From the NCBI GenBank assembly GCA_019636175.1, contig JAHBYC010000016.1:1-54167 (forward strand): a stretch of 54,167 nucleotides of DNA, read 5' to 3'. The translations under genes were made by a program, and so were the position numbers. Under the pieces are notes generated by a model. It did no database searches. It had not been told where the DNA came from and was given only the letters and a program-made list of their open reading frames with translations. This DNA is from Caulobacter sp. (GTDB lineage Bacteria; Pseudomonadota; Alphaproteobacteria; Caulobacterales; Caulobacteraceae). Each line of letters begins with the position of its first letter. The stretch's first letter is position 1. Of this stretch, positions 1 to 54,167 are shown piece after piece.

Positions 1-32
1 CTCTCCGCTGCGCTGCGGCCGGGATGACGGGG
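1..32. repeat. Partial copy of dispersed palindromic repeat (family A)
   Basis: The window opens inside a repeat whose end matches the right arm of the repeats at 2928-3152: it carries the same GCGGCCGGGATGACGG end after a CTCTCCGCT lead. The other arm would lie upstream of the window. It sits 40 bp past the 3' end of the epoxide hydrolase gene, so it may act as a transcript end; that role is inferred. Confidence 0.7.
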
Positions 33-72
33 GTTGGGTGGCGGGCGGTCCGGTTCTTCCACCCGGGGTTTT

Positions 73-1218
73 TCAGGCCTCCCGCCCCCACGCGCGCACC
101 TCATCGACGAACAACTCCGGCTCCTCCATCGCCGCGAAGTGGCCGCCGGTCTGCATGTCGGTCCAGCGGCTGATGTTGTAGGCGCGGTCGGCCCAGCTTT
201 TCGGCGGGGCGGAATAGAGGGCCTCGCCGGGGAAGTTGGCGAAGGCGGTCGGGGTCTCGCAACGGGTTCCCTCGGGCAGGACCACGCCCCCCTCCTCGAT
301 CAGGCCGCGATAGTACCAGGCGCCGGTCGTGAAGCTGCCGGTCATCACATAGATCATGATGTTGGTCAGCAGCTGGTCCATGGAGAAGACGTCGGTGAAG
401 GCGCGGGTTCGCAGGTCGGCCCAGTCGTGGAAGCGCTCGAGAATCCAGGCGGCCTGGCCGACCGGGTTGCCGGCGCCCAGCCAGGCGACCGACTGGGGCT
501 TGGAGACCTGCAGGCGCAGATAGGCCCCCATCATGTCGCCGGCGGCGTTGGTGCGGGTGATCCAGTCGATCTCGTCCTGGCCTTGCGGCGGGCCAAAGGG
601 GCGCAGGCCGATCATGTTGAGGTGGATGGCGCGGGCGTTCGTACCGTGGTCATGGCCCAGCCAGCTGGTGACCAGGGCCCCCCAGTCGCCGCCCTGGGCC
701 AGATAGGTCTCGTAGCCGAGGACATCGGTCATCAGGCTGTTGAACAGCCGCGCCGTGGCCCGCTGGCCGATCGGGCGGGGCGGCTTTGATGAGAAGCCGA
801 AGCCGGGCAGGGAGGGGATGACCAGATCGAAGGCGTCGGCGGGATCGCCGCCGAAACGCGAGGGGAAGGCCAGCCGCTCGGCGGCGCCCCAGAATTCATA
901 GTGGCTGCCGGGCCAGCCGTGGGTCAGCAGCAGCGGTCGCCGGCCGCCGGCCTCGCCGACGAGGTGGACGAAGTGGAGATCGAAGTCCTCGACCCGGGCG
1001 GTGAACTGCGGGAAGCGGTTCAGCTCGGCGACGGCGGCGCGCCAGTCATACTGGTCGGTCCAGTAGGCGCAGAAATCGCGCAGGAACTGCGGATCGGTCC
1101 CGCAGCCCCAGCCGCCCTCGATGGGGGCGACGGGAAAGGGGTATTCGGCGACCCGGCGCAGGACATCGGCGACGGCGGCCTCGTCCCAGGAGACTTCGAA
1201 CGGCGTTGGCGTGGTCAT
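73..1218 (-). CDS. Epoxide hydrolase, EHN-domain alpha/beta hydrolase
   Basis: The 381-residue product matches the epoxide hydrolase family with an N-terminal EHN domain followed by an alpha/beta-hydrolase fold. Visible motifs are HGWPGS for the oxyanion-hole region, GGDWG holding the nucleophilic Asp, and a C-terminal GHFAAMEEPE with the likely catalytic His. It would open an epoxide to a diol in the cytoplasm; the substrate cannot be told. The start is the ATG in MTTPTPFEV, 7 nt after GGGAGA. A longer open frame continues upstream but has no good ribosome site and runs into the next gene's region. It is transcribed alone, toward the window edge. Confidence 0.85.
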   Translation of the reverse strand: MTTPTPFEVSWDEAAVADVLRRVAEYPFPVAPIEGGWGCGTDPQFLRDFCAYWTDQYDWRAAVAELNRFPQFTARVEDFDLHFVHLVGEAGGRRPLLLTHGWPGSHYEFWGAAERLAFPSRFGGDPADAFDLVIPSLPGFGFSSKPPRPIGQRATARLFNSLMTDVLGYETYLAQGGDWGALVTSWLGHDHGTNARAIHLNMIGLRPFGPPQGQDEIDWITRTNAAGDMMGAYLRLQVSKPQSVAWLGAGNPVGQAAWILERFHDWADLRTRAFTDVFSMDQLLTNIMIYVMTGSFTTGAWYYRGLIEEGGVVLPEGTRCETPTAFANFPGEALYSAPPKSWADRAYNISRWTDMQTGGHFAAMEEPELFVDEVRAWGREA

Positions 1219-1273
1219 GGCGTGTCTCCCGGCGTTTGGGCCATGGGACCCGGGTGACGCGGCGGGCGTCAAG

Positions 1274-1603
1274 CTACTGGGTTCGATAGACCCGCTCGAC
1301 CCGGCAACGGGCCTTGTTGATCTCCACGGTCGGCGATCCGCCAATCCGGCCCTTGGGCTGTGCAAAGTAAAGCAGCACCAGCCCTGGCGCCTTTCTGCGG
1401 CCCGTCGTTCGCAAGAATGCCCGTCCTTCCGGAGAAGCAAGGTCGATCAGGGTCATCGGCCGCGTTGCATCATAGTCCGGATAGGCTCTGGCGATTTCAG
1501 CTCGGGCGACGTCTTCGTAAGCGCAGGCCGTGGCCGGCCCTGAAGTCTGGCATGCTGCAAGCAAGAGGCCCGCCAGGGCTGTGATTGGAACTGGCGAAGT
1601 CAT
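1274..1603 (-). CDS. Small putative lipoprotein, unknown function
   Basis: The 109-residue protein begins with a short hydrophobic signal ending in LLLAAC, a lipobox with Cys18, so it is probably a lipid-anchored periplasmic protein. The mature part is polar with no domain I recognise. The ATG follows GGGAGAGCCCC, a good ribosome site. It lies 55 bp upstream of the epoxide hydrolase on the same strand, so the two may be co-transcribed, but nothing else links them. Confidence 0.65.
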   Translation of the reverse strand: MTSPVPITALAGLLLAACQTSGPATACAYEDVARAEIARAYPDYDATRPMTLIDLASPEGRAFLRTTGRRKAPGLVLLYFAQPKGRIGGSPTVEINKARCRVERVYRTQ

Positions 1604-1660
1604 GGGGCTCTCCCGGCGCTACGTGCATCGGCCAGGATGATGCTCCGGACGTCAACCCAA

Positions 1661-1861
1661 TCCTCCTCCGACCGCAGGGCGGGGGAGGGGGACCGCCGCG
1701 AAGCGGGGGTGGAGGGGGCGGCGCTGGGGATGGGTGTATGCGGCGGTCCGGGTTGGGCCAGAACGCGCCTGATTCTGACGGGCCGGCGCTGCCCCCTCCA
1801 CCACGCGCGTATTCGCGCGTGGTCCCCCTCCCCCAGTCAGCGCTGCGCGCTGGGGGAGGAC
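1661..1861. repeat. Long inverted repeat, family B (G-rich arm / C-rich arm)
   Basis: A left arm (1661-1725) rich in GGGGGAGGGGGACCGC and GGTGGAGGGGGCGGCGC is mirrored by a right arm (1785-1861) with GCGCTGCCCCCTCCACCAC and GGTCCCCCTCCCCC. The arms would fold into a long imperfect hairpin around a variable loop. A second copy is at 11849-12058. This copy begins 9 bp past the stop codon of the oxidoreductase at 1870-2832, as the second does at its own neighbour gene's end, which fits a transcript-end or mRNA-stabilising role (inferred). Confidence 0.85.
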
Positions 1862-1869
1862 TTACTGCT

Positions 1870-2832
1870 TCAGGGAACCATCACCACGCGGCCGACGGCC
1901 TGGCGGCTCTCGATCCAGGCGTGGGCGCCGGCGGCGTCGGAGAGGGGGAACTCGCGGTCGATGACGACCTGCAGTTCGCCCTTCGCACAGTCGCCGATCA
2001 GGGTCTGGATCATGTCGTGGGCGCGGTCGGTCATGATCTCGGCGCCGAGGAAGACGCCGCTGAGGGAGCGGTTGCCGCCCATCAGGCTGGAGACGTCGAC
2101 GACCATCGGCTCGCGCCCGGCGTTGCCGACCATCGACAGGCGGCCGCGATAGCCCAGGCTGGCCAGCGAGCCCTTCAGGGTGGCGCCGCCGACGCTGTCC
2201 ACGACGAGGTTGACCCCCTTGTTGTTGGTCAGGCGCATGACCGCCTCATTGACCGTCTCGGCCCTGTAGTTGATGCCGTGGTCGAGGCCATAGGCCTTGA
2301 GCTTCTCGAGCCGCGCGTCGCTGGAGGCGGTGGCCAGGACCTTGGCGCCGGCGCGCTTGGCCAGCTGGATGGCGGCGATGCCGACGCCGCTGGCGCCGGC
2401 CTGGACCAGCACGGTCTCGCCGGCCTTGAGGCGGCCGAACTCGAACAGGCAGTCATGGGCCGTGCCGAAGGTCACCGGGATGACGGCGGCCTTGCGGATG
2501 TCGAAGCCGTCCGGCACGGGCCAGCAGTTGCGGGCCGGAACCGCGCGCAGTTCGGCATGGCTGCCGAAGCCGTCGACGGTGGCGACCTTCTGGCCGATCT
2601 TCAGGTGATCGACCTCGGAGCCGATCTCGATGATCTCCCCGGCGGCCTGATAGCCGACGACATGGGGATGGTTCACCAGTGCCCCGCCGAAGCGGTTGAG
2701 GGTGTCGCCGCCCTCGATGCTGATCGCCTCGACGCGGATGATCACGCCCTTGGGGTGGCAGACGGGATCGGGAACATCCTCGTACTTCAGGACGGCGGGC
2801 GGACCGTTCTCATAATAGACGGCGGCTTTCAT
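1870..2832 (-). CDS. Zinc-less MDR family quinone-oxidoreductase-like enzyme
   Basis: The 320-residue protein is a medium-chain dehydrogenase/reductase of the quinone oxidoreductase type. The N-terminal GroES-like part (MKAAVYYENGPPAVL, then DPVCHPKGVIIRV) is followed by the Rossmann motif GASGVGIAAIQLAKRAGAKV, which binds NADPH. The catalytic zinc ligands of alcohol dehydrogenases are missing, as expected for this subgroup, which reduces quinones or enones. The ATG follows GGGAGCAAACGCC. It appears to be transcribed alone, with repeats on both sides. The substrate is unknown. Confidence 0.85.
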   Translation of the reverse strand: MKAAVYYENGPPAVLKYEDVPDPVCHPKGVIIRVEAISIEGGDTLNRFGGALVNHPHVVGYQAAGEIIEIGSEVDHLKIGQKVATVDGFGSHAELRAVPARNCWPVPDGFDIRKAAVIPVTFGTAHDCLFEFGRLKAGETVLVQAGASGVGIAAIQLAKRAGAKVLATASSDARLEKLKAYGLDHGINYRAETVNEAVMRLTNNKGVNLVVDSVGGATLKGSLASLGYRGRLSMVGNAGREPMVVDVSSLMGGNRSLSGVFLGAEIMTDRAHDMIQTLIGDCAKGELQVVIDREFPLSDAAGAHAWIESRQAVGRVVMVP

Positions 2833-2927
2833 GGCGTTTGCTCCCTTGTGTCGGGACAAGGGTAGCCGCTGACCGCCTCGCGGCGCCAATCAGAATTCCT
2901 GGCGGGCGCCGCCGACACCCTGCGTCC

Positions 2928-3152
2928 GTCATCCCGGACGCCCGGAGGGCGAGCCGGGAGCCAGAGGGGACGGAGCGGGTCTTGGACGCAGCTTTGCGGC
3001 CGGCGCGCTGCACCCCTGGGTCCCGGCTCTCCGCTTCGCTGCGGCCGGGATGACGGGAGTGAGGGTGACGGGAATGCGGGGGATGGCCGTGCGACTGGCG
3101 CGCTGCACCCCTGGGTCCCGGCTCTCCGCTTCGCTGCGGCCGGGATGACGGG
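2928..3152. repeat. Family A repeat with 56-bp perfect direct duplication
   Basis: An arm at 2928-2968 (CGTCATCCCGGACGCCCGG) is the inverse of the arms ending GGCCGGGATGACGGG. The right arm appears twice: 3002-3057 and 3097-3152 are identical over 56 bp with a 95-bp period, so the unit was locally duplicated. The array fills most of the 325-bp gap between the oxidoreductase and the His-rich protein gene, and its end lies only 5 bp from the latter's stop codon. I see no gene in this gap. Confidence 0.85.
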
Positions 3153-3157
3153 GGAGA

Positions 3158-4066
3158 TCAGTGACCGTGGCTGTCGGCGTGGCCGCCGCCGGCGTGGGTG
3201 GCGTGGGGGGCGGCGTGGGCGTGGTCTTCGGGGGGACCGGCGACGGCCTTGGGGAAGGCGCCGGACTGGCTCCAGCCGGGCTGTTCAAAGCCCTGGTCGG
3301 CGACCTGCCACAGGAGCTGGACGTAGCGCTGGGCCATCTCGCTGGTCACGGCGGAAGCGTCGATCTTTTCGGTCAGAACCTCGGTCATGCCCGAATCCCT
3401 GGCGGCGTTGACCGTGCTGCGCAGCAGCAGGCCCTTTTTCTGCAGCTTCTCGATGCGCTCGGCGAAGGTGGGCTTCTTTTCCTGCGGCTTGCCCCAGCCG
3501 AACAGGCCGCCGCCGGAGCGGCCGCGCTCGCCGGGGTCCTTGTCGGCCTTGGCCTTGGCCTCCAGCTCCTTGAGCAGCACGCCCATCAGCTTGTTGCAGC
3601 CGCTGACCACGACATAGGCGGCCTGTTCGGCCTGGGCGGCGTCCCACAGGGGCTTGAAGCCGTCGCGGAAGACTTCCGGCGTGGCCTTGCTGAAGCGCGG
3701 GGCGGGAGCCGGGCCGTGGTGGGCGTGAGCCTTGTTGGCCGCCGGTTCGCCCAGCGGCTTGCCGCAGACCGGGCAGGGCGAGCCCGCGGGTGGGGGATTG
3801 TTGATCACCGTGACGGAGCTGACCGGCAGACCGACCGGCTGCTGGCCGACCACCACCGAGGAGCCGACGGGGGAATAGACGCCGCCGGCGGTGACCGCCC
3901 CGGCCGGAGAGGTGTAGGTGACAGGCGCGCCGGGGACGCCGACCGTCACCGACTGCGGGGGGGCGTAGGGAACCGGCGTGGCGACAGGGGTTTCGTGGCC
4001 CGCATCGTGCGGCGCGCCCTCCCGCTCATAGCGGCTGTCGATCGAGCAGCGAGGCGTCTCGCTCAT
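3158..4066 (-). CDS. Hypothetical protein with one CxxC motif and His-rich tail
   Basis: I do not recognise this 302-residue protein. After a Pro/Val-rich, low-complexity N-terminal third comes a single zinc-ribbon-like CPVCGKPLG near residue 102. The middle (about residues 125-265) is predicted mostly helical and ends in a Lys-rich stretch, KKPTFAERIEKLQKKG. The last 25 residues are rich in His (HAHAAPHATHAGGGHADSHGH region), suggesting metal binding. No signal peptide is seen, so it is probably cytoplasmic. The ATG follows GGGGAG at a 9-nt spacing. It is divergent from prfA, with about 270 bp between them. Confidence 0.7.
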   Translation of the reverse strand: MSETPRCSIDSRYEREGAPHDAGHETPVATPVPYAPPQSVTVGVPGAPVTYTSPAGAVTAGGVYSPVGSSVVVGQQPVGLPVSSVTVINNPPPAGSPCPVCGKPLGEPAANKAHAHHGPAPAPRFSKATPEVFRDGFKPLWDAAQAEQAAYVVVSGCNKLMGVLLKELEAKAKADKDPGERGRSGGGLFGWGKPQEKKPTFAERIEKLQKKGLLLRSTVNAARDSGMTEVLTEKIDASAVTSEMAQRYVQLLWQVADQGFEQPGWSQSGAFPKAVAGPPEDHAHAAPHATHAGGGHADSHGH

Positions 4067-4220
4067 GTCAGATCGCTCCCCGTTCCCCTGGCCGTCGCCC
4101 GATCCATAACACTCTACCCCCGGATAACATGGTTAACGAAACCCCGGGACGGCGAGTTTGGCAAGAGGATTGGCGTCCGGCGACGGAGAAGAGTAGAGGA
4201 TGCGGCCCCTGGAGCACGCA

Positions 4221-4241
4221 CGGTTTGACGGCCTCAAACCG
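4221..4241 (+). promoter_or_regulatory. Perfect 8-bp-arm hairpin in the prfA leader region
   Basis: CGGTTTGA, a 5-base loop and TCAAACCG form a perfect stem about 95 nt before the prfA start. A run of five T lies 12 nt further on. It could be an attenuator or a protein-binding dyad; the distance to the T-run makes a simple terminator doubtful. Confidence 0.3.
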
Positions 4242-4334
4242 CGCTGCTTCGGGTTTTTCGTTGTCGCGCGTCGGGTCCGGTCGCCGGTTGCCGCCCAGAG
4301 GAACGCGCATACTGAACCACGGAGTGTTGCTCTC

Positions 4335-5405
4335 TTGCGTCTCCCCCAGGCCCGTCTCGATCAGGTGCTCGACCGCTTCCGCGAGGTGGAGGCGCGCATG
4401 GGCGCGGCTACCGACGGGCCGGAAATCGTCAAGCTTTCCAAGGAACATGCCGAGCTCAAGCCGGTGGCCGACGCGGTCGCGGGCCTGGAAAAGGCCCGCG
4501 CCGAACTGCCGGAACTGGAGGCCATGGCGGGCGATCCCGACCCGGACATCTCCGAACTGGCCCGCGACGAACTGGAGCGGCTGCAGGACCGCCTGCCGGA
4601 CATGGAGCGCGAGCTGGCCCTGATGCTGGCCCCGCGCGACAAGGACGAGAACGCCAGCGCCATCCTGGAAATCCGCGCCGGCACCGGCGGCGACGAGGCG
4701 GCCCTGTTCGCCGGCGACCTGTTCCGCATGTACGCCCGCTACGCCCAGCTGCATGGCTGGAAGGTCGATATCGACAGCATCTCCGAGGGCGAGATGGGCG
4801 GCTACAAGGAAATCATCGCCTCGGTGAGCGGCGAGGGCGTGTTCGGCCGGCTGAAGTTCGAGAGCGGGGTTCACCGGGTGCAGCGGGTGCCGGCGACCGA
4901 GAGCCAGGGGCGGATTCACACCAGCGCCGCCACCGTGGCCGTTCTGCCCGAGGCCGAGGACGTCGAGATCGAGATCAACGAGAGCGACCTGCGCATCGAC
5001 ACCTTCCGCTCGTCGGGGGCCGGCGGCCAGCACGTCAACAAGACCGACTCGGCGGTGCGCATCACCCACATCCCGACCGGGGTGGTGGTGACCAGCTCGG
5101 AGAAGAGCCAGCACGAGAACCGCCGCAAGGCGATGAAGAACCTCAAGGCCCGGCTCTACGACATGCAGCGCCAGTCGCTGGACGACGCCCGGTCGGAGGC
5201 CCGCAAGAGCCAGGTGGGCAGCGGCGACCGCTCAGAGCGGATCCGCACCTACAACTTCCCGCAGGGCCGGGTGACCGATCACCGCATCAACCTGACCCTC
5301 TACAACCTCGAACGGATCATGCCGGGCGACGCCCTGGACGACATCATCAACCCGCTGATCGCCGAGGATCAGGCGGCCAGGCTGTCGGCGCTGGAAGAGG
5401 GCTGA
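4335..5405 (+). CDS. prfA: Peptide chain release factor 1
   Basis: Release factor 1 reads UAA and UAG stop codons in the ribosomal A site and triggers peptide release. The conserved GGQ tripeptide that reaches the peptidyl-transferase centre is at residues 230-232, inside [20 protein letters not shown]. The start is set at TTG ([11 protein letters not shown]), 10 nt after GGAG at 4321, giving 356 residues, a normal RF1 length. The open frame extends upstream without family similarity. In many bacteria prmC directly follows prfA; here two unrelated genes and a repeat lie between them. Confidence 0.96.
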
Positions 5406-5452
5406 GAACCAGGAAGGGCCAGGGCCGATCGGACTTTGGCAGATCACAGAAT

Positions 5453-5585
5453 TCCGCTCTTCCCGGCGAAGGCCGGGATCCATTCTCAGTCGCTGGGTCG
5501 GCCGAATTTTTCTGAACCACAAGCGCTCAGTCGGCTGGGCCCCGGCTTTGGCTGGCGCCGCCCTGCGGGTCGCCGGGGTGAGCGG
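5453..5585. repeat. Family C palindromic repeat (CCGCTC…GAGCGG)
   Basis: The left arm CCGCTCTTCCCGGCGAAGG and the right arm ending CGCCGGGGTGAGCGG are inverted versions of each other; the right arm carries extra bases. The full form is at 51603-51729 and a partial copy at 18677-18759. It lies between the convergent prfA and YihY genes, where it could serve as a two-way transcript end. Confidence 0.8.
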
Positions 5586-5599
5586 ACGATGAATCGAAG

Positions 5600-6817
5600 C
5601 TATCGACCGCCCCGCCGGGTTATCTGTCTCCAGACGCCTTCCACCGCTTCCACGCCGCCGGCGATCGTTTCGCCGAAGGCCATCCGCTGGCCGACCGTGT
5701 CGGCCATCTGGGCGCCGCGTTCGCCCATGGGCAGGGCCGGGCCGGTGGTGGAATCCTCGGCGGTCTGGTGTTCGATCTCGGCGTTGAGCTCGGCGCCGAT
5801 CAGGATGATCAGGATCGATAACCACACCCAGACCATGAAGGCGATCACCGCGCCGAGGGGGCCGTAGGTGGCGTCGAAGGGGGCGACGGTATTGAGGTAG
5901 AAGGAAAATCCCAGCGAGCCGCCGATCCACATCAGCGAGGCGGCGACGGCTCCCCAGGTCAGCCAGCGCCACCGGGCCCGCGCCCGGGAAGGGCCGATCC
6001 GGTAGAGCAGGGTGAAGGCCAGGGCGGCCAGGGCCAGGACCAGCAGCCAGCGCAGCGGCCCCCAGATGGCCAGCACCTCGGAGAGGCCCATGGCCTTCAA
6101 GGCGATCGGCAGGGCGACCAGAACCGCGGCGACCGTGACCAGGAACACCAGCGCGCCGAAGGTGCAGACGTAGGAGATGGCGGTCTGGCGAAAGAAGGGC
6201 CGCCGTTCCAGCTCGTCATAGGCGTCGTTGAGGCCCTCGAACAGGGCGCGCATGCCGGCGTTGGCGCTCCACACCGAGACCAGCAGGCTGACGATCAGGG
6301 CGATGGTCAGCTTGCCGTCCTGCTGGCCGGCCAGCCGCAGCATCTGGTCGCCGACGATCTGCACCGCGCTGGTCGGGAAGACGCCGCTCATCTGGGCCAG
6401 CTGGGCCTGGACGGTGGCGACGTCGGCGAACAGGCCATAGAGGGAGACGAAGGCGGCGATGGCCGGGAAGATGGCCAGCAGGGCGTAGAAGGTGACCCCG
6501 CCGGCGACGCTGGGCAGGCGATCGACGAAGATCTCCTGGCCGACCCGCCAGAGGATGTCGCGCCAGCCCTTGAGGGGAATCTGCGAGGGATGGCGGGCGG
6601 TGCGGCCGCGACCGGGTTCGGCGGCCTCGAAGCCCGCAGGGTTCATCACCCGGTCGTCCGACAGGCCGATCTTAGAAGGCGGCACCGCGATGGCGACCTG
6701 GCCGCGCGGCCACAGGCCGATGGCGGCGGTCAGGACGATCCAGGGCAGCAGTTGATAGGGCCGCTGGCGCAGCCATCGAACCACCGCTCTTCCCCGTTCC
6801 CCCTGGCCGTCCGACAT
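5600..6817 (-). CDS. YihY/virulence factor BrkB family membrane protein
   Basis: The 405-residue integral membrane protein has the YihY/BrkB layout: one hydrophobic segment near residues 20-40, then a conserved region with FYALLAIFPAIAAFVSLYG and four or five more membrane helices, ending in FMVWVWLSILIILIGAELNAE, typical of the family C-terminus. The function of the family is not settled; older claims of RNase BN activity were withdrawn. The ATG (MSDGQGERG) sits after GGAGGATGCGGA, an excellent ribosome site. It is divergent from the MOSC gene and convergent with prfA. Confidence 0.9.
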   Translation of the reverse strand: MSDGQGERGRAVVRWLRQRPYQLLPWIVLTAAIGLWPRGQVAIAVPPSKIGLSDDRVMNPAGFEAAEPGRGRTARHPSQIPLKGWRDILWRVGQEIFVDRLPSVAGGVTFYALLAIFPAIAAFVSLYGLFADVATVQAQLAQMSGVFPTSAVQIVGDQMLRLAGQQDGKLTIALIVSLLVSVWSANAGMRALFEGLNDAYDELERRPFFRQTAISYVCTFGALVFLVTVAAVLVALPIALKAMGLSEVLAIWGPLRWLLVLALAALAFTLLYRIGPSRARARWRWLTWGAVAASLMWIGGSLGFSFYLNTVAPFDATYGPLGAVIAFMVWVWLSILIILIGAELNAEIEHQTAEDSTTGPALPMGERGAQMADTVGQRMAFGETIAGGVEAVEGVWRQITRRGGR

Positions 6818-6893
6818 TCCGCATCCTCCGTCGATGAAACCCGCGGACCGGCCGGGGGTTGCGGCGGGGATCGACGTTTGGCAGTGGAGCCGG

Positions 6894-7658
6894 ATGCAAG
6901 CCACGATCGCCGGCCTCTATCGCCACCCCGTCAAGGGCTACACGCCCGAGCGGCTGGAGCAGGCCGTGCTGACCGCCGGGGCCTGCTTTCCCTGCGACCG
7001 GCTCTATGCGGTGGAAAACGGGCCCAGCGGCTTTGACCCCGCCGCGCCGGCCCACGTCTCCAAGTCTCGGTTCACGGTGCTGGCCAGGATGGCTGACGTG
7101 GCGCGCGCCAGGACCGCCTATGACGAGGCGAGCGGCGTCTTCACCGCGACGGCCGACGGACTGGCGGCGTTTTCCGGCGACCTGCGGGGGGAAGAGGGCA
7201 AGGCCGGTCTGGCCGCTTGGCTGACGGCCCTGCTCGGCCAGGAGGCGACCGGGCCGCTGCGGGTCATCGAGGGGCCCGGCGCCCACCGGTTCATGGACCA
7301 TCCGCTGGGGCACGTCTCGATCATCAACCTGGCCAGCGTGCGCGATCTCGCCGCGAAGATCGGCCGGCCGGTCGACCCGCTGCGTTTCCGCGCCAACCTC
7401 TATGTCGAGGGCTGGGCGCCGTGGGTCGAGAATGACTGGGTCGATCGCGAGCTGATGGTCGGCGCCGCGCGGACCCGGGTGTACAAGCCCATCGTCCGCT
7501 GCGCGGCGACGCAGGTCGATCCGGTGACGGCGCAAAGGGACATCGATGTCCCCGCCGCCCTGTTCGAGCACTATGGCCACACCCTGTGCGGCATCTATGT
7601 GCATGTCGCCGAGGGCGGCGTGGTGAGAGACGGCGACAGCGTGGAGCCAAGATCATGA
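6894..7658 (+). CDS. MOSC domain protein, molybdenum-cofactor binding type
   Basis: The 254-residue protein has an N-terminal MOSC beta-barrel (IAGLYRHPVKGYTPERL) and a C-terminal MOSC domain with the conserved Cys in IVRCAATQVDP followed by a GHTLCGIY end. MOSC proteins carry sulfur on Cys or bind molybdenum cofactor, as in mARC and YiiM enzymes. The start is placed at MQATIAGLY; an upstream in-frame ATG at 6834 lacks family similarity. Its TGA overlaps the prmC ATG by four bases (ATGA), so the two are translationally coupled. Confidence 0.88.
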   Translation: MQATIAGLYRHPVKGYTPERLEQAVLTAGACFPCDRLYAVENGPSGFDPAAPAHVSKSRFTVLARMADVARARTAYDEASGVFTATADGLAAFSGDLRGEEGKAGLAAWLTALLGQEATGPLRVIEGPGAHRFMDHPLGHVSIINLASVRDLAAKIGRPVDPLRFRANLYVEGWAPWVENDWVDRELMVGAARTRVYKPIVRCAATQVDPVTAQRDIDVPAALFEHYGHTLCGIYVHVAEGGVVRDGDSVEPRS

Positions 7659-8521
7659 GCACCCTGGTTTCCGCCTGGAAGGACGCCCAGACGAGGTTGA
7701 AGGCGGCGGGGGTCGATCAGCCGTCGATCGACGCCCGGCTGATGCTGGAGGCCGCCACCGGCGCCAGCCGCATGGACATCCTGACCGATCCCTACCGCGA
7801 GCTGACGGCCGAGCAGCAGGCCACCTTCGACGACTACATCGCCCGCCGCGCCCGGCGTCAGCCGGTCAGCCATATTCTGGGCCGCAAGGGGTTCTGGAAG
7901 ATCATGCTGTCGGTGACGCCCGACGTGCTGACGCCGCGCCCGGACACCGAGAGCATCCTCGATGTGGTGCTGCCGGCCTTCCCGGAGACCATGGCCTTCT
8001 CGCTGCTGGATCTGGGCGTCGGCTCGGGGGCCATCATGCTGGCCATTCTGGCCGAGCGGCCGGCGGCGAAGGCGCTGGGCATCGACAGCTCCTCGGAAGC
8101 CCTGGCCGTGGCGCGGGAGAACGCGGCCAATCTCGACCTCAACAACCGCGCCGCCTTCCTGCACGGCGACTGGACCACGGGCCTGGGCGACGCCAGCTTC
8201 GATGTGGTGGTTTCCAACCCGCCCTACATCCCCACCGCCGACATCGAGGGGCTGGACCCCGAGGTGCGCGATCATGAGCCGCGGCTGGCGCTGGACGGCG
8301 GCGAGGACGGGCTGGACGCCTACCGCGAGCTGGCCCCGGAAATCCTGCGGGTGCTCAAGCCCGGCGGCCTGTTCGCCGTCGAGATCGGCCACGATCAATC
8401 GGCGGCGGTGGAGGCGCTGTTCAAGGCCGCCGGCGCCGACGCGGTGCGCACGGTGAAGGACCTCGCCGAACGCGACCGGGTCGTGACCGGGTTCAAAAAC
8501 CCCTTGGAAACAGGCGTCTGA
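7655..8521 (+). CDS. prmC: Peptide chain release factor N5-glutamine methyltransferase
   Basis: PrmC (HemK) methylates the Gln of the GGQ motif in release factors, raising termination efficiency. The 288-residue product has an N-terminal helical release-factor-binding domain and a Rossmann methyltransferase with SAM motif LDLGVGSG at residues 118-125 and the signature NPPY at 188-191. It starts at the ATG overlapping the MOSC stop. Its partner prfA lies 2.2 kb upstream on the same strand but is separated by a convergent gene, so the two cannot form a simple operon here. Confidence 0.95.
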   Translation: MSTLVSAWKDAQTRLKAAGVDQPSIDARLMLEAATGASRMDILTDPYRELTAEQQATFDDYIARRARRQPVSHILGRKGFWKIMLSVTPDVLTPRPDTESILDVVLPAFPETMAFSLLDLGVGSGAIMLAILAERPAAKALGIDSSSEALAVARENAANLDLNNRAAFLHGDWTTGLGDASFDVVVSNPPYIPTADIEGLDPEVRDHEPRLALDGGEDGLDAYRELAPEILRVLKPGGLFAVEIGHDQSAAVEALFKAAGADAVRTVKDLAERDRVVTGFKNPLETGV

Positions 8522-8734
8522 CAGGTTACATCCTGACTCGTTCCCACTCAGAAAGCCGTCCGGGGTGAAACCCAAGCGGCGGGCGCGCGGGCCGCAAGGT
8601 CAGCCAAAGGCCGCGAGCCGGGTAGGAACTCAAGGAACAGCCTTTTCTGAAACAGGACAGAGACGGACCAAAGCGTCCGACCAGGTCTCCAGAGCCATAC
8701 AGGGTCGCAACCTGCGCCCGGCCACAGGATTATC

Positions 8735-9757
8735 ATGAGAGATTTCAAGGGCATGAAGCGGCAACGCGGCCGTAACCGGAACGCCGGTGGCAAGCCGCAG
8801 CAGCACAACGCCAACCGCGCCTACGATTCCAACGGTCCCGAGGGGATCAAGGTTCGCGGCGCCGCCCAGAGCGTTTTCGAGAAATACCAGCAGCTGGCGC
8901 GGGATGCGACGACCAGCGGCGACCGGGTGCTGGCCGAGAACTATCTGCAGCACGCCGAACACTACTTCCGCCTGATCCGGGCGATCCAGCCGACCCGCTC
9001 GGTGTCCGACATCGTCGGGCGCGACAACTACAGCTCGGGCATGGACATCGACTTCGAGGCCGAGCACGAGGAGCCGGCCGAAAACCCCGCCAGCGACGGT
9101 GACGGCGCCTCGCAGCAGGGCGAGGGCGGCGAGGGGGACGAGCGTCCCCGTTTCGACAACAACCGCCAGAACCGCGACCGCGACCAGAACCGCGATGACC
9201 GCCAGCGGTTCGACAACAACCGCCAGAACCGGGACCGCGATCAGAACCGCGACGACCGCGGCCAGTCCGACCAGGGCGGGCGCCGTGACCGCTGGCGCGA
9301 CCGCGACGACCGCTCCCGCGACCAGCAGGGTCGCGATGACCGGCCCCGTGACGACCGGCCCCGCGAAGACCGGCAACGTGATGATCGCCCCCGCGACGAC
9401 CGGTCCCGTGACGACAGCGCCCGTGAAGACGGCGCGAGAGACGAGAGGTCCCGTGACGGCCGCCGCGGCCGCTTTGACCGCAACCGCGATCGCGACGACC
9501 GGGGCGAGGCCCGCGATCCGCTGGCGGTGATCGAACCCCAGGCGGCCCCGCTGGCCCCCGAGCCGAAACCGGAAAGCTCGCCGCGTCTGCGGGGTCAGGA
9601 CGGCGCGGTGTCCGAACTGCCGGGCTTTTTGTCGCGCGGCGCCGAGGCCCGCGACGAGGCGGCGGCGGAAGCCCCCGCCAAGCCCAAGCGCCGCCGCGCG
9701 CCCAAGAGCTTCGAGGGCGCCGAGGCTCCGGCCAAGACGGGCTCCGACGAGGGCTGA
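8735..9757 (+). CDS. DUF4167 domain protein with long Arg/Asp disordered tail
   Basis: The N-terminal 100 residues match DUF4167, found across alphaproteobacteria near prmC: a basic MKRQRGRNRN stretch, then VRGAAQSVFEKYQQLARDA and AENYLQHAEHYFRLI, which look like a small helical fold. From about residue 110 to 340 the chain is disordered, built from RDDR, RDRDQNRDD and similar units, then Pro/Ala-rich with a basic RRRAPK end. Such charged tails are common in RNA- or ribosome-associated proteins, but the function is unknown. The ATG at 8753 is an alternative start. A 213-bp leader separates it from prmC. Confidence 0.85.
   Translation: MRDFKGMKRQRGRNRNAGGKPQQHNANRAYDSNGPEGIKVRGAAQSVFEKYQQLARDATTSGDRVLAENYLQHAEHYFRLIRAIQPTRSVSDIVGRDNYSSGMDIDFEAEHEEPAENPASDGDGASQQGEGGEGDERPRFDNNRQNRDRDQNRDDRQRFDNNRQNRDRDQNRDDRGQSDQGGRRDRWRDRDDRSRDQQGRDDRPRDDRPREDRQRDDRPRDDRSRDDSAREDGARDERSRDGRRGRFDRNRDRDDRGEARDPLAVIEPQAAPLAPEPKPESSPRLRGQDGAVSELPGFLSRGAEARDEAAAEAPAKPKRRRAPKSFEGAEAPAKTGSDEG
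9149..9259 (+). repeat. In-frame tandem duplication (57 bp) in the DUF4167 gene
   Basis: Two adjacent units, 9149-9205 and 9206-9259, encode RFDNNRQNRDRDQNRDDR twice with only synonymous differences. The shorter RDDRPRDDR-type units follow. This shows the disordered tail grows by slippage or recombination. Confidence 0.85.
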
Positions 9758-9825
9758 TTCCCCCCTCTATGGGCGTAGCGACAGCGGTCCGGGCGTTCGA
9801 TTGTGAGCGTCCAGGAGACCGCCGC

Positions 9826-10359
9826 ATGCGCCTATTCGCTACCCTGATCGTCCTTGGCCTGTCCCTGGCGGGACAGCCGGCGCTGGCCTGCGCCGAGCCT
9901 CCCAAGCCCGTCCCGACCGCCTACCGCACGGCAAAACTGGACTGCGGGAGCCGGGGGTCGGCGGATGTCCGCAAGGCCATCCGCGCCCTGCCGCTGGTCC
10001 AGGAGGCGCCGAAGGACCAGCGCGGTTTCTGTCTCTATGTCGGCAAGGCCGGGGACGGACCCTGGCGCCGCTTCGCCGTGGTCGAGTTCCAGGACGGCGC
10101 CTACTGGTGCGGATCGGCGGGATGCCAGGTCGCCGTCTATGTCGAGGACGCGTCGGGGCGTTGGCGCGAGGCCATCAAGCCGGAGCTGTTCAACAACGCC
10201 TACGTCAAGGAATTCGGCTTCCGCATCGACGAGACCCGCACGACCCAGGGCCTGCCGGTGCTGGCGATGCCGCAGGACCTCGACCGGCCGGACCCGGTGT
10301 TCGTCGACTGGACCTTCGATCCCGTCGAGCAGGTCTATTCAGCGCCGGAAGCGCCTTAG
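9826..10359 (+). CDS. Secreted hypothetical protein
   Basis: The 177-residue product starts with a clear Sec signal, MRLFATLIVLGLSLAGQPALA, cleaved before CAEPP, so it is periplasmic. The mature part has four or more Cys (for example LDCGSRG and YWCGSAGCQ), suggesting disulfides. No domain is recognised. The ATG follows AGGAGACCGCCGC; the open frame extends to 9769 without support. Its stop codon overlaps the stop of the convergent amidase gene by four bases. Confidence 0.7.
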   Translation: MRLFATLIVLGLSLAGQPALACAEPPKPVPTAYRTAKLDCGSRGSADVRKAIRALPLVQEAPKDQRGFCLYVGKAGDGPWRRFAVVEFQDGAYWCGSAGCQVAVYVEDASGRWREAIKPELFNNAYVKEFGFRIDETRTTQGLPVLAMPQDLDRPDPVFVDWTFDPVEQVYSAPEAP

Positions 10360-11789
10360 CCCCAAATCGCCGGGCGGCGATCCTTCCACGGCATTTCCTT
10401 CTCCAGCTGGCCGGCGAGGCGGAACAGCGTCCCCTCGTCGGCGTAGCGGGCGGTGAACATCATGGCGATCGGCAGGCCCTCGTCGGCGCTGGCGTGCAGG
10501 GGCAGGGACAGCGAGGGCTGGCCGGTGAAGTTGAACGGCGGAGTGAAGGGGAAGGTGGCGGCCTGGGCCTTGTCGAAGGCCCGCAGGTCGTCGGTCAGGG
10601 TGTCGAGAAACTCGTGCTTTGGCGGGACGGTCCCCAGCACCGGCGAGAGATAGACGTCGAACTGCTCGAAGTTGGCCAGGACCTGGCGGTTGATCAGCCG
10701 CAGCTGCTGCCAGCCCCACATGGCCTGATCGCCGCTGATCCGCTTGCCGGCCTCATAGCCGCGCCGGGCGAGGCCCTCGATCTCGCCTTCACCCGGCTCA
10801 TGGCCGATCTTCTCCACCCAGCGCCGCACCCCGGCCGAGAAGTTGCTGGCCGAGACCAAACCCTGGGCCCGGTAGAGAGCGCGATAGTCGATGCCCAGCC
10901 CCTGCTCGACCACCTCGTGGCCCAGCGCCTTGAGGGTGGCGGCGGTGTCGGCCAGACGGGCGGCGACCTCCGGGCTGATGGGCTTGCCGTTGGGGGTCTC
11001 GCCCGACCAGAAGATGCGCAGCTTGCCGGGGGAGCGGCCGACCTCCTCCAGATAGGGGCGCTCCTTGGCCGGATAGGCATAGGGGCTGGCGGGCTCGGGA
11101 TAGCCGGTGGCGTCCAGCATGGCGGCGCTGTCGCGCACGGTGCGGCTGACGACGTGGTCGACGGAGAAGCCGATAGCGCGGTCATAGTCGTCGCTGCCGT
11201 TGGGATTGCGGTCTCGGGTGGTCTTCATGCCGACCAGCCCGCAGCAGGCGGCCGGGATGCGGATCGAGCCGAGACCATCGCTGGCGTGGGCCAGGGGCAC
11301 CATGCCCGACGCGGTGGCGCTGGCCGCCCCGCCGGAGGAGCCGCCGCTGATCCGGGTCGGGTCCCAGGGATTGGAGCAGGGCCCCAGGCGGCGGCTGGTG
11401 GTGACGCCGGGGATGCCGAACTCCGGAGTGTTGGTCTTGCCGACCAGCACCACCCCGGCGGCCCGGTATCGCTTGACCAGCTCGGTATCTTCGGGATCGG
11501 CGGCAACCTGGGCGAACATCGAGCCGGAGGTGCGTGGCCAGCCCTTCACCGGGGTTCCCAGATCCTTGATCAGGAAGGGGACGCCCTTGAAGGCCCCGTC
11601 GGGCAGGTCGCCGGCGGCGACGGCGCGGGCCTCGTCATAGGCCTTGTGGACCACGGCGTTGAGCGTTCCGTTGTGGCGCTCGATGCGTTCGATGGAGGCT
11701 TCGACAAGCTCCGAGGCCGTGGTCTGGCCTGTCCTGACCAGCTCGGCGAGGCCAAGGCCGTCGTAGTCTGCGTAGTCGGCGAAGGCCAT
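10356..11789 (-). CDS. Amidase (amidase signature family)
   Basis: The 477-residue enzyme has the amidase-signature Ser-cisSer-Lys set: Lys in GVPFLIKDL near residue 75, and the Gly/Ser-rich block GGSSGGAASATASGMVPLA followed by ASDGLGSIRIPAACCGLVG near residues 150-190. It would hydrolyse a carboxamide to acid and ammonia in the cytoplasm; the substrate is not predictable. The usual GGGS just before the nucleophile reads GLGS here, a tolerated variant. The ATG follows GGGAGAAACGGATC. The gene stands alone, convergent with a secreted protein gene. Confidence 0.88.
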   Translation of the reverse strand: MAFADYADYDGLGLAELVRTGQTTASELVEASIERIERHNGTLNAVVHKAYDEARAVAAGDLPDGAFKGVPFLIKDLGTPVKGWPRTSGSMFAQVAADPEDTELVKRYRAAGVVLVGKTNTPEFGIPGVTTSRRLGPCSNPWDPTRISGGSSGGAASATASGMVPLAHASDGLGSIRIPAACCGLVGMKTTRDRNPNGSDDYDRAIGFSVDHVVSRTVRDSAAMLDATGYPEPASPYAYPAKERPYLEEVGRSPGKLRIFWSGETPNGKPISPEVAARLADTAATLKALGHEVVEQGLGIDYRALYRAQGLVSASNFSAGVRRWVEKIGHEPGEGEIEGLARRGYEAGKRISGDQAMWGWQQLRLINRQVLANFEQFDVYLSPVLGTVPPKHEFLDTLTDDLRAFDKAQAATFPFTPPFNFTGQPSLSLPLHASADEGLPIAMMFTARYADEGTLFRLAGQLEKEMPWKDRRPAIWG

Positions 11790-11848
11790 GATCCGTTTCT
11801 CCCGTTTTCTGCTTTTGGAAAGCTTGGCACAGGCGGCGGCCAGCGCAA

Positions 11849-12058
11849 ATCCTCCTCCGCGCGAAGCGCGGGGGAGGGGGACCGCGCGCGAATAGGCGCG
11901 GGGTGGAGGGGGCGGCGCCGGTGGGGCTGCATCGGGCGCCTTCGGGTGCGGCCGTCGACAGCGTCAGGGGTCAGCGGGCTCTCGCCGGCGCTGCCCCCTC
12001 CACCACCGCCTGACGGCGGCGGTCCCCCTCCCCCGTCGCCGTGCGCCGGAGGAGGAAT
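11849..12058. repeat. Long inverted repeat, family B, second copy
   Basis: The same arrangement as at 1661-1861: a left arm with GGGGGAGGGGGACCGCGCG and GGTGGAGGGGGCGGCGC, a variable middle, and a right arm with GCGCTGCCCCCTCCACCACC and GGTCCCCCTCCCCC. It starts right after the stop codon of the aminotransferase gene (12059) and fills the 269-bp gap before the amidase gene. Confidence 0.85.
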
Positions 12059-13324
12059 TTATCGCGCCGACAGGAAAGCCAGCTTCTCCACCGGGCCCAG
12101 GCCGGGCGCATCGCGTTTGAGATCGCTGAACGCCCCCTCGGCGGCGTCGAGGGCGGCGGCGATATCGGCCGGCGTCATCGCCGCGCAGAGGAACATGTTG
12201 TGCCAGGGGTGGACGTAGACGCCGCGGGCCAGCATGGCGCTGGACCAGGCGAAGCCCTTGCGCAGGTCCGGGTCGTCGTCGAACAGGAACAGCGGCATCA
12301 CCGCAGGACCGGTCTGCCGGAAGCCGAAGCCGGCGGCGGCGGCCCGTTCGGCCAGGCCCGTTCGCAGGGTCTCGCCGAGGGCCTGGATGCGTTCCAGATA
12401 GTCGGTCTCCCGCACCAGCCTCAGGGTCTCCAGCCCCGCCGCCATGGCCGCCCCGGCGAACCAGAAGCTGCCGGTGACATAGATGGAGGCGGCGGCGCGG
12501 CGGGCCTTGTCATTGCCCAGCAGGGCGGAGATCGGGTGGCCGTTGGCGATGCATTTGCCCCAGGTCGACAGGTCGGGCGAGACGCCGATGGCCGACCAGC
12601 TGCAGTCCCGCGCCACTCTCAGCCCGGCCCGCACGTCATCGACCACCAGCAGGGCGCCCCGTTCGTCGGCCAGTTCCCGGGCCCGGCGGGCGTAGGCGAG
12701 ATCCGGCGCCGCCTGGTCGATGAAGGCGTCATGGCGGAAGGGGGCGGCGAAGATGGCGGCCAGCTCGTCTCCGGCCGCGGCCACCGCCGCCTCGAGGCTG
12801 GCGATGTCGTTGTAGGCGCAGAGGTGCTGGCAGGCCTTGTCGCTGGCGATCACCCCGGCGGGCCGTGGCGTGCACCAGGGGGCCGCGCCGTGATAGGCGC
12901 CCCGGGCCAGAACCAACCCCTGTCGGCCGGTATGGGCGCGGGCGGTCATCATCGCCATGGTGGTGGCGTCGGTGCCGTTCTTGCAGAACATCGCCCAGTC
13001 GGCGTGGCTGACCATCGCCACCATGGCCTCGGCCAGGGCGACCATTCCCTCGCCGGGACCGGTCAGGGCGTCGCCTTTTTCCAGCTGGCGGACATAGGCG
13101 GCGTCGATGCCCGGATGGGCGTAGCCGAACAGATTGGGCCCGTAGGCGCACATCAGGTCGAGGTAGCGGCGTCCGTCCGCGTCGGTCAGGTGGGCGCCGT
13201 CGCCGCCGGAGAAGAACTGCGGATAGTCGTCGGGCAGCAGGCCGACCGCCTGATGGCCATACATCCCGCCGGGGATCACGGCCTCGGCGCGGCGGCGAAG
13301 GGCCTTGTCGATAGGTCCGGACAT
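12059..13324 (-). CDS. Class III aminotransferase, glutamate-1-semialdehyde mutase-like
   Basis: The 421-residue PLP enzyme resembles glutamate-1-semialdehyde aminomutase: GAHLTDADGRRYLDL, the FCKNGTDATTMAMM substrate-phosphate region, LLVVDDVRAG with the Asp that contacts the pyridine nitrogen, and the PLP Lys in STWGKCIANGHPISALLG. Alphaproteobacteria usually make aminolevulinate by HemA condensation, so a haem role is unlikely; an unknown amino-ketone or amino acid substrate is more likely. The ATG follows CAGGAGCGCCCGCC. The gene is single, with a family B repeat at its 3' end. Confidence 0.85.
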   Translation of the reverse strand: MSGPIDKALRRRAEAVIPGGMYGHQAVGLLPDDYPQFFSGGDGAHLTDADGRRYLDLMCAYGPNLFGYAHPGIDAAYVRQLEKGDALTGPGEGMVALAEAMVAMVSHADWAMFCKNGTDATTMAMMTARAHTGRQGLVLARGAYHGAAPWCTPRPAGVIASDKACQHLCAYNDIASLEAAVAAAGDELAAIFAAPFRHDAFIDQAAPDLAYARRARELADERGALLVVDDVRAGLRVARDCSWSAIGVSPDLSTWGKCIANGHPISALLGNDKARRAAASIYVTGSFWFAGAAMAAGLETLRLVRETDYLERIQALGETLRTGLAERAAAAGFGFRQTGPAVMPLFLFDDDPDLRKGFAWSSAMLARGVYVHPWHNMFLCAAMTPADIAAALDAAEGAFSDLKRDAPGLGPVEKLAFLSAR

Positions 13325-13389
13325 GGCGGGCGCTCCTGACGGCTGAGAGGGTCCACGATAACCCTCACATTCGCCGGAGCAACCGGCGG

Positions 13390-13926
13390 CTATTGCAGCG
13401 AGCGGGCCTCGTCGAGAATCGCCAGGAAGACCTTGAGGTTGGCCTCCAGATTGCGGCGATGGATGCCCTCGTCGAAGATGATGTAGCGGCTGATGGAGAC
13501 GGTGTTGCCCTCGTCCACGGCGACATTGACCACCGGGTAGGAGATCCGCTCGATGGCGGCCTGGGTCTTGGCCGGCGTCTCGTAGCGGACAAGGGCGATC
13601 AGGTCCGCGCCCTGGCAGCGCATGGCCGGGCCGATGCCGGTGCAGGCGGCGCCCTGGATGACGAAGCTGGCGCCGGAGGGGCCCTTGACCACCAGCATCG
13701 GGTCGCCGTTGTCGAGCCGGGTCTCACGGGTGACGGTGAGCCCCATGCCGGTGACGACCGCCTTCATCTCGGCGCTGGTCCAGCTGGCGATGAGGGTTGG
13801 CGCGGGCGCGGGCGTCGCCGGGGCGGAGGGCTTGGGGCCGGGCTGCTGCGCGGCGATCGCGCCGCCGGCCAGAATCAATACGGCGGGCGCCAGCAGGACG
13901 CCCGCGAGGCGGGAAACAGCGCTCAT
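13390..13926 (-). CDS. YbjN-domain secreted protein
   Basis: The 178-residue protein begins with a signal peptide ending about AIAAQ, then a Pro/Ala linker, then a YbjN-like fold: SWTSAEMKAVVTGMGL, FVIQGAACTGIGPAMRCQG and a C-terminal NLEANLKVFLAILDEA helix. YbjN proteins are small, often linked to envelope or stress signalling; no catalytic role is known. The start ATG overlaps the stop of the GNAT gene by one base (TGATG), so the two are translated from one message. Confidence 0.72.
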   Translation of the reverse strand: MSAVSRLAGVLLAPAVLILAGGAIAAQQPGPKPSAPATPAPAPTLIASWTSAEMKAVVTGMGLTVTRETRLDNGDPMLVVKGPSGASFVIQGAACTGIGPAMRCQGADLIALVRYETPAKTQAAIERISYPVVNVAVDEGNTVSISRYIIFDEGIHRRNLEANLKVFLAILDEARSLQ

Positions 13927-14189
13927 CAGGCCGAATGCCTGCGAAGCCAGGCGGCGGCGTAGCTGCAGACGCCGACCACGGTCTCGTTCCGCGACCGGGC
14001 GTCGTCGACCAGACCCTGCATCAGGCGGCCGGAGCTGCCCTTGCCGCGCAGGGCCGGCGGGGCGAAGACATAGTCGATGATCAGGCGGCCATCCTCGCGC
14101 CGATAGTCGGCATAGGCGGTCTCGCCCTCCTCGCTCAGTTCGTATCGGCTGTCGGCGGCGTTGTCGGTGACATGGGTCATGTTGCGCAT
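13926..14189 (-). CDS. Small GNAT family N-acetyltransferase (YjdJ-like)
   Basis: The 87-residue protein fits the minimal acetyltransferase group: a short strand-rich N-terminus, YADYRREDGRLIIDYVFAPP, then ALRGKGSSGRLMQGLVDDAR, which matches the acetyl-CoA pyrophosphate loop (R/Q-x-x-G-x-G/A), and a C-terminal CSYAAAWLRRH. Substrate unknown. The start is the ATG after GAGGCGCTAT; the longer open frame to 14435 overlaps the divergent lipoprotein gene and is not supported. It is first in a two-gene unit with the YbjN gene. Confidence 0.8.
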   Translation of the reverse strand: MRNMTHVTDNAADSRYELSEEGETAYADYRREDGRLIIDYVFAPPALRGKGSSGRLMQGLVDDARSRNETVVGVCSYAAAWLRRHSA

Positions 14190-14259
14190 ATAGCGCCTCG
14201 CGCCGAAGGATGATCCCCGGTATCGTTGATTTGAACGATCACGGATTACGGAGTTCGAT

Positions 14260-14814
14260 ATGCGTGGACTGGGTTCCGGCGCCGCGGCGCTGGCCGTTCT
14301 CATTCTTCTGGCGGGGTGCAACCAGGACAATGACGATGTCGGCGCGGCTGACGATGCGACCGAAACACCGGGTGCGCCGATCGGTCCGCCGCCGCCCAAG
14401 CGCACCCTGGGGCAATGGGAGCACAAGGTGACCATTTATGGCGAGACCCGCACCATGCGGATCTGCCTGGATGAGCGCACCGAGAAGCTGGCGTCCTGGT
14501 GGAACACCGCCTCCAACCCGACCGACTGCTCCAAGCAGGAGTTCAACCGGCAGCCTGACGGCACCTGGACCTTCTACACCGTCTGCCGCACGCGGATGGG
14601 CGGCGAGAGCGCATCGTCCGGCGCGGCGACCGGCGACTTCTCCAAGAGCTATACGGTGATGTCGACCACGACGACCCAGGGCTCGTCCAACCCCCAGGTC
14701 AATGGCGTGCTGGATACCCGGGTCGAGGCCACCTACCTGGGCCCCTGTCCCGCCGGCCAGCGGGGCGGCGATGTCACCCTGCCCAACGGGCAGATTCGCA
14801 ATCTGTTCGAATAG
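14260..14814 (+). CDS. DUF3617-type lipoprotein
   Basis: The 184-residue protein has a lipoprotein signal ending LILLAGC (Cys20), an acidic linker and a DUF3617-like domain: PPPKRTLGQWEHKVTIYG, MRICLDERTE, TDCSKQEFNRQPDGTW and CRTRMGGESASSGAATGDF. The family is periplasmic, with conserved Cys and no known activity. It is divergent from the GNAT gene with about 70 bp between start codons, so their promoters must overlap or abut. It converges on the thiolase gene. Confidence 0.8.
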   Translation: MRGLGSGAAALAVLILLAGCNQDNDDVGAADDATETPGAPIGPPPPKRTLGQWEHKVTIYGETRTMRICLDERTEKLASWWNTASNPTDCSKQEFNRQPDGTWTFYTVCRTRMGGESASSGAATGDFSKSYTVMSTTTTQGSSNPQVNGVLDTRVEATYLGPCPAGQRGGDVTLPNGQIRNLFE

Positions 14815-14890
14815 GTCCTGACCGCCGGGCGCGAGGCTCATCGCGTCCGGGCGTCAATCTGGCCGGGGCTGGTCGCCCGGCGGAACCGGA

Positions 14891-16075
14891 TCAGACCAGC
14901 TCCACCGCCATGGCCGTGGCCTCGCCGCCGCCGATGCACAGGCTGGCCAGGCCGCGCCTGGCGCCCCGGGCCTGCAGCGCCGACAGCAGGGTGGCAAGGA
15001 TCCGCGCGCCCGAGGCGCCGATCGGATGGCCCAGCGCGGTGGCGCCGCCGTTGACGTTGAGCTTCGCCCGGTCGATGCCCAGGTCGCGCTGGGCGATCAT
15101 GGCGACCACGGCGAAGGCCTCGTTGACCTCGAACAGATCGACGTCGTCGACGCTCCAGCCCGCCTTCCGCAACGCCTTGCGCATGGCCGGAACCGGGGCG
15201 GTGGTGAACAGGCCCGGCTCATGGGCGTGGGCGGCGTGGGCGACGACGCGGGCGACCACTGGCAGGCCCAGCTTTTCCGCCACCGAGGCGCGGGTCATCA
15301 CCAGGGCGGCGGCGCCGTCGCTGATCGAGCTGGCGTTGGCGGCGGTGATGGTGCCGTCGGCGGCGAAGGCCGGCTTGAGGGTCGGGATGCGGTCCGGGTC
15401 GCCCTTCAGCGGCTGTTCGTCCTGAGCGACGGTCTCGACGCCCTTGCGGCCCCTGACCTCGACCGGAACCACCTCCCTGGCGAAGGCGCCGCCCTCGACC
15501 GCCACGCGGGCCCGCCGCAGGCTTTCGATGGCGTATTCGTCCTGGTCCTCGCGGGTGAACTGATAGCTGCGGGCGGCGTCCTCGGCGAAGGCGCCCATCA
15601 GCTTGCCGGGGGTGTAGGCGTCCTCCAGCCCGTCGAGATACATGCTGTCGATCACCCGGTCGTGGCCGATGCGGGCGCCGGAGCGATGCTTGGCCAGCAG
15701 GTAGGGGGCGCCCGACATGCTCTCCATGCCGCCGGCGACGATGATGTCGCAACTGCCGGCGAGAAGGGCGTCATGGGCCATGATCGCCGCCTGCATGCCG
15801 CTGCCGCACATCTTGTTGACCGTGCTGGCCTCGACCGAAAGGGGCAGGCCCGCGCCCAGCGCCGCCTGGCGGGCGGGCGCCTGGCCAAGGCCGGCCGGCA
15901 GCACGCAGCCCATGATGATCTGCTCGACCTGATCCCCGGAGACGCCGGCCCGCTCGAGCGCGCCGCGCACGGCGGCGGCGCCAAGGTCGGTCGCCTTGAC
16001 GCTGGACAGAACGCCCTGGAACCCCCCCATTGGGGTGCGCGCGAAGGATGCGATTACGACAGGATCAGTGCTCAT
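14891..16075 (-). CDS. Acetyl-CoA C-acyltransferase (thiolase)
   Basis: The 394-residue protein has all thiolase catalytic elements: nucleophilic Cys in STVNKMCGSGMQAA near residue 88, NEAFA, GHPIGASGARI with the catalytic His, and the second Cys in CIGGGEATAM. It could cleave 3-ketoacyl-CoA or condense two acetyl-CoA; the length and the SGMQAA/GHPIGASG version look like the biosynthetic acetoacetyl-CoA thiolase group, but the distinction is not certain. It stands apart from the beta-oxidation genes at 27-32 kb and is divergent from the coiled-coil lipoprotein gene. Confidence 0.92.
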   Translation of the reverse strand: MSTDPVVIASFARTPMGGFQGVLSSVKATDLGAAAVRGALERAGVSGDQVEQIIMGCVLPAGLGQAPARQAALGAGLPLSVEASTVNKMCGSGMQAAIMAHDALLAGSCDIIVAGGMESMSGAPYLLAKHRSGARIGHDRVIDSMYLDGLEDAYTPGKLMGAFAEDAARSYQFTREDQDEYAIESLRRARVAVEGGAFAREVVPVEVRGRKGVETVAQDEQPLKGDPDRIPTLKPAFAADGTITAANASSISDGAAALVMTRASVAEKLGLPVVARVVAHAAHAHEPGLFTTAPVPAMRKALRKAGWSVDDVDLFEVNEAFAVVAMIAQRDLGIDRAKLNVNGGATALGHPIGASGARILATLLSALQARGARRGLASLCIGGGEATAMAVELV

Positions 16076-16215
16076 TGCGGATGTCCGACAGGTTCAGCCC
16101 GGGTTCAGGCGACTTGTGGTCATGTGCGTCACCAATCGCTTCGCCGCAAGTCCCGGCGCGGCCCAGACGAGACGACGGCCGCGGCCGAACCGGCTCAGCC
16201 AGAGGAGTATTCGAG

Positions 16216-17925
16216 ATGATGAAGCCGTTTCTGATGATGTCCGGCGCCGTTCTGGTTCTGGGTCTGGCCGCCTGCGACCAGAAGGCGCCCGGCAAGTCGT
16301 CCGAGGCCTCCGCTCCGGGGATCGAGGTCGCCGCCAACGAGCCGCCGCCGCAGGACGTGGCGCCGCCGGTGGAGGCCCTGCCCGAGGCGCCGCCCGCGCC
16401 GGTCGCGCCGGCGACCGCGCCAGCCGCCAACCGTGACTACATGGCCGACGTCAGGGCCGCGGATCAGGGCTATGGCGATGCGCCGCCGGACTACAGCTAC
16501 GACTACGGCGAGGCCGAGCCCGCCTATTGGGAAGACGAGGGCGGCGAGCGCTATCTGGAGCGCCTCGATGGCGGCGGAGAGCGCTGGTACTATTATCACC
16601 CGGGCGAAACCGAGCCCTATTTCGTCCGCGACCCGGACTATGGATACGCCTACAGCGGCGGCCAGCTGGTGATCGTCTATGACAGCGGCGGCCGTCGCCT
16701 GGATCGCAGCGAACTGTCGCGTCGCAGCGCCTATGCCGGCCGCTATCTGGCCCGGGCGCGGGCCCTGCGCCAGGCCGCCGCCCGCGCCGAGCGCCGCAGG
16801 GTCCAGGAGGACGCCTGGCGTCGCCGCGAGGAACAGGCGCGGCGGGAGCGCGAACGGGCCGAACGGCGCCGCGACGACGACCGCGGCGGGCGCTGGGAGG
16901 ATCGCAGGGATGACCGCCGAGACGATCGGCGTGACGACCGCCGCGATGACCGCCGCGATGACCGGGACGGACGGTGGGACGGACGGGGTGACCGTCGCGA
17001 CGATCGCCGGCAGGGCGACGCGGACAACCAGACGCCGCCGCCCGTCGTTGTTCAGCCGGGGGCCGAGGATGGCCGGCGGGGAGACGGCCGGCGTGGCGAT
17101 GGTCGGCGCGATGATGCCGGACGACCCGACCGCCGGGATGACGACCGGATGAATGACAACCGGCGGGGCGAAGAGGCACGTCAGGCGCGGGAACGCGGGG
17201 AACAGGACGCGGCGCGCCGCCGCCAGCAGGAGGAGCGCCAGGCCCAGGCCGAACGGGATCGCCAGCAGCGCGAGCAGCAGGCCGCCGCCAACCGCGAGGC
17301 GGAGGCCCGTCGCCAGATGGAGGCCCAGCGCCAACGCGAGAAGGCCCGCCGCGAGCAGCGGCAGAACGAGGATCTGGCGCGCCAGGCGGCCGACCGGAAC
17401 GCCCAGGCCGCGCGCGAGGAGGCGGCCCGCCGGCGTCAGGACCAGGCCCAGGCCGAAGCGCGCCGGGCGCAGGCCGAGGCCCGCCAGGCCGAGAACCGCA
17501 AGGCCGCCGCCGAACGGCAGGCCCAGGCTCAGGAACAGGCGCGCGCCCGGGCCGAAGAGGCCAACCGTCGTCGCCAGGAGCAGGCCGCCGCCCAGGCGCA
17601 GGCCCAGTCACAGGCTCAGGCCCGGGCCGAGGCCCAGGCCCGGGCCGAGGAGGCCAATCGCCGTCGTCAGGAACAGGCCGCCGCCCAGGCGGAAGCCCAG
17701 GCGCAGGCGCGGGCCCAGGCCGAAGCGCGCCGCGCGGCCGCACAGGCGCGTCAGGAAGAGAACCGCAAGGCGGCGGCTGAGCGTCAGGCGGCGGCCGAGG
17801 CCGCCCGCCAGAAGGCCGCCCAGGATGCCGCCGCGGCGGCGGCGGCGCGGCCCCAGCCCAAGAAGCCCAAACCCGCCGCCCCCGGCGGCGCGGGCGATGA
17901 CCGGGTGGGCGTCGGCAAGGAGTGA
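16216..17925 (+). CDS. Lipoprotein with Arg/Asp repeats and long Ala/Arg/Gln/Glu helix
   Basis: The 569-residue product has a lipobox ending LVLGLAAC (Cys20). Residues 30-75 are Pro/Ala-rich. Residues 80-160 form a small Tyr-rich segment (RYLERLDGGGERWYYYHPGE). Residues 230-260 are RRDDRRDDR-type repeats. From about residue 320 to 550 the chain is almost pure A/R/Q/E with EEANRRRQEQAAAQAQAQ repeated, predicted as a very long single helix or coiled coil. It is likely an envelope-anchored rod; the exact role is unknown. The ATG follows GAGGAGTATTCGAG. Long open frames on the opposite strand here are shadows. Confidence 0.75.
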   Translation: MMKPFLMMSGAVLVLGLAACDQKAPGKSSEASAPGIEVAANEPPPQDVAPPVEALPEAPPAPVAPATAPAANRDYMADVRAADQGYGDAPPDYSYDYGEAEPAYWEDEGGERYLERLDGGGERWYYYHPGETEPYFVRDPDYGYAYSGGQLVIVYDSGGRRLDRSELSRRSAYAGRYLARARALRQAAARAERRRVQEDAWRRREEQARRERERAERRRDDDRGGRWEDRRDDRRDDRRDDRRDDRRDDRDGRWDGRGDRRDDRRQGDADNQTPPPVVVQPGAEDGRRGDGRRGDGRRDDAGRPDRRDDDRMNDNRRGEEARQARERGEQDAARRRQQEERQAQAERDRQQREQQAAANREAEARRQMEAQRQREKARREQRQNEDLARQAADRNAQAAREEAARRRQDQAQAEARRAQAEARQAENRKAAAERQAQAQEQARARAEEANRRRQEQAAAQAQAQSQAQARAEAQARAEEANRRRQEQAAAQAEAQAQARAQAEARRAAAQARQEENRKAAAERQAAAEAARQKAAQDAAAAAAARPQPKKPKPAAPGGAGDDRVGVGKE

Positions 17926-18060
17926 AGGCCAGCCCGGTGAAAGCCGGAACGGATCGGGGCGCGGCCGGGCGATGAGGCCGGCCGCAAACCGCCTGTCCTG
18001 ATCGGGGAACGGTTGGGGTCCTAGGGCCGCGCTCAAGCGTTCTTAAACGAAACCCCCTTG

Positions 18061-18078
18061 CCTTCCCCACGGGGAAGG
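18061..18078. promoter_or_regulatory. Perfect palindrome at the HxlR gene start
   Basis: CCTTCCCC, two bases, GGGGAAGG. It ends 15 nt before the HxlR ATG, and its GGAAGG half could serve as the ribosome site for the TTG at 18085. As a dyad over the ribosome site it is a candidate self-regulation operator or a message hairpin. Confidence 0.4.
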
Positions 18079-18093
18079 CTCACTTTGACGGTT

Positions 18094-18579
18094 ATGGGCC
18101 GAACCGCCGACTATTCCCGCCAGACCTGCCCGATCGCCGCGACCCTGGAGGTGATCGGCGACCCCTGGACCCTGCTGATCCTGCGGGACGCCTTCAACGG
18201 CGTGAAAAGGTTCGAGCAGTGGCAGGAGCGGCTGGGCGTGGCGCGCAATGTGCTGGCCTCGCGGCTCAAGACCCTGGTGATGCACGGCGTTCTGCGCACC
18301 GAGCCCTATTCCGAACGGCCGCCGCGGCATGAGTATCTGCTGACGGACAAGGGCCGCGAACTGCGACCGGTGCTGCTGACCCTGTATGACTGGGGCGAGC
18401 GGAACATCTATGGCGAGGGCCGCTCGCCCAACCGCATGGTCCACGACGGCCACCCCTTCCGCCCGAAGATGGTCTGCGCATCCTGCGGTGAGGAGCCGGG
18501 GTCCCGAGACCTGCGCCGGGTGGATCAGGACGTCGCCGCCCCCACCGTCGGAGAGGCCCTGGCCCGCGACGCCGGCTAG
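18094..18579 (+). CDS. HxlR family winged-helix transcriptional regulator
   Basis: The 161-residue protein matches HxlR regulators: the conserved CPIAATLEVIGDPWTLLILRDAF, RFEQWQERLGVARNVLASRLKTL recognition region and the wing YSERPPRHEYLLTDKG. These act as dimers and often sense oxidants or aldehydes. The C-terminus is longer than usual and carries CASCGEE, a possible metal or redox site. Start choice: ATG at 18094 (MGRTADYS); a TTG at 18085 has better ribosome-site spacing to GGAAGG and would add three residues. Its stop TAG is shared with the palindromic element that follows. Confidence 0.85.
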   Translation: MGRTADYSRQTCPIAATLEVIGDPWTLLILRDAFNGVKRFEQWQERLGVARNVLASRLKTLVMHGVLRTEPYSERPPRHEYLLTDKGRELRPVLLTLYDWGERNIYGEGRSPNRMVHDGHPFRPKMVCASCGEEPGSRDLRRVDQDVAAPTVGEALARDAG

Positions 18580-18616
18580 AGCAGGGCTCGATTTGATGGA
18601 TCAAATCGCCCTGCTC
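18579..18616. repeat. TA-adjacent palindromic element at the HxlR stop codon
   Basis: GAGCAGGGC at 18579-18587 pairs with GCCCTGCTC at 18608-18616, and the inner GATTTGAT/ATCAAATC also pairs, so the whole element is one hairpin. It begins directly after TA (18577-18578), so the TAG stop of the HxlR gene takes its G from the element. It may also end transcription, since CCCTTTTGG follows. Confidence 0.75.
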
Positions 18617-18628
18617 CGGAGCCCTTTT

Positions 18629-18680
18629 GGTCGCGCGTTTGATCCGATTGCCGGTTCACACTGATCGGAACGCGCTCTGG
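18629..18680. repeat. Short palindromic repeat, family D, copy 1
   Basis: About 50 bp starting GGTCGCGCGTTTGATCCGAT and ending TGATCGGAACGCGCTC; the ends are imperfect inverted repeats around a CCGGTT core. A near-identical direct copy is at 18847-18896. Confidence 0.8.
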
Positions 18681-18759
18681 CGGATCCAGCTTCGTTCAGA
18701 TTGTCTTGAAGACCAGAAGCTCAGGCGGCTGGGCCCCGGCATTCGCCGGGGTGAGCGGA
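18677..18759. repeat. Partial family C repeat
   Basis: The segment runs from TGGCGGATCCAGCTTCG to the right arm CATTCGCCGGGGTGAGCGG, matching the ends of the repeats at 5453-5585 and 51603-51729; its left arm is cut short and joined to the family D copy. The whole 314-bp gap 18580-18893 holds only such repeats and a terminator, no gene. Confidence 0.7.
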
Positions 18760-18778
18760 AGACTGGGAGTCGGGCCAT

Positions 18779-18813
18779 AAAAAAAGGCCCCGGGGTCGCC
18801 CCCGAGGCCTTTG
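18779..18813 (-). terminator. Rho-independent terminator of petABC
   Basis: Reading on the minus strand, AAAGGCCTCGGGGGC and its complement form a strong GC stem followed by a run of seven T (A-run at 18779-18785 on the plus strand). It lies about 80 bp past the petC stop codon. T residues on the other side are weaker, so the main direction is for petABC. Confidence 0.85.
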
Positions 18814-18846
18814 TTCTGTCGGCTGGCCAGAAGCCAGAGTCCTCTA

Positions 18847-18896
18847 GGTCGCGCGTTTGATCCGATTACCGGTTCCCACTAATCGGAACGCGCTCA
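18847..18896. repeat. Short palindromic repeat, family D, copy 2, fused to petC stop
   Basis: A direct copy of 18629-18680 differing at a few bases. Read on the minus strand it begins exactly at the petC stop codon: the TGA opens the GAGCGCGTTCC end of the element. Confidence 0.8.
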
Positions 18897-19754
18897 GTGG
18901 CTCTCGTTGCGCCACACCCGGCGGTAGCTGGCGTAGAGCAGGCCGGCGAAGAGGACCAGGTAGATCATCACCGCGAATCCGGTCTCCTTGCGCTGCTCCA
19001 TCTTGGGCTCGGCGGCCCACATCAGGAAGGCGGCGACATCGACGGCCTGTTGATGGGCGGTCGACTTGGTGCCGTCGTCGAAGCTGACCTTGTCGTCGGC
19101 CAGCTGCGGCGGCATGGCGACGAAGCCCCCGTGCGGCGGCGGGTCTTTCTTGTCCTCGGCGCGGTCGGTCTGCCAGCCGGAAGACAGGTCGCCGGGGAAG
19201 TAGGCGTTGTAGTACTGGCCGGCCGGCACCGTCAGGCCCTTGGGCGGGGTGACATAGCCGGTGAGGTAGGAGGCCAGATACTCGGGTCCGCCCTCGCGAC
19301 CCTTGGCGATCACCGACAGGTCCGGCGGCAGGGCGCCGCCGTTGCCGGCCCGGGCCGCGAAGTCGTTCGGGTAGGGGTGCGGGAACCGGTCGGCCGGGGT
19401 GGCTGGACGGGTGATGGCGTCGCCGGTCTCGGTGTCGATGTCCGGCACCTGGATGTCGGCGGCCAGCGCCTTCACATAGGGGTTGTCGTTGGGGTTGGGG
19501 TATTTGGCGTCATAGAAGGGACCGCCCTTGTCGCCCAGATTCCGGAAGCTGAGATACTTCATGGAATGGCAGGCCGAGCAGACCTCCCGATAGACCTTGT
19601 AACCGCGCTGCAGCTGGGCCTGGTCGTATTTCCCGAACGGACCTTCGAAGCTGTAGGCGATGTCGTGCGGTTCTTCGGCGTGGCTGGCGGCCAGGGCAGG
19701 GCCGGCCGCCAGGGTCAGGGCCGCCGCCGCGATGACAGTGAGTTTGCGCAGCAT
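18894..19754 (-). CDS. petC: Cytochrome c1 of the bc1 complex
   Basis: Cytochrome c1 passes electrons from the Rieske centre to soluble or membrane cytochrome c. The 286-residue protein has a cleaved signal ending PALAAS, the haem motif CSACH in VYREVCSACHSMKYLSFRNL, the axial-Met region near YNAYFPG…AMPPQL, and a single C-terminal membrane anchor (GFAVMIYLVLFAGLLYASYRR). It is the last gene of petA-petB-petC, 6 bp after petB. Its stop codon lies inside a dispersed repeat. Confidence 0.97.
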   Translation of the reverse strand: MLRKLTVIAAAALTLAAGPALAASHAEEPHDIAYSFEGPFGKYDQAQLQRGYKVYREVCSACHSMKYLSFRNLGDKGGPFYDAKYPNPNDNPYVKALAADIQVPDIDTETGDAITRPATPADRFPHPYPNDFAARAGNGGALPPDLSVIAKGREGGPEYLASYLTGYVTPPKGLTVPAGQYYNAYFPGDLSSGWQTDRAEDKKDPPPHGGFVAMPPQLADDKVSFDDGTKSTAHQQAVDVAAFLMWAAEPKMEQRKETGFAVMIYLVLFAGLLYASYRRVWRNESH

Positions 19755-19760
19755 CTCGGC

Positions 19761-21080
19761 TCAGCCCTTCTTTTCAGCGTCGGCCGCGGCGCCGGCGGGG
19801 GTCGTCGCGGGGTGGGACAGCGCCGGTGAGGCGATGGTTTCCGGGGTCGGCTTGGGGGTCTCGATGAGGCCCAGCAGCGGCGTGATGATCAGGAAGTAGG
19901 CGAAGTAGTAGAGGGTCGCCAGACGCGACAGCCACACGAAGCTGTTCAGGTCGCTGTCCATCACCTTGAAGGTTTCCAGGCCGGGGATGACCTGATCGTC
20001 CGGCAGCTTGGCGCCGCAGAAGCCCAGGGTCACGCAGACCACCAGCAGGATGATGAAATACAGCTTGGCCATCGGCCGGTAGCGCATGGACCGCACCTTG
20101 GAGGTGTCGAGCCAGGGCAGGGCGAACAGCACGCCGATGGCGCCGAACATGGCCACAACGCCCATCACCTTGTCCGGCACGGCGCGCAGGATGGCGTAGA
20201 AGGGCAGGAAGTACCACTCGGGCACGATGTGCGCCGGGGTCACCAACGGGTTGGCCTCGATGTAGTTGTCGGCATGGCCAAGCGCGTTGGGCATGTAGAA
20301 GACGAAAACCGCGAAGAGGATCAGGAAGACGCTCATCGCAAAGCCGTCCTTCACCGTCGCGTACGGGGTGAAGGGCAGGGTGTCGGCCTTGGACTTCGGA
20401 TCGACGCCGGTCGGGTTGTTCTGGCCGACCACATGCAGGGCCCAGACGTGCAGGACGACGACGCCCGCGATCATGAAGGGCAGCAGGTAGTGAAGCGAGA
20501 AGAAGCGGTTGAGGGTGGCGTTGTCCACCGCGAAGCCGCCCTGCAGCCAGGTCAGGATCGGTCCGCCGATCACCGGGATGGCCCCGATGATGTTGGTGAT
20601 CACGACCGCGCCGTGGAAGCTCATCTGACCCCAGGGCAGGACGTAGCCCATGAAGGCGGTGGCCATCATCAGGAGGTAGATGACGCAGCCCAGCAGCCAC
20701 AGCACTTCGCGCGGCGGCTTGAAGGAGCCGTAGTAGAGGCCGCGCAGCATGTGGATGTAGACCGCCATGAAGAACATGGAGGCGCCGTTGGCGTGGGTGT
20801 AGCGGATCAGCCAGCCGTAGTTCACGTCACGCATGATGTGCTCGACGGAGGCGAAGGCCCCCGAGGCGCTGGGCGTGTAGTGCATGGCCAGCACGATGCC
20901 GGAGACGATCTGAACCCCGAGCATCAGCGACAGGATGCCGCCGAAGGTCCACCAGTAGTTCAGGTTCCGCGGGGTCGGGTAGTCAACGAAGCTGTCCCAG
21001 ACCAGACGGGTGATCGGCAGGCGCTGATCGAGCCAGCGGCTGACGCCATTCTTGGGTTCGTAGGTTGAATGTCCGCTCAT
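19761..21080 (-). CDS. petB: Cytochrome b of the bc1 complex
   Basis: The 439-residue core subunit holds the two b haems and the quinone sites. Eight membrane helices are visible; haem-ligand His occur in [20 protein letters not shown] and [24 protein letters not shown]. The Qo-site signature [14 protein letters not shown] is intact. The C-terminus is extended by about 30 Pro/Ala/Lys residues ([11 protein letters not shown] onward). It is two bases downstream of petA and six upstream of petC, one operon. Confidence 0.98.
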
Positions 21081-21082
21081 CG

Positions 21083-21625
21083 TCAGCCGATCTTGACCTT
21101 GGTGTCGGAAAGGAAGGCGTAGTCCGGAACCACGAGGTTCTTGGGCGCGGGGCCCTTACGGATACGCCCGGAGGTGTCGTAGACCGAGCCGTGGCAGGGG
21201 CAGAACCAGCCGCCATACTCGCCGCCGCCGACCGTGGGCACGCAGCCCAGATGGGTGCAGCTGCCGACCAGGATCAGCCACTGGGCCTTGCCGGGCTTGT
21301 GGCGCTGGGCGTCGGACTCCGGGTCCTTGAGCTGGGCGGAGTCATCCTTGACCGCTTCATCGATCTGGGCCTGCGTCCGATAGCGGATGAACAGGGGCTT
21401 GCCGCGCCAGTTGATGGTCACCTGCTGGCCGGGCTCGATCTTGGTCAGATCGTACTCGACGCTGGCCAGGGCCAGGGTGTCGGCTGAAGGGTTCATCTGG
21501 CTGACAAGCGGCCAGGCGATCGCGGCGACCGCGCCGCCAGCGGCGGCGATGGCGGCGATATGGATGAAGTCTCGCCGGGACGGATCGTCCCCGGCTTCAG
21601 TGGTATGAACGGCGCTGTCGGCCAC
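21083..21625 (-). CDS. petA: Rieske iron-sulfur subunit of the bc1 complex
   Basis: This subunit carries a [2Fe-2S] cluster and takes the first electron from ubiquinol. The cluster motifs CTHLGC and CPCHGS are present, each giving one Cys and one His. The N-terminus has a Tat-type anchor: [25 protein letters not shown]. The start is set at GTG ([12 protein letters not shown]), giving 180 residues, normal for the family; the frame is open for 67 more codons upstream, but that stretch has no similarity and crosses toward hemF. It heads the petABC operon. Confidence 0.95.
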
Positions 21626-21775
21626 CTGCAGGTCACCCTTCGCAAGACGCCGGCCCAGCAAGGGACCGGCCAGGGAAAACGCGGAATCCGGTCGGACGGC
21701 CTTGCGCAAGCGAGGTGCATGCGATTCGACGGGCCGCCCCAACAAGGTCCCGTGGCCGGATCGCTTAGAACCTAC

Positions 21776-21815
21776 CCGGCCCTTTTTCAACCGGCCTTGA
21801 TGTGAAAAGGGCCGG
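21776..21815. promoter_or_regulatory. Dyad between divergent petA and hemF
   Basis: CCGGCCCTTTTTCA (21776-21789) and TGAAAAGGGCCGG (21803-21815) are inverted repeats with a one-base indel. It lies about 150 bp from the petA start and 47 bp before the hemF start. It may be an operator for the divergent promoters or a hairpin in the hemF leader. Confidence 0.35.
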
Positions 21816-21861
21816 CTGCGCCGCATGGACGCGGGCCCAAGAGGCTGTAAAAGGCTGCGCC

Positions 21862-22734
21862 ATGACCCAGGACGCCCTGCTCGAGACCCGCAAAACCACC
21901 GCCCAGACGTGGTTTGAGACCCTGCGTGACCGCATTCTGAGCGCCTTTGAGGCCCTTGAGGATGCCGCGCCGGCCGATCTCTATCCCGGAGCGCCTGGAC
22001 GCTTCGAAAGGAAGCCCTGGGTCCGCGCCGCCGGCGGCGGCGGGGTGATGTCGATGATGCACGGCCGATTCTTCGAGAAGGTCGGGGTGCACACCTCCGT
22101 CGTCCACGGAACCTTCACCCCGGAGATGGCCGCGACCATGCCCGGCGCGGCCGAGGACCCCCGCTTCTTCGCCACCGGCGTCTCCCTGATCGCCCATATG
22201 GCCAGCCCCCGGGTTCCGGCGGTGCATATGAACACCCGCTTTATCTGCACGACCAGGGGCTGGTTCGGCGGCGGCGGCGATCTGACGCCGCTGCTGGGCT
22301 ATCAGCGGGAGGCCGCTTTTCCCGACGCTGTCGCCTTCCATGGCGCGATGCGGGGGGCCTGCGACGCCTTCGATCCGGCCTGGTATCCGAAATACAAGGC
22401 CTGGTGCGACGAGTACTTCTTCCTGCCGCACCGCAACGAGCCGCGCGGCGTCGGCGGCATCTTCTACGACCATCACGACAGCGGCGACTGGGACCGGGAT
22501 TTCGCCTTCACCCAGGCGGTCGGCGAGGCCTTCCTGGACGTCTATCCGCGCATCGCCGCCGGCCGCATGAACGAGGCCTGGACGGCGGAGGAGCGGGAGG
22601 AGCAGCTGGTGCGGCGCGGCCGCTATGTGGAGTTCAACCTGCTCTACGACCGGGGCACGATGTTCGGGCTGAAGACCGGCGGCAATATCGAGTCGATCCT
22701 CAGCTCGATGCCGCCGACGGTGAAGTGGCCCTGA
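21862..22734 (+). CDS. hemF: Oxygen-dependent coproporphyrinogen III oxidase
   Basis: HemF decarboxylates coproporphyrinogen III to protoporphyrinogen IX using O2, late in haem synthesis. The 290-residue protein shows the family blocks [64 protein letters not shown] and the end [20 protein letters not shown]. The ATG ([10 protein letters not shown]) is chosen over the open frame to 21802, which overlaps the dyad. Position next to petABC links haem supply with respiratory cytochromes. Its need for O2 fits an aerobe. Confidence 0.97.
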
Positions 22735-22765
22735 GGCGGACCAGGACCCGGTAGGCCCGCCGGCG

Positions 22766-23431
22766 TCAGGCCGGGCAGGCCGCGCCGCTGTCGATCCAGG
22801 CGCGGATCAGGCCGCCGAAGGTCGCCTGGTCTCCCGGCGCCGGGGCGCGGCCCTTGCCGGGGGTCCAGCCCCAGCCGACCAGATCATCCTCGGCCATATG
22901 GCGGTAGAGCGCCTCCAGGTCCTTGCCGCCATTGCGGGCGGGGTCCTTGATCTGGCGACAGATCTCGCCCGGGGTCTTGCCCTGCCAGGCCATGGCGGCC
23001 GGCGCGAGGGCCCAGGCGGGATTGCCGGGGATGGACTGGATGTTCTCGCCTCCGACGACGAAGTTCTCGCGGCCATGGCAGGTGGTGCAGGGCTGGCCGG
23101 CCGGACCGTGGCCGTCCTGGCCGCCGGTCATCGGCGGAATGTGGATGCGGCCCGCGGCGCCCTGGCGGGGCGAGCGGTCGGCGGGATGACAGTTCATGCA
23201 GCGCGGATGGGTGATGACCTTCGCGGCCTCGGCGTAGAGAGCCAGGGAGCGGGCGTTGCGGTCGCCGATGCCGGCGAAGGCCGAGGCGGGCTTGAGGGCG
23301 CCGCGACGGGCCAACTCGGCCTCGACCTTGGGGAGGGTGCTCGCCGGCGGGGTGTCGGCCCCGGCGGGGAAGTGGCCGACCACGATGCAGAGGGCGAAGG
23401 TGGCCAGGCAGATGACGAAGAAGGCGCGCAT
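22766..23431 (-). CDS. Secreted two-CxxCH haem protein
   Basis: The 221-residue protein has an N-terminal signal anchor (MRAFFVICLATFALCIVVGH) and two haem-binding motifs, CMNCH and CTTCH, about 40 residues apart, so it is a likely periplasmic dihaem c-type cytochrome. The rest, with HMAEDDLVGWGWTPGKGRAPAPG and AWIDSGAACPA, matches a family often labelled isoquinoline 1-oxidoreductase subunit; that name rests on old annotation and the true role is unknown. It is 48 bp downstream of cca on the same strand and may be co-transcribed. Confidence 0.8.
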   Translation of the reverse strand: MRAFFVICLATFALCIVVGHFPAGADTPPASTLPKVEAELARRGALKPASAFAGIGDRNARSLALYAEAAKVITHPRCMNCHPADRSPRQGAAGRIHIPPMTGGQDGHGPAGQPCTTCHGRENFVVGGENIQSIPGNPAWALAPAAMAWQGKTPGEICRQIKDPARNGGKDLEALYRHMAEDDLVGWGWTPGKGRAPAPGDQATFGGLIRAWIDSGAACPA

Positions 23432-23479
23432 GACCGCACAACGGCGGCGCGGGCCTGTTGGTTGCCGGCGGTCGGATGA

Positions 23480-24739
23480 TCAGTAGGCCATGCCCTGGGC
23501 GACCGCCTTGAGACGCTCGACGGCCGCCAGCCGGTCGTCCATGAAGTCGTGGTCGATCCACCACTCCTCGACCTCGCGCATCACCTCCCCGACCATCGGC
23601 CCCTTCGGCACGCCGGCGGCGAGCACCTCTTCCCCGGTCAGGGGGAAGACCGGCGGGGTCCAGGTTTCGGCCAGGGCCAGCAGGCCGCGCCACTGCGAGG
23701 TGGTCGAGGGGCGGGTCGAGGCGGCCCAGGCCAGCTTGATGCGGTCGCAGAAGGTGCGGACGCCGAGGCGGTAGACCGCTCGGCGGGCCTCCCTGGGGCT
23801 CATCCAGGAAACGATGCGCGGGGTCTTGCCGGCGGCGTCGATCAGCCGGTCTTTCAGGGCGTTGGACAGCCGCAGCCGCTCGGCGGTGTCGCGGGCGATG
23901 TCGACATCGTCCGGCAACAGGGCGGCCAGGCGCAGTTCCGGGTCGTTCTCGAACAGCTGCTCGGTCTCGATGGCGACCAGGCTTTCCATCCGCGTCAGGG
24001 CCTTGACCTGTGGCAGGACGGCCGGAAGCACGCCGGTCGCGGCCATCAACCGCAGCGCCCCGCGCGGGTCCTCCGCCGCCAGCAGCTTGAGCAGTTCCTT
24101 CTGGGTCCGTTCGGCGGCGCGGCCGGACATCATGCCCTTCAGGGCCTTGCAGGCGGTCAGGGCCGCCTGGTCAGGGTCGCCCCGGCCGTAGTGGGCGTGG
24201 AACCGGAAATAGCGGAGGATGCGCAGATAGTCCTCGCGGATCCGGGTCATCGGATCGCCGACGAAGACGATGCGGCCGTTGCGGGCGTCGTCGACGCCGT
24301 GGCCGGTCGGGTCGTAGAGCCGGCCCTCGCCGTCGCAATAGATGGCGTTGAGGCGGAAATCGCGGCGCTGGGCGTCTTCTTCCCAGCTCTTGGTGAAGGC
24401 CACGACCGCGCGGCGACCGTCGGTGGAGACGTCGCGCCGCAGGGTGGTGATCTCATAGGGCCGACCCTGGCTGATCGCCGTCACCGTGCCGTGGTCGACG
24501 CCGGTGGGCACGGCCTTCAGCCCGGCCTGTTCAAGGGCCTCGGTGACCTGGTCGGGGGTCAGGGTGGTGGCGATGTCGATATCTTCGACCGCAACCTTCA
24601 GCAGGGTGTTGCGCACGCAGCCGCCGACGAATCGGGCGCAGCCGGAGAACCCCTTGGCTTCGAGGGCGGCGATCACGGCCCGGGTGGCGGGATCGGTCAT
24701 CCAGGCGGGCTGGCCGATGGTCTCTGGCGTTTTGGACAT
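23480..24739 (-). CDS. CCA tRNA nucleotidyltransferase / poly(A) polymerase family
   Basis: The 419-residue protein is a class II nucleotidyltransferase. The fingerprint FVGGCVRNTLL with EDIDIATTL (catalytic Asp pair), TVTAISQGRPYEITTLRRD, RRDFRLNAIYCD and YLRILRYFRFHAHYG are all there. It would add or repair the 3' CCA of tRNA; alphaproteobacterial members of this type are usually CCA enzymes. It is the third gene of the operon DUF1285-Nudix-this gene, a cluster I recall as common in this class. Confidence 0.9.
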   Translation of the reverse strand: MSKTPETIGQPAWMTDPATRAVIAALEAKGFSGCARFVGGCVRNTLLKVAVEDIDIATTLTPDQVTEALEQAGLKAVPTGVDHGTVTAISQGRPYEITTLRRDVSTDGRRAVVAFTKSWEEDAQRRDFRLNAIYCDGEGRLYDPTGHGVDDARNGRIVFVGDPMTRIREDYLRILRYFRFHAHYGRGDPDQAALTACKALKGMMSGRAAERTQKELLKLLAAEDPRGALRLMAATGVLPAVLPQVKALTRMESLVAIETEQLFENDPELRLAALLPDDVDIARDTAERLRLSNALKDRLIDAAGKTPRIVSWMSPREARRAVYRLGVRTFCDRIKLAWAASTRPSTTSQWRGLLALAETWTPPVFPLTGEEVLAAGVPKGPMVGEVMREVEEWWIDHDFMDDRLAAVERLKAVAQGMAY

Positions 24740-24790
24740 GGCCGGTTCGATATCGCGCGAGCGTTGCGCTGAGAAGGGGTTCAGTCGTCC

Positions 24791-25426
24791 TCAGGCCATG
24801 GCCGCGCCGTAGAGGCGGTCGTAGAGGGCCCGCAGCATTCCGGCCGTGGCGCCCCAGATCAGCTCGTCCTCCCAGGTCATGGCGTAGAACCGCCGCCGTC
24901 CGCCGTCCGGCAGGTCGTAGTGGCGTTCCTCGTAGTTGGCCGGGTCCATCAGGAAGCCGAAGGGGGTCTCGAAGATGTGGGCGACCTCGTCGGGACTGGC
25001 GACCAGCGGCAGGTCGGGCGGGACAAAGCCCACCACCGGGGTCACCAGATAGCCGGTGCCGGTGCGGTAGGGCGTCGAGAGGCCCGCCAGCTGGACGTGC
25101 GAACGGTGCAGGGCGATCTCTTCCTCGGCCTCGCGCAGGGCGGCCTGGACGACGGTTTCACCGGGATCCATCCGGCCGCCGGGAAAGGCCACCTGGCCCG
25201 AATGACGACGCAGGGCCGCGGAGCGCCGGGTCAGGATCACCGACAGGCCTTCGGGCCGCTCGACGATCGGCACCAGCACCGCCGCCGGCTTCACCGCCGT
25301 CTCGCCGGGGTGCATGTCGGGATTGAGGTCGAAGTCCGACCGGACAGCGGCGCCTTGGGTCGCGGTCTCTTCCAGCGGGTCCAGATGGTGGGTGATCCAC
25401 TGGCGCAGATCGGCGGCGTCCCTCAC
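24791..25426 (-). CDS. CoA pyrophosphohydrolase-type Nudix enzyme
   Basis: The 211-residue protein carries the Nudix box GGRMDPGETVVQAALREAEEE and, just upstream, the CoA-pyrophosphatase signature LTRRSAALRRHSGQVAFPGG. It probably splits CoA or its derivatives into 4'-phosphopantetheine and ADP. The start is GTG, overlapping the TGA of the DUF1285 gene by four bases, so translation is coupled. It lies 51 bp upstream of the CCA enzyme gene. Confidence 0.9.
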   Translation of the reverse strand: MRDAADLRQWITHHLDPLEETATQGAAVRSDFDLNPDMHPGETAVKPAAVLVPIVERPEGLSVILTRRSAALRRHSGQVAFPGGRMDPGETVVQAALREAEEEIALHRSHVQLAGLSTPYRTGTGYLVTPVVGFVPPDLPLVASPDEVAHIFETPFGFLMDPANYEERHYDLPDGGRRRFYAMTWEDELIWGATAGMLRALYDRLYGAAMA

Positions 25427-25983
25427 AGGATGTGCGCCCCGACCGGCCCGACCGGGAAGAAGGCGCCGTTGGAGGTCACGCCCAGCACCGGCCCTTCCGG
25501 CGTGTCCCGTTCGCCGGCCAGCTCGACCAGCTCATAGAAGACGGGACGATTGATCCGCGCCTCCAGACCGCGACGCACGTGCAGATAGGGGCGCGGTTCG
25601 CCGGTTTCGGGGTCCATCTCGACCCGGATGGCGTTGTCGGGGCCGGCCTCGACCACATCGCCGACATTGGTCAGGAAGGTGAGGGCATCGCCCTGGCGGT
25701 CGACCCGGGTGGCGATGAAGGGCGCGTCCTCGACCGTGATCCTCATCTTCTCGACGGGGGTGACCAGATGGAAGCCGTCGGGGTCCTTGCGCAGCACGGT
25801 GGAAAACAGTCGCACCAGGGCCTCGCGGCCGATGGGCGTGCCGTCATGGAACCACAGGCCGTCGCGCTTGATGACGATGTCGATCTCGCCGCAGTGAGGC
25901 GGGTTCCACAGATGCACGGGCGGCAGGCCTTTCGCCGTCCGGGCGGCGGCGATCACATTGTCGAGGCCTGTCGGGGAGCTCAT
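25423..25983 (-). CDS. DUF1285 family protein
   Basis: The 186-residue protein matches DUF1285: HLWNPPHCGEIDIVIKRDGLWFHDGTPIGR, LVRLFSTVLRKDPDGFHLVTPVEK, and RPVFYELVELA. Structures of the family show a small beta-rich cytoplasmic protein of unknown role. The start is placed at MSSPTGLDN; an ATG 12 codons upstream (26019) is possible, and neither has a good ribosome site. It heads the DUF1285-Nudix-CCA operon. The broken monooxygenase gene ends 44 bp upstream. Confidence 0.82.
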   Translation of the reverse strand: MSSPTGLDNVIAAARTAKGLPPVHLWNPPHCGEIDIVIKRDGLWFHDGTPIGREALVRLFSTVLRKDPDGFHLVTPVEKMRITVEDAPFIATRVDRQGDALTFLTNVGDVVEAGPDNAIRVEMDPETGEPRPYLHVRRGLEARINRPVFYELVELAGERDTPEGPVLGVTSNGAFFPVGPVGAHIL

Positions 25984-26027
25984 GGCCTCGATGTAGGAGC
26001 CTTCCGCCCCGGCATTCAAGGGCGGCG

Positions 26028-26426
26028 TCAGGCCGATCCGATATCCTCGGCGCTGTAGCGACGAACCGAAGCGCCGGCGATCATGGCGATCTGGGCCTGA
26101 TCCATGCCCGAGCCGCGATTGCCTTCGAGGGCCTCCGCCGATTCCCAGCGCTCGAAGACGTTGACCCGATCAGGCTCGACCGGATCCTCGGAAACCGCGA
26201 AGTCGAGACAGCCCTCCGCGGCGCGCGCCTGCCTAGAGCATGTCAGGGCGAAGTGTACGCGGTTCGCCCGCCCGGACATGCTCTAAACGTTTGATTTTAG
26301 ACCCTTTTGATCAGGTTTTGATGCGTGCATCAAAACCTGAAAGGGTCTAACGGCGTCGGCCGACAGATCGACAAAGGCTCGTCGCGCGCCGGGCTTCAGC
26401 GTCAGGGAACCGGCGATGATGATCAT
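26028..26426 (-). pseudogene. Antibiotic-biosynthesis-monooxygenase-like gene split by a palindromic element
   Basis: The N-terminal part starts at 26426 (MIIIAGSLTLKPGARRAF…SADAV) and the C-terminal part ends at 26028 (ARAAEGCLDFAVSEDP…VFERWESAEAL). Together they make a normal ABM-family protein of about 93 residues. Between them lies the 112-bp TA-flanked element at 26236-26347. With one TA duplicated the insertion is 114 bp, so the frame is kept, but the element brings one in-frame TAG (26283-26285). Removing the element and one TA gives codons GTT AGG CAG GCG at the join. The downstream half could restart at the ATG at 26279, which lies inside the element. Probably non-functional. Confidence 0.85.
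26236..26347 (-). mobile_element. 112-bp composite palindromic element (family E), copy 1
   Basis: Read on the minus strand it is two palindromes back to back: the first from GACCCTTTCAGG to AAAGGGTCTA, the second from TAGAGCATGTCC to GACATGCTC, joined by an AT-rich AAATCAAACGTT. The outer ends GACCCTTTCAGG and GAGCATGTCAGG (inverted) agree at 9 of 12 bases. TA flanks both sides (26234-26235 and 26348-26349). It carries no gene. The second copy is at 45674-45785 in the opposite orientation with 5 mismatches. The form fits a miniature inverted-repeat element that duplicates TA. Confidence 0.8.
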
Positions 26427-26598
26427 GGGATTGGTCCTTTGTCCGAAAGCCGCGGCGCAAGGCCCGCACCCGGTGAGATCGACCGCGAACAGAGCACGGG
26501 CCGGGCCTTGGCCGAAACCCCGGATTTCATCGGCGGCCGCTGTTCGCCCCGCGCGCCCCAGGATGGACGGGCGGGCCGGTTCGCCGCAAAACCGGATC

Positions 26599-26967
26599 AT
26601 GAACGATATCGACCAGCGTCTGGCGGTCTACGGCACCCTGGCCCCGGGGCGGTCAAGCCACGACCAGATGGCGGGTCTGACCGGAACCTGGACCCCCGGC
26701 GTGGTCCGGGGGCGGCTGGCGGCCAATGGCTGGGGCGCGACGGAGGGCTATCCGGCCCTGATACCCGACCCCGACGGGCCCGAGGTGGACGTCCTGCTGT
26801 TCCGGTCCGCCGACCTTCCCGCGCACTAGGCCCGGCTCGATGACTTCGAAGGCGAGGGCTACCGGCGCGTGGTGACGATCGTGCGGCTCGCCGAGGGGCC
26901 GGTCGAGGCCTGGATCTACGCCAGCCTTTGCCGGAACTTCCCCCGACGGCCAGAACCTCGGGATTGA
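26599..26967 (+). pseudogene. Gamma-glutamylcyclotransferase-like gene with nonsense codon
   Basis: The frame opens MNDIDQRLAVYGTLAPGRSS, the AIG2/GGCT substrate-loop signature YGTLAPG, and runs to a TAG at 26827-26829. The same frame continues after the stop with ARLDDFEGEGYRRVVTIVRL and VEAWIYASL, the normal C-terminal half of the family. Family members have a Trp-x-Arg-Leu-Asp at this point, so the TAG most likely arose from TGG by a single change. The final residues past ASL look unlike the family, so the tail may be altered too. Only the first 76 residues would be made. Confidence 0.8.
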
Positions 26968-26976
26968 AGCGGGCGA

Positions 26977-27270
26977 TCAGTCCCGGGGCTGAACCGGCAG
27001 GATCTTCATCTTCGTCTGGCTGGCCGCCAGCGACCGCATGGTCCGCATGAAATCCAGCGAGGTCTCCAGCTGGAAATGGGCGTCCAGCGCCGCCCGGTCC
27101 TCCCATTCCTCGTAGAAAACCAGGGTCAGCGGGTCCTCGGCGTCGATGGCCACGCCGTGCCTGAGGCAGCCGGGCTCGGTGCGGGAATGGCGCACATGCT
27201 TCAGGGCCGCCGCCAGCATCTGGTCCAGGCTGTCGGGGCGGGCGGTTACGGTACCGGAGACGACCAGCAT
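26977..27270 (-). CDS. Putative quinol monooxygenase (ABM domain)
   Basis: The 97-residue protein is a ferredoxin-like ABM-domain enzyme: LVVSGTVTARPDSLDQML, HSRTEPGCLRHGVAIDAEDP, LVFYEEWEDRAALDAHFQ. The family includes YgiN-type quinol monooxygenases acting as dimers without cofactor. Its ATG overlaps the TGA of the acyl-CoA ligase gene by one base and the ribosome site GAGGAG lies in the ligase's last codons, so the two are coupled. It is a relative of, but clearly different from, the broken ABM gene 550 bp away. Confidence 0.85.
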   Translation of the reverse strand: MLVVSGTVTARPDSLDQMLAAALKHVRHSRTEPGCLRHGVAIDAEDPLTLVFYEEWEDRAALDAHFQLETSLDFMRTMRSLAASQTKMKILPVQPRD

Positions 27271-28835
27271 CAGCTCCTCGCCGGGCCGTCGTAGGCGTCG
27301 CGCAGTTCGCGTTTCAGCACCTTGCCGATGTGGCTGCGGGGCAGGGCGTCGACCAGCACCACATCGGCGACCCGCTGGGTCTTGCCGACCTTGCCGTTGG
27401 TGAAGCTCTTGATCTCCTCGGGCGTGGCGGTCTGGCCGTCCTTCAGCGCGACAAAGGCGACCGGGGTCTCGCCCCAGTCCTTCGATGGCACGCCGACCAC
27501 GGCGGCCTCGACCACCGCCGGGTGTTCGACCATCACCGCCTCCATGTCGCTGGGATAGATGTTGAAGCCGCCGGAGATGATCATGTCCTTGCGGCGGTCC
27601 ATCAGCTGCAGGAAGCCCTCGGCGTCGAGGCGGCCGACGTCTCCGGTGCGGATGTAGATGTCGCCGGTCTCGGGATGCACCCATTGGGCCTCGGCGGTCT
27701 TGCCCGGCTGGTTGTGGTAGCCGTTCATGGTGGCGGGGCTGTAGCCGACGATCTCGCCGATCTCTCCGGTGGGCACCTCGTTCCCCTCCTCGTCGACCAG
27801 CCGGATGATGCAGCCGGGGGCCGGCTGGCCGACGGTGTGCAGCTTGTCGGGATGCTCATGCGCCGCCAGCATGAAGCTGCCGCCGCCTTCGGTCATGCCG
27901 TAGTATTCGATCAGGCCGCCGGGCCAGCGCTTCAGCACCTCGGCCTTCAGCTCCGCTGAGAAGGGGGCGCTGGTGCAGAACTTCATCTGGAAGGCCGACA
28001 GGTCGTAATCGTCGAAGCCGGGGAACTCCATCAGGCGGCGGTACTGCACCGGCACCAGCATGGTGTGAGTGATCTTCTGTTCCTGGGCGATCTTCAGATA
28101 CTGCTCGGTGTTGAACTTGCCCATCATATGCACCGTCCCGCCGCCCGACAGGGTGGGGAAGAAGCAGACCAGGGTGGTGTTGGAATAAAGCGGCGTGGAG
28201 ATCAGGCTGCGGGCGTCGGGGCCATAGCCGACGCCGTCGGGCCGGACCGACAGGTGGCGCCAGCGCATGCCGTGGCTCTGGACGATGCCCTTGGGAATGC
28301 CGGTCGTTCCCGAGCTGTAGATGATGTTGAAGGGGTCCTTGCGGCCGATCTCCACCGGCGCGGGCTTGGCGCCCTCAGGCGGGAGCCAGGCGGCGAAGGA
28401 CTCCCCGGCGTCGGACTCGTCGAGGGCGATCCGGCGGGCGGAAACCTGGTCCATGACATCGGCCATCAGTTCGGCGACGCCCTTGTCGAGGAAGAACAGG
28501 GTGGCGCCGCTGTCGGCGATCATCCCGACCAGCTGCTCGGCGGTCGAGGAGGGCGCCAGGGGCGCGGCGGCGACCCCGGCGCGCAGGCATCCCAGGAACA
28601 GGGTGGCGTAGTTGATCGAGGTGGTGGCGCAGATGGCCACCGCCTTGCGCTGCTCGACCCCGTCGCGCTGCAGGCCGGCGGCGACGCGGTCCATCCGGGC
28701 GTCCAGTTCGGCCCAGGAGATGGAGACCCCGTCCTGCCACAGGGCCGGATGGTCCGGACGGTCCTGCGCATGCTCGCGCATGATGTCGGGAAGGTTGCCG
28801 AAGTCGGCGGCGCGGAACTGGTCGAGGATGGTCAT
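27270..28835 (-). CDS. Class I adenylate-forming acyl-CoA ligase
   Basis: The 521-residue enzyme activates a carboxylic acid via acyl-AMP to acyl-CoA. Signature A3 YSSGTTGIPKGIVQSH, the A5 EYYGMTEGGG, IRTGDVGRLDAEGFL and the catalytic Lys in PRSHIGKVLKRELR are all present. The substrate is not evident; the sequence resembles medium/long-chain or aryl fatty acid ligases. The start is the ATG in MTILDQFRAADF; the open frame upstream runs into a repeat. It lies downstream of the beta-oxidation enzyme at 29025, with a family F repeat between, and is coupled to the ABM gene. Confidence 0.9.
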   Translation of the reverse strand: MTILDQFRAADFGNLPDIMREHAQDRPDHPALWQDGVSISWAELDARMDRVAAGLQRDGVEQRKAVAICATTSINYATLFLGCLRAGVAAAPLAPSSTAEQLVGMIADSGATLFFLDKGVAELMADVMDQVSARRIALDESDAGESFAAWLPPEGAKPAPVEIGRKDPFNIIYSSGTTGIPKGIVQSHGMRWRHLSVRPDGVGYGPDARSLISTPLYSNTTLVCFFPTLSGGGTVHMMGKFNTEQYLKIAQEQKITHTMLVPVQYRRLMEFPGFDDYDLSAFQMKFCTSAPFSAELKAEVLKRWPGGLIEYYGMTEGGGSFMLAAHEHPDKLHTVGQPAPGCIIRLVDEEGNEVPTGEIGEIVGYSPATMNGYHNQPGKTAEAQWVHPETGDIYIRTGDVGRLDAEGFLQLMDRRKDMIISGGFNIYPSDMEAVMVEHPAVVEAAVVGVPSKDWGETPVAFVALKDGQTATPEEIKSFTNGKVGKTQRVADVVLVDALPRSHIGKVLKRELRDAYDGPARS

Positions 28836-28852
28836 GGAGGCACTCTGGAGTC

Positions 28853-29010
28853 CCTTCTCCCCTTGCGGGAGAAGGTGTCGGCGGAGCCGACGGATGAGGG
28901 GTCGCGCCGGCCTTTCGGGCTGCGGCGGCGACCGCCTCACCGCAGCTTTGAGAGTCTTCGACCCCTCATCCGGTCCTTCGGACCACCTTCTCCCGCAAGG
29001 GGAGAAGGAA
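28853..29010. repeat. Family F palindromic repeat, copy 1
   Basis: The left arm has CCTTCTCCCCTTGCGGGAGA and GGATGAGGGGTCG; the right arm has CGACCCCTCATCCG and TTCTCCCGCAAGGGGAGAAG. Each outer arm is itself a small hairpin and the two arms pair over their length. The second copy is at 42740-42912. Here it lies between two same-strand genes of fatty-acid catabolism. Confidence 0.85.
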
Positions 29011-29024
29011 GCCCGGAGGCGAGG

Positions 29025-31091
29025 CTATTTCAGGTCGGAGAACTTCTTGCCTTCGGCGACGAGCTTTTCCAGCAGGGCCGAGGGTTTGAAGAAGTCGCCG
29101 TGCTGGTTCTGGTAGGCCTTCATCTTCTCCAGAACCTTGTCGAGGCCGACGCTGTCGCCGTAGTGCATCGGGCCGCCGCGATAGACCGGCCAGCCGTAGC
29201 CGTTGATCCAGACGGTATCGATGTCCGAGGCGCGGATGGCCTTGCCCTCTTCGAGGATCTTGGCCCCCTCGTTGATCATCGGGAAGATGGTCCGCTCGAG
29301 GATTTCCTCATCATCGGCCGGGCGCGGGTTGACGCCGCTCTTGGCCGCGAAGTCGGCGATGATCTTCTCGGTCACCGGCGAGGGCTTGGCGGTGCGGTTC
29401 TCGTCGTAGTCATAGTAGCCGGCGCCGGTCTTCTGGCCGCGGCGGTCCATCTCGCAGAGGACGTCGCGGATGGTTTCGCCCTTGCTGGTTTCCTTGCTCC
29501 AGCCAATGTCGAGGCCGGCCAGGTCGCTCATGGCGAAGGGGCCCATCGGGAAGCCGAAGTCGTAGAGCACGCGGTCGACATCCCAGGGCATGGTGCCCTC
29601 GGCCACCAGGGCCTGGGCCTGCCGCTGGCGCTGGCTGAGCATGCGGTTGCCGACGAAGCCCGGGCAGACGCCGACCAGCACGCCGACCTTGCCGATCTGT
29701 TTGGCCAGCTTCATCGACGTGGCGATCACCGGCTTGGAAGTCTTGTCGCCGCGGACGATCTCCAGAAGGCGCATGACGTTGGCCGGGCTGAAGAAGTGCA
29801 GGCCGATGACGCTTTCGGGGCGGCCGGTCGCCGAGGCGATCTCGTTGACGTCGAGGTAGCTGGTGTTGGAGGCCAGGATGGCGCCCGGCTTGGCGATCTT
29901 GTCCAGCTTGCCGAAGACGTCCTTCTTGATGTCCATGTTCTCGAACACGGCCTCGATGATCAGGTCGCAGCCGGCGAGGTCCTCGAGGCTCAGGCTGCCG
30001 GTCAGCAGGCCCATGCGCTTTTCGACGTCGTCCTGGGTGATGCGGCCCTTCTTGGCGGTGTTTTCGTAGTTCTTGCGGATGACGCCGAGGCCCCGGTCCA
30101 GCGCCTCCTGCTTCATCTCGACGATCTTCACCGGGATGCCGGCATTGAGGAAGTTCATCGAGATGCCGCCGCCCATGGTGCCGGCCCCGATCACGCCCAC
30201 CGACTTGACGGGGATGGTCTCGACGTCGTCGCCGACGTCCGGGATCTTGTTGGCCGCGCGCTCGGCGAAGAAGACGTAGCGCTGGGCCGCCGACTGCGGG
30301 CCGGTGACCAGTTCCATGAACAGCTGGCGTTCGACCTTGAGACCCTCGTCGAAGGGCAGGTTCACCGCCGCCTCGATGCACTGGATGTTGCTTTCCGGGG
30401 CCTTGAAACCGCGGAACTTGCGGGCGTTGGCCTTGCGGAAGTCAGCGAAGACCTGGGGATCGGCGCTGACCTCGCGGTCGCGGACCTTCTTCAGCGGCAG
30501 GTTGTCGGCGAGGACCTTTTTGGCGAAGGCGATGGCCCCCTCGCGCAGCTTGCCTTCCTCGACCACCTCGTCGACCAGGCCCATGGCGTTGGCCGCCTTG
30601 GCGCCGACGTGGCTGCCGCTGGTCATCATTTCCAGGGCCTTCTGGGCGCCGACGATGCGGGGCAGGCGCTGGGTGCCGCCGGCGCCGGGCAGCAGGCCGA
30701 GGTTCACTTCCGGCAGGCCGACCTTGGCCGAGGGTACGGCGACGCGGTAGTGGGCGACGAGGGCGACTTCCAGACCGCCGCCGAGGGCCGTGCCGTGGAT
30801 GGCGGCGATCACCGGCTTGGGCGAGTTTTCCATCATGTTCTGGACATCGAACAGGCTGGCGCCCTTGGAGGCGCCGCCGAACTCGCTGATGTCGGCGCCG
30901 GCGATGAAGGTGCGGCCGTCGCAGATCAGGACGATGGCCTTGGCCTCGGGATCCTCGATCGCCGCCTTGAAGCCGTCATGCAGGCCGTCGCGCACGTTCG
31001 ACGACAGGGCGTTCACCGGCGGCGAGTTGAGGGTGATGACGGCGATATCGCCTTCACGGACCAGATCGGTGACGGAATTGATTGCGGCCAT
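29025..31091 (-). CDS. Bifunctional enoyl-CoA hydratase / 3-hydroxyacyl-CoA dehydrogenase
   Basis: The 688-residue FadB/FadJ-like protein performs two beta-oxidation steps. The N-terminal crotonase domain (1-190) has [27 protein letters not shown] and [20 protein letters not shown] with the two catalytic Glu. The NAD-binding dehydrogenase domain begins [20 protein letters not shown] near residue 297 and holds [13 protein letters not shown] and [18 protein letters not shown]-terminal HCDH repeats complete it. It is divergent from the acyl-CoA dehydrogenase gene, with 96 bp between start codons, so a shared regulatory region is likely. Confidence 0.95.
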
Positions 31092-31187
31092 GGCGTCTCT
31101 ACCCTTATCGTCGTTGAAACAGTTGTTTGAGCGGCAAACTGCCGAGGCGGACCGTCAGAGTCCAGCCCGCACTTATGGGAGCACGTC

Positions 31188-32399
31188 ATGGATCTGGATT
31201 TTCTGCCCGAGCACGCCGAATTCCGCAAAGAGGTGCGGGCCTGGATAGAGGACAACTTCCCCCAGGCGATCCGCGACAAGCAGGCCACCGGCGAGCATCT
31301 CAACAAGGAAGAGATCCTGTCGTGGCACAAGATTCTCTACAAGAAGGGCTGGCTGACGCCCTCCTGGCCGGTCGAACATGGCGGCACCGGCTGGGACGCG
31401 GTGCGCAAATACATCTTCAGCGAGGAGTTGGCCCGGGCCAACACCACCGGGCCGTCGTTCGGCCTGGGGATGATCGGGCCGGTGCTCTACACCTTCGGCA
31501 GCGAGGCGCAGAAGGAGAATCTGCTCAAGCCGACCCTGGCCGGCGACATCTGGTGGTGCCAGGGCTACAGCGAGCCGGGGGCGGGGTCCGACCTGGCCGG
31601 CCTGTCGACCAAGGCCGAACGTTTCACCGGCGATGACGGCAAGGAATACTACAAGGTCAACGGCCAGAAGACCTGGACCACCCAGGGCCATTTCGCCGAC
31701 TGGGGCTTCTTCCTGGTGCGCACCGATCCGACGGTGAAGAAGCAGGAGGGCATCACCTTCCTGCTGATCGACATGAAGACGCCGGGCATCACCGTGCGGC
31801 CGATCATCACCATCGACGGCGGCCATGAGGTCAACGACACCTTCCTGGAGGACGTCATCGTTCCGGTCGAGAACCGCATCGGCGAGGAGAACAAGGGCTG
31901 GACGGTGGCCAAGTATCTGCTGGGCCACGAGCGCACCGGCATCGCCGGAGTGGCGCGGTCCAAGCGCGGCATCGAACGGCTGCGCGAGGTCGCCGCCGGC
32001 CAGCTGGCCGACGACGGCAGCCCGCTGATCGAAGACTCCGACTTCCGCCGCAAGATCGCCGAGCTGGAGGTCGATCTCCAGGCGCTGGAGTATACCGAAC
32101 TGCGCACCCTGGCCGGCGAGAGCAGCGGCAAGGGTCCGGGGCCGGAAGCCTCGCTCCTGAAGGTCAAGGGCACCGAGGTCGGCCAGCGGCTGACCGAACT
32201 GACCCTGGAGGCAGCCGGCCACTATGGCGAGCCCTACTTCCGCGGCTTCCCCAAGGAGGGCGACAACGCCCTGCCGATCGGCCCCGACTTCGCCTTCAAG
32301 GCGGGCCCCGGCTATTTCAACATGCGCAAGACCTCGATCTTCGGCGGGTCCAACGAGATCCAGCGCAACATCATGGCCAAGGCGGTGCTGGGCCTCTGA
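31188..32399 (+). CDS. Acyl-CoA dehydrogenase
   Basis: The 403-residue FAD enzyme oxidises acyl-CoA to enoyl-CoA, the first beta-oxidation step. Visible are CQGYSEPGAGSDLAGLSTKA, VNGQKTWTTQGHFADW and the C-terminal KTSIFGGSNEIQRNIMAKAVLGL. The position of the catalytic Glu is not clear from motif alone. The ATG follows GGGAGCACGTC. With the divergent hydratase/dehydrogenase and the ligase it makes most of a degradation cycle; the thiolase is elsewhere (14.9 kb). Confidence 0.93.
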   Translation: MDLDFLPEHAEFRKEVRAWIEDNFPQAIRDKQATGEHLNKEEILSWHKILYKKGWLTPSWPVEHGGTGWDAVRKYIFSEELARANTTGPSFGLGMIGPVLYTFGSEAQKENLLKPTLAGDIWWCQGYSEPGAGSDLAGLSTKAERFTGDDGKEYYKVNGQKTWTTQGHFADWGFFLVRTDPTVKKQEGITFLLIDMKTPGITVRPIITIDGGHEVNDTFLEDVIVPVENRIGEENKGWTVAKYLLGHERTGIAGVARSKRGIERLREVAAGQLADDGSPLIEDSDFRRKIAELEVDLQALEYTELRTLAGESSGKGPGPEASLLKVKGTEVGQRLTELTLEAAGHYGEPYFRGFPKEGDNALPIGPDFAFKAGPGYFNMRKTSIFGGSNEIQRNIMAKAVLGL

Positions 32400-32477
32400 T
32401 CCGAGGCGGGACGGCGCCGGACCGCGTCGAGCGGCATTCGTCTGGCGCCCCCATCCCCCCTGTGATTTACTCCACCT

Positions 32478-33215
32478 ATGCGGGCGGGGGGCGTTGACAG
32501 CAGAGACGGGTTTGAATCCCTGACACCGCGGGAACGGGAGTGCCTGCGGCTTGTCGCGCGCCACCACCGCTCCAAGGAAATCGCGCGCCTCCTGAACATT
32601 TCCAAGAGCACGGTCGACAAGCATATCGACCGCGCCCGTGAGCGGCTGGGCTCGGCCGACCGCCGCGCCGCCGCCCTGGCCCTGATCGAATGGGAACGCG
32701 GCATGGGTATCGAATACCCACCCGATCCGGTCCCAATATCGCCCGACATCGACACCGGCTCCTCTGATCGCAGCCCGCCAACCGCGATCAGGAAGAGCCG
32801 CGATGACCAGCGACAAATGCAGACACGGCCAGCCGATGACGATGCCCTCGTCCTCGACCCCGGTGTTCCTGATGAGCTGGGCGGCGCTGGAAGCGGCCCT
32901 GGCCCTTCTGGCCAGCCCGGACAAGGCGGACCAGATTCCGATCGTGCTATCGGCCCTGCGCCGGCTGCAGTCCTCGGTTCCGCCGGAGAAGCTGCTGGTC
33001 CAGATCCTCAGCGCCACGGCCTGGATCACGGCCGACGACGAGCCCTCCGACCCGGAGGAGGCGTCCATGACCTGACGCCCCTCCAGATCCTGTCGCTGGT
33101 CGCGCTTACCGCGATCCTCGGCAGCCTGCTGCTTGGCGGCGTCCTGATGGGCGCCCAGGAGGTCGCCCTCCTCGTGCAGCGCATCATCGACGGGATCTTG
33201 CCGCGCGGCGGCTGA
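32478..33215 (+). CDS. LuxR-type HTH protein with C-terminal membrane helix
   Basis: Residues 12-65 are a LuxR/GerE helix-turn-helix: LTPRERECLRLVARHHRSKE, IARLLNISKSTVDKHIDRAR. The last 45 residues are HDLTPLQILSLVALTAILGS plus a second hydrophobic part, a membrane helix seen at the C-terminus of related small Caulobacterales LuxR proteins. The linker (about 110-200) is Gly/Pro/Asp-rich with unusual codon use. Over that same stretch a different frame (32803-33075) looks strongly coding. So this may be one 245-residue protein overlapped by another gene, or two proteins. The ATG has no evident ribosome site. Confidence 0.6.
   Translation: MRAGGVDSRDGFESLTPRERECLRLVARHHRSKEIARLLNISKSTVDKHIDRARERLGSADRRAAALALIEWERGMGIEYPPDPVPISPDIDTGSSDRSPPTAIRKSRDDQRQMQTRPADDDALVLDPGVPDELGGAGSGPGPSGQPGQGGPDSDRAIGPAPAAVLGSAGEAAGPDPQRHGLDHGRRRALRPGGGVHDLTPLQILSLVALTAILGSLLLGGVLMGAQEVALLVQRIIDGILPRGG
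32803..33075 (+). CDS. Small protein overlapping the LuxR gene in the +1 frame
   Basis: The 90-residue frame starts ATG after AGGAAGAGCCGCG, a good ribosome site. By my count 83 of its 90 codons end in G or C, against about half for the same bases read in the LuxR frame, so this frame looks translated. The protein is helical (SWAALEAALALLASPDKADQ, VLSALRRLQSSVPPEKLLVQ) with an acidic C-terminus and no signal or domain I recognise. Its stop TGA lies just inside the start of the membrane-helix coding part. Confidence 0.6.
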   Translation: MTSDKCRHGQPMTMPSSSTPVFLMSWAALEAALALLASPDKADQIPIVLSALRRLQSSVPPEKLLVQILSATAWITADDEPSDPEEASMT

Positions 33216-33291
33216 TCCCCACCCCTCCGACAATCGAATTTCAGGATCAACGCGCGGCGCACCGACGTCCGCGCGAGAGGAGACCTGCGCC

Positions 33292-33630
33292 ATGAAACGC
33301 AAGATCGTCGCCCACCAGGTGGCCGACCAGCTGTTCGCCGCCGAGGCCGCCATCGACCGCGCCCTCGGCGAAACCGCCCGCCTGACCACCATGCTCAGCG
33401 AGGGCCGGGTCGAGGCCGGATTGTCCGCCACCGTCGGCCAGGCGGTGATGGATCGCACCTGCGCCTCCATCGCGGCGCTGTCGGCGGGTCGCCGCGAACT
33501 GGTCGAGGCCCACGAGGCCCTGGCCATCGTCAAGGCGCAGATCGGCCTGAGAGCGGTGGCCATCGGCGGCCTGGTCAAGCCCGAGGAAAACGCCCCGCCG
33601 CCGTCCGGCCGCCTGACCCGCGTCGCCTGA
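33292..33630 (+). CDS. Conserved small helical protein of the LuxR cluster
   Basis: The 112-residue protein (MKRKIVAHQVADQLFAAEAA…) is nearly all helix, with a repeated Ala/Leu heptad pattern, and fits a small family I associate with LuxR/XRE regulator clusters in Caulobacter relatives. No catalytic motif, signal or membrane segment is seen. AGGAG stands at a good distance from the ATG. It sits between the LuxR gene and a membrane protein gene, all on the same strand with short gaps. Confidence 0.7.
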   Translation: MKRKIVAHQVADQLFAAEAAIDRALGETARLTTMLSEGRVEAGLSATVGQAVMDRTCASIAALSAGRRELVEAHEALAIVKAQIGLRAVAIGGLVKPEENAPPPSGRLTRVA

Positions 33631-33731
33631 CCCGCGTCGCCTGACCCTCGCGGCCCGCCGGCGCCGCACCATTGCATGCGGCGCCGATTGGGCCAGAGTG
33701 GCGCGGACATCCACAGTGACGGATCCGCGCC

Positions 33732-34187
33732 ATGTGGCCCATCATTCTCGCCCTCGCCGGGGGCCTGGCCATGGTTCTGGCCTGTGGCTATGCGATCGTC
33801 AGGGGCGACCGGCCGGCTCGCTGGTGCGGAATTCTCGTCGCCTGCGCCTGGATCGGCTCCTTCCTGTTGCAGGACCGGCAGCACAATCACGCCCCGCAGT
33901 ATGCGGTGGCCGGTCTGGACGTGCTGCTCAGCCTCGCCTTCCTGGCCCTGACCCTGCGTTTTCGACGGCTGTGGCTGGTGGTCGCCAGCGCCAGCCAGCT
34001 GCTGACCGCCGCCACCCACGTGGCCTTCGTCCTCGACCCGCGCATTCTCGCGCTCGGTTTCATGACCGCCTACTATGTCTGGAGCTACATCACCCTGATC
34101 GCCCTGGTCTGGGGATCAATTCAGGCGGTTCGCGCCCGCCGGGCGGTTGACAACAGCCACCGAACATCCGTCAGGTATCCGACTTAA
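33732..34187 (+). CDS. Four-helix integral membrane protein, unknown function
   Basis: The 151-residue protein has about four membrane segments: IILALAGGLAMVLACGYAIV, CGILVACAWIGSFLL, VAGLDVLLSLAFLALTL and a C-terminal pair ending WSYITLIALVWGSI. Polar loops include QDRQHNHAPQY. The ribosome site before the ATG is weak. No family name is known to me. It precedes an XRE regulator by 27 bp and probably shares a transcript. Confidence 0.72.
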   Translation: MWPIILALAGGLAMVLACGYAIVRGDRPARWCGILVACAWIGSFLLQDRQHNHAPQYAVAGLDVLLSLAFLALTLRFRRLWLVVASASQLLTAATHVAFVLDPRILALGFMTAYYVWSYITLIALVWGSIQAVRARRAVDNSHRTSVRYPT

Positions 34188-34214
34188 CCAAATCGGGTAA
34201 CGGGAGGCGCCGCC

Positions 34215-34613
34215 ATGGCTGCAGACGGTCCAGCCGAGGTTGACCTTCATGTCGGTCGACGCATTCGCCAGCGCCGCAAGGCCATCGGCGCGACCCAGGA
34301 ATCCCTGGCCGGCGCCCTGGGCCTGACGTTTCAGCAGGTCCAGAAATACGAGCGCGGCGCCAACCGCGTCTCGGCCTCGAAACTCTATCAGATCGCCGCC
34401 GCCCTCGGCGTGCCGATCAGCTACTTCTTCGAGGGGCTGGCCGATACCGCCGCGCCGTCCGCGGCGTCCGACACCGGATTTGATCGGGCCATCAACGACT
34501 TCCTGATGAGCGCCGAGGGCCTGGAGGTCGCGTCCCTGTTCAGCCGGATCGAAAAGCCGGCGCTGCGTCGGCAGATGGTTCAGCTGATGCGGGCCGTTGT
34601 CGAGGATCTCTAG
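34215..34613 (+). CDS. XRE family helix-turn-helix regulator
   Basis: The 132-residue protein holds an HTH_3 domain at residues 12-68: [40 protein letters not shown], and [20 protein letters not shown]. The C-terminal half is helical and variable, with no sensor motif. This form (helix-turn-helix plus a 60-residue tail) is widespread in alphaproteobacteria; some relatives govern cell-cycle or phage-like genes. It directly precedes the acyl-CoA operon at 34708 on the same strand and could regulate it. Confidence 0.85.
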
Positions 34614-34707
34614 GCCAGGTCCGGCGACAAAGCGGTATCCACGCCGTCCCATCCCGCTCTAAGCTGGGCCCCAGAACAGGACCGGCGAGGCCGGCGCGGG
34701 AGGCCAG

Positions 34708-35745
34708 GTGACCACGACAAGCCGAAGCTGGGTATTGGCCCGCCATGTTGAGGGCGCGCCGTCGCCGGAGGACTTCCGGCTGGACACCGTCGAGATTTCC
34801 CCGCTGCAGGAGGGCCAGTTCCTGGCCCGCACCATCCTGGCCTCGGTCGATCCGGGCATGCGCTCGCGCCTGTCCGGCGGCGACAGCTACGCCGGGGCGA
34901 TGAAGATCGGCGAGGGGATCGACGGCTTCGCGGTGGTCCAGGTCGTCGACAGCCGCAACGCCGCCTATGCGATCGGGGATGTGCTGGCCGTCGGCGGCGG
35001 CTGGCGGGAGCATATCGTTTCGGACGGTCGCGGCCTGATCCAGAAGATCCCGTCGGAGTGGGCGGGCAAGGGCGTGCCGCTGGGCGCCTGGATCGGCGTG
35101 CTGGGCGTGCCGGGGCTGACCGCCTGGTTCGGCATGCACCGGGTGGCCCAGGCGAAAGAGGGCGAGACCTTGCTGGTCACCTCGGCGGCGGGGCCGGTCG
35201 GGGCGACGGCGGGACAGATCGGCAAGAAGCTGGGCATGCGGGTGGTCGGCGTCGCCGGCGGCCCCCGCAAATGCGCCTGGCTGAAGGACGAGGCCGGGTT
35301 CGACGCGGTGATCGACTACAAGGCCGTCCCGGACCTGACGGCGGCCATCGCCGAAGCCTGCCCCAAGGGGGTGGATGTCCTGTTCGACAATGTCGGCAAT
35401 GAGAGCATCGACCGGGTGCTGCCGATGATGCGGATGCGGGGGCGGGTCGTCGTCTCCGGCCAGGTCGCCGACTACAATGTCGAGCCCCGGGATCGCTATG
35501 GTCTGAAGAACACCTCGGTGCTGATCACCCACCGGGTGCGGATGGAGGGGCTGGTGGTGTTCGACGACATCCGCCAGTTCGGCGAGGCGCAGGCGCAGAT
35601 GGCCGCCTGGATCGCCGACGGCTCCCTGAAGATCGCCATCGAGGAATTCGACGGGATAAACCGCCTGCCCGAAGCCTTCTGCGGCCTGTTCCGGGGCGAG
35701 AACTTTGGCCGGCGGCTGGTTCGCCTCGCGCCGGATCCGTCATGA
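34708..35745 (+). CDS. Zinc-less NADPH-dependent MDR oxidoreductase (CurA / prostaglandin-reductase type)
   Basis: The 345-residue protein lacks catalytic zinc ligands and has the class features LASVDPGMRSRL, GVLGVPGLTAWFGMH and the Rossmann motif SAAGPVGATAGQIGKKLGMR with an NADPH-type tail. It would reduce alkenals or enones. GTG start after GGGAGGCCAG. The stop overlaps the next ATG (ATGA), making it the first gene of a four-gene operon with a crotonase and two acyl-CoA dehydrogenase-like genes. Confidence 0.88.
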   Translation: MTTTSRSWVLARHVEGAPSPEDFRLDTVEISPLQEGQFLARTILASVDPGMRSRLSGGDSYAGAMKIGEGIDGFAVVQVVDSRNAAYAIGDVLAVGGGWREHIVSDGRGLIQKIPSEWAGKGVPLGAWIGVLGVPGLTAWFGMHRVAQAKEGETLLVTSAAGPVGATAGQIGKKLGMRVVGVAGGPRKCAWLKDEAGFDAVIDYKAVPDLTAAIAEACPKGVDVLFDNVGNESIDRVLPMMRMRGRVVVSGQVADYNVEPRDRYGLKNTSVLITHRVRMEGLVVFDDIRQFGEAQAQMAAWIADGSLKIAIEEFDGINRLPEAFCGLFRGENFGRRLVRLAPDPS

Positions 35746-36542
35746 CCCAGACCCTGTTCCAGAACTACAGCCGCTTCCGCTTCGATCGCGACGGCCGGAT
35801 CCTGACCGTCAGCATCACTGGCAATGCGGTCAACGCCGTCGATGCGGCGATGCATGACGAACTGGCGCGGGTGTTCATCGAGCTTCAGGCGGACCCGGAC
35901 AGCGACCTGATCGTGCTGACCGGAGAGGGCCGGGCCTTCTGCGCGGGCGGGGATTTCGACTGGTTCGACGAGCAGATCGCCGATCCCGCGGAATTTCGCG
36001 CCATCGCCCATGACGCCAAGCGGATCGTCTCGACCCTGCTGGACCTTGAAAAGCCGATCATCTGTCGGCTGAACGGCGCGGCCGCCGGTCTGGGGGCGAC
36101 GATCGCCTTGCTTTGCGATGTGATCATCGCCGAGGAAACCGCCAAGATCGGCGATCCTCATGTGAAGGTGGGCCTGGTGGCCGGCGACGGCGGGGCGGTG
36201 ATCTGGCCGCAGCTGATCGGCTACGCCCGGGCCAAGGAGCTGTTGATGACCGGCGACCTGATCCGCGCCGACGAGGCGGCCCGCATGGGGCTGATCAACT
36301 ACGCCGTCCCCGCCGATCAGCTGGACGCCAAGGTGGCCGAGATCGCCGGCAAAATTCTCGGCAATCCGCGCTGGGCGGTGCGCTGGACCAAGACCATCGC
36401 CAACATCGCCCTCAAGCAGATCGCCGTCGGGGCCAGCGACGCCGCGGTCGCCTATGAAATGCTGTCCAATATGACCGCCGACCGCAAGGAGGCCGTCGAC
36501 GCCTTCCGCGAACGCCGCAAACCCAATCTGACGGGGGAATGA
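35742..36542 (+). CDS. Enoyl-CoA hydratase/isomerase family protein
   Basis: The 266-residue crotonase has FCAGGDFDWFDEQ, LNGAAAGLGATIALLCDVII and VKVGLVAGDGGAVIWPQLIG. In the catalytic positions the first Glu of classic hydratases reads as Ala (AAGLGATIA), so it may be an isomerase or hydrolase rather than a hydratase; this is inferred from alignment by eye. It overlaps the genes on both sides by four bases or nearly so, so all are co-translated. Confidence 0.87.
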   Translation: MTQTLFQNYSRFRFDRDGRILTVSITGNAVNAVDAAMHDELARVFIELQADPDSDLIVLTGEGRAFCAGGDFDWFDEQIADPAEFRAIAHDAKRIVSTLLDLEKPIICRLNGAAAGLGATIALLCDVIIAEETAKIGDPHVKVGLVAGDGGAVIWPQLIGYARAKELLMTGDLIRADEAARMGLINYAVPADQLDAKVAEIAGKILGNPRWAVRWTKTIANIALKQIAVGASDAAVAYEMLSNMTADRKEAVDAFRERRKPNLTGE

Positions 36543-36550
36543 GAAGGGAC

Positions 36551-37708
36551 ATGAGCGGTGAGCCCGATCACATCATCGAACTTCGCCGCCAGTTGCAGCG
36601 GTTCGTGGCCGAGAAGGCGCCGCGGGAGAAACGGCGGGAATGGGATCGGACCCACAGCTATCCCCGCGATCTGTTCGCCGAGCTGGCGGGCATGGGGCTC
36701 TGCGGCCTGACGGTGTCGGAAGACTTCGGCGGGACGGGGCCGGACATTCACGCGGCGGTGGCCGCGATCGAGGAACTTTGCCGGGCGGGATCGTTCCTGG
36801 CCGGGCCGTTCATCCAGTGCGCCTTCTATGGCGGCATGAACATCAGCGAGAACGGCTCGCCCGCGCAGAAGGCGGAGCTGCTGCCGAAGCTGGCCCGGGG
36901 AGAACTGATCTTCGCCTACGGCCTGTCGGAGCCGGACGTCGGCGGCGATCTTTCGGCGGTCACGACCCGGGCCCGGCGGGAGGGCGACGACATCATCATC
37001 GACGGCGCCAAGCGATGGTGCACCGGGGCTGATTTCGCCGACTACATCTATTGCCTGGTCCGCAGCGATCCGGACGCCCCGGCGCGGCAGGGGCTGAGCT
37101 TCGTGCTGATCCCGACCCGGGCGCCGGGCGTGACCCTGACGCCGATCGAGCATGTGAACCTGCGCTACACCCTGTCATCCGATGTCCACTTCGACAGCGT
37201 GCGCCTGCCCATTTCGGCCATCGTTGGCGGCGAGGAGAAGTGGAACCGGGGCTGGAGCATGCTGGCCGGTCGAGCCCTGGACATCGAGAAGCTGGAGATC
37301 AGCGCCTGCGCCTTCGGCATCGCCCAGGCCGCGCTGGACGAAGCGTGGGCCTATGCTGAAGGCCGGGTGCAGTTCGGCAAGCCGGTCAGCGGCCATCAGG
37401 CGGTGCGCCATGCGCTTGTCGACGCCCGGACCAAACTCGAGGCCTGCCGGCTGATGCTCTACAACGCCACGCGCCTGGCGACGGAGGGCAAGCCCTGCGC
37501 GGTCGAAACCAGCATGGCCAAGCTGTTCATCGCCGAGGCCGGTGTCGAGATCGCCCTGACCTGCCAGCAGGTGATGGGCGCCTATGCGATGAGCGCCGAC
37601 TACGACATCGAACGCAATGTGCGCGACCTGCTGGGCATGCCCATCGTCGGCGGCTCGTCCAACATGCAGCGCAACAACCTGGCCGCCCTCTGGCGGCTGG
37701 CCGGATAG
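36551..37708 (+). CDS. Acyl-CoA dehydrogenase
   Basis: The 385-residue enzyme shows YGLSEPDVGGDLSAVTTRARR, IDGAKRWCTGADFADYIYCL, VQFGKPVSGHQAVRHALVDA and VVGGSSNMQRNN-type C-terminal FAD contacts. It belongs to operon position three. The ATG at 36551 follows AGAAGGGAC; an ATG at 36539 overlapping the previous stop is an alternative that would add four residues. Substrate unknown; probably a branched or cyclic acyl-CoA because of the partners. Confidence 0.92.
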   Translation: MSGEPDHIIELRRQLQRFVAEKAPREKRREWDRTHSYPRDLFAELAGMGLCGLTVSEDFGGTGPDIHAAVAAIEELCRAGSFLAGPFIQCAFYGGMNISENGSPAQKAELLPKLARGELIFAYGLSEPDVGGDLSAVTTRARREGDDIIIDGAKRWCTGADFADYIYCLVRSDPDAPARQGLSFVLIPTRAPGVTLTPIEHVNLRYTLSSDVHFDSVRLPISAIVGGEEKWNRGWSMLAGRALDIEKLEISACAFGIAQAALDEAWAYAEGRVQFGKPVSGHQAVRHALVDARTKLEACRLMLYNATRLATEGKPCAVETSMAKLFIAEAGVEIALTCQQVMGAYAMSADYDIERNVRDLLGMPIVGGSSNMQRNNLAALWRLAG

Positions 37709-37727
37709 AGTTACTCGGAGTGACCCC

Positions 37728-38876
37728 ATGAACCCGGTCGAGATCGCGCGCGGCTTCCAGCCTGAACTTCGCCAGAGGGCGGGCGAGATCGAGCAGGCGC
37801 GGCGTCTGCCGGCGGACCTGGCGGAAAAGCTGGCGCGGGCGGGGCTGTTTCGCATGCTGCTGCCGTCGGCGATCGGCGGCCTTGAAAGTCCGCCCGCGAC
37901 CGTGGCCGGCGCCATCGAGGCCCTGTCGGAGGCCGACGCCTCGACCGGCTGGTGCCTGATGATCGGGGCGACCACCGGCATGCTGTCGGGCCGCCTGCCG
38001 CAGGATCTGGCGGCCAGCATGTTCGCCGACCCGAACGTGATCTGCAGCGGCGTCTTCGCCCCGATGGGCAAGGCGGTGGACGACGGCGACCACTGGCGGG
38101 TCACCGGCCGCTGGAAGTGGGGCAGCGGCTCGCAGAACGCCGCCTGGGTGGCCGGCGGAGCGGTGCTGATGGGCGAGGACGGGCCGCTGCTGGACGCCTC
38201 CGGCCAGCCGCTGCACCGGATGGTGATCTTCGCGGCCGATCAGGTCGAGATGATCGACACCTGGCGGACATCGGGTCTGTGCGGCACCGGCAGTCTCGAT
38301 TTCGCGGTGCGGGAGGCGCGGGCGCCCAAGGCGCGGTCGGTCGCCCTGCACAGCGATCCGCCTCTGGCCGACGGCGCCGTCTTCCGCTTTCCGCCCTTCG
38401 GCATGCTGGCGATGGGCATCGCCGCGGTGGCCATCGGCAATGCGCGCGGCGCCCTGGCCGACTTCGCCGCCCTGGCCGCGGCCCAGTCCTCGCAGGGCTC
38501 GCAGCGGACCCTGGCCGAACGCAATGTGGTGCAGGCGGAGTTCGCCCAGGTCAGCGGCGCGGTGGCGGCCGCCCGCAGCCGCTTCTTCGAGGCCGTCGAA
38601 ACCCTGTGGCGCACGGTCGAGAGGGGCGATGAGCCGACCATCGAGGATCGCGCCCTGCTGCGGCTGGCCTGCGCTCACGCCGCCCAGGTCTGCGCCGAGG
38701 GCTGTCGCCGCATCTATGATCTTGGCGGCGGGGTGGCGGTGTTTCTCGACAGTTCTCTGCAGCGCCGGTTCCGCGACGCCCATGTCATCACCCACCACAT
38801 CATGGTCGCGCCGCAGATGTTCGAGCTGACCGGCCGTGTCCTGCTGGGACTGCCGACCCGGGACGCCCTGATCTAG
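37728..38876 (+). CDS. Acyl-CoA dehydrogenase-like flavin monooxygenase
   Basis: The 382-residue protein has the acyl-CoA dehydrogenase fold but with group-D flavin monooxygenase traits (HsaA/HpaB-like): LPSAIGGLESPPATVAGAIE, LSEADASTGWCLMIGATTG, TGRWKWGSGSQNAAWVAGGA, and a type-2 C-terminal domain ending RDAHVITHHIMVAPQMFELT. It may hydroxylate a ring or take reduced flavin from a partner reductase not seen here. It starts 19 bp after the preceding gene and closes the operon. Confidence 0.85.
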   Translation: MNPVEIARGFQPELRQRAGEIEQARRLPADLAEKLARAGLFRMLLPSAIGGLESPPATVAGAIEALSEADASTGWCLMIGATTGMLSGRLPQDLAASMFADPNVICSGVFAPMGKAVDDGDHWRVTGRWKWGSGSQNAAWVAGGAVLMGEDGPLLDASGQPLHRMVIFAADQVEMIDTWRTSGLCGTGSLDFAVREARAPKARSVALHSDPPLADGAVFRFPPFGMLAMGIAAVAIGNARGALADFAALAAAQSSQGSQRTLAERNVVQAEFAQVSGAVAAARSRFFEAVETLWRTVERGDEPTIEDRALLRLACAHAAQVCAEGCRRIYDLGGGVAVFLDSSLQRRFRDAHVITHHIMVAPQMFELTGRVLLGLPTRDALI

Positions 38877-39014
38877 CCGCAACGCGAGGGTTAACCGGCA
38901 AAGGCAACCCCAGACGCCGACCGGCGTTTGGTAAGGCAGCGGACCGGGGACGGCGGTCCGGATGGACGCGGCCGGGTGCAACCGGTCGCCTGGGAACCGC
39001 TAGGAGCGACCGAG

Positions 39015-39842
39015 ATGCAGAAGACTCCCCTGACCCTGACGCTGGCCACCGTGCTGGCGCTTTCCACCAGCGGCGCCGCCCTGGCGCAATACCGGCGGGC
39101 GCCCGCGCCGCCGCCGCAGCAGGTGCAGACTTACGAAGACTGGCTGAACCAGCAGGAAGACTATCGCCGCGACCAGCGCGAATACGAGCAGGCCCGGGCC
39201 GCCTGGGAGGCCAAGCAGGCCGCCTACCAGCAACGCCAGTCGCGCTACCAGGCCCAGCGCAGCGACTACGAGGCCCGCCGGGCCCAGTGGGAACGCGACC
39301 GGGCGCAGTATGATCGACGCTATGGCTACGGCGCCTACGTCCGCCGCTACGGTGAGTGGCGGTATGATCCCGGTGCGACCTACGCCGGCGGCTACGACCG
39401 GCGCGATGACTACCGGCGTGACGACTACTATGCCGACTATCGCGACAGCGCCTGCGAGCGGAAGCAGACCGGCGCCAAGGTGGCCGGCGGCATCATCGGC
39501 GCCCTGGCCGGGGCCGCCATCGGCTCCAATGTGATCGACAACGAGGCCCAGACCGAAGGCACCGTGCTGGGCGCCCTGGTCGGCGGGGTCGTCGGCGCCA
39601 AGATCGGCGAGAACGCCGCCAAGTGCGATGATGACGGCTACTACTACACCTACGCCCAGACCTATGAGTACCGCGAACCCAACCTGCGGCGCGGGCAGCG
39701 CAGCGGCCGCTATGACCGCGACTGGTATGTGCGCAACAACTGCCGCCTGGCCGTGGCGCCGACCGAATACGGCGGCCGGTCCGACTATCGCTACGTGCGG
39801 GTCTGTCCCGACCGTCGCGGCCGCTACCGCATCACCAGCTGA
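39015..39842 (+). CDS. Glycine-zipper envelope protein
   Basis: The 275-residue protein has a signal peptide (LALSTSGAALAQ), then a Gln/Tyr/Arg-rich helical stretch (YEQARAAWEAKQAAYQQRQS) and a two-helix glycine zipper, GAKVAGGIIGALAGAAIGSN and VLGALVGGVVGAKIGENAA, of the kind that inserts into or packs against membranes. The C-terminal part is Tyr/Arg-rich. The ATG follows AGGAGCGACCGAG. It ends 28 bp before a rho-independent terminator. Confidence 0.82.
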   Translation: MQKTPLTLTLATVLALSTSGAALAQYRRAPAPPPQQVQTYEDWLNQQEDYRRDQREYEQARAAWEAKQAAYQQRQSRYQAQRSDYEARRAQWERDRAQYDRRYGYGAYVRRYGEWRYDPGATYAGGYDRRDDYRRDDYYADYRDSACERKQTGAKVAGGIIGALAGAAIGSNVIDNEAQTEGTVLGALVGGVVGAKIGENAAKCDDDGYYYTYAQTYEYREPNLRRGQRSGRYDRDWYVRNNCRLAVAPTEYGGRSDYRYVRVCPDRRGRYRITS

Positions 39843-39870
39843 TCGGTCGACCTGATCGGCTGCATGGAAC

Positions 39871-39898
39871 GGGGCCGTCCATCCGGGCGGCCCCTTTT
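39871..39898 (+). terminator. Rho-independent terminator
   Basis: GGGGCCG pairs with CGGCCCC across a 10-base loop and is followed by TTTT. It ends the transcript of the glycine-zipper gene; the T-run is on the plus side only. Confidence 0.85.
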
Positions 39899-39920
39899 CG
39901 CGTGAGAAGGCCGGCCGGGA

Positions 39921-40937
39921 TCAGACCGGGCCGGCGGCGTAGGCGTCGATCGCCTGCAGATGCAGCGCCACCCGTTCCTCGTCGAGGAAGGAGCCGGTGA
40001 AGCTGTTCCTGGCCAGGGTGACCAGATCGTCCCGGCCCAGACCCAGCGCCTGGGTCACGGCCCGGTAGTTCTGGCCGATGTAGCCGCCGAAGTAGGCCGG
40101 GTCGTCGCTGTTGATGGTGGCCTTGAGGCCCAGATCCAGCATCCGCTTCAGCGGATGGCGCGCCAGGTCGTCGACGACACAGAGCTTGAGGTTCGACAGC
40201 GGACAGACGGTCAGGGTCATTTCCTGGGAGACCAGCCGCGCCGTCAGGGCTTCGTCTTCCAGCGACCGGTTGCCGTGATCGATGCGGTCGACCTTCAGCA
40301 GGTCCAGGGCTTCCCAGACATAGGCCGGGGGGCCTTCCTCGCCGGCGTGGGCGACGCGCAGCAGGCCGCGCTCGCCCGCCGCCTTGAACACCTTCTCGAA
40401 CTTCGACGGCGGATGCCCGACCTCCGAGGAATCGAGACCCACGCCGGTGATCCGGTCCAGCCAGGGCTCGGCGGCGCGCAGGGTGTCGAAGGCGGCGTCC
40501 TCGTCCAGATGGCGCAGGAAGCACATGATCAGCTTCGAGGTCAGGCCGTGCCGCGCCTCGGCCTCACGCATGCCCGAAAGCAGGCCCTCGATGGCGACCG
40601 AGAAGGGCAGGCCCCTGTCGGTATGGGTCTGGGGGTCGAAGAAGATCTCGGCGTGAACCCCGCCGTCGGCCGCCAGGCGATCGAAATAGGCGATGGCCAG
40701 GTCATGGAAGTCCTGCTCGGTCCGCAGCACCGCGGCGCCCTGGTAGTAGATGTCCAGGAAGTCCTGCAGGTTGGAGAACTCATAGGCGGCCCGCACCTCC
40801 TCCACGGACTTGAAGGGCAGGTCGACCTGATTGCGGCGGCCAAGAGCGAACATCAGCTCCGGCTCCAGGCTGCCTTCGATATGAAGATGGAGTTCGGCCT
40901 TGGGCAGGCCGGTGATGAAGGCGGAAAAGTCGGTCAT
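39921..40937 (-). CDS. Adenine deaminase (adenosine deaminase family)
   Basis: The 338-residue zinc enzyme has the metal and catalytic motifs KAELHLHIEGSLEPE, VAHAGEEG, RIDHGNRSLED and INSDDPAYFGGY. The GLDSSEVGHPPSKF region replaces the GxDLAGxE of true adenosine deaminases and matches the adenine-specific subgroup, as in a characterised Pseudomonas aeruginosa enzyme. It would turn adenine to hypoxanthine and ammonia. The ATG follows GAGGGAGCCCCC. It is divergent from the small gene at 41162, with a dyad in the gap. Confidence 0.88.
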   Translation of the reverse strand: MTDFSAFITGLPKAELHLHIEGSLEPELMFALGRRNQVDLPFKSVEEVRAAYEFSNLQDFLDIYYQGAAVLRTEQDFHDLAIAYFDRLAADGGVHAEIFFDPQTHTDRGLPFSVAIEGLLSGMREAEARHGLTSKLIMCFLRHLDEDAAFDTLRAAEPWLDRITGVGLDSSEVGHPPSKFEKVFKAAGERGLLRVAHAGEEGPPAYVWEALDLLKVDRIDHGNRSLEDEALTARLVSQEMTLTVCPLSNLKLCVVDDLARHPLKRMLDLGLKATINSDDPAYFGGYIGQNYRAVTQALGLGRDDLVTLARNSFTGSFLDEERVALHLQAIDAYAAGPV

Positions 40938-41021
40938 GGGGGCTCCCTCGAGGCCGCGGATTTCACGCAGTCAGGGCCCCACGGTCAAGGGTGACGCTTG
41001 GGTCGGGAAGTCGACTTAATA

Positions 41022-41045
41022 TTCGGATAATCATGGTTGTCCGAA
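41022..41045. promoter_or_regulatory. Dyad between adenine deaminase and small gene
   Basis: TTCGGATAA, six bases, TTGTCCGAA: arms match at 8 of 9 positions. It sits in the most AT-rich stretch of the neighbourhood, 85 bp from the adenine deaminase start and 117 bp from the small gene start, suggesting an operator in a divergent promoter region. Confidence 0.45.
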
Positions 41046-41161
41046 CATTGTGTGGATTAAATAATTGCTCTGCTCTATATTTCGAAGCGGTCGATGTCCG
41101 GGCCCTCTGGTTTTGGCGGATGGCTGGTTTTCACCTCGCTTGATCTGCCGGAAAGTTACCG

Positions 41162-41347
41162 ATGCGTATTTTTTCCTTTTACATCCATGATAGCCGCTAC
41201 AGCGTGCCGACGCTGCAGTTGGTCCCGGCGGCCGACGAGAGCCAGGCCCGCGTCCTGGCCCAGTCGCGGCTGGACGAGGCCATGGCCCATCTGGCCATCG
41301 AGGTCATGGAAGACGACCAGCCGCTGTTTGAACTGACGCGCGAGTAA
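41162..41347 (+). CDS. Small conserved cytoplasmic protein
   Basis: The 61-residue protein (MRIFSFYIHDSRYSVPTLQL…) is a small alpha/beta fold with an acidic centre and no signal or membrane segment. Similar short proteins occur in Caulobacter relatives, without known role. GGAAAG precedes the ATG by six bases. A strong hairpin follows 57 bp past its stop. Codon use is normal. Confidence 0.7.
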   Translation: MRIFSFYIHDSRYSVPTLQLVPAADESQARVLAQSRLDEAMAHLAIEVMEDDQPLFELTRE

Positions 41348-41404
41348 GCGGCTGTATTGGACGCCTCTTGCCAAGTCATCGGATCGGGACCACTATCCCG
41401 CTTC

Positions 41405-41441
41405 AAAGGCCCCCAGCCGGCGATAACCGGCGGGGGCCTTT
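41405..41441 (+). terminator. Rho-independent-like hairpin 32 nt before the uracil operon
   Basis: AAAGGCCCCC pairs with GGGGGCCTTT, and CCGG/CCGG pair inside. The T-tail is short (TTTCC). It fits a terminator of the small gene, but it leaves only 32 bp to the ATG of the GTP-cyclohydrolase-like gene, so it may instead be an attenuator in that operon's leader. Confidence 0.65.
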
Positions 41442-41473
41442 CCGATTCTGGAGAGCCCGCGGGCCAACTAAAC

Positions 41474-42730
41474 ATGTCATCAAATCGCCAAGGTCACATT
41501 CGCCTGACGTCCCACCCGGGCGTCGGCGGCGCCACCCGTTTCCCCCTGACCTGGGGAGCCCCGACCGCCAAGGAACGCGGTCCCGTCGTCGCCACCGTCA
41601 ACGCCGGGGTTGATCGCAACGCCATCGGCGCGCACGGCGGCGCCTACAGCGTCTATCGCGCCCTGGCCATTTCCTCGGGGGCGATGAACCCCCTGGTGCG
41701 GCCCGACCTGACCGACACCTCGCCGGTGGTCGATATCGGTCCGCAGGACCAGTGGAAGACGGCGGAGAAGATCGTCAGCCTCGACCCATGGGGCCACCGG
41801 GTGGCGCAGGACTTCGGCGATCTGATCGCCGAGGGCGTCGACATCCGCCCGACCATCGCCATCACCAAGGCGCGGCTGACCCTGCCGGAGATCAGCGAGG
41901 CGATCGGCGCCGGCCGGCTGAAGGTGGACGGCGAGATCGTTCACGAAAGCCACGACGTGGCTGTCACCAAGGCGGCGGTGGATCCGGTCTGGTATCTGCC
42001 CGGAATCGCCGAGCGGTTCGAGGTCGAGGAGACCCAGCTGCGCCGGACCCTGTTTGAACAGACCGGGGGCATGTATCCCGAGCTGGTGACCCGGCCGGAC
42101 CTGAAGGTCTTCCTGCCGCCGATCGGCGGGATCACCCTCTACATCTTCGGCGACCCGGCCTTCATCGGTCGCGGCGACAAGCGCCTGACCTGCCGGGTGC
42201 ATGATGAATGCAACGGCTCGGACGTCTTCGGCTCCGACATCTGCACCTGCCGCCCCTACCTGACCCACGGCATCGAGGAATGCGTGCGCGAGGCCCAGAA
42301 CGGCGGCTCGGGTCTGATCGTCTATAACCGCAAGGAAGGCCGGGCCCTGGGCGAAGTGACCAAGTTCCTGGTCTACAACGCCCGCAAGCGCCAGCCCGGC
42401 GGCGACCAGGCGGCGACCTATTTCGAGCGCACCGAATGTGTCGCGGGCGTCCAGGACGCGCGCTTCCAGCAGCTGATGCCGGACATCATCCACTGGCTGG
42501 GGATCCGGAAGATCGACCGCTTCGTCTCCATGTCGAACATGAAGTACGACGCCCTGGCCGCCGGCGGCATCGAGATCGGCGAGCGGGTTCCGATCCCCGA
42601 CTATCTGGTGCCCGACGACGCCTCGGTGGAGATGGAGGCCAAGAAGGCCGCCGGCTACTACACCCCCGACGCCCCGCCCTCGGCCGAAGACCTGAGCAAG
42701 GTCGTCGGGCGTGGACTGGACAAGTTCTGA
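41474..42730 (+). CDS. GTP cyclohydrolase II-like protein of the URC uracil-degradation type
   Basis: The 418-residue protein resembles GTP cyclohydrolase II, with the zinc-binding pattern in CRVHDECNGSDVFGSDICTC and NRKEGRALGEVTKFLVYNAR, but is twice as long as plain RibA owing to an N-terminal domain (IRLTSHPG…RNAIGAHGGAYSVYRAL). This long form is Urc1 in yeast pyrimidine catabolism. The neighbours, DUF1688 (Urc4-like) and upp, complete the same set, so the assignment is strong. A riboflavin role is less likely. The start at MSSNRQGHIRL is chosen; an earlier in-frame TTG lies across the hairpin. Confidence 0.88.
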   Translation: MSSNRQGHIRLTSHPGVGGATRFPLTWGAPTAKERGPVVATVNAGVDRNAIGAHGGAYSVYRALAISSGAMNPLVRPDLTDTSPVVDIGPQDQWKTAEKIVSLDPWGHRVAQDFGDLIAEGVDIRPTIAITKARLTLPEISEAIGAGRLKVDGEIVHESHDVAVTKAAVDPVWYLPGIAERFEVEETQLRRTLFEQTGGMYPELVTRPDLKVFLPPIGGITLYIFGDPAFIGRGDKRLTCRVHDECNGSDVFGSDICTCRPYLTHGIEECVREAQNGGSGLIVYNRKEGRALGEVTKFLVYNARKRQPGGDQAATYFERTECVAGVQDARFQQLMPDIIHWLGIRKIDRFVSMSNMKYDALAAGGIEIGERVPIPDYLVPDDASVEMEAKKAAGYYTPDAPPSAEDLSKVVGRGLDKF

Positions 42731-42739
42731 CCGTGGTTT

Positions 42740-42912
42740 CCTTCTCCCCTTGCGGGAGAAGGTGGCCCGCGAAGCGGGTCGGATGAGGGGTCAACGATTG
42801 TGTCCGCTGCGATCGGCGGCGGAGGCGCCAATCCCTCAATCCGGCGCGACCCCTCATCCGTCACCCCGGATCAAGTCCGGGGCGACACCTTCTCCCGCAA
42901 GGGGAGAAGGAA
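42740..42912. repeat. Family F palindromic repeat, copy 2, inside the uracil operon
   Basis: The arms repeat those of 28853-29010: CTTCTCCCCTTGCGGGAGAA and GGATGAGGGGTC on the left, GACCCCTCATCCG and TTCTCCCGCAAGGGGAGAAG on the right. It fills the 194-bp gap between the first and second genes of the operon and ends 12 bp before the second gene's ATG, giving that gene a ribosome site (GGGAGAAGG) from its own arm. Confidence 0.85.
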
Positions 42913-42924
42913 CATCGAGTTGAC

Positions 42925-44148
42925 ATGACCGACACAGACGCCGCCCGATCCCTGCTCACCGCCGCCGCCGTTCGCGAGCGGGCGCATGACATGCTGGCCA
43001 TCGCCCTGGAGGGCGGCCTGCCCGAGTGGACCCTCGATCTGGGCCAGATGGAGCCGGTCGCCGACCGCGTGGCGACGGTGATCCGCAGCCAGTATCCGTC
43101 GCTGGAGGTGCCGTTTCATGCGCGCTGGCGCCACTTCCGGGTTGGCGGGCGGGACCTCTGGGGCGAGATCGCCGGGCGCCGGGACTGGGCCGACGGCGCC
43201 GAGCGGGCCCGGGCCGAGTTCGACCTGGCCATCACCTCGGTGCTGCTCGACGCCGGGGCCGGGCCGGACTGGACCTACCGCGACGCCGCCACCGGCACAG
43301 TCACCAACCGCTCCGAAGGCCTGGCCGTCGCCAGCCTGCGGATGTTCGCCAGCGGCGCCATGTCCGGCGCCGACGATCCCCTGCGGGCCGACGCCCTGGG
43401 CGGGGTCAGCACCCAGACCCTGGCGCGGGGCTTTCAGGTCAGCGAGAGCAATCCTCTGCTCGGGCTCGATGGCCGCGCCGATCTTCTCCGCCGCCTTGGC
43501 GACCAGGCCCTGGCCCGCCCGGACCTGTTCGCCCTCAAGGACGAGGCCCGCCCCGGCGGCCTGTTCGACGCCATGGTCGCGCGCGCCGTCGATGGGCGGC
43601 TGGCCGCGCCGGTCATTCTGGACGTGCTGCTGGAAGCCCTGGGACCGATCTGGCGCAACCGTCTGACGCTGGGCGACCTGCCGCTGGGCGACTGCTGGCG
43701 CCATCCGGCGATCCGGCGCGCGGACGCGACCAACAGCCTGGTCCCGCTGCACAAGCTGTCGCAATGGCTGGCCTACAGCCTGATCGAGCCGCTGCAGACG
43801 GCCGGGGTCGAGGTGGTGGACATCGACGGACTGACGGGTCTGGCCGAATACCGCAACGGCGGCCTGTTCACCGACGGCGGGGTGCTGGTGCTGAAGGACC
43901 CGGCCCAGGCCCATCTGCAACAGGCGGTTTCAAGCCCGCTGGTGGTCGGCTGGCGCAGCCTGACCGTGGCCCTGCTCGACAGGATCGCGCCGATGGTGCG
44001 CGAGCGGCTCGGCGTGGCCGAGGCCGACTTCCCGCTGGCCCGCGTCCTGGAGGGCGGCACCTGGGCCACCGGTCGCATCTTGGCCAGGGAGAAGCGCCCG
44101 GACTCCAGCCCGCCCCTCAATATCGTCAGCGACGGCACGGTGTTCTGA
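42925..44148 (+). CDS. DUF1688 (Urc4-like) protein
   Basis: The 407-residue protein matches DUF1688, the Urc4 family of uracil catabolism: [72 protein letters not shown] and [12 protein letters not shown]. Its biochemical step is not settled; in yeast it is needed to use uracil or uridine as nitrogen source. It is cytoplasmic. The stop overlaps the upp start by one base (TGATG), so the two are coupled. Confidence 0.9.
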
Positions 44149-44789
44149 TGCGATACGATCCGCGCGGCGTCACCGTCGTCGACCATCCACTGGTGCAACA
44201 CAAGCTGACCCGGCTGCGGGACCGCGAGACCTCGACCAAGACCTTTCGCGAGCTGATGCGGGAGCTGTCGACCCTGCTCTGCTACGAGGTCACCCGGGAT
44301 CTGGCGCTCGAGCAACACGACATCGCCACCCCGCTTGAGGCGATGCAGGCGCCGCAGATCGCCGGCAAGAAGCTGGTGTTCGCGCCGATCCTGAGGGCCG
44401 GGGAGGGGATGCTGGAGGGCATGCTCAACCTGGTGCCCAGCGCCCGCGTCGCCCACATCGGCCTCTACCGCGACCCGACCACCATGATCGCTGTCGAATA
44501 TTATCTGAAGGTCCCCGAGACCCTGGCCGAGCGGGAGGTCATCGTCATCAACCCGCTGCTGGCCACCGGAGGCACCGCCTGCGCCGCCGTCGAGCGGCTG
44601 AAGGAGCAGGGCGCGCGCGATCTTCGGTTCGTCTGCATTCTGGCTGCCCCCGAGGGGATCGCCCGGCTGCAGGGAGAACATCCCGATGTGCAGGTCTGGA
44701 CCGCCGGCGTGGACAGGGGTCTCGACGAGCGCGGCTACATCGTTCCGGGCATCGGCGATGCGGGGGATCGGCTCTACGGCACCCGCTGA
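44148..44789 (+). CDS. upp: Uracil phosphoribosyltransferase
   Basis: The 213-residue enzyme makes UMP from uracil and PRPP. Typical blocks are [43 protein letters not shown], the PRPP loop [17 protein letters not shown] and [19 protein letters not shown]. In the URC route uracil is first made into a nucleotide, so a dedicated phosphoribosyltransferase next to Urc1/Urc4 genes is expected. It ends the three-gene operon. Confidence 0.95.
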
Positions 44790-44829
44790 CCGCGATCGCT
44801 CTTGCGCCGGGAAGACTTCGGCGCCATAA

Positions 44830-44849
44830 ACTGAACCAAATGGTTCAGT
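44830..44849. promoter_or_regulatory. Perfect palindromic operator over the ArsR start codon
   Basis: ACTGAACC, AAAT, GGTTCAGT: 8-bp arms with no mismatch. The ATG of the ArsR gene (44840-44842) is in the centre. This is the expected place for self-repression by an ArsR/SmtB-like regulator. Confidence 0.7.
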
Positions 44850-45202
44850 ATTCATCCGCCCGTCTCGACGCCTCCTTCGCGGCCCTGTCCGACGCCACCC
44901 GGCGCGGCGTGCTGGAACAGCTGGGCCGGTCCGACGCCTCGATCTCCGAACTGGCCGACCGCTTCCACATGACCCTGACCGGCATGAAGAAGCACGTCGG
45001 GCTGCTGGAGCAGGCGGGGCTGGTGACGACCCGCAAGGTCGGACGGGTGCGGACCTGCCGGTTGGGCGAGGGCGGGCTGGACGCGGAGGCGGCCTGGATC
45101 GAGGGCCGCCGGCAGGTCTGGGCCGCCCGCTTCGACGCCCTGGGCGCCGTGGTCGAGGCTTTGAAACAGGGAGAGAAGAACGATGGGCGAGAGACGGGGT
45201 GA
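44840..45202 (+). CDS. ArsR family winged-helix regulator
   Basis: The 120-residue protein has the ArsR fold: FAALSDATRRGVLEQLGR, ASISELADRFHMTLTGMKKH, VGLLEQAGLVTTRKVGRVRT. The metal-binding Cys of classic ArsR/SmtB are absent, as in the group that pairs with SRPBCC proteins. It overlaps the SRPBCC gene by 20 bp and likely controls both from the palindrome at its start codon. Confidence 0.88.
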   Translation: MVQYSSARLDASFAALSDATRRGVLEQLGRSDASISELADRFHMTLTGMKKHVGLLEQAGLVTTRKVGRVRTCRLGEGGLDAEAAWIEGRRQVWAARFDALGAVVEALKQGEKNDGRETG

Positions 45203-45674
45203 CGGCCGCACGCAGGTCGAACGCAGGTCCGACCGCGACCTGTATGTGACGCGCATCTTCGACGCCCCGCCGCGGCTGGTGTTCGAGGCCTGGACCCGGC
45301 CGGAGCTGTTCAGGCAGTGGTGGGCGCCCAGGTCCAGCGGCGTGCCGATGCTGTCATGCGAGATGGATGTGCGGACCGGCGGCGGCTACCGCATCGCCTT
45401 TGGCCAGGACGCCGACAGCGCCATGGCCTTCCATGGCAAGTATCTCGAGGTCGATCCGCCCGCGCGGCTGGTCTGGACCAATGACGAGAGCGGCGACGCC
45501 GCGATCACCACCGTCACCTTTGAGGCGGTCGGCGGCGGGACCCGGCTGGTCCTGCACGAACACTATCCCTCCAGCGAAGCCCTCGACGAGGCCTTCATCG
45601 GCATGGAGGACGCGACGCCCGAGCAATTCGCACAGCTGGACGAGCTTCTCGCCGGTCTGGTCAGCGGCGGCTAG
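45183..45674 (+). CDS. SRPBCC / AHSA1 family protein
   Basis: The 163-residue protein has the START-like AHSA1 fold: YVTRIFDAPPRLVFEAWTRP, ELFRQWWAPRSSG, DVRTGGGYRIAFGQDADS, YLEVDPPARLVWTNDES, TRLVLHEHYPS. These form a deep hydrophobic pocket for lipids or aromatic compounds; many are coupled to ArsR genes as here. Its stop codon TAG is made of TA from the insertion site plus the first base of the family E element that follows; without the element the stop would read TAA. Confidence 0.88.
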   Translation: MGERRGDGRTQVERRSDRDLYVTRIFDAPPRLVFEAWTRPELFRQWWAPRSSGVPMLSCEMDVRTGGGYRIAFGQDADSAMAFHGKYLEVDPPARLVWTNDESGDAAITTVTFEAVGGGTRLVLHEHYPSSEALDEAFIGMEDATPEQFAQLDELLAGLVSGG

Positions 45675-45785
45675 ACCCTTTCAGGTTTTGATGTCCGCAT
45701 CAAAGCCTGATCAAAAGGGTCTAAAATCAAACATTTAGAGCATGTCCGGGCGGGCGAACCGCATACACTTCGCCCTGACATGCTC
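45674..45785 (+). mobile_element. 112-bp composite palindromic element (family E), copy 2
   Basis: The same two-palindrome element as at 26236-26347, reversed with respect to the window but in the same orientation relative to the gene it touches. TA lies at 45672-45673 and 45786-45787. It differs from copy 1 at 5 of 112 positions. It contains no gene. Confidence 0.8.
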
Positions 45786-45803
45786 TAAGGGGCGCCGTCG
45801 GCG

Positions 45804-46901
45804 TCAGTAGGCCCAGACGTTGACGCAGCCTTCCGCCGCAGACAGCAGATGCAGCCTGCCCTCCAGCGCCGCCACGCTGACCATGGCCTTGCCGCCGGCC
45901 TTGCGGCCCCCGCAGGTCGGCGGCGGAAGCTTGACGGGAGAGAGTTTTCCGTCCGGGCCGATCCGGGAGACCTTGCCGCCCTGGGCCACCAGCAGGGTCT
46001 CTCCGTCATAGGCGACCGAGGTGATCTCGCCCGCCGGCAGCTCGGCCAGGGTCCTGGCCTTCAGCGCGCCGCCGGCGGCCCAGATGCGGCCGATCCGGTG
46101 CATGCCCGCCTGCTTGCCGCTGACGAACCACACCGGCCCTTGCGCCGTCTGCGCCGCGCCAAGGATCTCGGTGGTGAACGGGGTGAAGGCCTCGCCGAGG
46201 CAGACCGACGGCCCATCGGAGACGGTCAGGTCCGGGGCGATGGTGGTCAGGGCGAAGCCGGCGCGGCGTCCGCAGTCTGATCCGTCTGGCTTCCGCGTCA
46301 GCAGGCTGAAGCCGCCCTGGCCGTCGGCCAGCATCTGCGAGGGGCCGACCTCGCCGGCGCCGCCGGGCCAGTCGGCGAGCACGGCGGTCCTGGTCGAGGT
46401 TCCCGGGGTCCAGCGGACCAGTCGGTAGCCGGGTTCGGTGACGAACGGCGGGGCCTTGGCCCAGACCAGCATGGTCAGGGATCCGTCGGCGTTCTCCACC
46501 GCCGCCACCGGCCAGGCGGCGTTGTGCACGATCTGCGATTCCGCCGAGAAGGGCCGGGCGGCCGACAGATCGCCGACCACCATCTGTCCCCGAAGCTGGG
46601 GCTCGATCATCCCGTCTGTGCGCGGGCTGTCCACCGCCAGAACCCAGCGCCGGCCCGGCGCCACGGGGGTCACCCAGCCCTCGCCGGCCCAGGCCGCCGG
46701 GCCGACCTGGCTTTCCAGCCGGGTCAGGCCCCGGTCGCTGATCAGGGCGAGGCCTTGGGCGGTGCGGATCAGACGCCCGTCAACCGGTCCCTGGACCGTC
46801 TCGCTCAGCACCAGCGTCGGTTCGGCCGCCCGGGCGGCGCCCGCGTCCGTGCTGAACGCCAGACCCAGCGCGGCCGCCGCCGCCAGTATCGTCTTCATCA
46901 T
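45804..46901 (-). CDS. Secreted beta-propeller-like protein, unknown function
   Basis: The 365-residue protein has a signal peptide (AAAAALGLAFSTDAGAARA). The mature part is strand-rich with repeating short units ending in patterns like DGQGGFSLLTRKPDGSDC, TSVAYDGETLLVAQGGKVSR and GGKAMVSVAALEGRLHLLSA, suggesting a beta-propeller. Four Cys could form disulfides. The start ATG follows GGGAGAGGCCG. It ends 19 bp from the family E element and is transcribed alone, divergent from the L,D-transpeptidase gene. Confidence 0.7.
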   Translation of the reverse strand: MMKTILAAAAALGLAFSTDAGAARAAEPTLVLSETVQGPVDGRLIRTAQGLALISDRGLTRLESQVGPAAWAGEGWVTPVAPGRRWVLAVDSPRTDGMIEPQLRGQMVVGDLSAARPFSAESQIVHNAAWPVAAVENADGSLTMLVWAKAPPFVTEPGYRLVRWTPGTSTRTAVLADWPGGAGEVGPSQMLADGQGGFSLLTRKPDGSDCGRRAGFALTTIAPDLTVSDGPSVCLGEAFTPFTTEILGAAQTAQGPVWFVSGKQAGMHRIGRIWAAGGALKARTLAELPAGEITSVAYDGETLLVAQGGKVSRIGPDGKLSPVKLPPPTCGGRKAGGKAMVSVAALEGRLHLLSAAEGCVNVWAY

Positions 46902-47106
46902 CGGCCTCTCCCTTGGCGCCACTATGGCCCGGTCCGGCCCTTCGCCGCCATGGCCGGCGTCGGAAATCGCCATTTCGCCTGTTGCCGGAACGTCGCGGTC
47001 TGCCGATCATTCACCAAGGGCGCTCGCCTGACAGGAGACAGAGGGGCGCGTTCGGCGCGATGCTGCGTTAACCTTTTGGACCAAGGCTTCAAAGAGGGTG
47101 CTGTCT

Positions 47107-48576
47107 GTGACGAGGGGGCGGGGTTTGGGAGCGGTCGCGCTGGCGATGACCGGTCTGCTGACATTGGCGATGCTGGGGCCGGCCGCGGCGCAGCCCGTTC
47201 CCTATCGCGCCGCCGGGGCGGTTCCCCAGCCCTCCGCGCCCATCATCATCAATCCGACGCCCGAGCAGGCGGCGCTGATGCGCAAGGCGATCGACAACGC
47301 CTATCTGCACGGTTTCGAGCATGGCGACTTCGTCCCGCGCAGCGACGACACGGCCAGCCTCGTCGCGGCCACGCTCCGATATGCCAAGGCGGTTCGCACC
47401 GGTCGGCTTCAGGCCGCCGGGTTCCGCCAGGACTGGGGACTGCGGCCGCCGCCCTACGATCCCGCGCCGGGGCTGGCCCAGGCCGTGGCGCAGAACCGGG
47501 TCGAGGCCTGGCTCGACGCCCTGCCGCCGCCCTACTACGGCTACCAGACCCTGCAGGGCGGTCTCGCCCGCTATCGCCAGATCAAGGCCGAAGGCGGCTG
47601 GACGCCCCTGGCCGAGGTCGACCTCAAGCCGGGCTCGACCGGTCCGCTTGTCGAGGCCCTGCGCGCCCGTCTGGCGCTGGAAGACAGCAGCGTTCCGGCC
47701 CAGACGGCCATGACCCTGGCCCCCGGCGCCGCCGCCGGCTCGCCGCCGACCCTGCCGCTCTACGACGCGGCGCTCGCCGAGGCGGTGAAGCGGGCCCAGC
47801 GGCGCTTTGGCCAGCAGCCGACCGGCGTCTTCACCGCCGGGGTCCGGACCGCCCTGAACGTGCCGGTCGATCGCCGCATCGACCAGATCCAGGCCAATAT
47901 GGAACGCTGGCGCTGGCTGCCTCAGGTGCTGCCGCAACACCGTGTCCAGGTGAACATCGCCGCCGCCGTGCTGACCGTGTTCGAGGGCGATGATCCGGTG
48001 CTGTCGATGCGGGCGGTGACCGGCAGCCCGGGTCACGAGACCCCGATGCTGCATTCGACGATCCATTCCATCGTGCTCAATCCGCCGTGGAACGTGCCCT
48101 ACAGCATCGCCTCTCGGGAGCTGTGGCCCAAGGGGCGGGCCTATCTGGCCAGCGCCGGCTTCCGCATCCTGCCCGGCGGCGGGCTGCAGCAGGCGCCGGG
48201 CCCCAACAGCGCCCTTGGCCTGATCAAGTTCGACTTCGAAAATCCCTATGCGGTCTATCTGCACGACACCCCCAGCAAGGGACGCTTCGCCAGCTATTCG
48301 CGGCTGGCCAGCCACGGTTGCGTGCGGCTTGAGAAGCCCCTGGCCCTGGCCCGGCTGGTGCTGGCCGGAGACCCCTACTGGACGCCGGAACAGATCGACG
48401 CGACCATCGCCGGCGGCCAGACCACCCGCGCCCAGGTGACCCGGCCCATCGATGTCTTCCTGCTCTACTGGACGGCCTATGTGACGCCGGACGGCGGGGT
48501 CAATTTCCGGGCTGACCCCTATGGCTGGGACACCCTGCTGATCCAGAAGATCGCCGCCCAGGGCCCGGTCGCTTGA
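47107..48576 (+). CDS. L,D-transpeptidase (YcbB-like)
   Basis: The 489-residue protein has a signal sequence (LGAVALAMTGLLTLAMLGPAA), an N-terminal scaffold domain, a small peptidoglycan-binding region (LAEAVKRAQRRFGQQPTGVF) and a YkuD catalytic domain with the active site SRLASHGCVRLEKP, where Cys is the nucleophile. It would make 3-3 crosslinks or attach proteins to peptidoglycan. The GTG at 47107 has GAGG nine bases upstream; the GTG at 47098 is too close to it. The next gene, a DUF882 enzyme, repeats the ycbB-ycbK order of E. coli. Confidence 0.9.
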   Translation: MTRGRGLGAVALAMTGLLTLAMLGPAAAQPVPYRAAGAVPQPSAPIIINPTPEQAALMRKAIDNAYLHGFEHGDFVPRSDDTASLVAATLRYAKAVRTGRLQAAGFRQDWGLRPPPYDPAPGLAQAVAQNRVEAWLDALPPPYYGYQTLQGGLARYRQIKAEGGWTPLAEVDLKPGSTGPLVEALRARLALEDSSVPAQTAMTLAPGAAAGSPPTLPLYDAALAEAVKRAQRRFGQQPTGVFTAGVRTALNVPVDRRIDQIQANMERWRWLPQVLPQHRVQVNIAAAVLTVFEGDDPVLSMRAVTGSPGHETPMLHSTIHSIVLNPPWNVPYSIASRELWPKGRAYLASAGFRILPGGGLQQAPGPNSALGLIKFDFENPYAVYLHDTPSKGRFASYSRLASHGCVRLEKPLALARLVLAGDPYWTPEQIDATIAGGQTTRAQVTRPIDVFLLYWTAYVTPDGGVNFRADPYGWDTLLIQKIAAQGPVA

Positions 48577-48608
48577 CGATCGGGCGAGCCGCGGGCCAGC
48601 TATCGGCC

Positions 48609-49250
48609 ATGATGGATCGCAGACGCCTTCTCAGCGCCGGCGGCGGGGCCCTGGCCGCCGCCTCCATGGGGCTGACCCTGTCGCCGGCCTTCGCCCAGGA
48701 TGCGCCGGGCGAGGGCGGGGAGCCGGTCAGTGTCGATGACCTGCAACTGGCGCCCACGCCGCTTGCGCCGCCGCCGCCGGGGCCGCGGAAACTGGCCTTC
48801 CATCATCTGCACACCGCCGAGGACCTGGAGGTCGTCTACTGGCGCGACGGCGCCTATGTCTGGGACGGACTGCTCGAGGTCCGGAAGGTGCTGCGCGATT
48901 TCCGCTCGGGCGAGGAGCATCCGATCGATGTGCGGCTGCTGGACGTCCTGTTCACCCTGCACAGCCAGCTGGGCTCGAGCGAGCCGTTCCGGATCATTTC
49001 CGCCTTCCGCTCGCCGGCCACCAACGCGGCGCTGATCGACCAGAGCGCCCAGGCCAACGGCAAGAGCGAGGTGGCCAAGAAGAGCCTGCACATGGAAGGC
49101 AAGGCCATGGATGTGCGGCTGAACGACGTGGCCCTCACCGGCCTTCGCGATGCGGCGCTGGCGCTGCAGGGCGGCGGCGTGGGCTATTACGCGGACAGTG
49201 GCTTTGTCCATGTCGACATCGGCCGGGTGCGAACCTGGCAAGGCACCTGA
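48609..49250 (+). CDS. DUF882/YcbK peptidoglycan endopeptidase-like protein
   Basis: The 213-residue protein has a Tat-type signal, MDRRRLLSAGGGALAAAS, and an M15-like zinc peptidase core: SAFRSPATNAAL, SLHMEGKAMDVRL (His and Asp ligands) and GFVHVDIGRVRTW (His ligand). It probably trims peptide stems in the cell wall. An in-frame TTG at 48573 would overlap the previous stop and add 12 residues before the Tat signal. It follows the transpeptidase at once, so the two are one transcript. Confidence 0.88.
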   Translation: MMDRRRLLSAGGGALAAASMGLTLSPAFAQDAPGEGGEPVSVDDLQLAPTPLAPPPPGPRKLAFHHLHTAEDLEVVYWRDGAYVWDGLLEVRKVLRDFRSGEEHPIDVRLLDVLFTLHSQLGSSEPFRIISAFRSPATNAALIDQSAQANGKSEVAKKSLHMEGKAMDVRLNDVALTGLRDAALALQGGGVGYYADSGFVHVDIGRVRTWQGT

Positions 49251-49265
49251 AGGGGATAGGCGATC

Positions 49266-49607
49266 ATGGCGTCCAAGAGCAGCGGCGGTGGCGGATTTTT
49301 CTGGGGACTTGTCGGCTTCCTGATCGGCGTGGCCGCGACCCTGGCCCTGCTGGCCTTCCTGAGCCGGGAACCCGCCGTCAGTGAGCCCGATCCCCGCACC
49401 GCGGCGGATGACGCTGCCGCCCGGGCGGCCGAGGACCAGCCGGCGCCCCTGCCGGCGCCGGAGCCGGAGGCTGCGCCGCCCCCGGTGGAAGCCCCGCCGC
49501 CGGTCGCGCGCCCGCCCGAGCCGGGCAATGATCCGGTGTCGGATGACCAGATCGCCGACGACGCCGCTTCCGCCGGGATGACCGCCAGAACCCGCCCGCC
49601 TCGCTGA
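49266..49607 (+). CDS. Single-pass membrane protein with Pro/Ala-rich tail
   Basis: The 113-residue protein has one membrane helix near its N-terminus (FFWGLVGFLIGVAATLALLA) and a tail of acidic and Pro/Ala-rich repeats (APLPAPEPEAAPPPVEAPP). It is likely an inner-membrane anchor with a periplasmic flexible tail. It is 15 bp after the endopeptidase gene and seems part of the same cell-wall operon. No known family is recognised. Confidence 0.65.
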   Translation: MASKSSGGGGFFWGLVGFLIGVAATLALLAFLSREPAVSEPDPRTAADDAAARAAEDQPAPLPAPEPEAAPPPVEAPPPVARPPEPGNDPVSDDQIADDAASAGMTARTRPPR

Positions 49608-49705
49608 TCCCGGACGATCCGGGGGGCAAACCTCGTTCGCGCGGCGGGTGAAGCCGCTGATCGGGCCTGTTTTTCCCCTTGTCCGGCCCCGACTCGCGGG
49701 TCTAA

Positions 49706-49719
49706 CGTTCGTTTGAACG
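49706..49719. promoter_or_regulatory. Small dyad upstream of the 2-oxoacid oxidoreductase operon
   Basis: CGTTC, GTTT, GAACG: perfect 5-bp arms about 90 bp before the first gene's start. An operator is possible; arms are short, so this could be chance. Confidence 0.3.
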
Positions 49720-49809
49720 GCATTCTGTGCGGGTGTGGGGCCTGGCTGCCCGAGGGGGCCTGGTTTTTCTCTCAGACACGGGAGCGGGGGGAAACAGGAG
49801 CGTTCCAAG

Positions 49810-51588
49810 TTGGAACCCACGAATACCGAGTCGCCCGAGCATTTTCACAAGGTGGTCGATTGCCAGTGGGCCTGTCCGGCCCATACGCCGGTGCCCGAAT
49901 ACATCCGCATGATCGCCCAGGGCCGGTACGCCGACGCCTATATGGTCAACTGGCGATCCAATGTGTTCCCGGGAATTCTCGGCCGCACCTGCGACCGTCC
50001 CTGTGAGCCGGCCTGCCGCCGGGACCGGGTCGAGGACCAGCCGGTGGCCATCTGCCGCCTCAAGCGGGTCGCGGCCGACAACAAGGGCGACCTGTCGGAG
50101 CGGATGCCCGCCCCGGCCGCCGCCTGGAACGGCAAGACGGTGGCCTGCGTCGGCGCCGGTCCCGCCTCCCTGACCGTGGCCCGCGACCTGGCCCCGCTGG
50201 GCTACCGGGTGGTGCTGTTCGATCGCGACGCCAAGGGCGGCGGGATGATCCGCAGCCAGATCCCCCGCTTCCGCCTGCCCGAGGAGGTCATCGACGAGGA
50301 GGTCGGCTTCGTCACCGCCCTGGGCCCGCAGCTGGTGCTCAACAAGGAGGTCGACAGCCTCAAGGCCCTGCTGGCCGAACCCTATGACGCCATCTTCGTC
50401 GGCACCGGCGCCCCGCGCGGCCGCGACCTGGACGTGCCCGGCCGGGCCGAGGCGGCGGCCAACATCCATATCGGCATCGACTGGCTGTCGAGCGTCTCCT
50501 TCGGCCACATTGAGAAGATCGGCCGCAGGGTCATCGTGCTGGGCGGCGGCAACACCGCCATGGACTGCTGCCGAACCTCGCGGCGTCTGGGCGGCGAGGA
50601 CGTCAAGGTCATTGTCCGCTCCGGCTTCGAGGAGATGAAGGCCAGTCCCTGGGAAAAAGAGGACGCGATGCATGAAGGCATCCCGATCCACAACTTTCTG
50701 GTCCCCAAGAGCTTCACCCATGAGGATGGCAAGCTGACCGGCGTCTGGTTCGAGAAGGTCGCCTGGCAGTCCGGCGCCGACGGCCGCAGATACCTCAGCC
50801 CGACGGGCGAGCCGGACCAGCATTTCGAATGCGACGACGTGCTGGTGGCCATCGGCCAGGAGAACAGCTTCCCCTGGATCGAGCGCGACATCGGGCTGGA
50901 GTTCAACAAGTGGGACATGCCGGTGGTCGGCGAGACCACCTTCCAGTCGACCAATCCCAAGGTCTTCTTCGGCGGCGACTCGGCCTTTGGTCCCAAGAAC
51001 ATCATCTGGGCCGTGGCCCACGGCCATGAGGCGGCGGTTTCCATCGATCTCTACTGCCGGGGGCAGGACGTCGCCCTGCGGCCGCCGCCGGGGGTTACGC
51101 TGGCGTCGCAGAAGATGGGCATCCACGAGTGGAGCTATGACAACGACATCTCCCTCGACGAGCGCCGCAAGGTGCCGTTGCTGGAGACTTCCCTCGCCCT
51201 GGCCTCCGTCAAGGCCGAGGTGGAGCTGGGCTTTGACCGGGAGCTGGCCTACGCCGAGACCCAGCGCTGCCTGAACTGCGATGTGCAGACGGTGTTTTCC
51301 GCGCCGGCCTGTATCGAATGCGACGCCTGCGTCGACATCTGCCCCACCGACTGCATCACCTTCACCGCCAACGGAGATGAGGCCGACGTCCGCGCCCGGC
51401 TGAAGGCGCCGGCTCTCAACCTGACCCAGGACCTCTATGTCTCCGGTTCGCTGCCGACCGGGCGGGTCATGGTCAAGGACGAGGACGTCTGCCTCCACTG
51501 CGGCCTGTGCGCCGAGCGGTGCCCGACCGGCGCCTGGGACATGCAGAAGTTCCTGCTGAACACGACACAGGCGGGAGGCTGCCGGTGA
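49810..51588 (+). CDS. FAD/NAD(P)-dependent Fe-S oxidoreductase of the 2-oxoacid oxidoreductase operon
   Basis: The 592-residue protein is built like the glutamate synthase small chain plus ferredoxin. Residues 15-100 hold an N-terminal Fe-S domain (CQWACPAHTPVPEYIR, GRTCDRPCEPAC). Then come FAD motif VACVGAGPASLTVARDLA, NAD(P) motif VIVLGGGNTAMDCC, and GDSAFGPKNIIWAVAHGHEA. The C-terminus has two ferredoxin motifs, CIECDACVDICPTDC and CLHCGLCAERCPTGAWD. It would move electrons between NAD(P)H and the 2-oxoacid oxidoreductase encoded next. The start is TTG after AGGAGCGTTCCAAG; no other start fits the family length. Confidence 0.88.
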   Translation: MEPTNTESPEHFHKVVDCQWACPAHTPVPEYIRMIAQGRYADAYMVNWRSNVFPGILGRTCDRPCEPACRRDRVEDQPVAICRLKRVAADNKGDLSERMPAPAAAWNGKTVACVGAGPASLTVARDLAPLGYRVVLFDRDAKGGGMIRSQIPRFRLPEEVIDEEVGFVTALGPQLVLNKEVDSLKALLAEPYDAIFVGTGAPRGRDLDVPGRAEAAANIHIGIDWLSSVSFGHIEKIGRRVIVLGGGNTAMDCCRTSRRLGGEDVKVIVRSGFEEMKASPWEKEDAMHEGIPIHNFLVPKSFTHEDGKLTGVWFEKVAWQSGADGRRYLSPTGEPDQHFECDDVLVAIGQENSFPWIERDIGLEFNKWDMPVVGETTFQSTNPKVFFGGDSAFGPKNIIWAVAHGHEAAVSIDLYCRGQDVALRPPPGVTLASQKMGIHEWSYDNDISLDERRKVPLLETSLALASVKAEVELGFDRELAYAETQRCLNCDVQTVFSAPACIECDACVDICPTDCITFTANGDEADVRARLKAPALNLTQDLYVSGSLPTGRVMVKDEDVCLHCGLCAERCPTGAWDMQKFLLNTTQAGGCR

Positions 51589-51602
51589 GGGTCTCCCTGA
51601 TT

Positions 51603-51729
51603 TCCGCTCATCCCGGCGAAGGCCGGGATCCAGTTCGTAGGGCTGAGATGTCTGAAGATTGTTCTCTGACTTGCTTGATCCGCCCACGCTCTGGCGGATG
51701 GGTCCCGGCCTTCGCCGGGATGAGCGGAA
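51603..51729. repeat. Family C palindromic repeat inside the operon
   Basis: Full form: TTCCGCTCATCCCGGCGAAG at the left end and CTTCGCCGGGATGAGCGGAA at the right end are inverse copies with a variable middle. It fills most of the 159-bp gap between the first and second operon genes. Confidence 0.85.
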
Positions 51730-51747
51730 TGGGGCGGGCCTAGAGCC

Positions 51748-53571
51748 ATGCCGATAACCGCCGTCAACGACTTCGTCGTCAAGTTCGCCAACGTCAACGG
51801 ATCGGGCTCGGCCAGCGCCAACGGCCTGTTCGTCAAGTCGATCCTGCGCAGCGGGGTGGCGGTGGCCGCCCGCAACATCTTTCCCTCCAACATCCAGGGC
51901 CTGCCGACCTGGTACGAGGTGCGGGTCAGCGGCGAGGGCTGGCTGGGCCGGCGGGGCGGGGTCGACCTGATGGTGGCCATGAACCCGCAGACCTGGGATC
52001 GCGACGTCGCCGAAATCGAGCCGGGCGGCTACCTGTTCTACGACTCCACCCGGCCGATGCCGCCGTCGAAGTTCCGCGACGACATCACCGTCATCGGCGC
52101 CCCGCTGCAGCAGATCTGCAACACCGCCTACACCGATCCGCGCCAGCGGCAGCTGTTCAAGAACATCATCTATGTCGGGGTGCTGGCCTATGTCCTCGGC
52201 ATCGAGAACGAGGTCATCGAGACCCTGCTGGCCGAGGAATTCGCCAAAAAGCCCAAGCTGATCCCCGCCAATATCGAGGCCTTCCACATGGGCGTCGAAT
52301 ACGCCCGCGAGCACCTCGCCCCCATCGGGCTGCAGGTGCGCCGGGCCGATGCGGTCGGCGACCGCATCTTCGTCGAGGGCAACAACGCCGCCGCGCTGGG
52401 CGCGGTCTATGGCGGGGCCACCGTCTGCGCCTGGTATCCCATCACGCCGTCCACCAGCCTCGCCGAGGGCTTCACCGACTGGTGCCAGAAGCTGCGGATC
52501 GACAGCGAGACCGGCGAGGCGAAATACGCCATCGTCCAGGCCGAGGACGAAATCGCCTCCATCGGCATGGTCGTCGGCGCCGGCTGGAACGGGGCCCGGG
52601 CCTTTACCTGCACATCCGGGCCCGGCGTCAGCCTGATGCAGGAGTTCATCGGCCTCAGCTACTTCGCCGAGATTCCGGCGGTGATCTTCGATGTCCAGCG
52701 CGGCGGCCCCTCGACCGGCATGCCCACCCGGACCCAGCAGTCGGACATCCTCTCCGCCGCCTACGCCAGCCACGGCGACACCAAGCATGTCCTGCTGCTG
52801 CCGCGGGATCCAGGCGAATGTTTCGAGTTCGGGGCCCTGGCCTTCGATCTGGCGGACCGGCTGCAGACCACGGTCTTCGTCATGCTCGACCTCGACATGG
52901 GCATGAACGAATGGCTGACCGAGCCCTTCAAATGGGATGACGCCAAGGCCCTGGACCGGGGCAAGGTGATGACCGCCGAGATGCTGGAGGCCGGCGCGGA
53001 CTTCGGCCGCTACCTCGATGTCGATGGCGACGGCGTGCCGTTCCGCACCTATCCGGGGACTCACCCGTCGAAGGGCGCCTATTTCACCCGCGGCACCAGT
53101 CGCGACCGCTACGCCCGCTACAGCGAGGAAGGGGCGGTCTATGTCGACAACATGGAGCGGCTGCTGAAGAAGTTCGAGACGGCCAAGGCCCTCGTGCCCC
53201 AGCCGATCGAGGCGAAGGCGTCAAAGCCGACGCGGTTCGGGGTCATCCACTACGGCTCGACCGGGCCGGCGATGGACGAGGCGATGGCGGCGCTGGAGGC
53301 CAGGGGGCTGTATGTCGACGCCCTGCGGGTTCGCGCCTTCCCCTTCCCCGGCGAGGTGTTCGACTTCATCGAGCGGCACGACCTGGTGTTCGTCATCGAA
53401 CAGAACCGCGACGCCCAACTGCGGACCCTCTTGATGACCGAGGGCGGTGTCGATCCGGCCCGGCTGGTCAAGATCCTTCACTATGAGGGGGCGCCGATCA
53501 CGGCCCGCTTCATCACCCGCGAAATCAGCGCCCTGATGGGCGCCCCGGCCCAGAGCGAGATGGCCAAATGA
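51748..53571 (+). CDS. 2-oxoacid:acceptor oxidoreductase, fused gamma-alpha subunit
   Basis: The 607-residue protein joins the gamma domain (residues 1-190, with NGSGSASANGLFVKSILRSG and NIFPSNIQGLPTWYEVR) to the alpha domain (WYPITPSTSLAEGFTDW, TSGPGVSLMQEFIGLSYFAE, FDVQRGGPSTGMPTRTQQSD). This is the 2-oxoglutarate:ferredoxin type (KorA), which decarboxylates a 2-oxoacid to acyl-CoA with reduction of ferredoxin. Substrate cannot be fixed. The stop overlaps the beta-subunit start by four bases. Confidence 0.92.
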   Translation: MPITAVNDFVVKFANVNGSGSASANGLFVKSILRSGVAVAARNIFPSNIQGLPTWYEVRVSGEGWLGRRGGVDLMVAMNPQTWDRDVAEIEPGGYLFYDSTRPMPPSKFRDDITVIGAPLQQICNTAYTDPRQRQLFKNIIYVGVLAYVLGIENEVIETLLAEEFAKKPKLIPANIEAFHMGVEYAREHLAPIGLQVRRADAVGDRIFVEGNNAAALGAVYGGATVCAWYPITPSTSLAEGFTDWCQKLRIDSETGEAKYAIVQAEDEIASIGMVVGAGWNGARAFTCTSGPGVSLMQEFIGLSYFAEIPAVIFDVQRGGPSTGMPTRTQQSDILSAAYASHGDTKHVLLLPRDPGECFEFGALAFDLADRLQTTVFVMLDLDMGMNEWLTEPFKWDDAKALDRGKVMTAEMLEAGADFGRYLDVDGDGVPFRTYPGTHPSKGAYFTRGTSRDRYARYSEEGAVYVDNMERLLKKFETAKALVPQPIEAKASKPTRFGVIHYGSTGPAMDEAMAALEARGLYVDALRVRAFPFPGEVFDFIERHDLVFVIEQNRDAQLRTLLMTEGGVDPARLVKILHYEGAPITARFITREISALMGAPAQSEMAK

Positions 53572-54167
53572 CCTATATCGCCAAGCCGAAGTTCCATCAC
53601 CCTTCGCTGCAGCCCAACAAGCTGGGCTTCACCCGGCGCGACTATGAGGGCCGGGTCTCGACGCTGTGCGCCGGCTGCGGCCACGACTCGATCAGCGCCG
53701 CCATCATCCAGGCCGCCTTCGAGCTGGATATCGAGCCCCACCGCCTGGCCAAGCTGTCGGGGATCGGCTGTTCATCCAAGACGCCGGACTATTTCCTGGG
53801 CGCCAGCCACGGCTTCAACACCGTTCACGGCCGCATGCCCAGCGTCCTGACCGGCGCCAATCTGGCCAATCGCGATCTGGTCTATCTCGGCGTCAGCGGC
53901 GACGGCGACAGCGCCTCCATCGGCCTTGGCCAGTTCGCCCATTCGATCCGGCGCGGGGTCAACATGACCTACATCGTCGAGAACAACGGGGTCTACGGCC
54001 TGACCAAGGGCCAGTTCAGCGCCACCTCCGACCGGGGATCGAAGTCCAAGAAGGGCGTGGTCAACCACGACAGCGCCATCGACATGGTCAGCCTGGCCCT
54101 GCAGCTGGGCGCCACCTTCGTCGCCCGCAGCTTCTCGGGCGACAAGGAACAGCTGGTTCCGCTGATC
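53568..54167 (+). CDS. 2-oxoacid:acceptor oxidoreductase, beta subunit (partial)
   Basis: The first 200 residues are in the window; the gene runs off the end. Present are the Fe-S ligands in LCAGCGHDSISAAI and GIGCSSKTPDYF and the thiamine diphosphate motif SGDGDSASIGLGQFAHSIRR with NMTYIVENNGVYGLTKGQ. This subunit binds TPP and one [4Fe-4S] cluster and pairs with the fused gamma-alpha subunit. Start is the ATG overlapping the previous stop. The end of the gene and any further operon gene are beyond the window. Confidence 0.93.
   Translation, partial: MTYIAKPKFHHPSLQPNKLGFTRRDYEGRVSTLCAGCGHDSISAAIIQAAFELDIEPHRLAKLSGIGCSSKTPDYFLGASHGFNTVHGRMPSVLTGANLANRDLVYLGVSGDGDSASIGLGQFAHSIRRGVNMTYIVENNGVYGLTKGQFSATSDRGSKSKKGVVNHDSAIDMVSLALQLGATFVARSFSGDKEQLVPLI

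Follow-up and report, generated by a model that had tools for sequence, protein, structure and literature searches.

A CIR-like palindromic repeat inside a Caulobacter ABM-domain gene is best read as an IS630-type MITE

In a 54,167-bp stretch of the genome of a Caulobacter species (hereafter the window), a 112-bp element made of two hairpins splits a gene that encodes an antibiotic biosynthesis monooxygenase (ABM)-type domain. The best reading of its class is an IS630-type MITE with the architecture of the Caulobacter CcrM-associated intergenic repeats (CIR). From the ends of the element and the sites that it occupies, we infer mobilisation by a transposase, and we hold it very probable that the element is a non-autonomous transposon moved by an enzyme of the IS630 family (Tc1/mariner type). 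An intragenic copy, duplication of TA and a matching type of transposase within the genus would be candidate answers to points left open for CIR, and the ends and sites together suggest how a long-known type of bacterial repeat moves.

The element interrupts an ABM-domain gene

The split gene lies on the minus strand at 26028–26426, with its ATG start at 26426, and was delimited by alignment with orthologues and a match to PF03992. The element within it (copy L001; 26236–26347, plus strand in A-to-B orientation) has three differences from the consensus of the full copies in the genome and is bounded by TA on the left (26234–26235) and on the right (26348–26349), as a sequence-only reading of the window had described. 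Reading the minus strand from the ATG, we found a single in-frame stop before the end of the gene, a TAG at 26285–26283 (minus strand) that lies inside the element and ends the first part of the gene. This confirms the claim that an insertion of 114 bp left the frame unshifted and that one TAG causes the break. The in-frame ATG that had been pointed out is also present inside the element, shortly after the TAG (26277–26279, minus strand), and could restart the second part. Removal of the element and one TA yields the junction GCC GTT AGG CAG GCG, exactly as proposed, and an unbroken gene of 285 bp with an ABM domain (PF03992, E = 1.4e-14); its 94 codons plus stop correct the earlier estimate of about 93 residues.

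Matches to the gene occurred in 4 of the 75 genomes of the genus, including its own. The orthologues in the other three (G019, G014 and G040) are uninterrupted and 285 bp long, without any length change relative to the joined gene, and the DNA beside them aligns as well. Measured against these syntenic intact genes, the net insertion is 114 bp, and the point of insertion is free of extra sequence in all three, as an insertion into an intact gene had been taken to imply. By contrast, the expectation that relatives would show a single empty TA at this locus failed: the corresponding dinucleotide is TG (L049), CG (L051) and CG (L052), and TA is kept by none of the three. Here the orthologues read GTTGAG, ATCGAG and ATCGAA against GTTAGG in the joined gene, from which they differ at 68, 81 and 95 of 285 positions.

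Because the genome is a draft (91 contigs totalling 3.17 Mb; completeness, 86.9%) in which three further pieces of the element are cut by contig ends, the junction could in principle be an assembly error through a repeat. However, the two flanks together make up one gene, arranged as in the orthologues, with synteny on both sides, which makes such an error barely credible.

The second part of the split gene has dN/dS values of 0.11–0.15 against the three orthologues, compared with 0.17–0.20 among the orthologues themselves, and conservation is lower in the first 25 codons. This pattern fits a recent insertion and would also be compatible with a fragment that is in use. A scan of 25900–26650 for promoters and terminators returned neither, and we therefore claim no intrinsic terminator at the element. 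Close to the split gene, on the same strand, 26980–27684 encodes another ABM domain (PF03992, E = 3.2e-17), which could mask loss of the interrupted gene.

Structure and copies of the element

Counting the TA ends, the element folds into hairpin A (26234–26285, plus strand, 52 nt), which is also backed by compensatory changes in the genus, and hairpin B (26298–26349, plus strand, 52 nt), separated by a 12-nt linker (26286–26297, plus strand). Folding gave z-scores of −8.2 for one strand and −9.1 for the other, and none of 200 shuffled sequences was equally stable on either. The inner arm of hairpin B has four extra bases in the window copy. Of the 28 own copies that extend into this arm, 27 have extra bases there, as do 24 of the 25 elements listed for the genus (the own one included). 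Of 29 own copies, 15 carry GANTC in the linker, the only place where it occurs in them; the window copy is without it. At 112 bp and with an in-frame stop, the element contains no transposase gene, and no Rfam family matched the window at its gathering score.

The genome holds 27 full copies, with 92–100% identity to the window copy. They differ from their consensus at zero to eight positions, and three are identical to it, a pattern that fits a recent burst. A search of the genome for copies placed a second full one in the window (L016; 45674–45785, minus strand), between genes called as convergent.

Two sister copies have gapless single-CTAG empty sites in a relative

We queried relatives for the empty sites of 25 of the 27 full copies jointly; L001 was tested apart and L022 runs off its contig. 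An earlier alignment covered 28 loci and left the junction unspanned in 6 of them. In the final one, 24 of 30 fetched loci aligned, all of them spanning the junction and three without gaps. Two of the gapless loci come from G038, the closest relative by these loci, and correspond to copies L006 and L027. There, G038 aligns over 400 bp (371 and 333 identical positions, respectively) and has a single CTAG where the own genome has C-TA-element-TA-G. In the third gapless case, that of copy L015, TA is absent from the relative's site. Altogether, TA stood at the junction in 12 of the 24 aligned loci, with small gaps nearby in most of these 12. For the L027 site, 17 of 30 fetched loci aligned (one of the 30 being the own genome), and 11 of the 17 aligned genomes had CTAG at the junction, mostly with gaps.

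Duplication of TA is thus supported by one TA in two gapless sister sites; at the ABM gene, it is deduced from the net length together with those sister copies. The earlier proposal that the repeat moves with TA duplication accordingly keeps the 114-bp difference and the two sister empty sites in its favour and loses the TA in the three relatives of the ABM locus. Mobility as such is likewise supported, in the form of presence or absence between species and three identical copies rather than as an observed event. When seven element-bearing loci of relatives were compared with the own loci in search of a shared copy, matches over 150 bases were confined to the element itself.

If the element had instead spread by recombination or by a single-strand mechanism of the REP/RAYT type, the TA flanks would be part of the repeat and not a target duplication. 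Strong hairpins would suit such a mechanism, but it fits poorly with a single CTAG in the two gapless empty sites and with a net gain in the ABM gene of 114 bp rather than 116 bp.

At the position of copy L025, an intergenic site, G038 (L240) and G014 (L106) hold other repeat-like sequence, as if the site had been used repeatedly.

Most copies lie at called stop codons of convergent genes

When the two flanks of each of the 27 full copies are joined through a single TA, the predicted empty site is CTAG in 23 cases, CTAA in two (L001, the window copy, and L016), CTGG in one and GTAG in one. As background, CTAG accounts for 10 of the 576 TA sites in the window, and two of these ten are at element junctions; the other eight comprise four at called stop codons, four between genes and none inside a called gene.

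The net length agrees equally with duplication of TA (2 bp, around 112 bp) and of CTAG (4 bp, around 110 bp). It would therefore also suit a transposase from some other family that recognises CTAG or YTAR and duplicates 4 bp. Yet copies with unequal sides, namely CTAG/CTAA in L001 and L016 and GTAG/CTAG in L024, favour TA, and the similarity of the element ends to those of IS630 points the same way, making another family of transposase very unlikely.

Lengths of open frames across the predicted empty sites were uninformative in this GC-rich DNA, and we turned instead to a gene caller based on codon usage, trained on 30 window frames; this crude tool left the ABM gene uncalled. It was applied to 26 of the 27 own full copies (L022 omitted) and to 24 loci elsewhere, the best-scoring one per genome. 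By this simple caller, 22 of the 26 own copies lie between convergent genes, compared with 8 of 52 adjacent gene pairs in the window. The called stop of at least one neighbour coincides with a junction TAG in 21 of these 26 copies (left gene, 14; right gene, 17; both, 10). Among the 24 elements of other genomes, 12 are in a convergent setting, 14 have at least one junction stop and 15 are flanked as CTA..TAG. The preference for stop codons is thus shown in the own genome, by a crude caller, and less marked in the rest of the genus.

In the IS630-type reading, the transposase would cut at the outer ends of the element and insert it into a TA, which is duplicated. The element has G as its first base and C as its last, so a copy inserted into CTAG would be bordered by TAG on each side, and the stops of facing genes that share a CTAG would be preserved. 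The window copy would be an exception, having entered a CTAA inside a gene, with the protein presumably truncated at the stop within the element. Such behaviour suggests a simple rule by which a repeat could spread harmlessly through a GC-rich genome: it enters stop codons shared by two genes and restores them.

For a wider proposal we regard the chances as evenly balanced, namely that CIR, and perhaps also the repeats of other Alphaproteobacteria (RIME and Bru-RS), belong to the IS630-family MITEs and home to stop codons. CTAG would be scarce inside genes and would act as a stop common to two facing genes; because the G...C ends would rebuild TAG on either side, both neighbours would be spared and a hairpin pair left between them. 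The inner arms would be spoiled by short insertions, so that the pair would move as a unit by its outer ends.

Element ends resemble those of IS630 transposons

Among eight genomes searched for DDE_3 transposases, only G019 had one. It belongs to the IS630 family (NCBIfam transpos_IS630, 213 bits; cut-off, 100) and is carried by a 1,041-bp unit with the ends GAGCACGTCAGGTTTT and GAGCATGTCAGGTTTT, located at a CTAG. Relatives of this transposase were found in 17 of the 75 genomes of the genus. The own genome, as an 86.9% complete draft, contains no DDE_3 domain and no match to the G019 enzyme; for this reason, the helper would have been lost, be missing from the draft or have come from outside.

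The transposase is one frame in G019 and two adjacent pieces (about 1–116 and 108–315) in several other genomes, as the transposase search showed at L117–L121, L134–L137 and L139; this arrangement may reflect programmed frameshifting or decay.

To define IS ends, we examined 18 loci and used 11, as a convincing pair of ends was lacking in six and L133 duplicates L127. TA was a criterion in choosing the ends, whereas the bases beside it were not used. The 11 copies are located at CTAG (nine) or TTAG (two), and 20 of their 22 ends begin with GAGC. The outer end A of the window copy (GAGCATGTCAGG, 26236–26247, plus strand) is identical in 12 of 12 letters to the right end of the G019 copy. Outer end B (GACCCTTTCAGG, 26336–26347, minus strand) matches the IS ends in part and more weakly than end A, several of its first letters being different.

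Across 26 elements, which share kinship so that the cases are not independent, outer ends A and B agreed with the 22 IS ends at 7.4 and 7.7 letters out of 10 on average. The inner arms, which could be excised from 24 (A) and 21 (B) of the 26 elements, reached means of 5.8 and 4.8, respectively, and 20,000 random ends scored about 4.6, mostly 4 or 5. Five of the 26 outer A ends, at 5 of 10, were no better than random.

The lack of an IS630 transposase match in the own genome would be in keeping with recombination or a REP/RAYT-like mechanism. Against it, the outer ends resemble IS630 ends, IS630 copies occupy sites of the same type, and we judge this explanation unlikely. Movement by an IS630-family transposase also agrees with the behaviour of ISY100, a member of the family whose insertions fall almost exclusively in TA, with duplication of that dinucleotide (PMC2170065). 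The same article cites a paper whose title gives 5′-CTAG-3′ as the preferred site of IS630 (PMC2170065). In open-licence literature, we found no published tie of palindromic MITEs of alphaproteobacteria or Rhizobium to IS630.

Comparison with known repeats

RIME and Bru-RS presumably resemble the element in the AGAGCAT... hairpins. These palindromic intergenic repeats of rhizobia (RIME) and Brucella (Bru-RS, 103–118 bp) are likened to the element here by description. RUP of Streptococcus pneumoniae is tied to an IS630, a link to which the wording of a 2007 review on the TIRs of RUP also points. The source paper on CIR is reportedly that of Chen and Shapiro (2003).

According to the 2007 review, CIR are about 110 bp long, with two hairpin arms, a linker and TA termini (PMC2229807). 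The element shares all of these features as well as abundance in Caulobacter. For CIR, the review lists no TIR, gives the target duplication as unknown and leaves mobility unresolved (PMC2229807). It also reports that CIR were not found within genes, whereas the window copy sits inside the ABM gene, and it places GANTC at a terminal loop (PMC2229807), unlike the own copies, in which it is restricted to the linker. We call the element CIR-like on the basis of its architecture.

For RUP, Table 1 of the review lists TA duplication and TIRs (PMC2229807), which the element shares with RUP and other IS630-type MITEs; those form one end-to-end stem, whereas the element has two independently paired arms. 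Insertion of a palindromic repeat within genes is known from RPE of Rickettsia, which are reported to remain open in frame and add a peptide (PMC10969869), whereas the present element kept the frame but brought in a stop.

A wider family in the genus

A covariance model built from 16 elements has 36 base pairs; for 22 of these, both partners are changed in one or more sequences. It matched 70 of the 75 genomes of the genus, among the best candidates (at most 49 per genome). In a class-wide search of 239 other genomes, with the best 15 candidates scored in each, matches at E = 1e-6 came from three genomes and comprised five loci; one of these (L176) also has two hairpins flanked by TA. Within the family, subfamilies differ strongly in arm sequence but retain the pairing, the size and the linker, and some related elements of the genus carry GANTC about the loops. 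In one copy (L034, in G060), hairpin B is reduced to TAGACCCCAAAGGGGTCTA.

The window also contains other repeats. Two copies of another palindrome-like repeat with GGAACGCGCTC ends, at 18616–18677 and 18834–18895, are 89% alike, and a stretch resembling them directly adjoins element copy L024. Further short intergenic repeats in the form of CCCGGCGAAGGCCGGG-like palindromes lie at 2995–3157, 5444–5555, 18700–18749 and 51594–51718.
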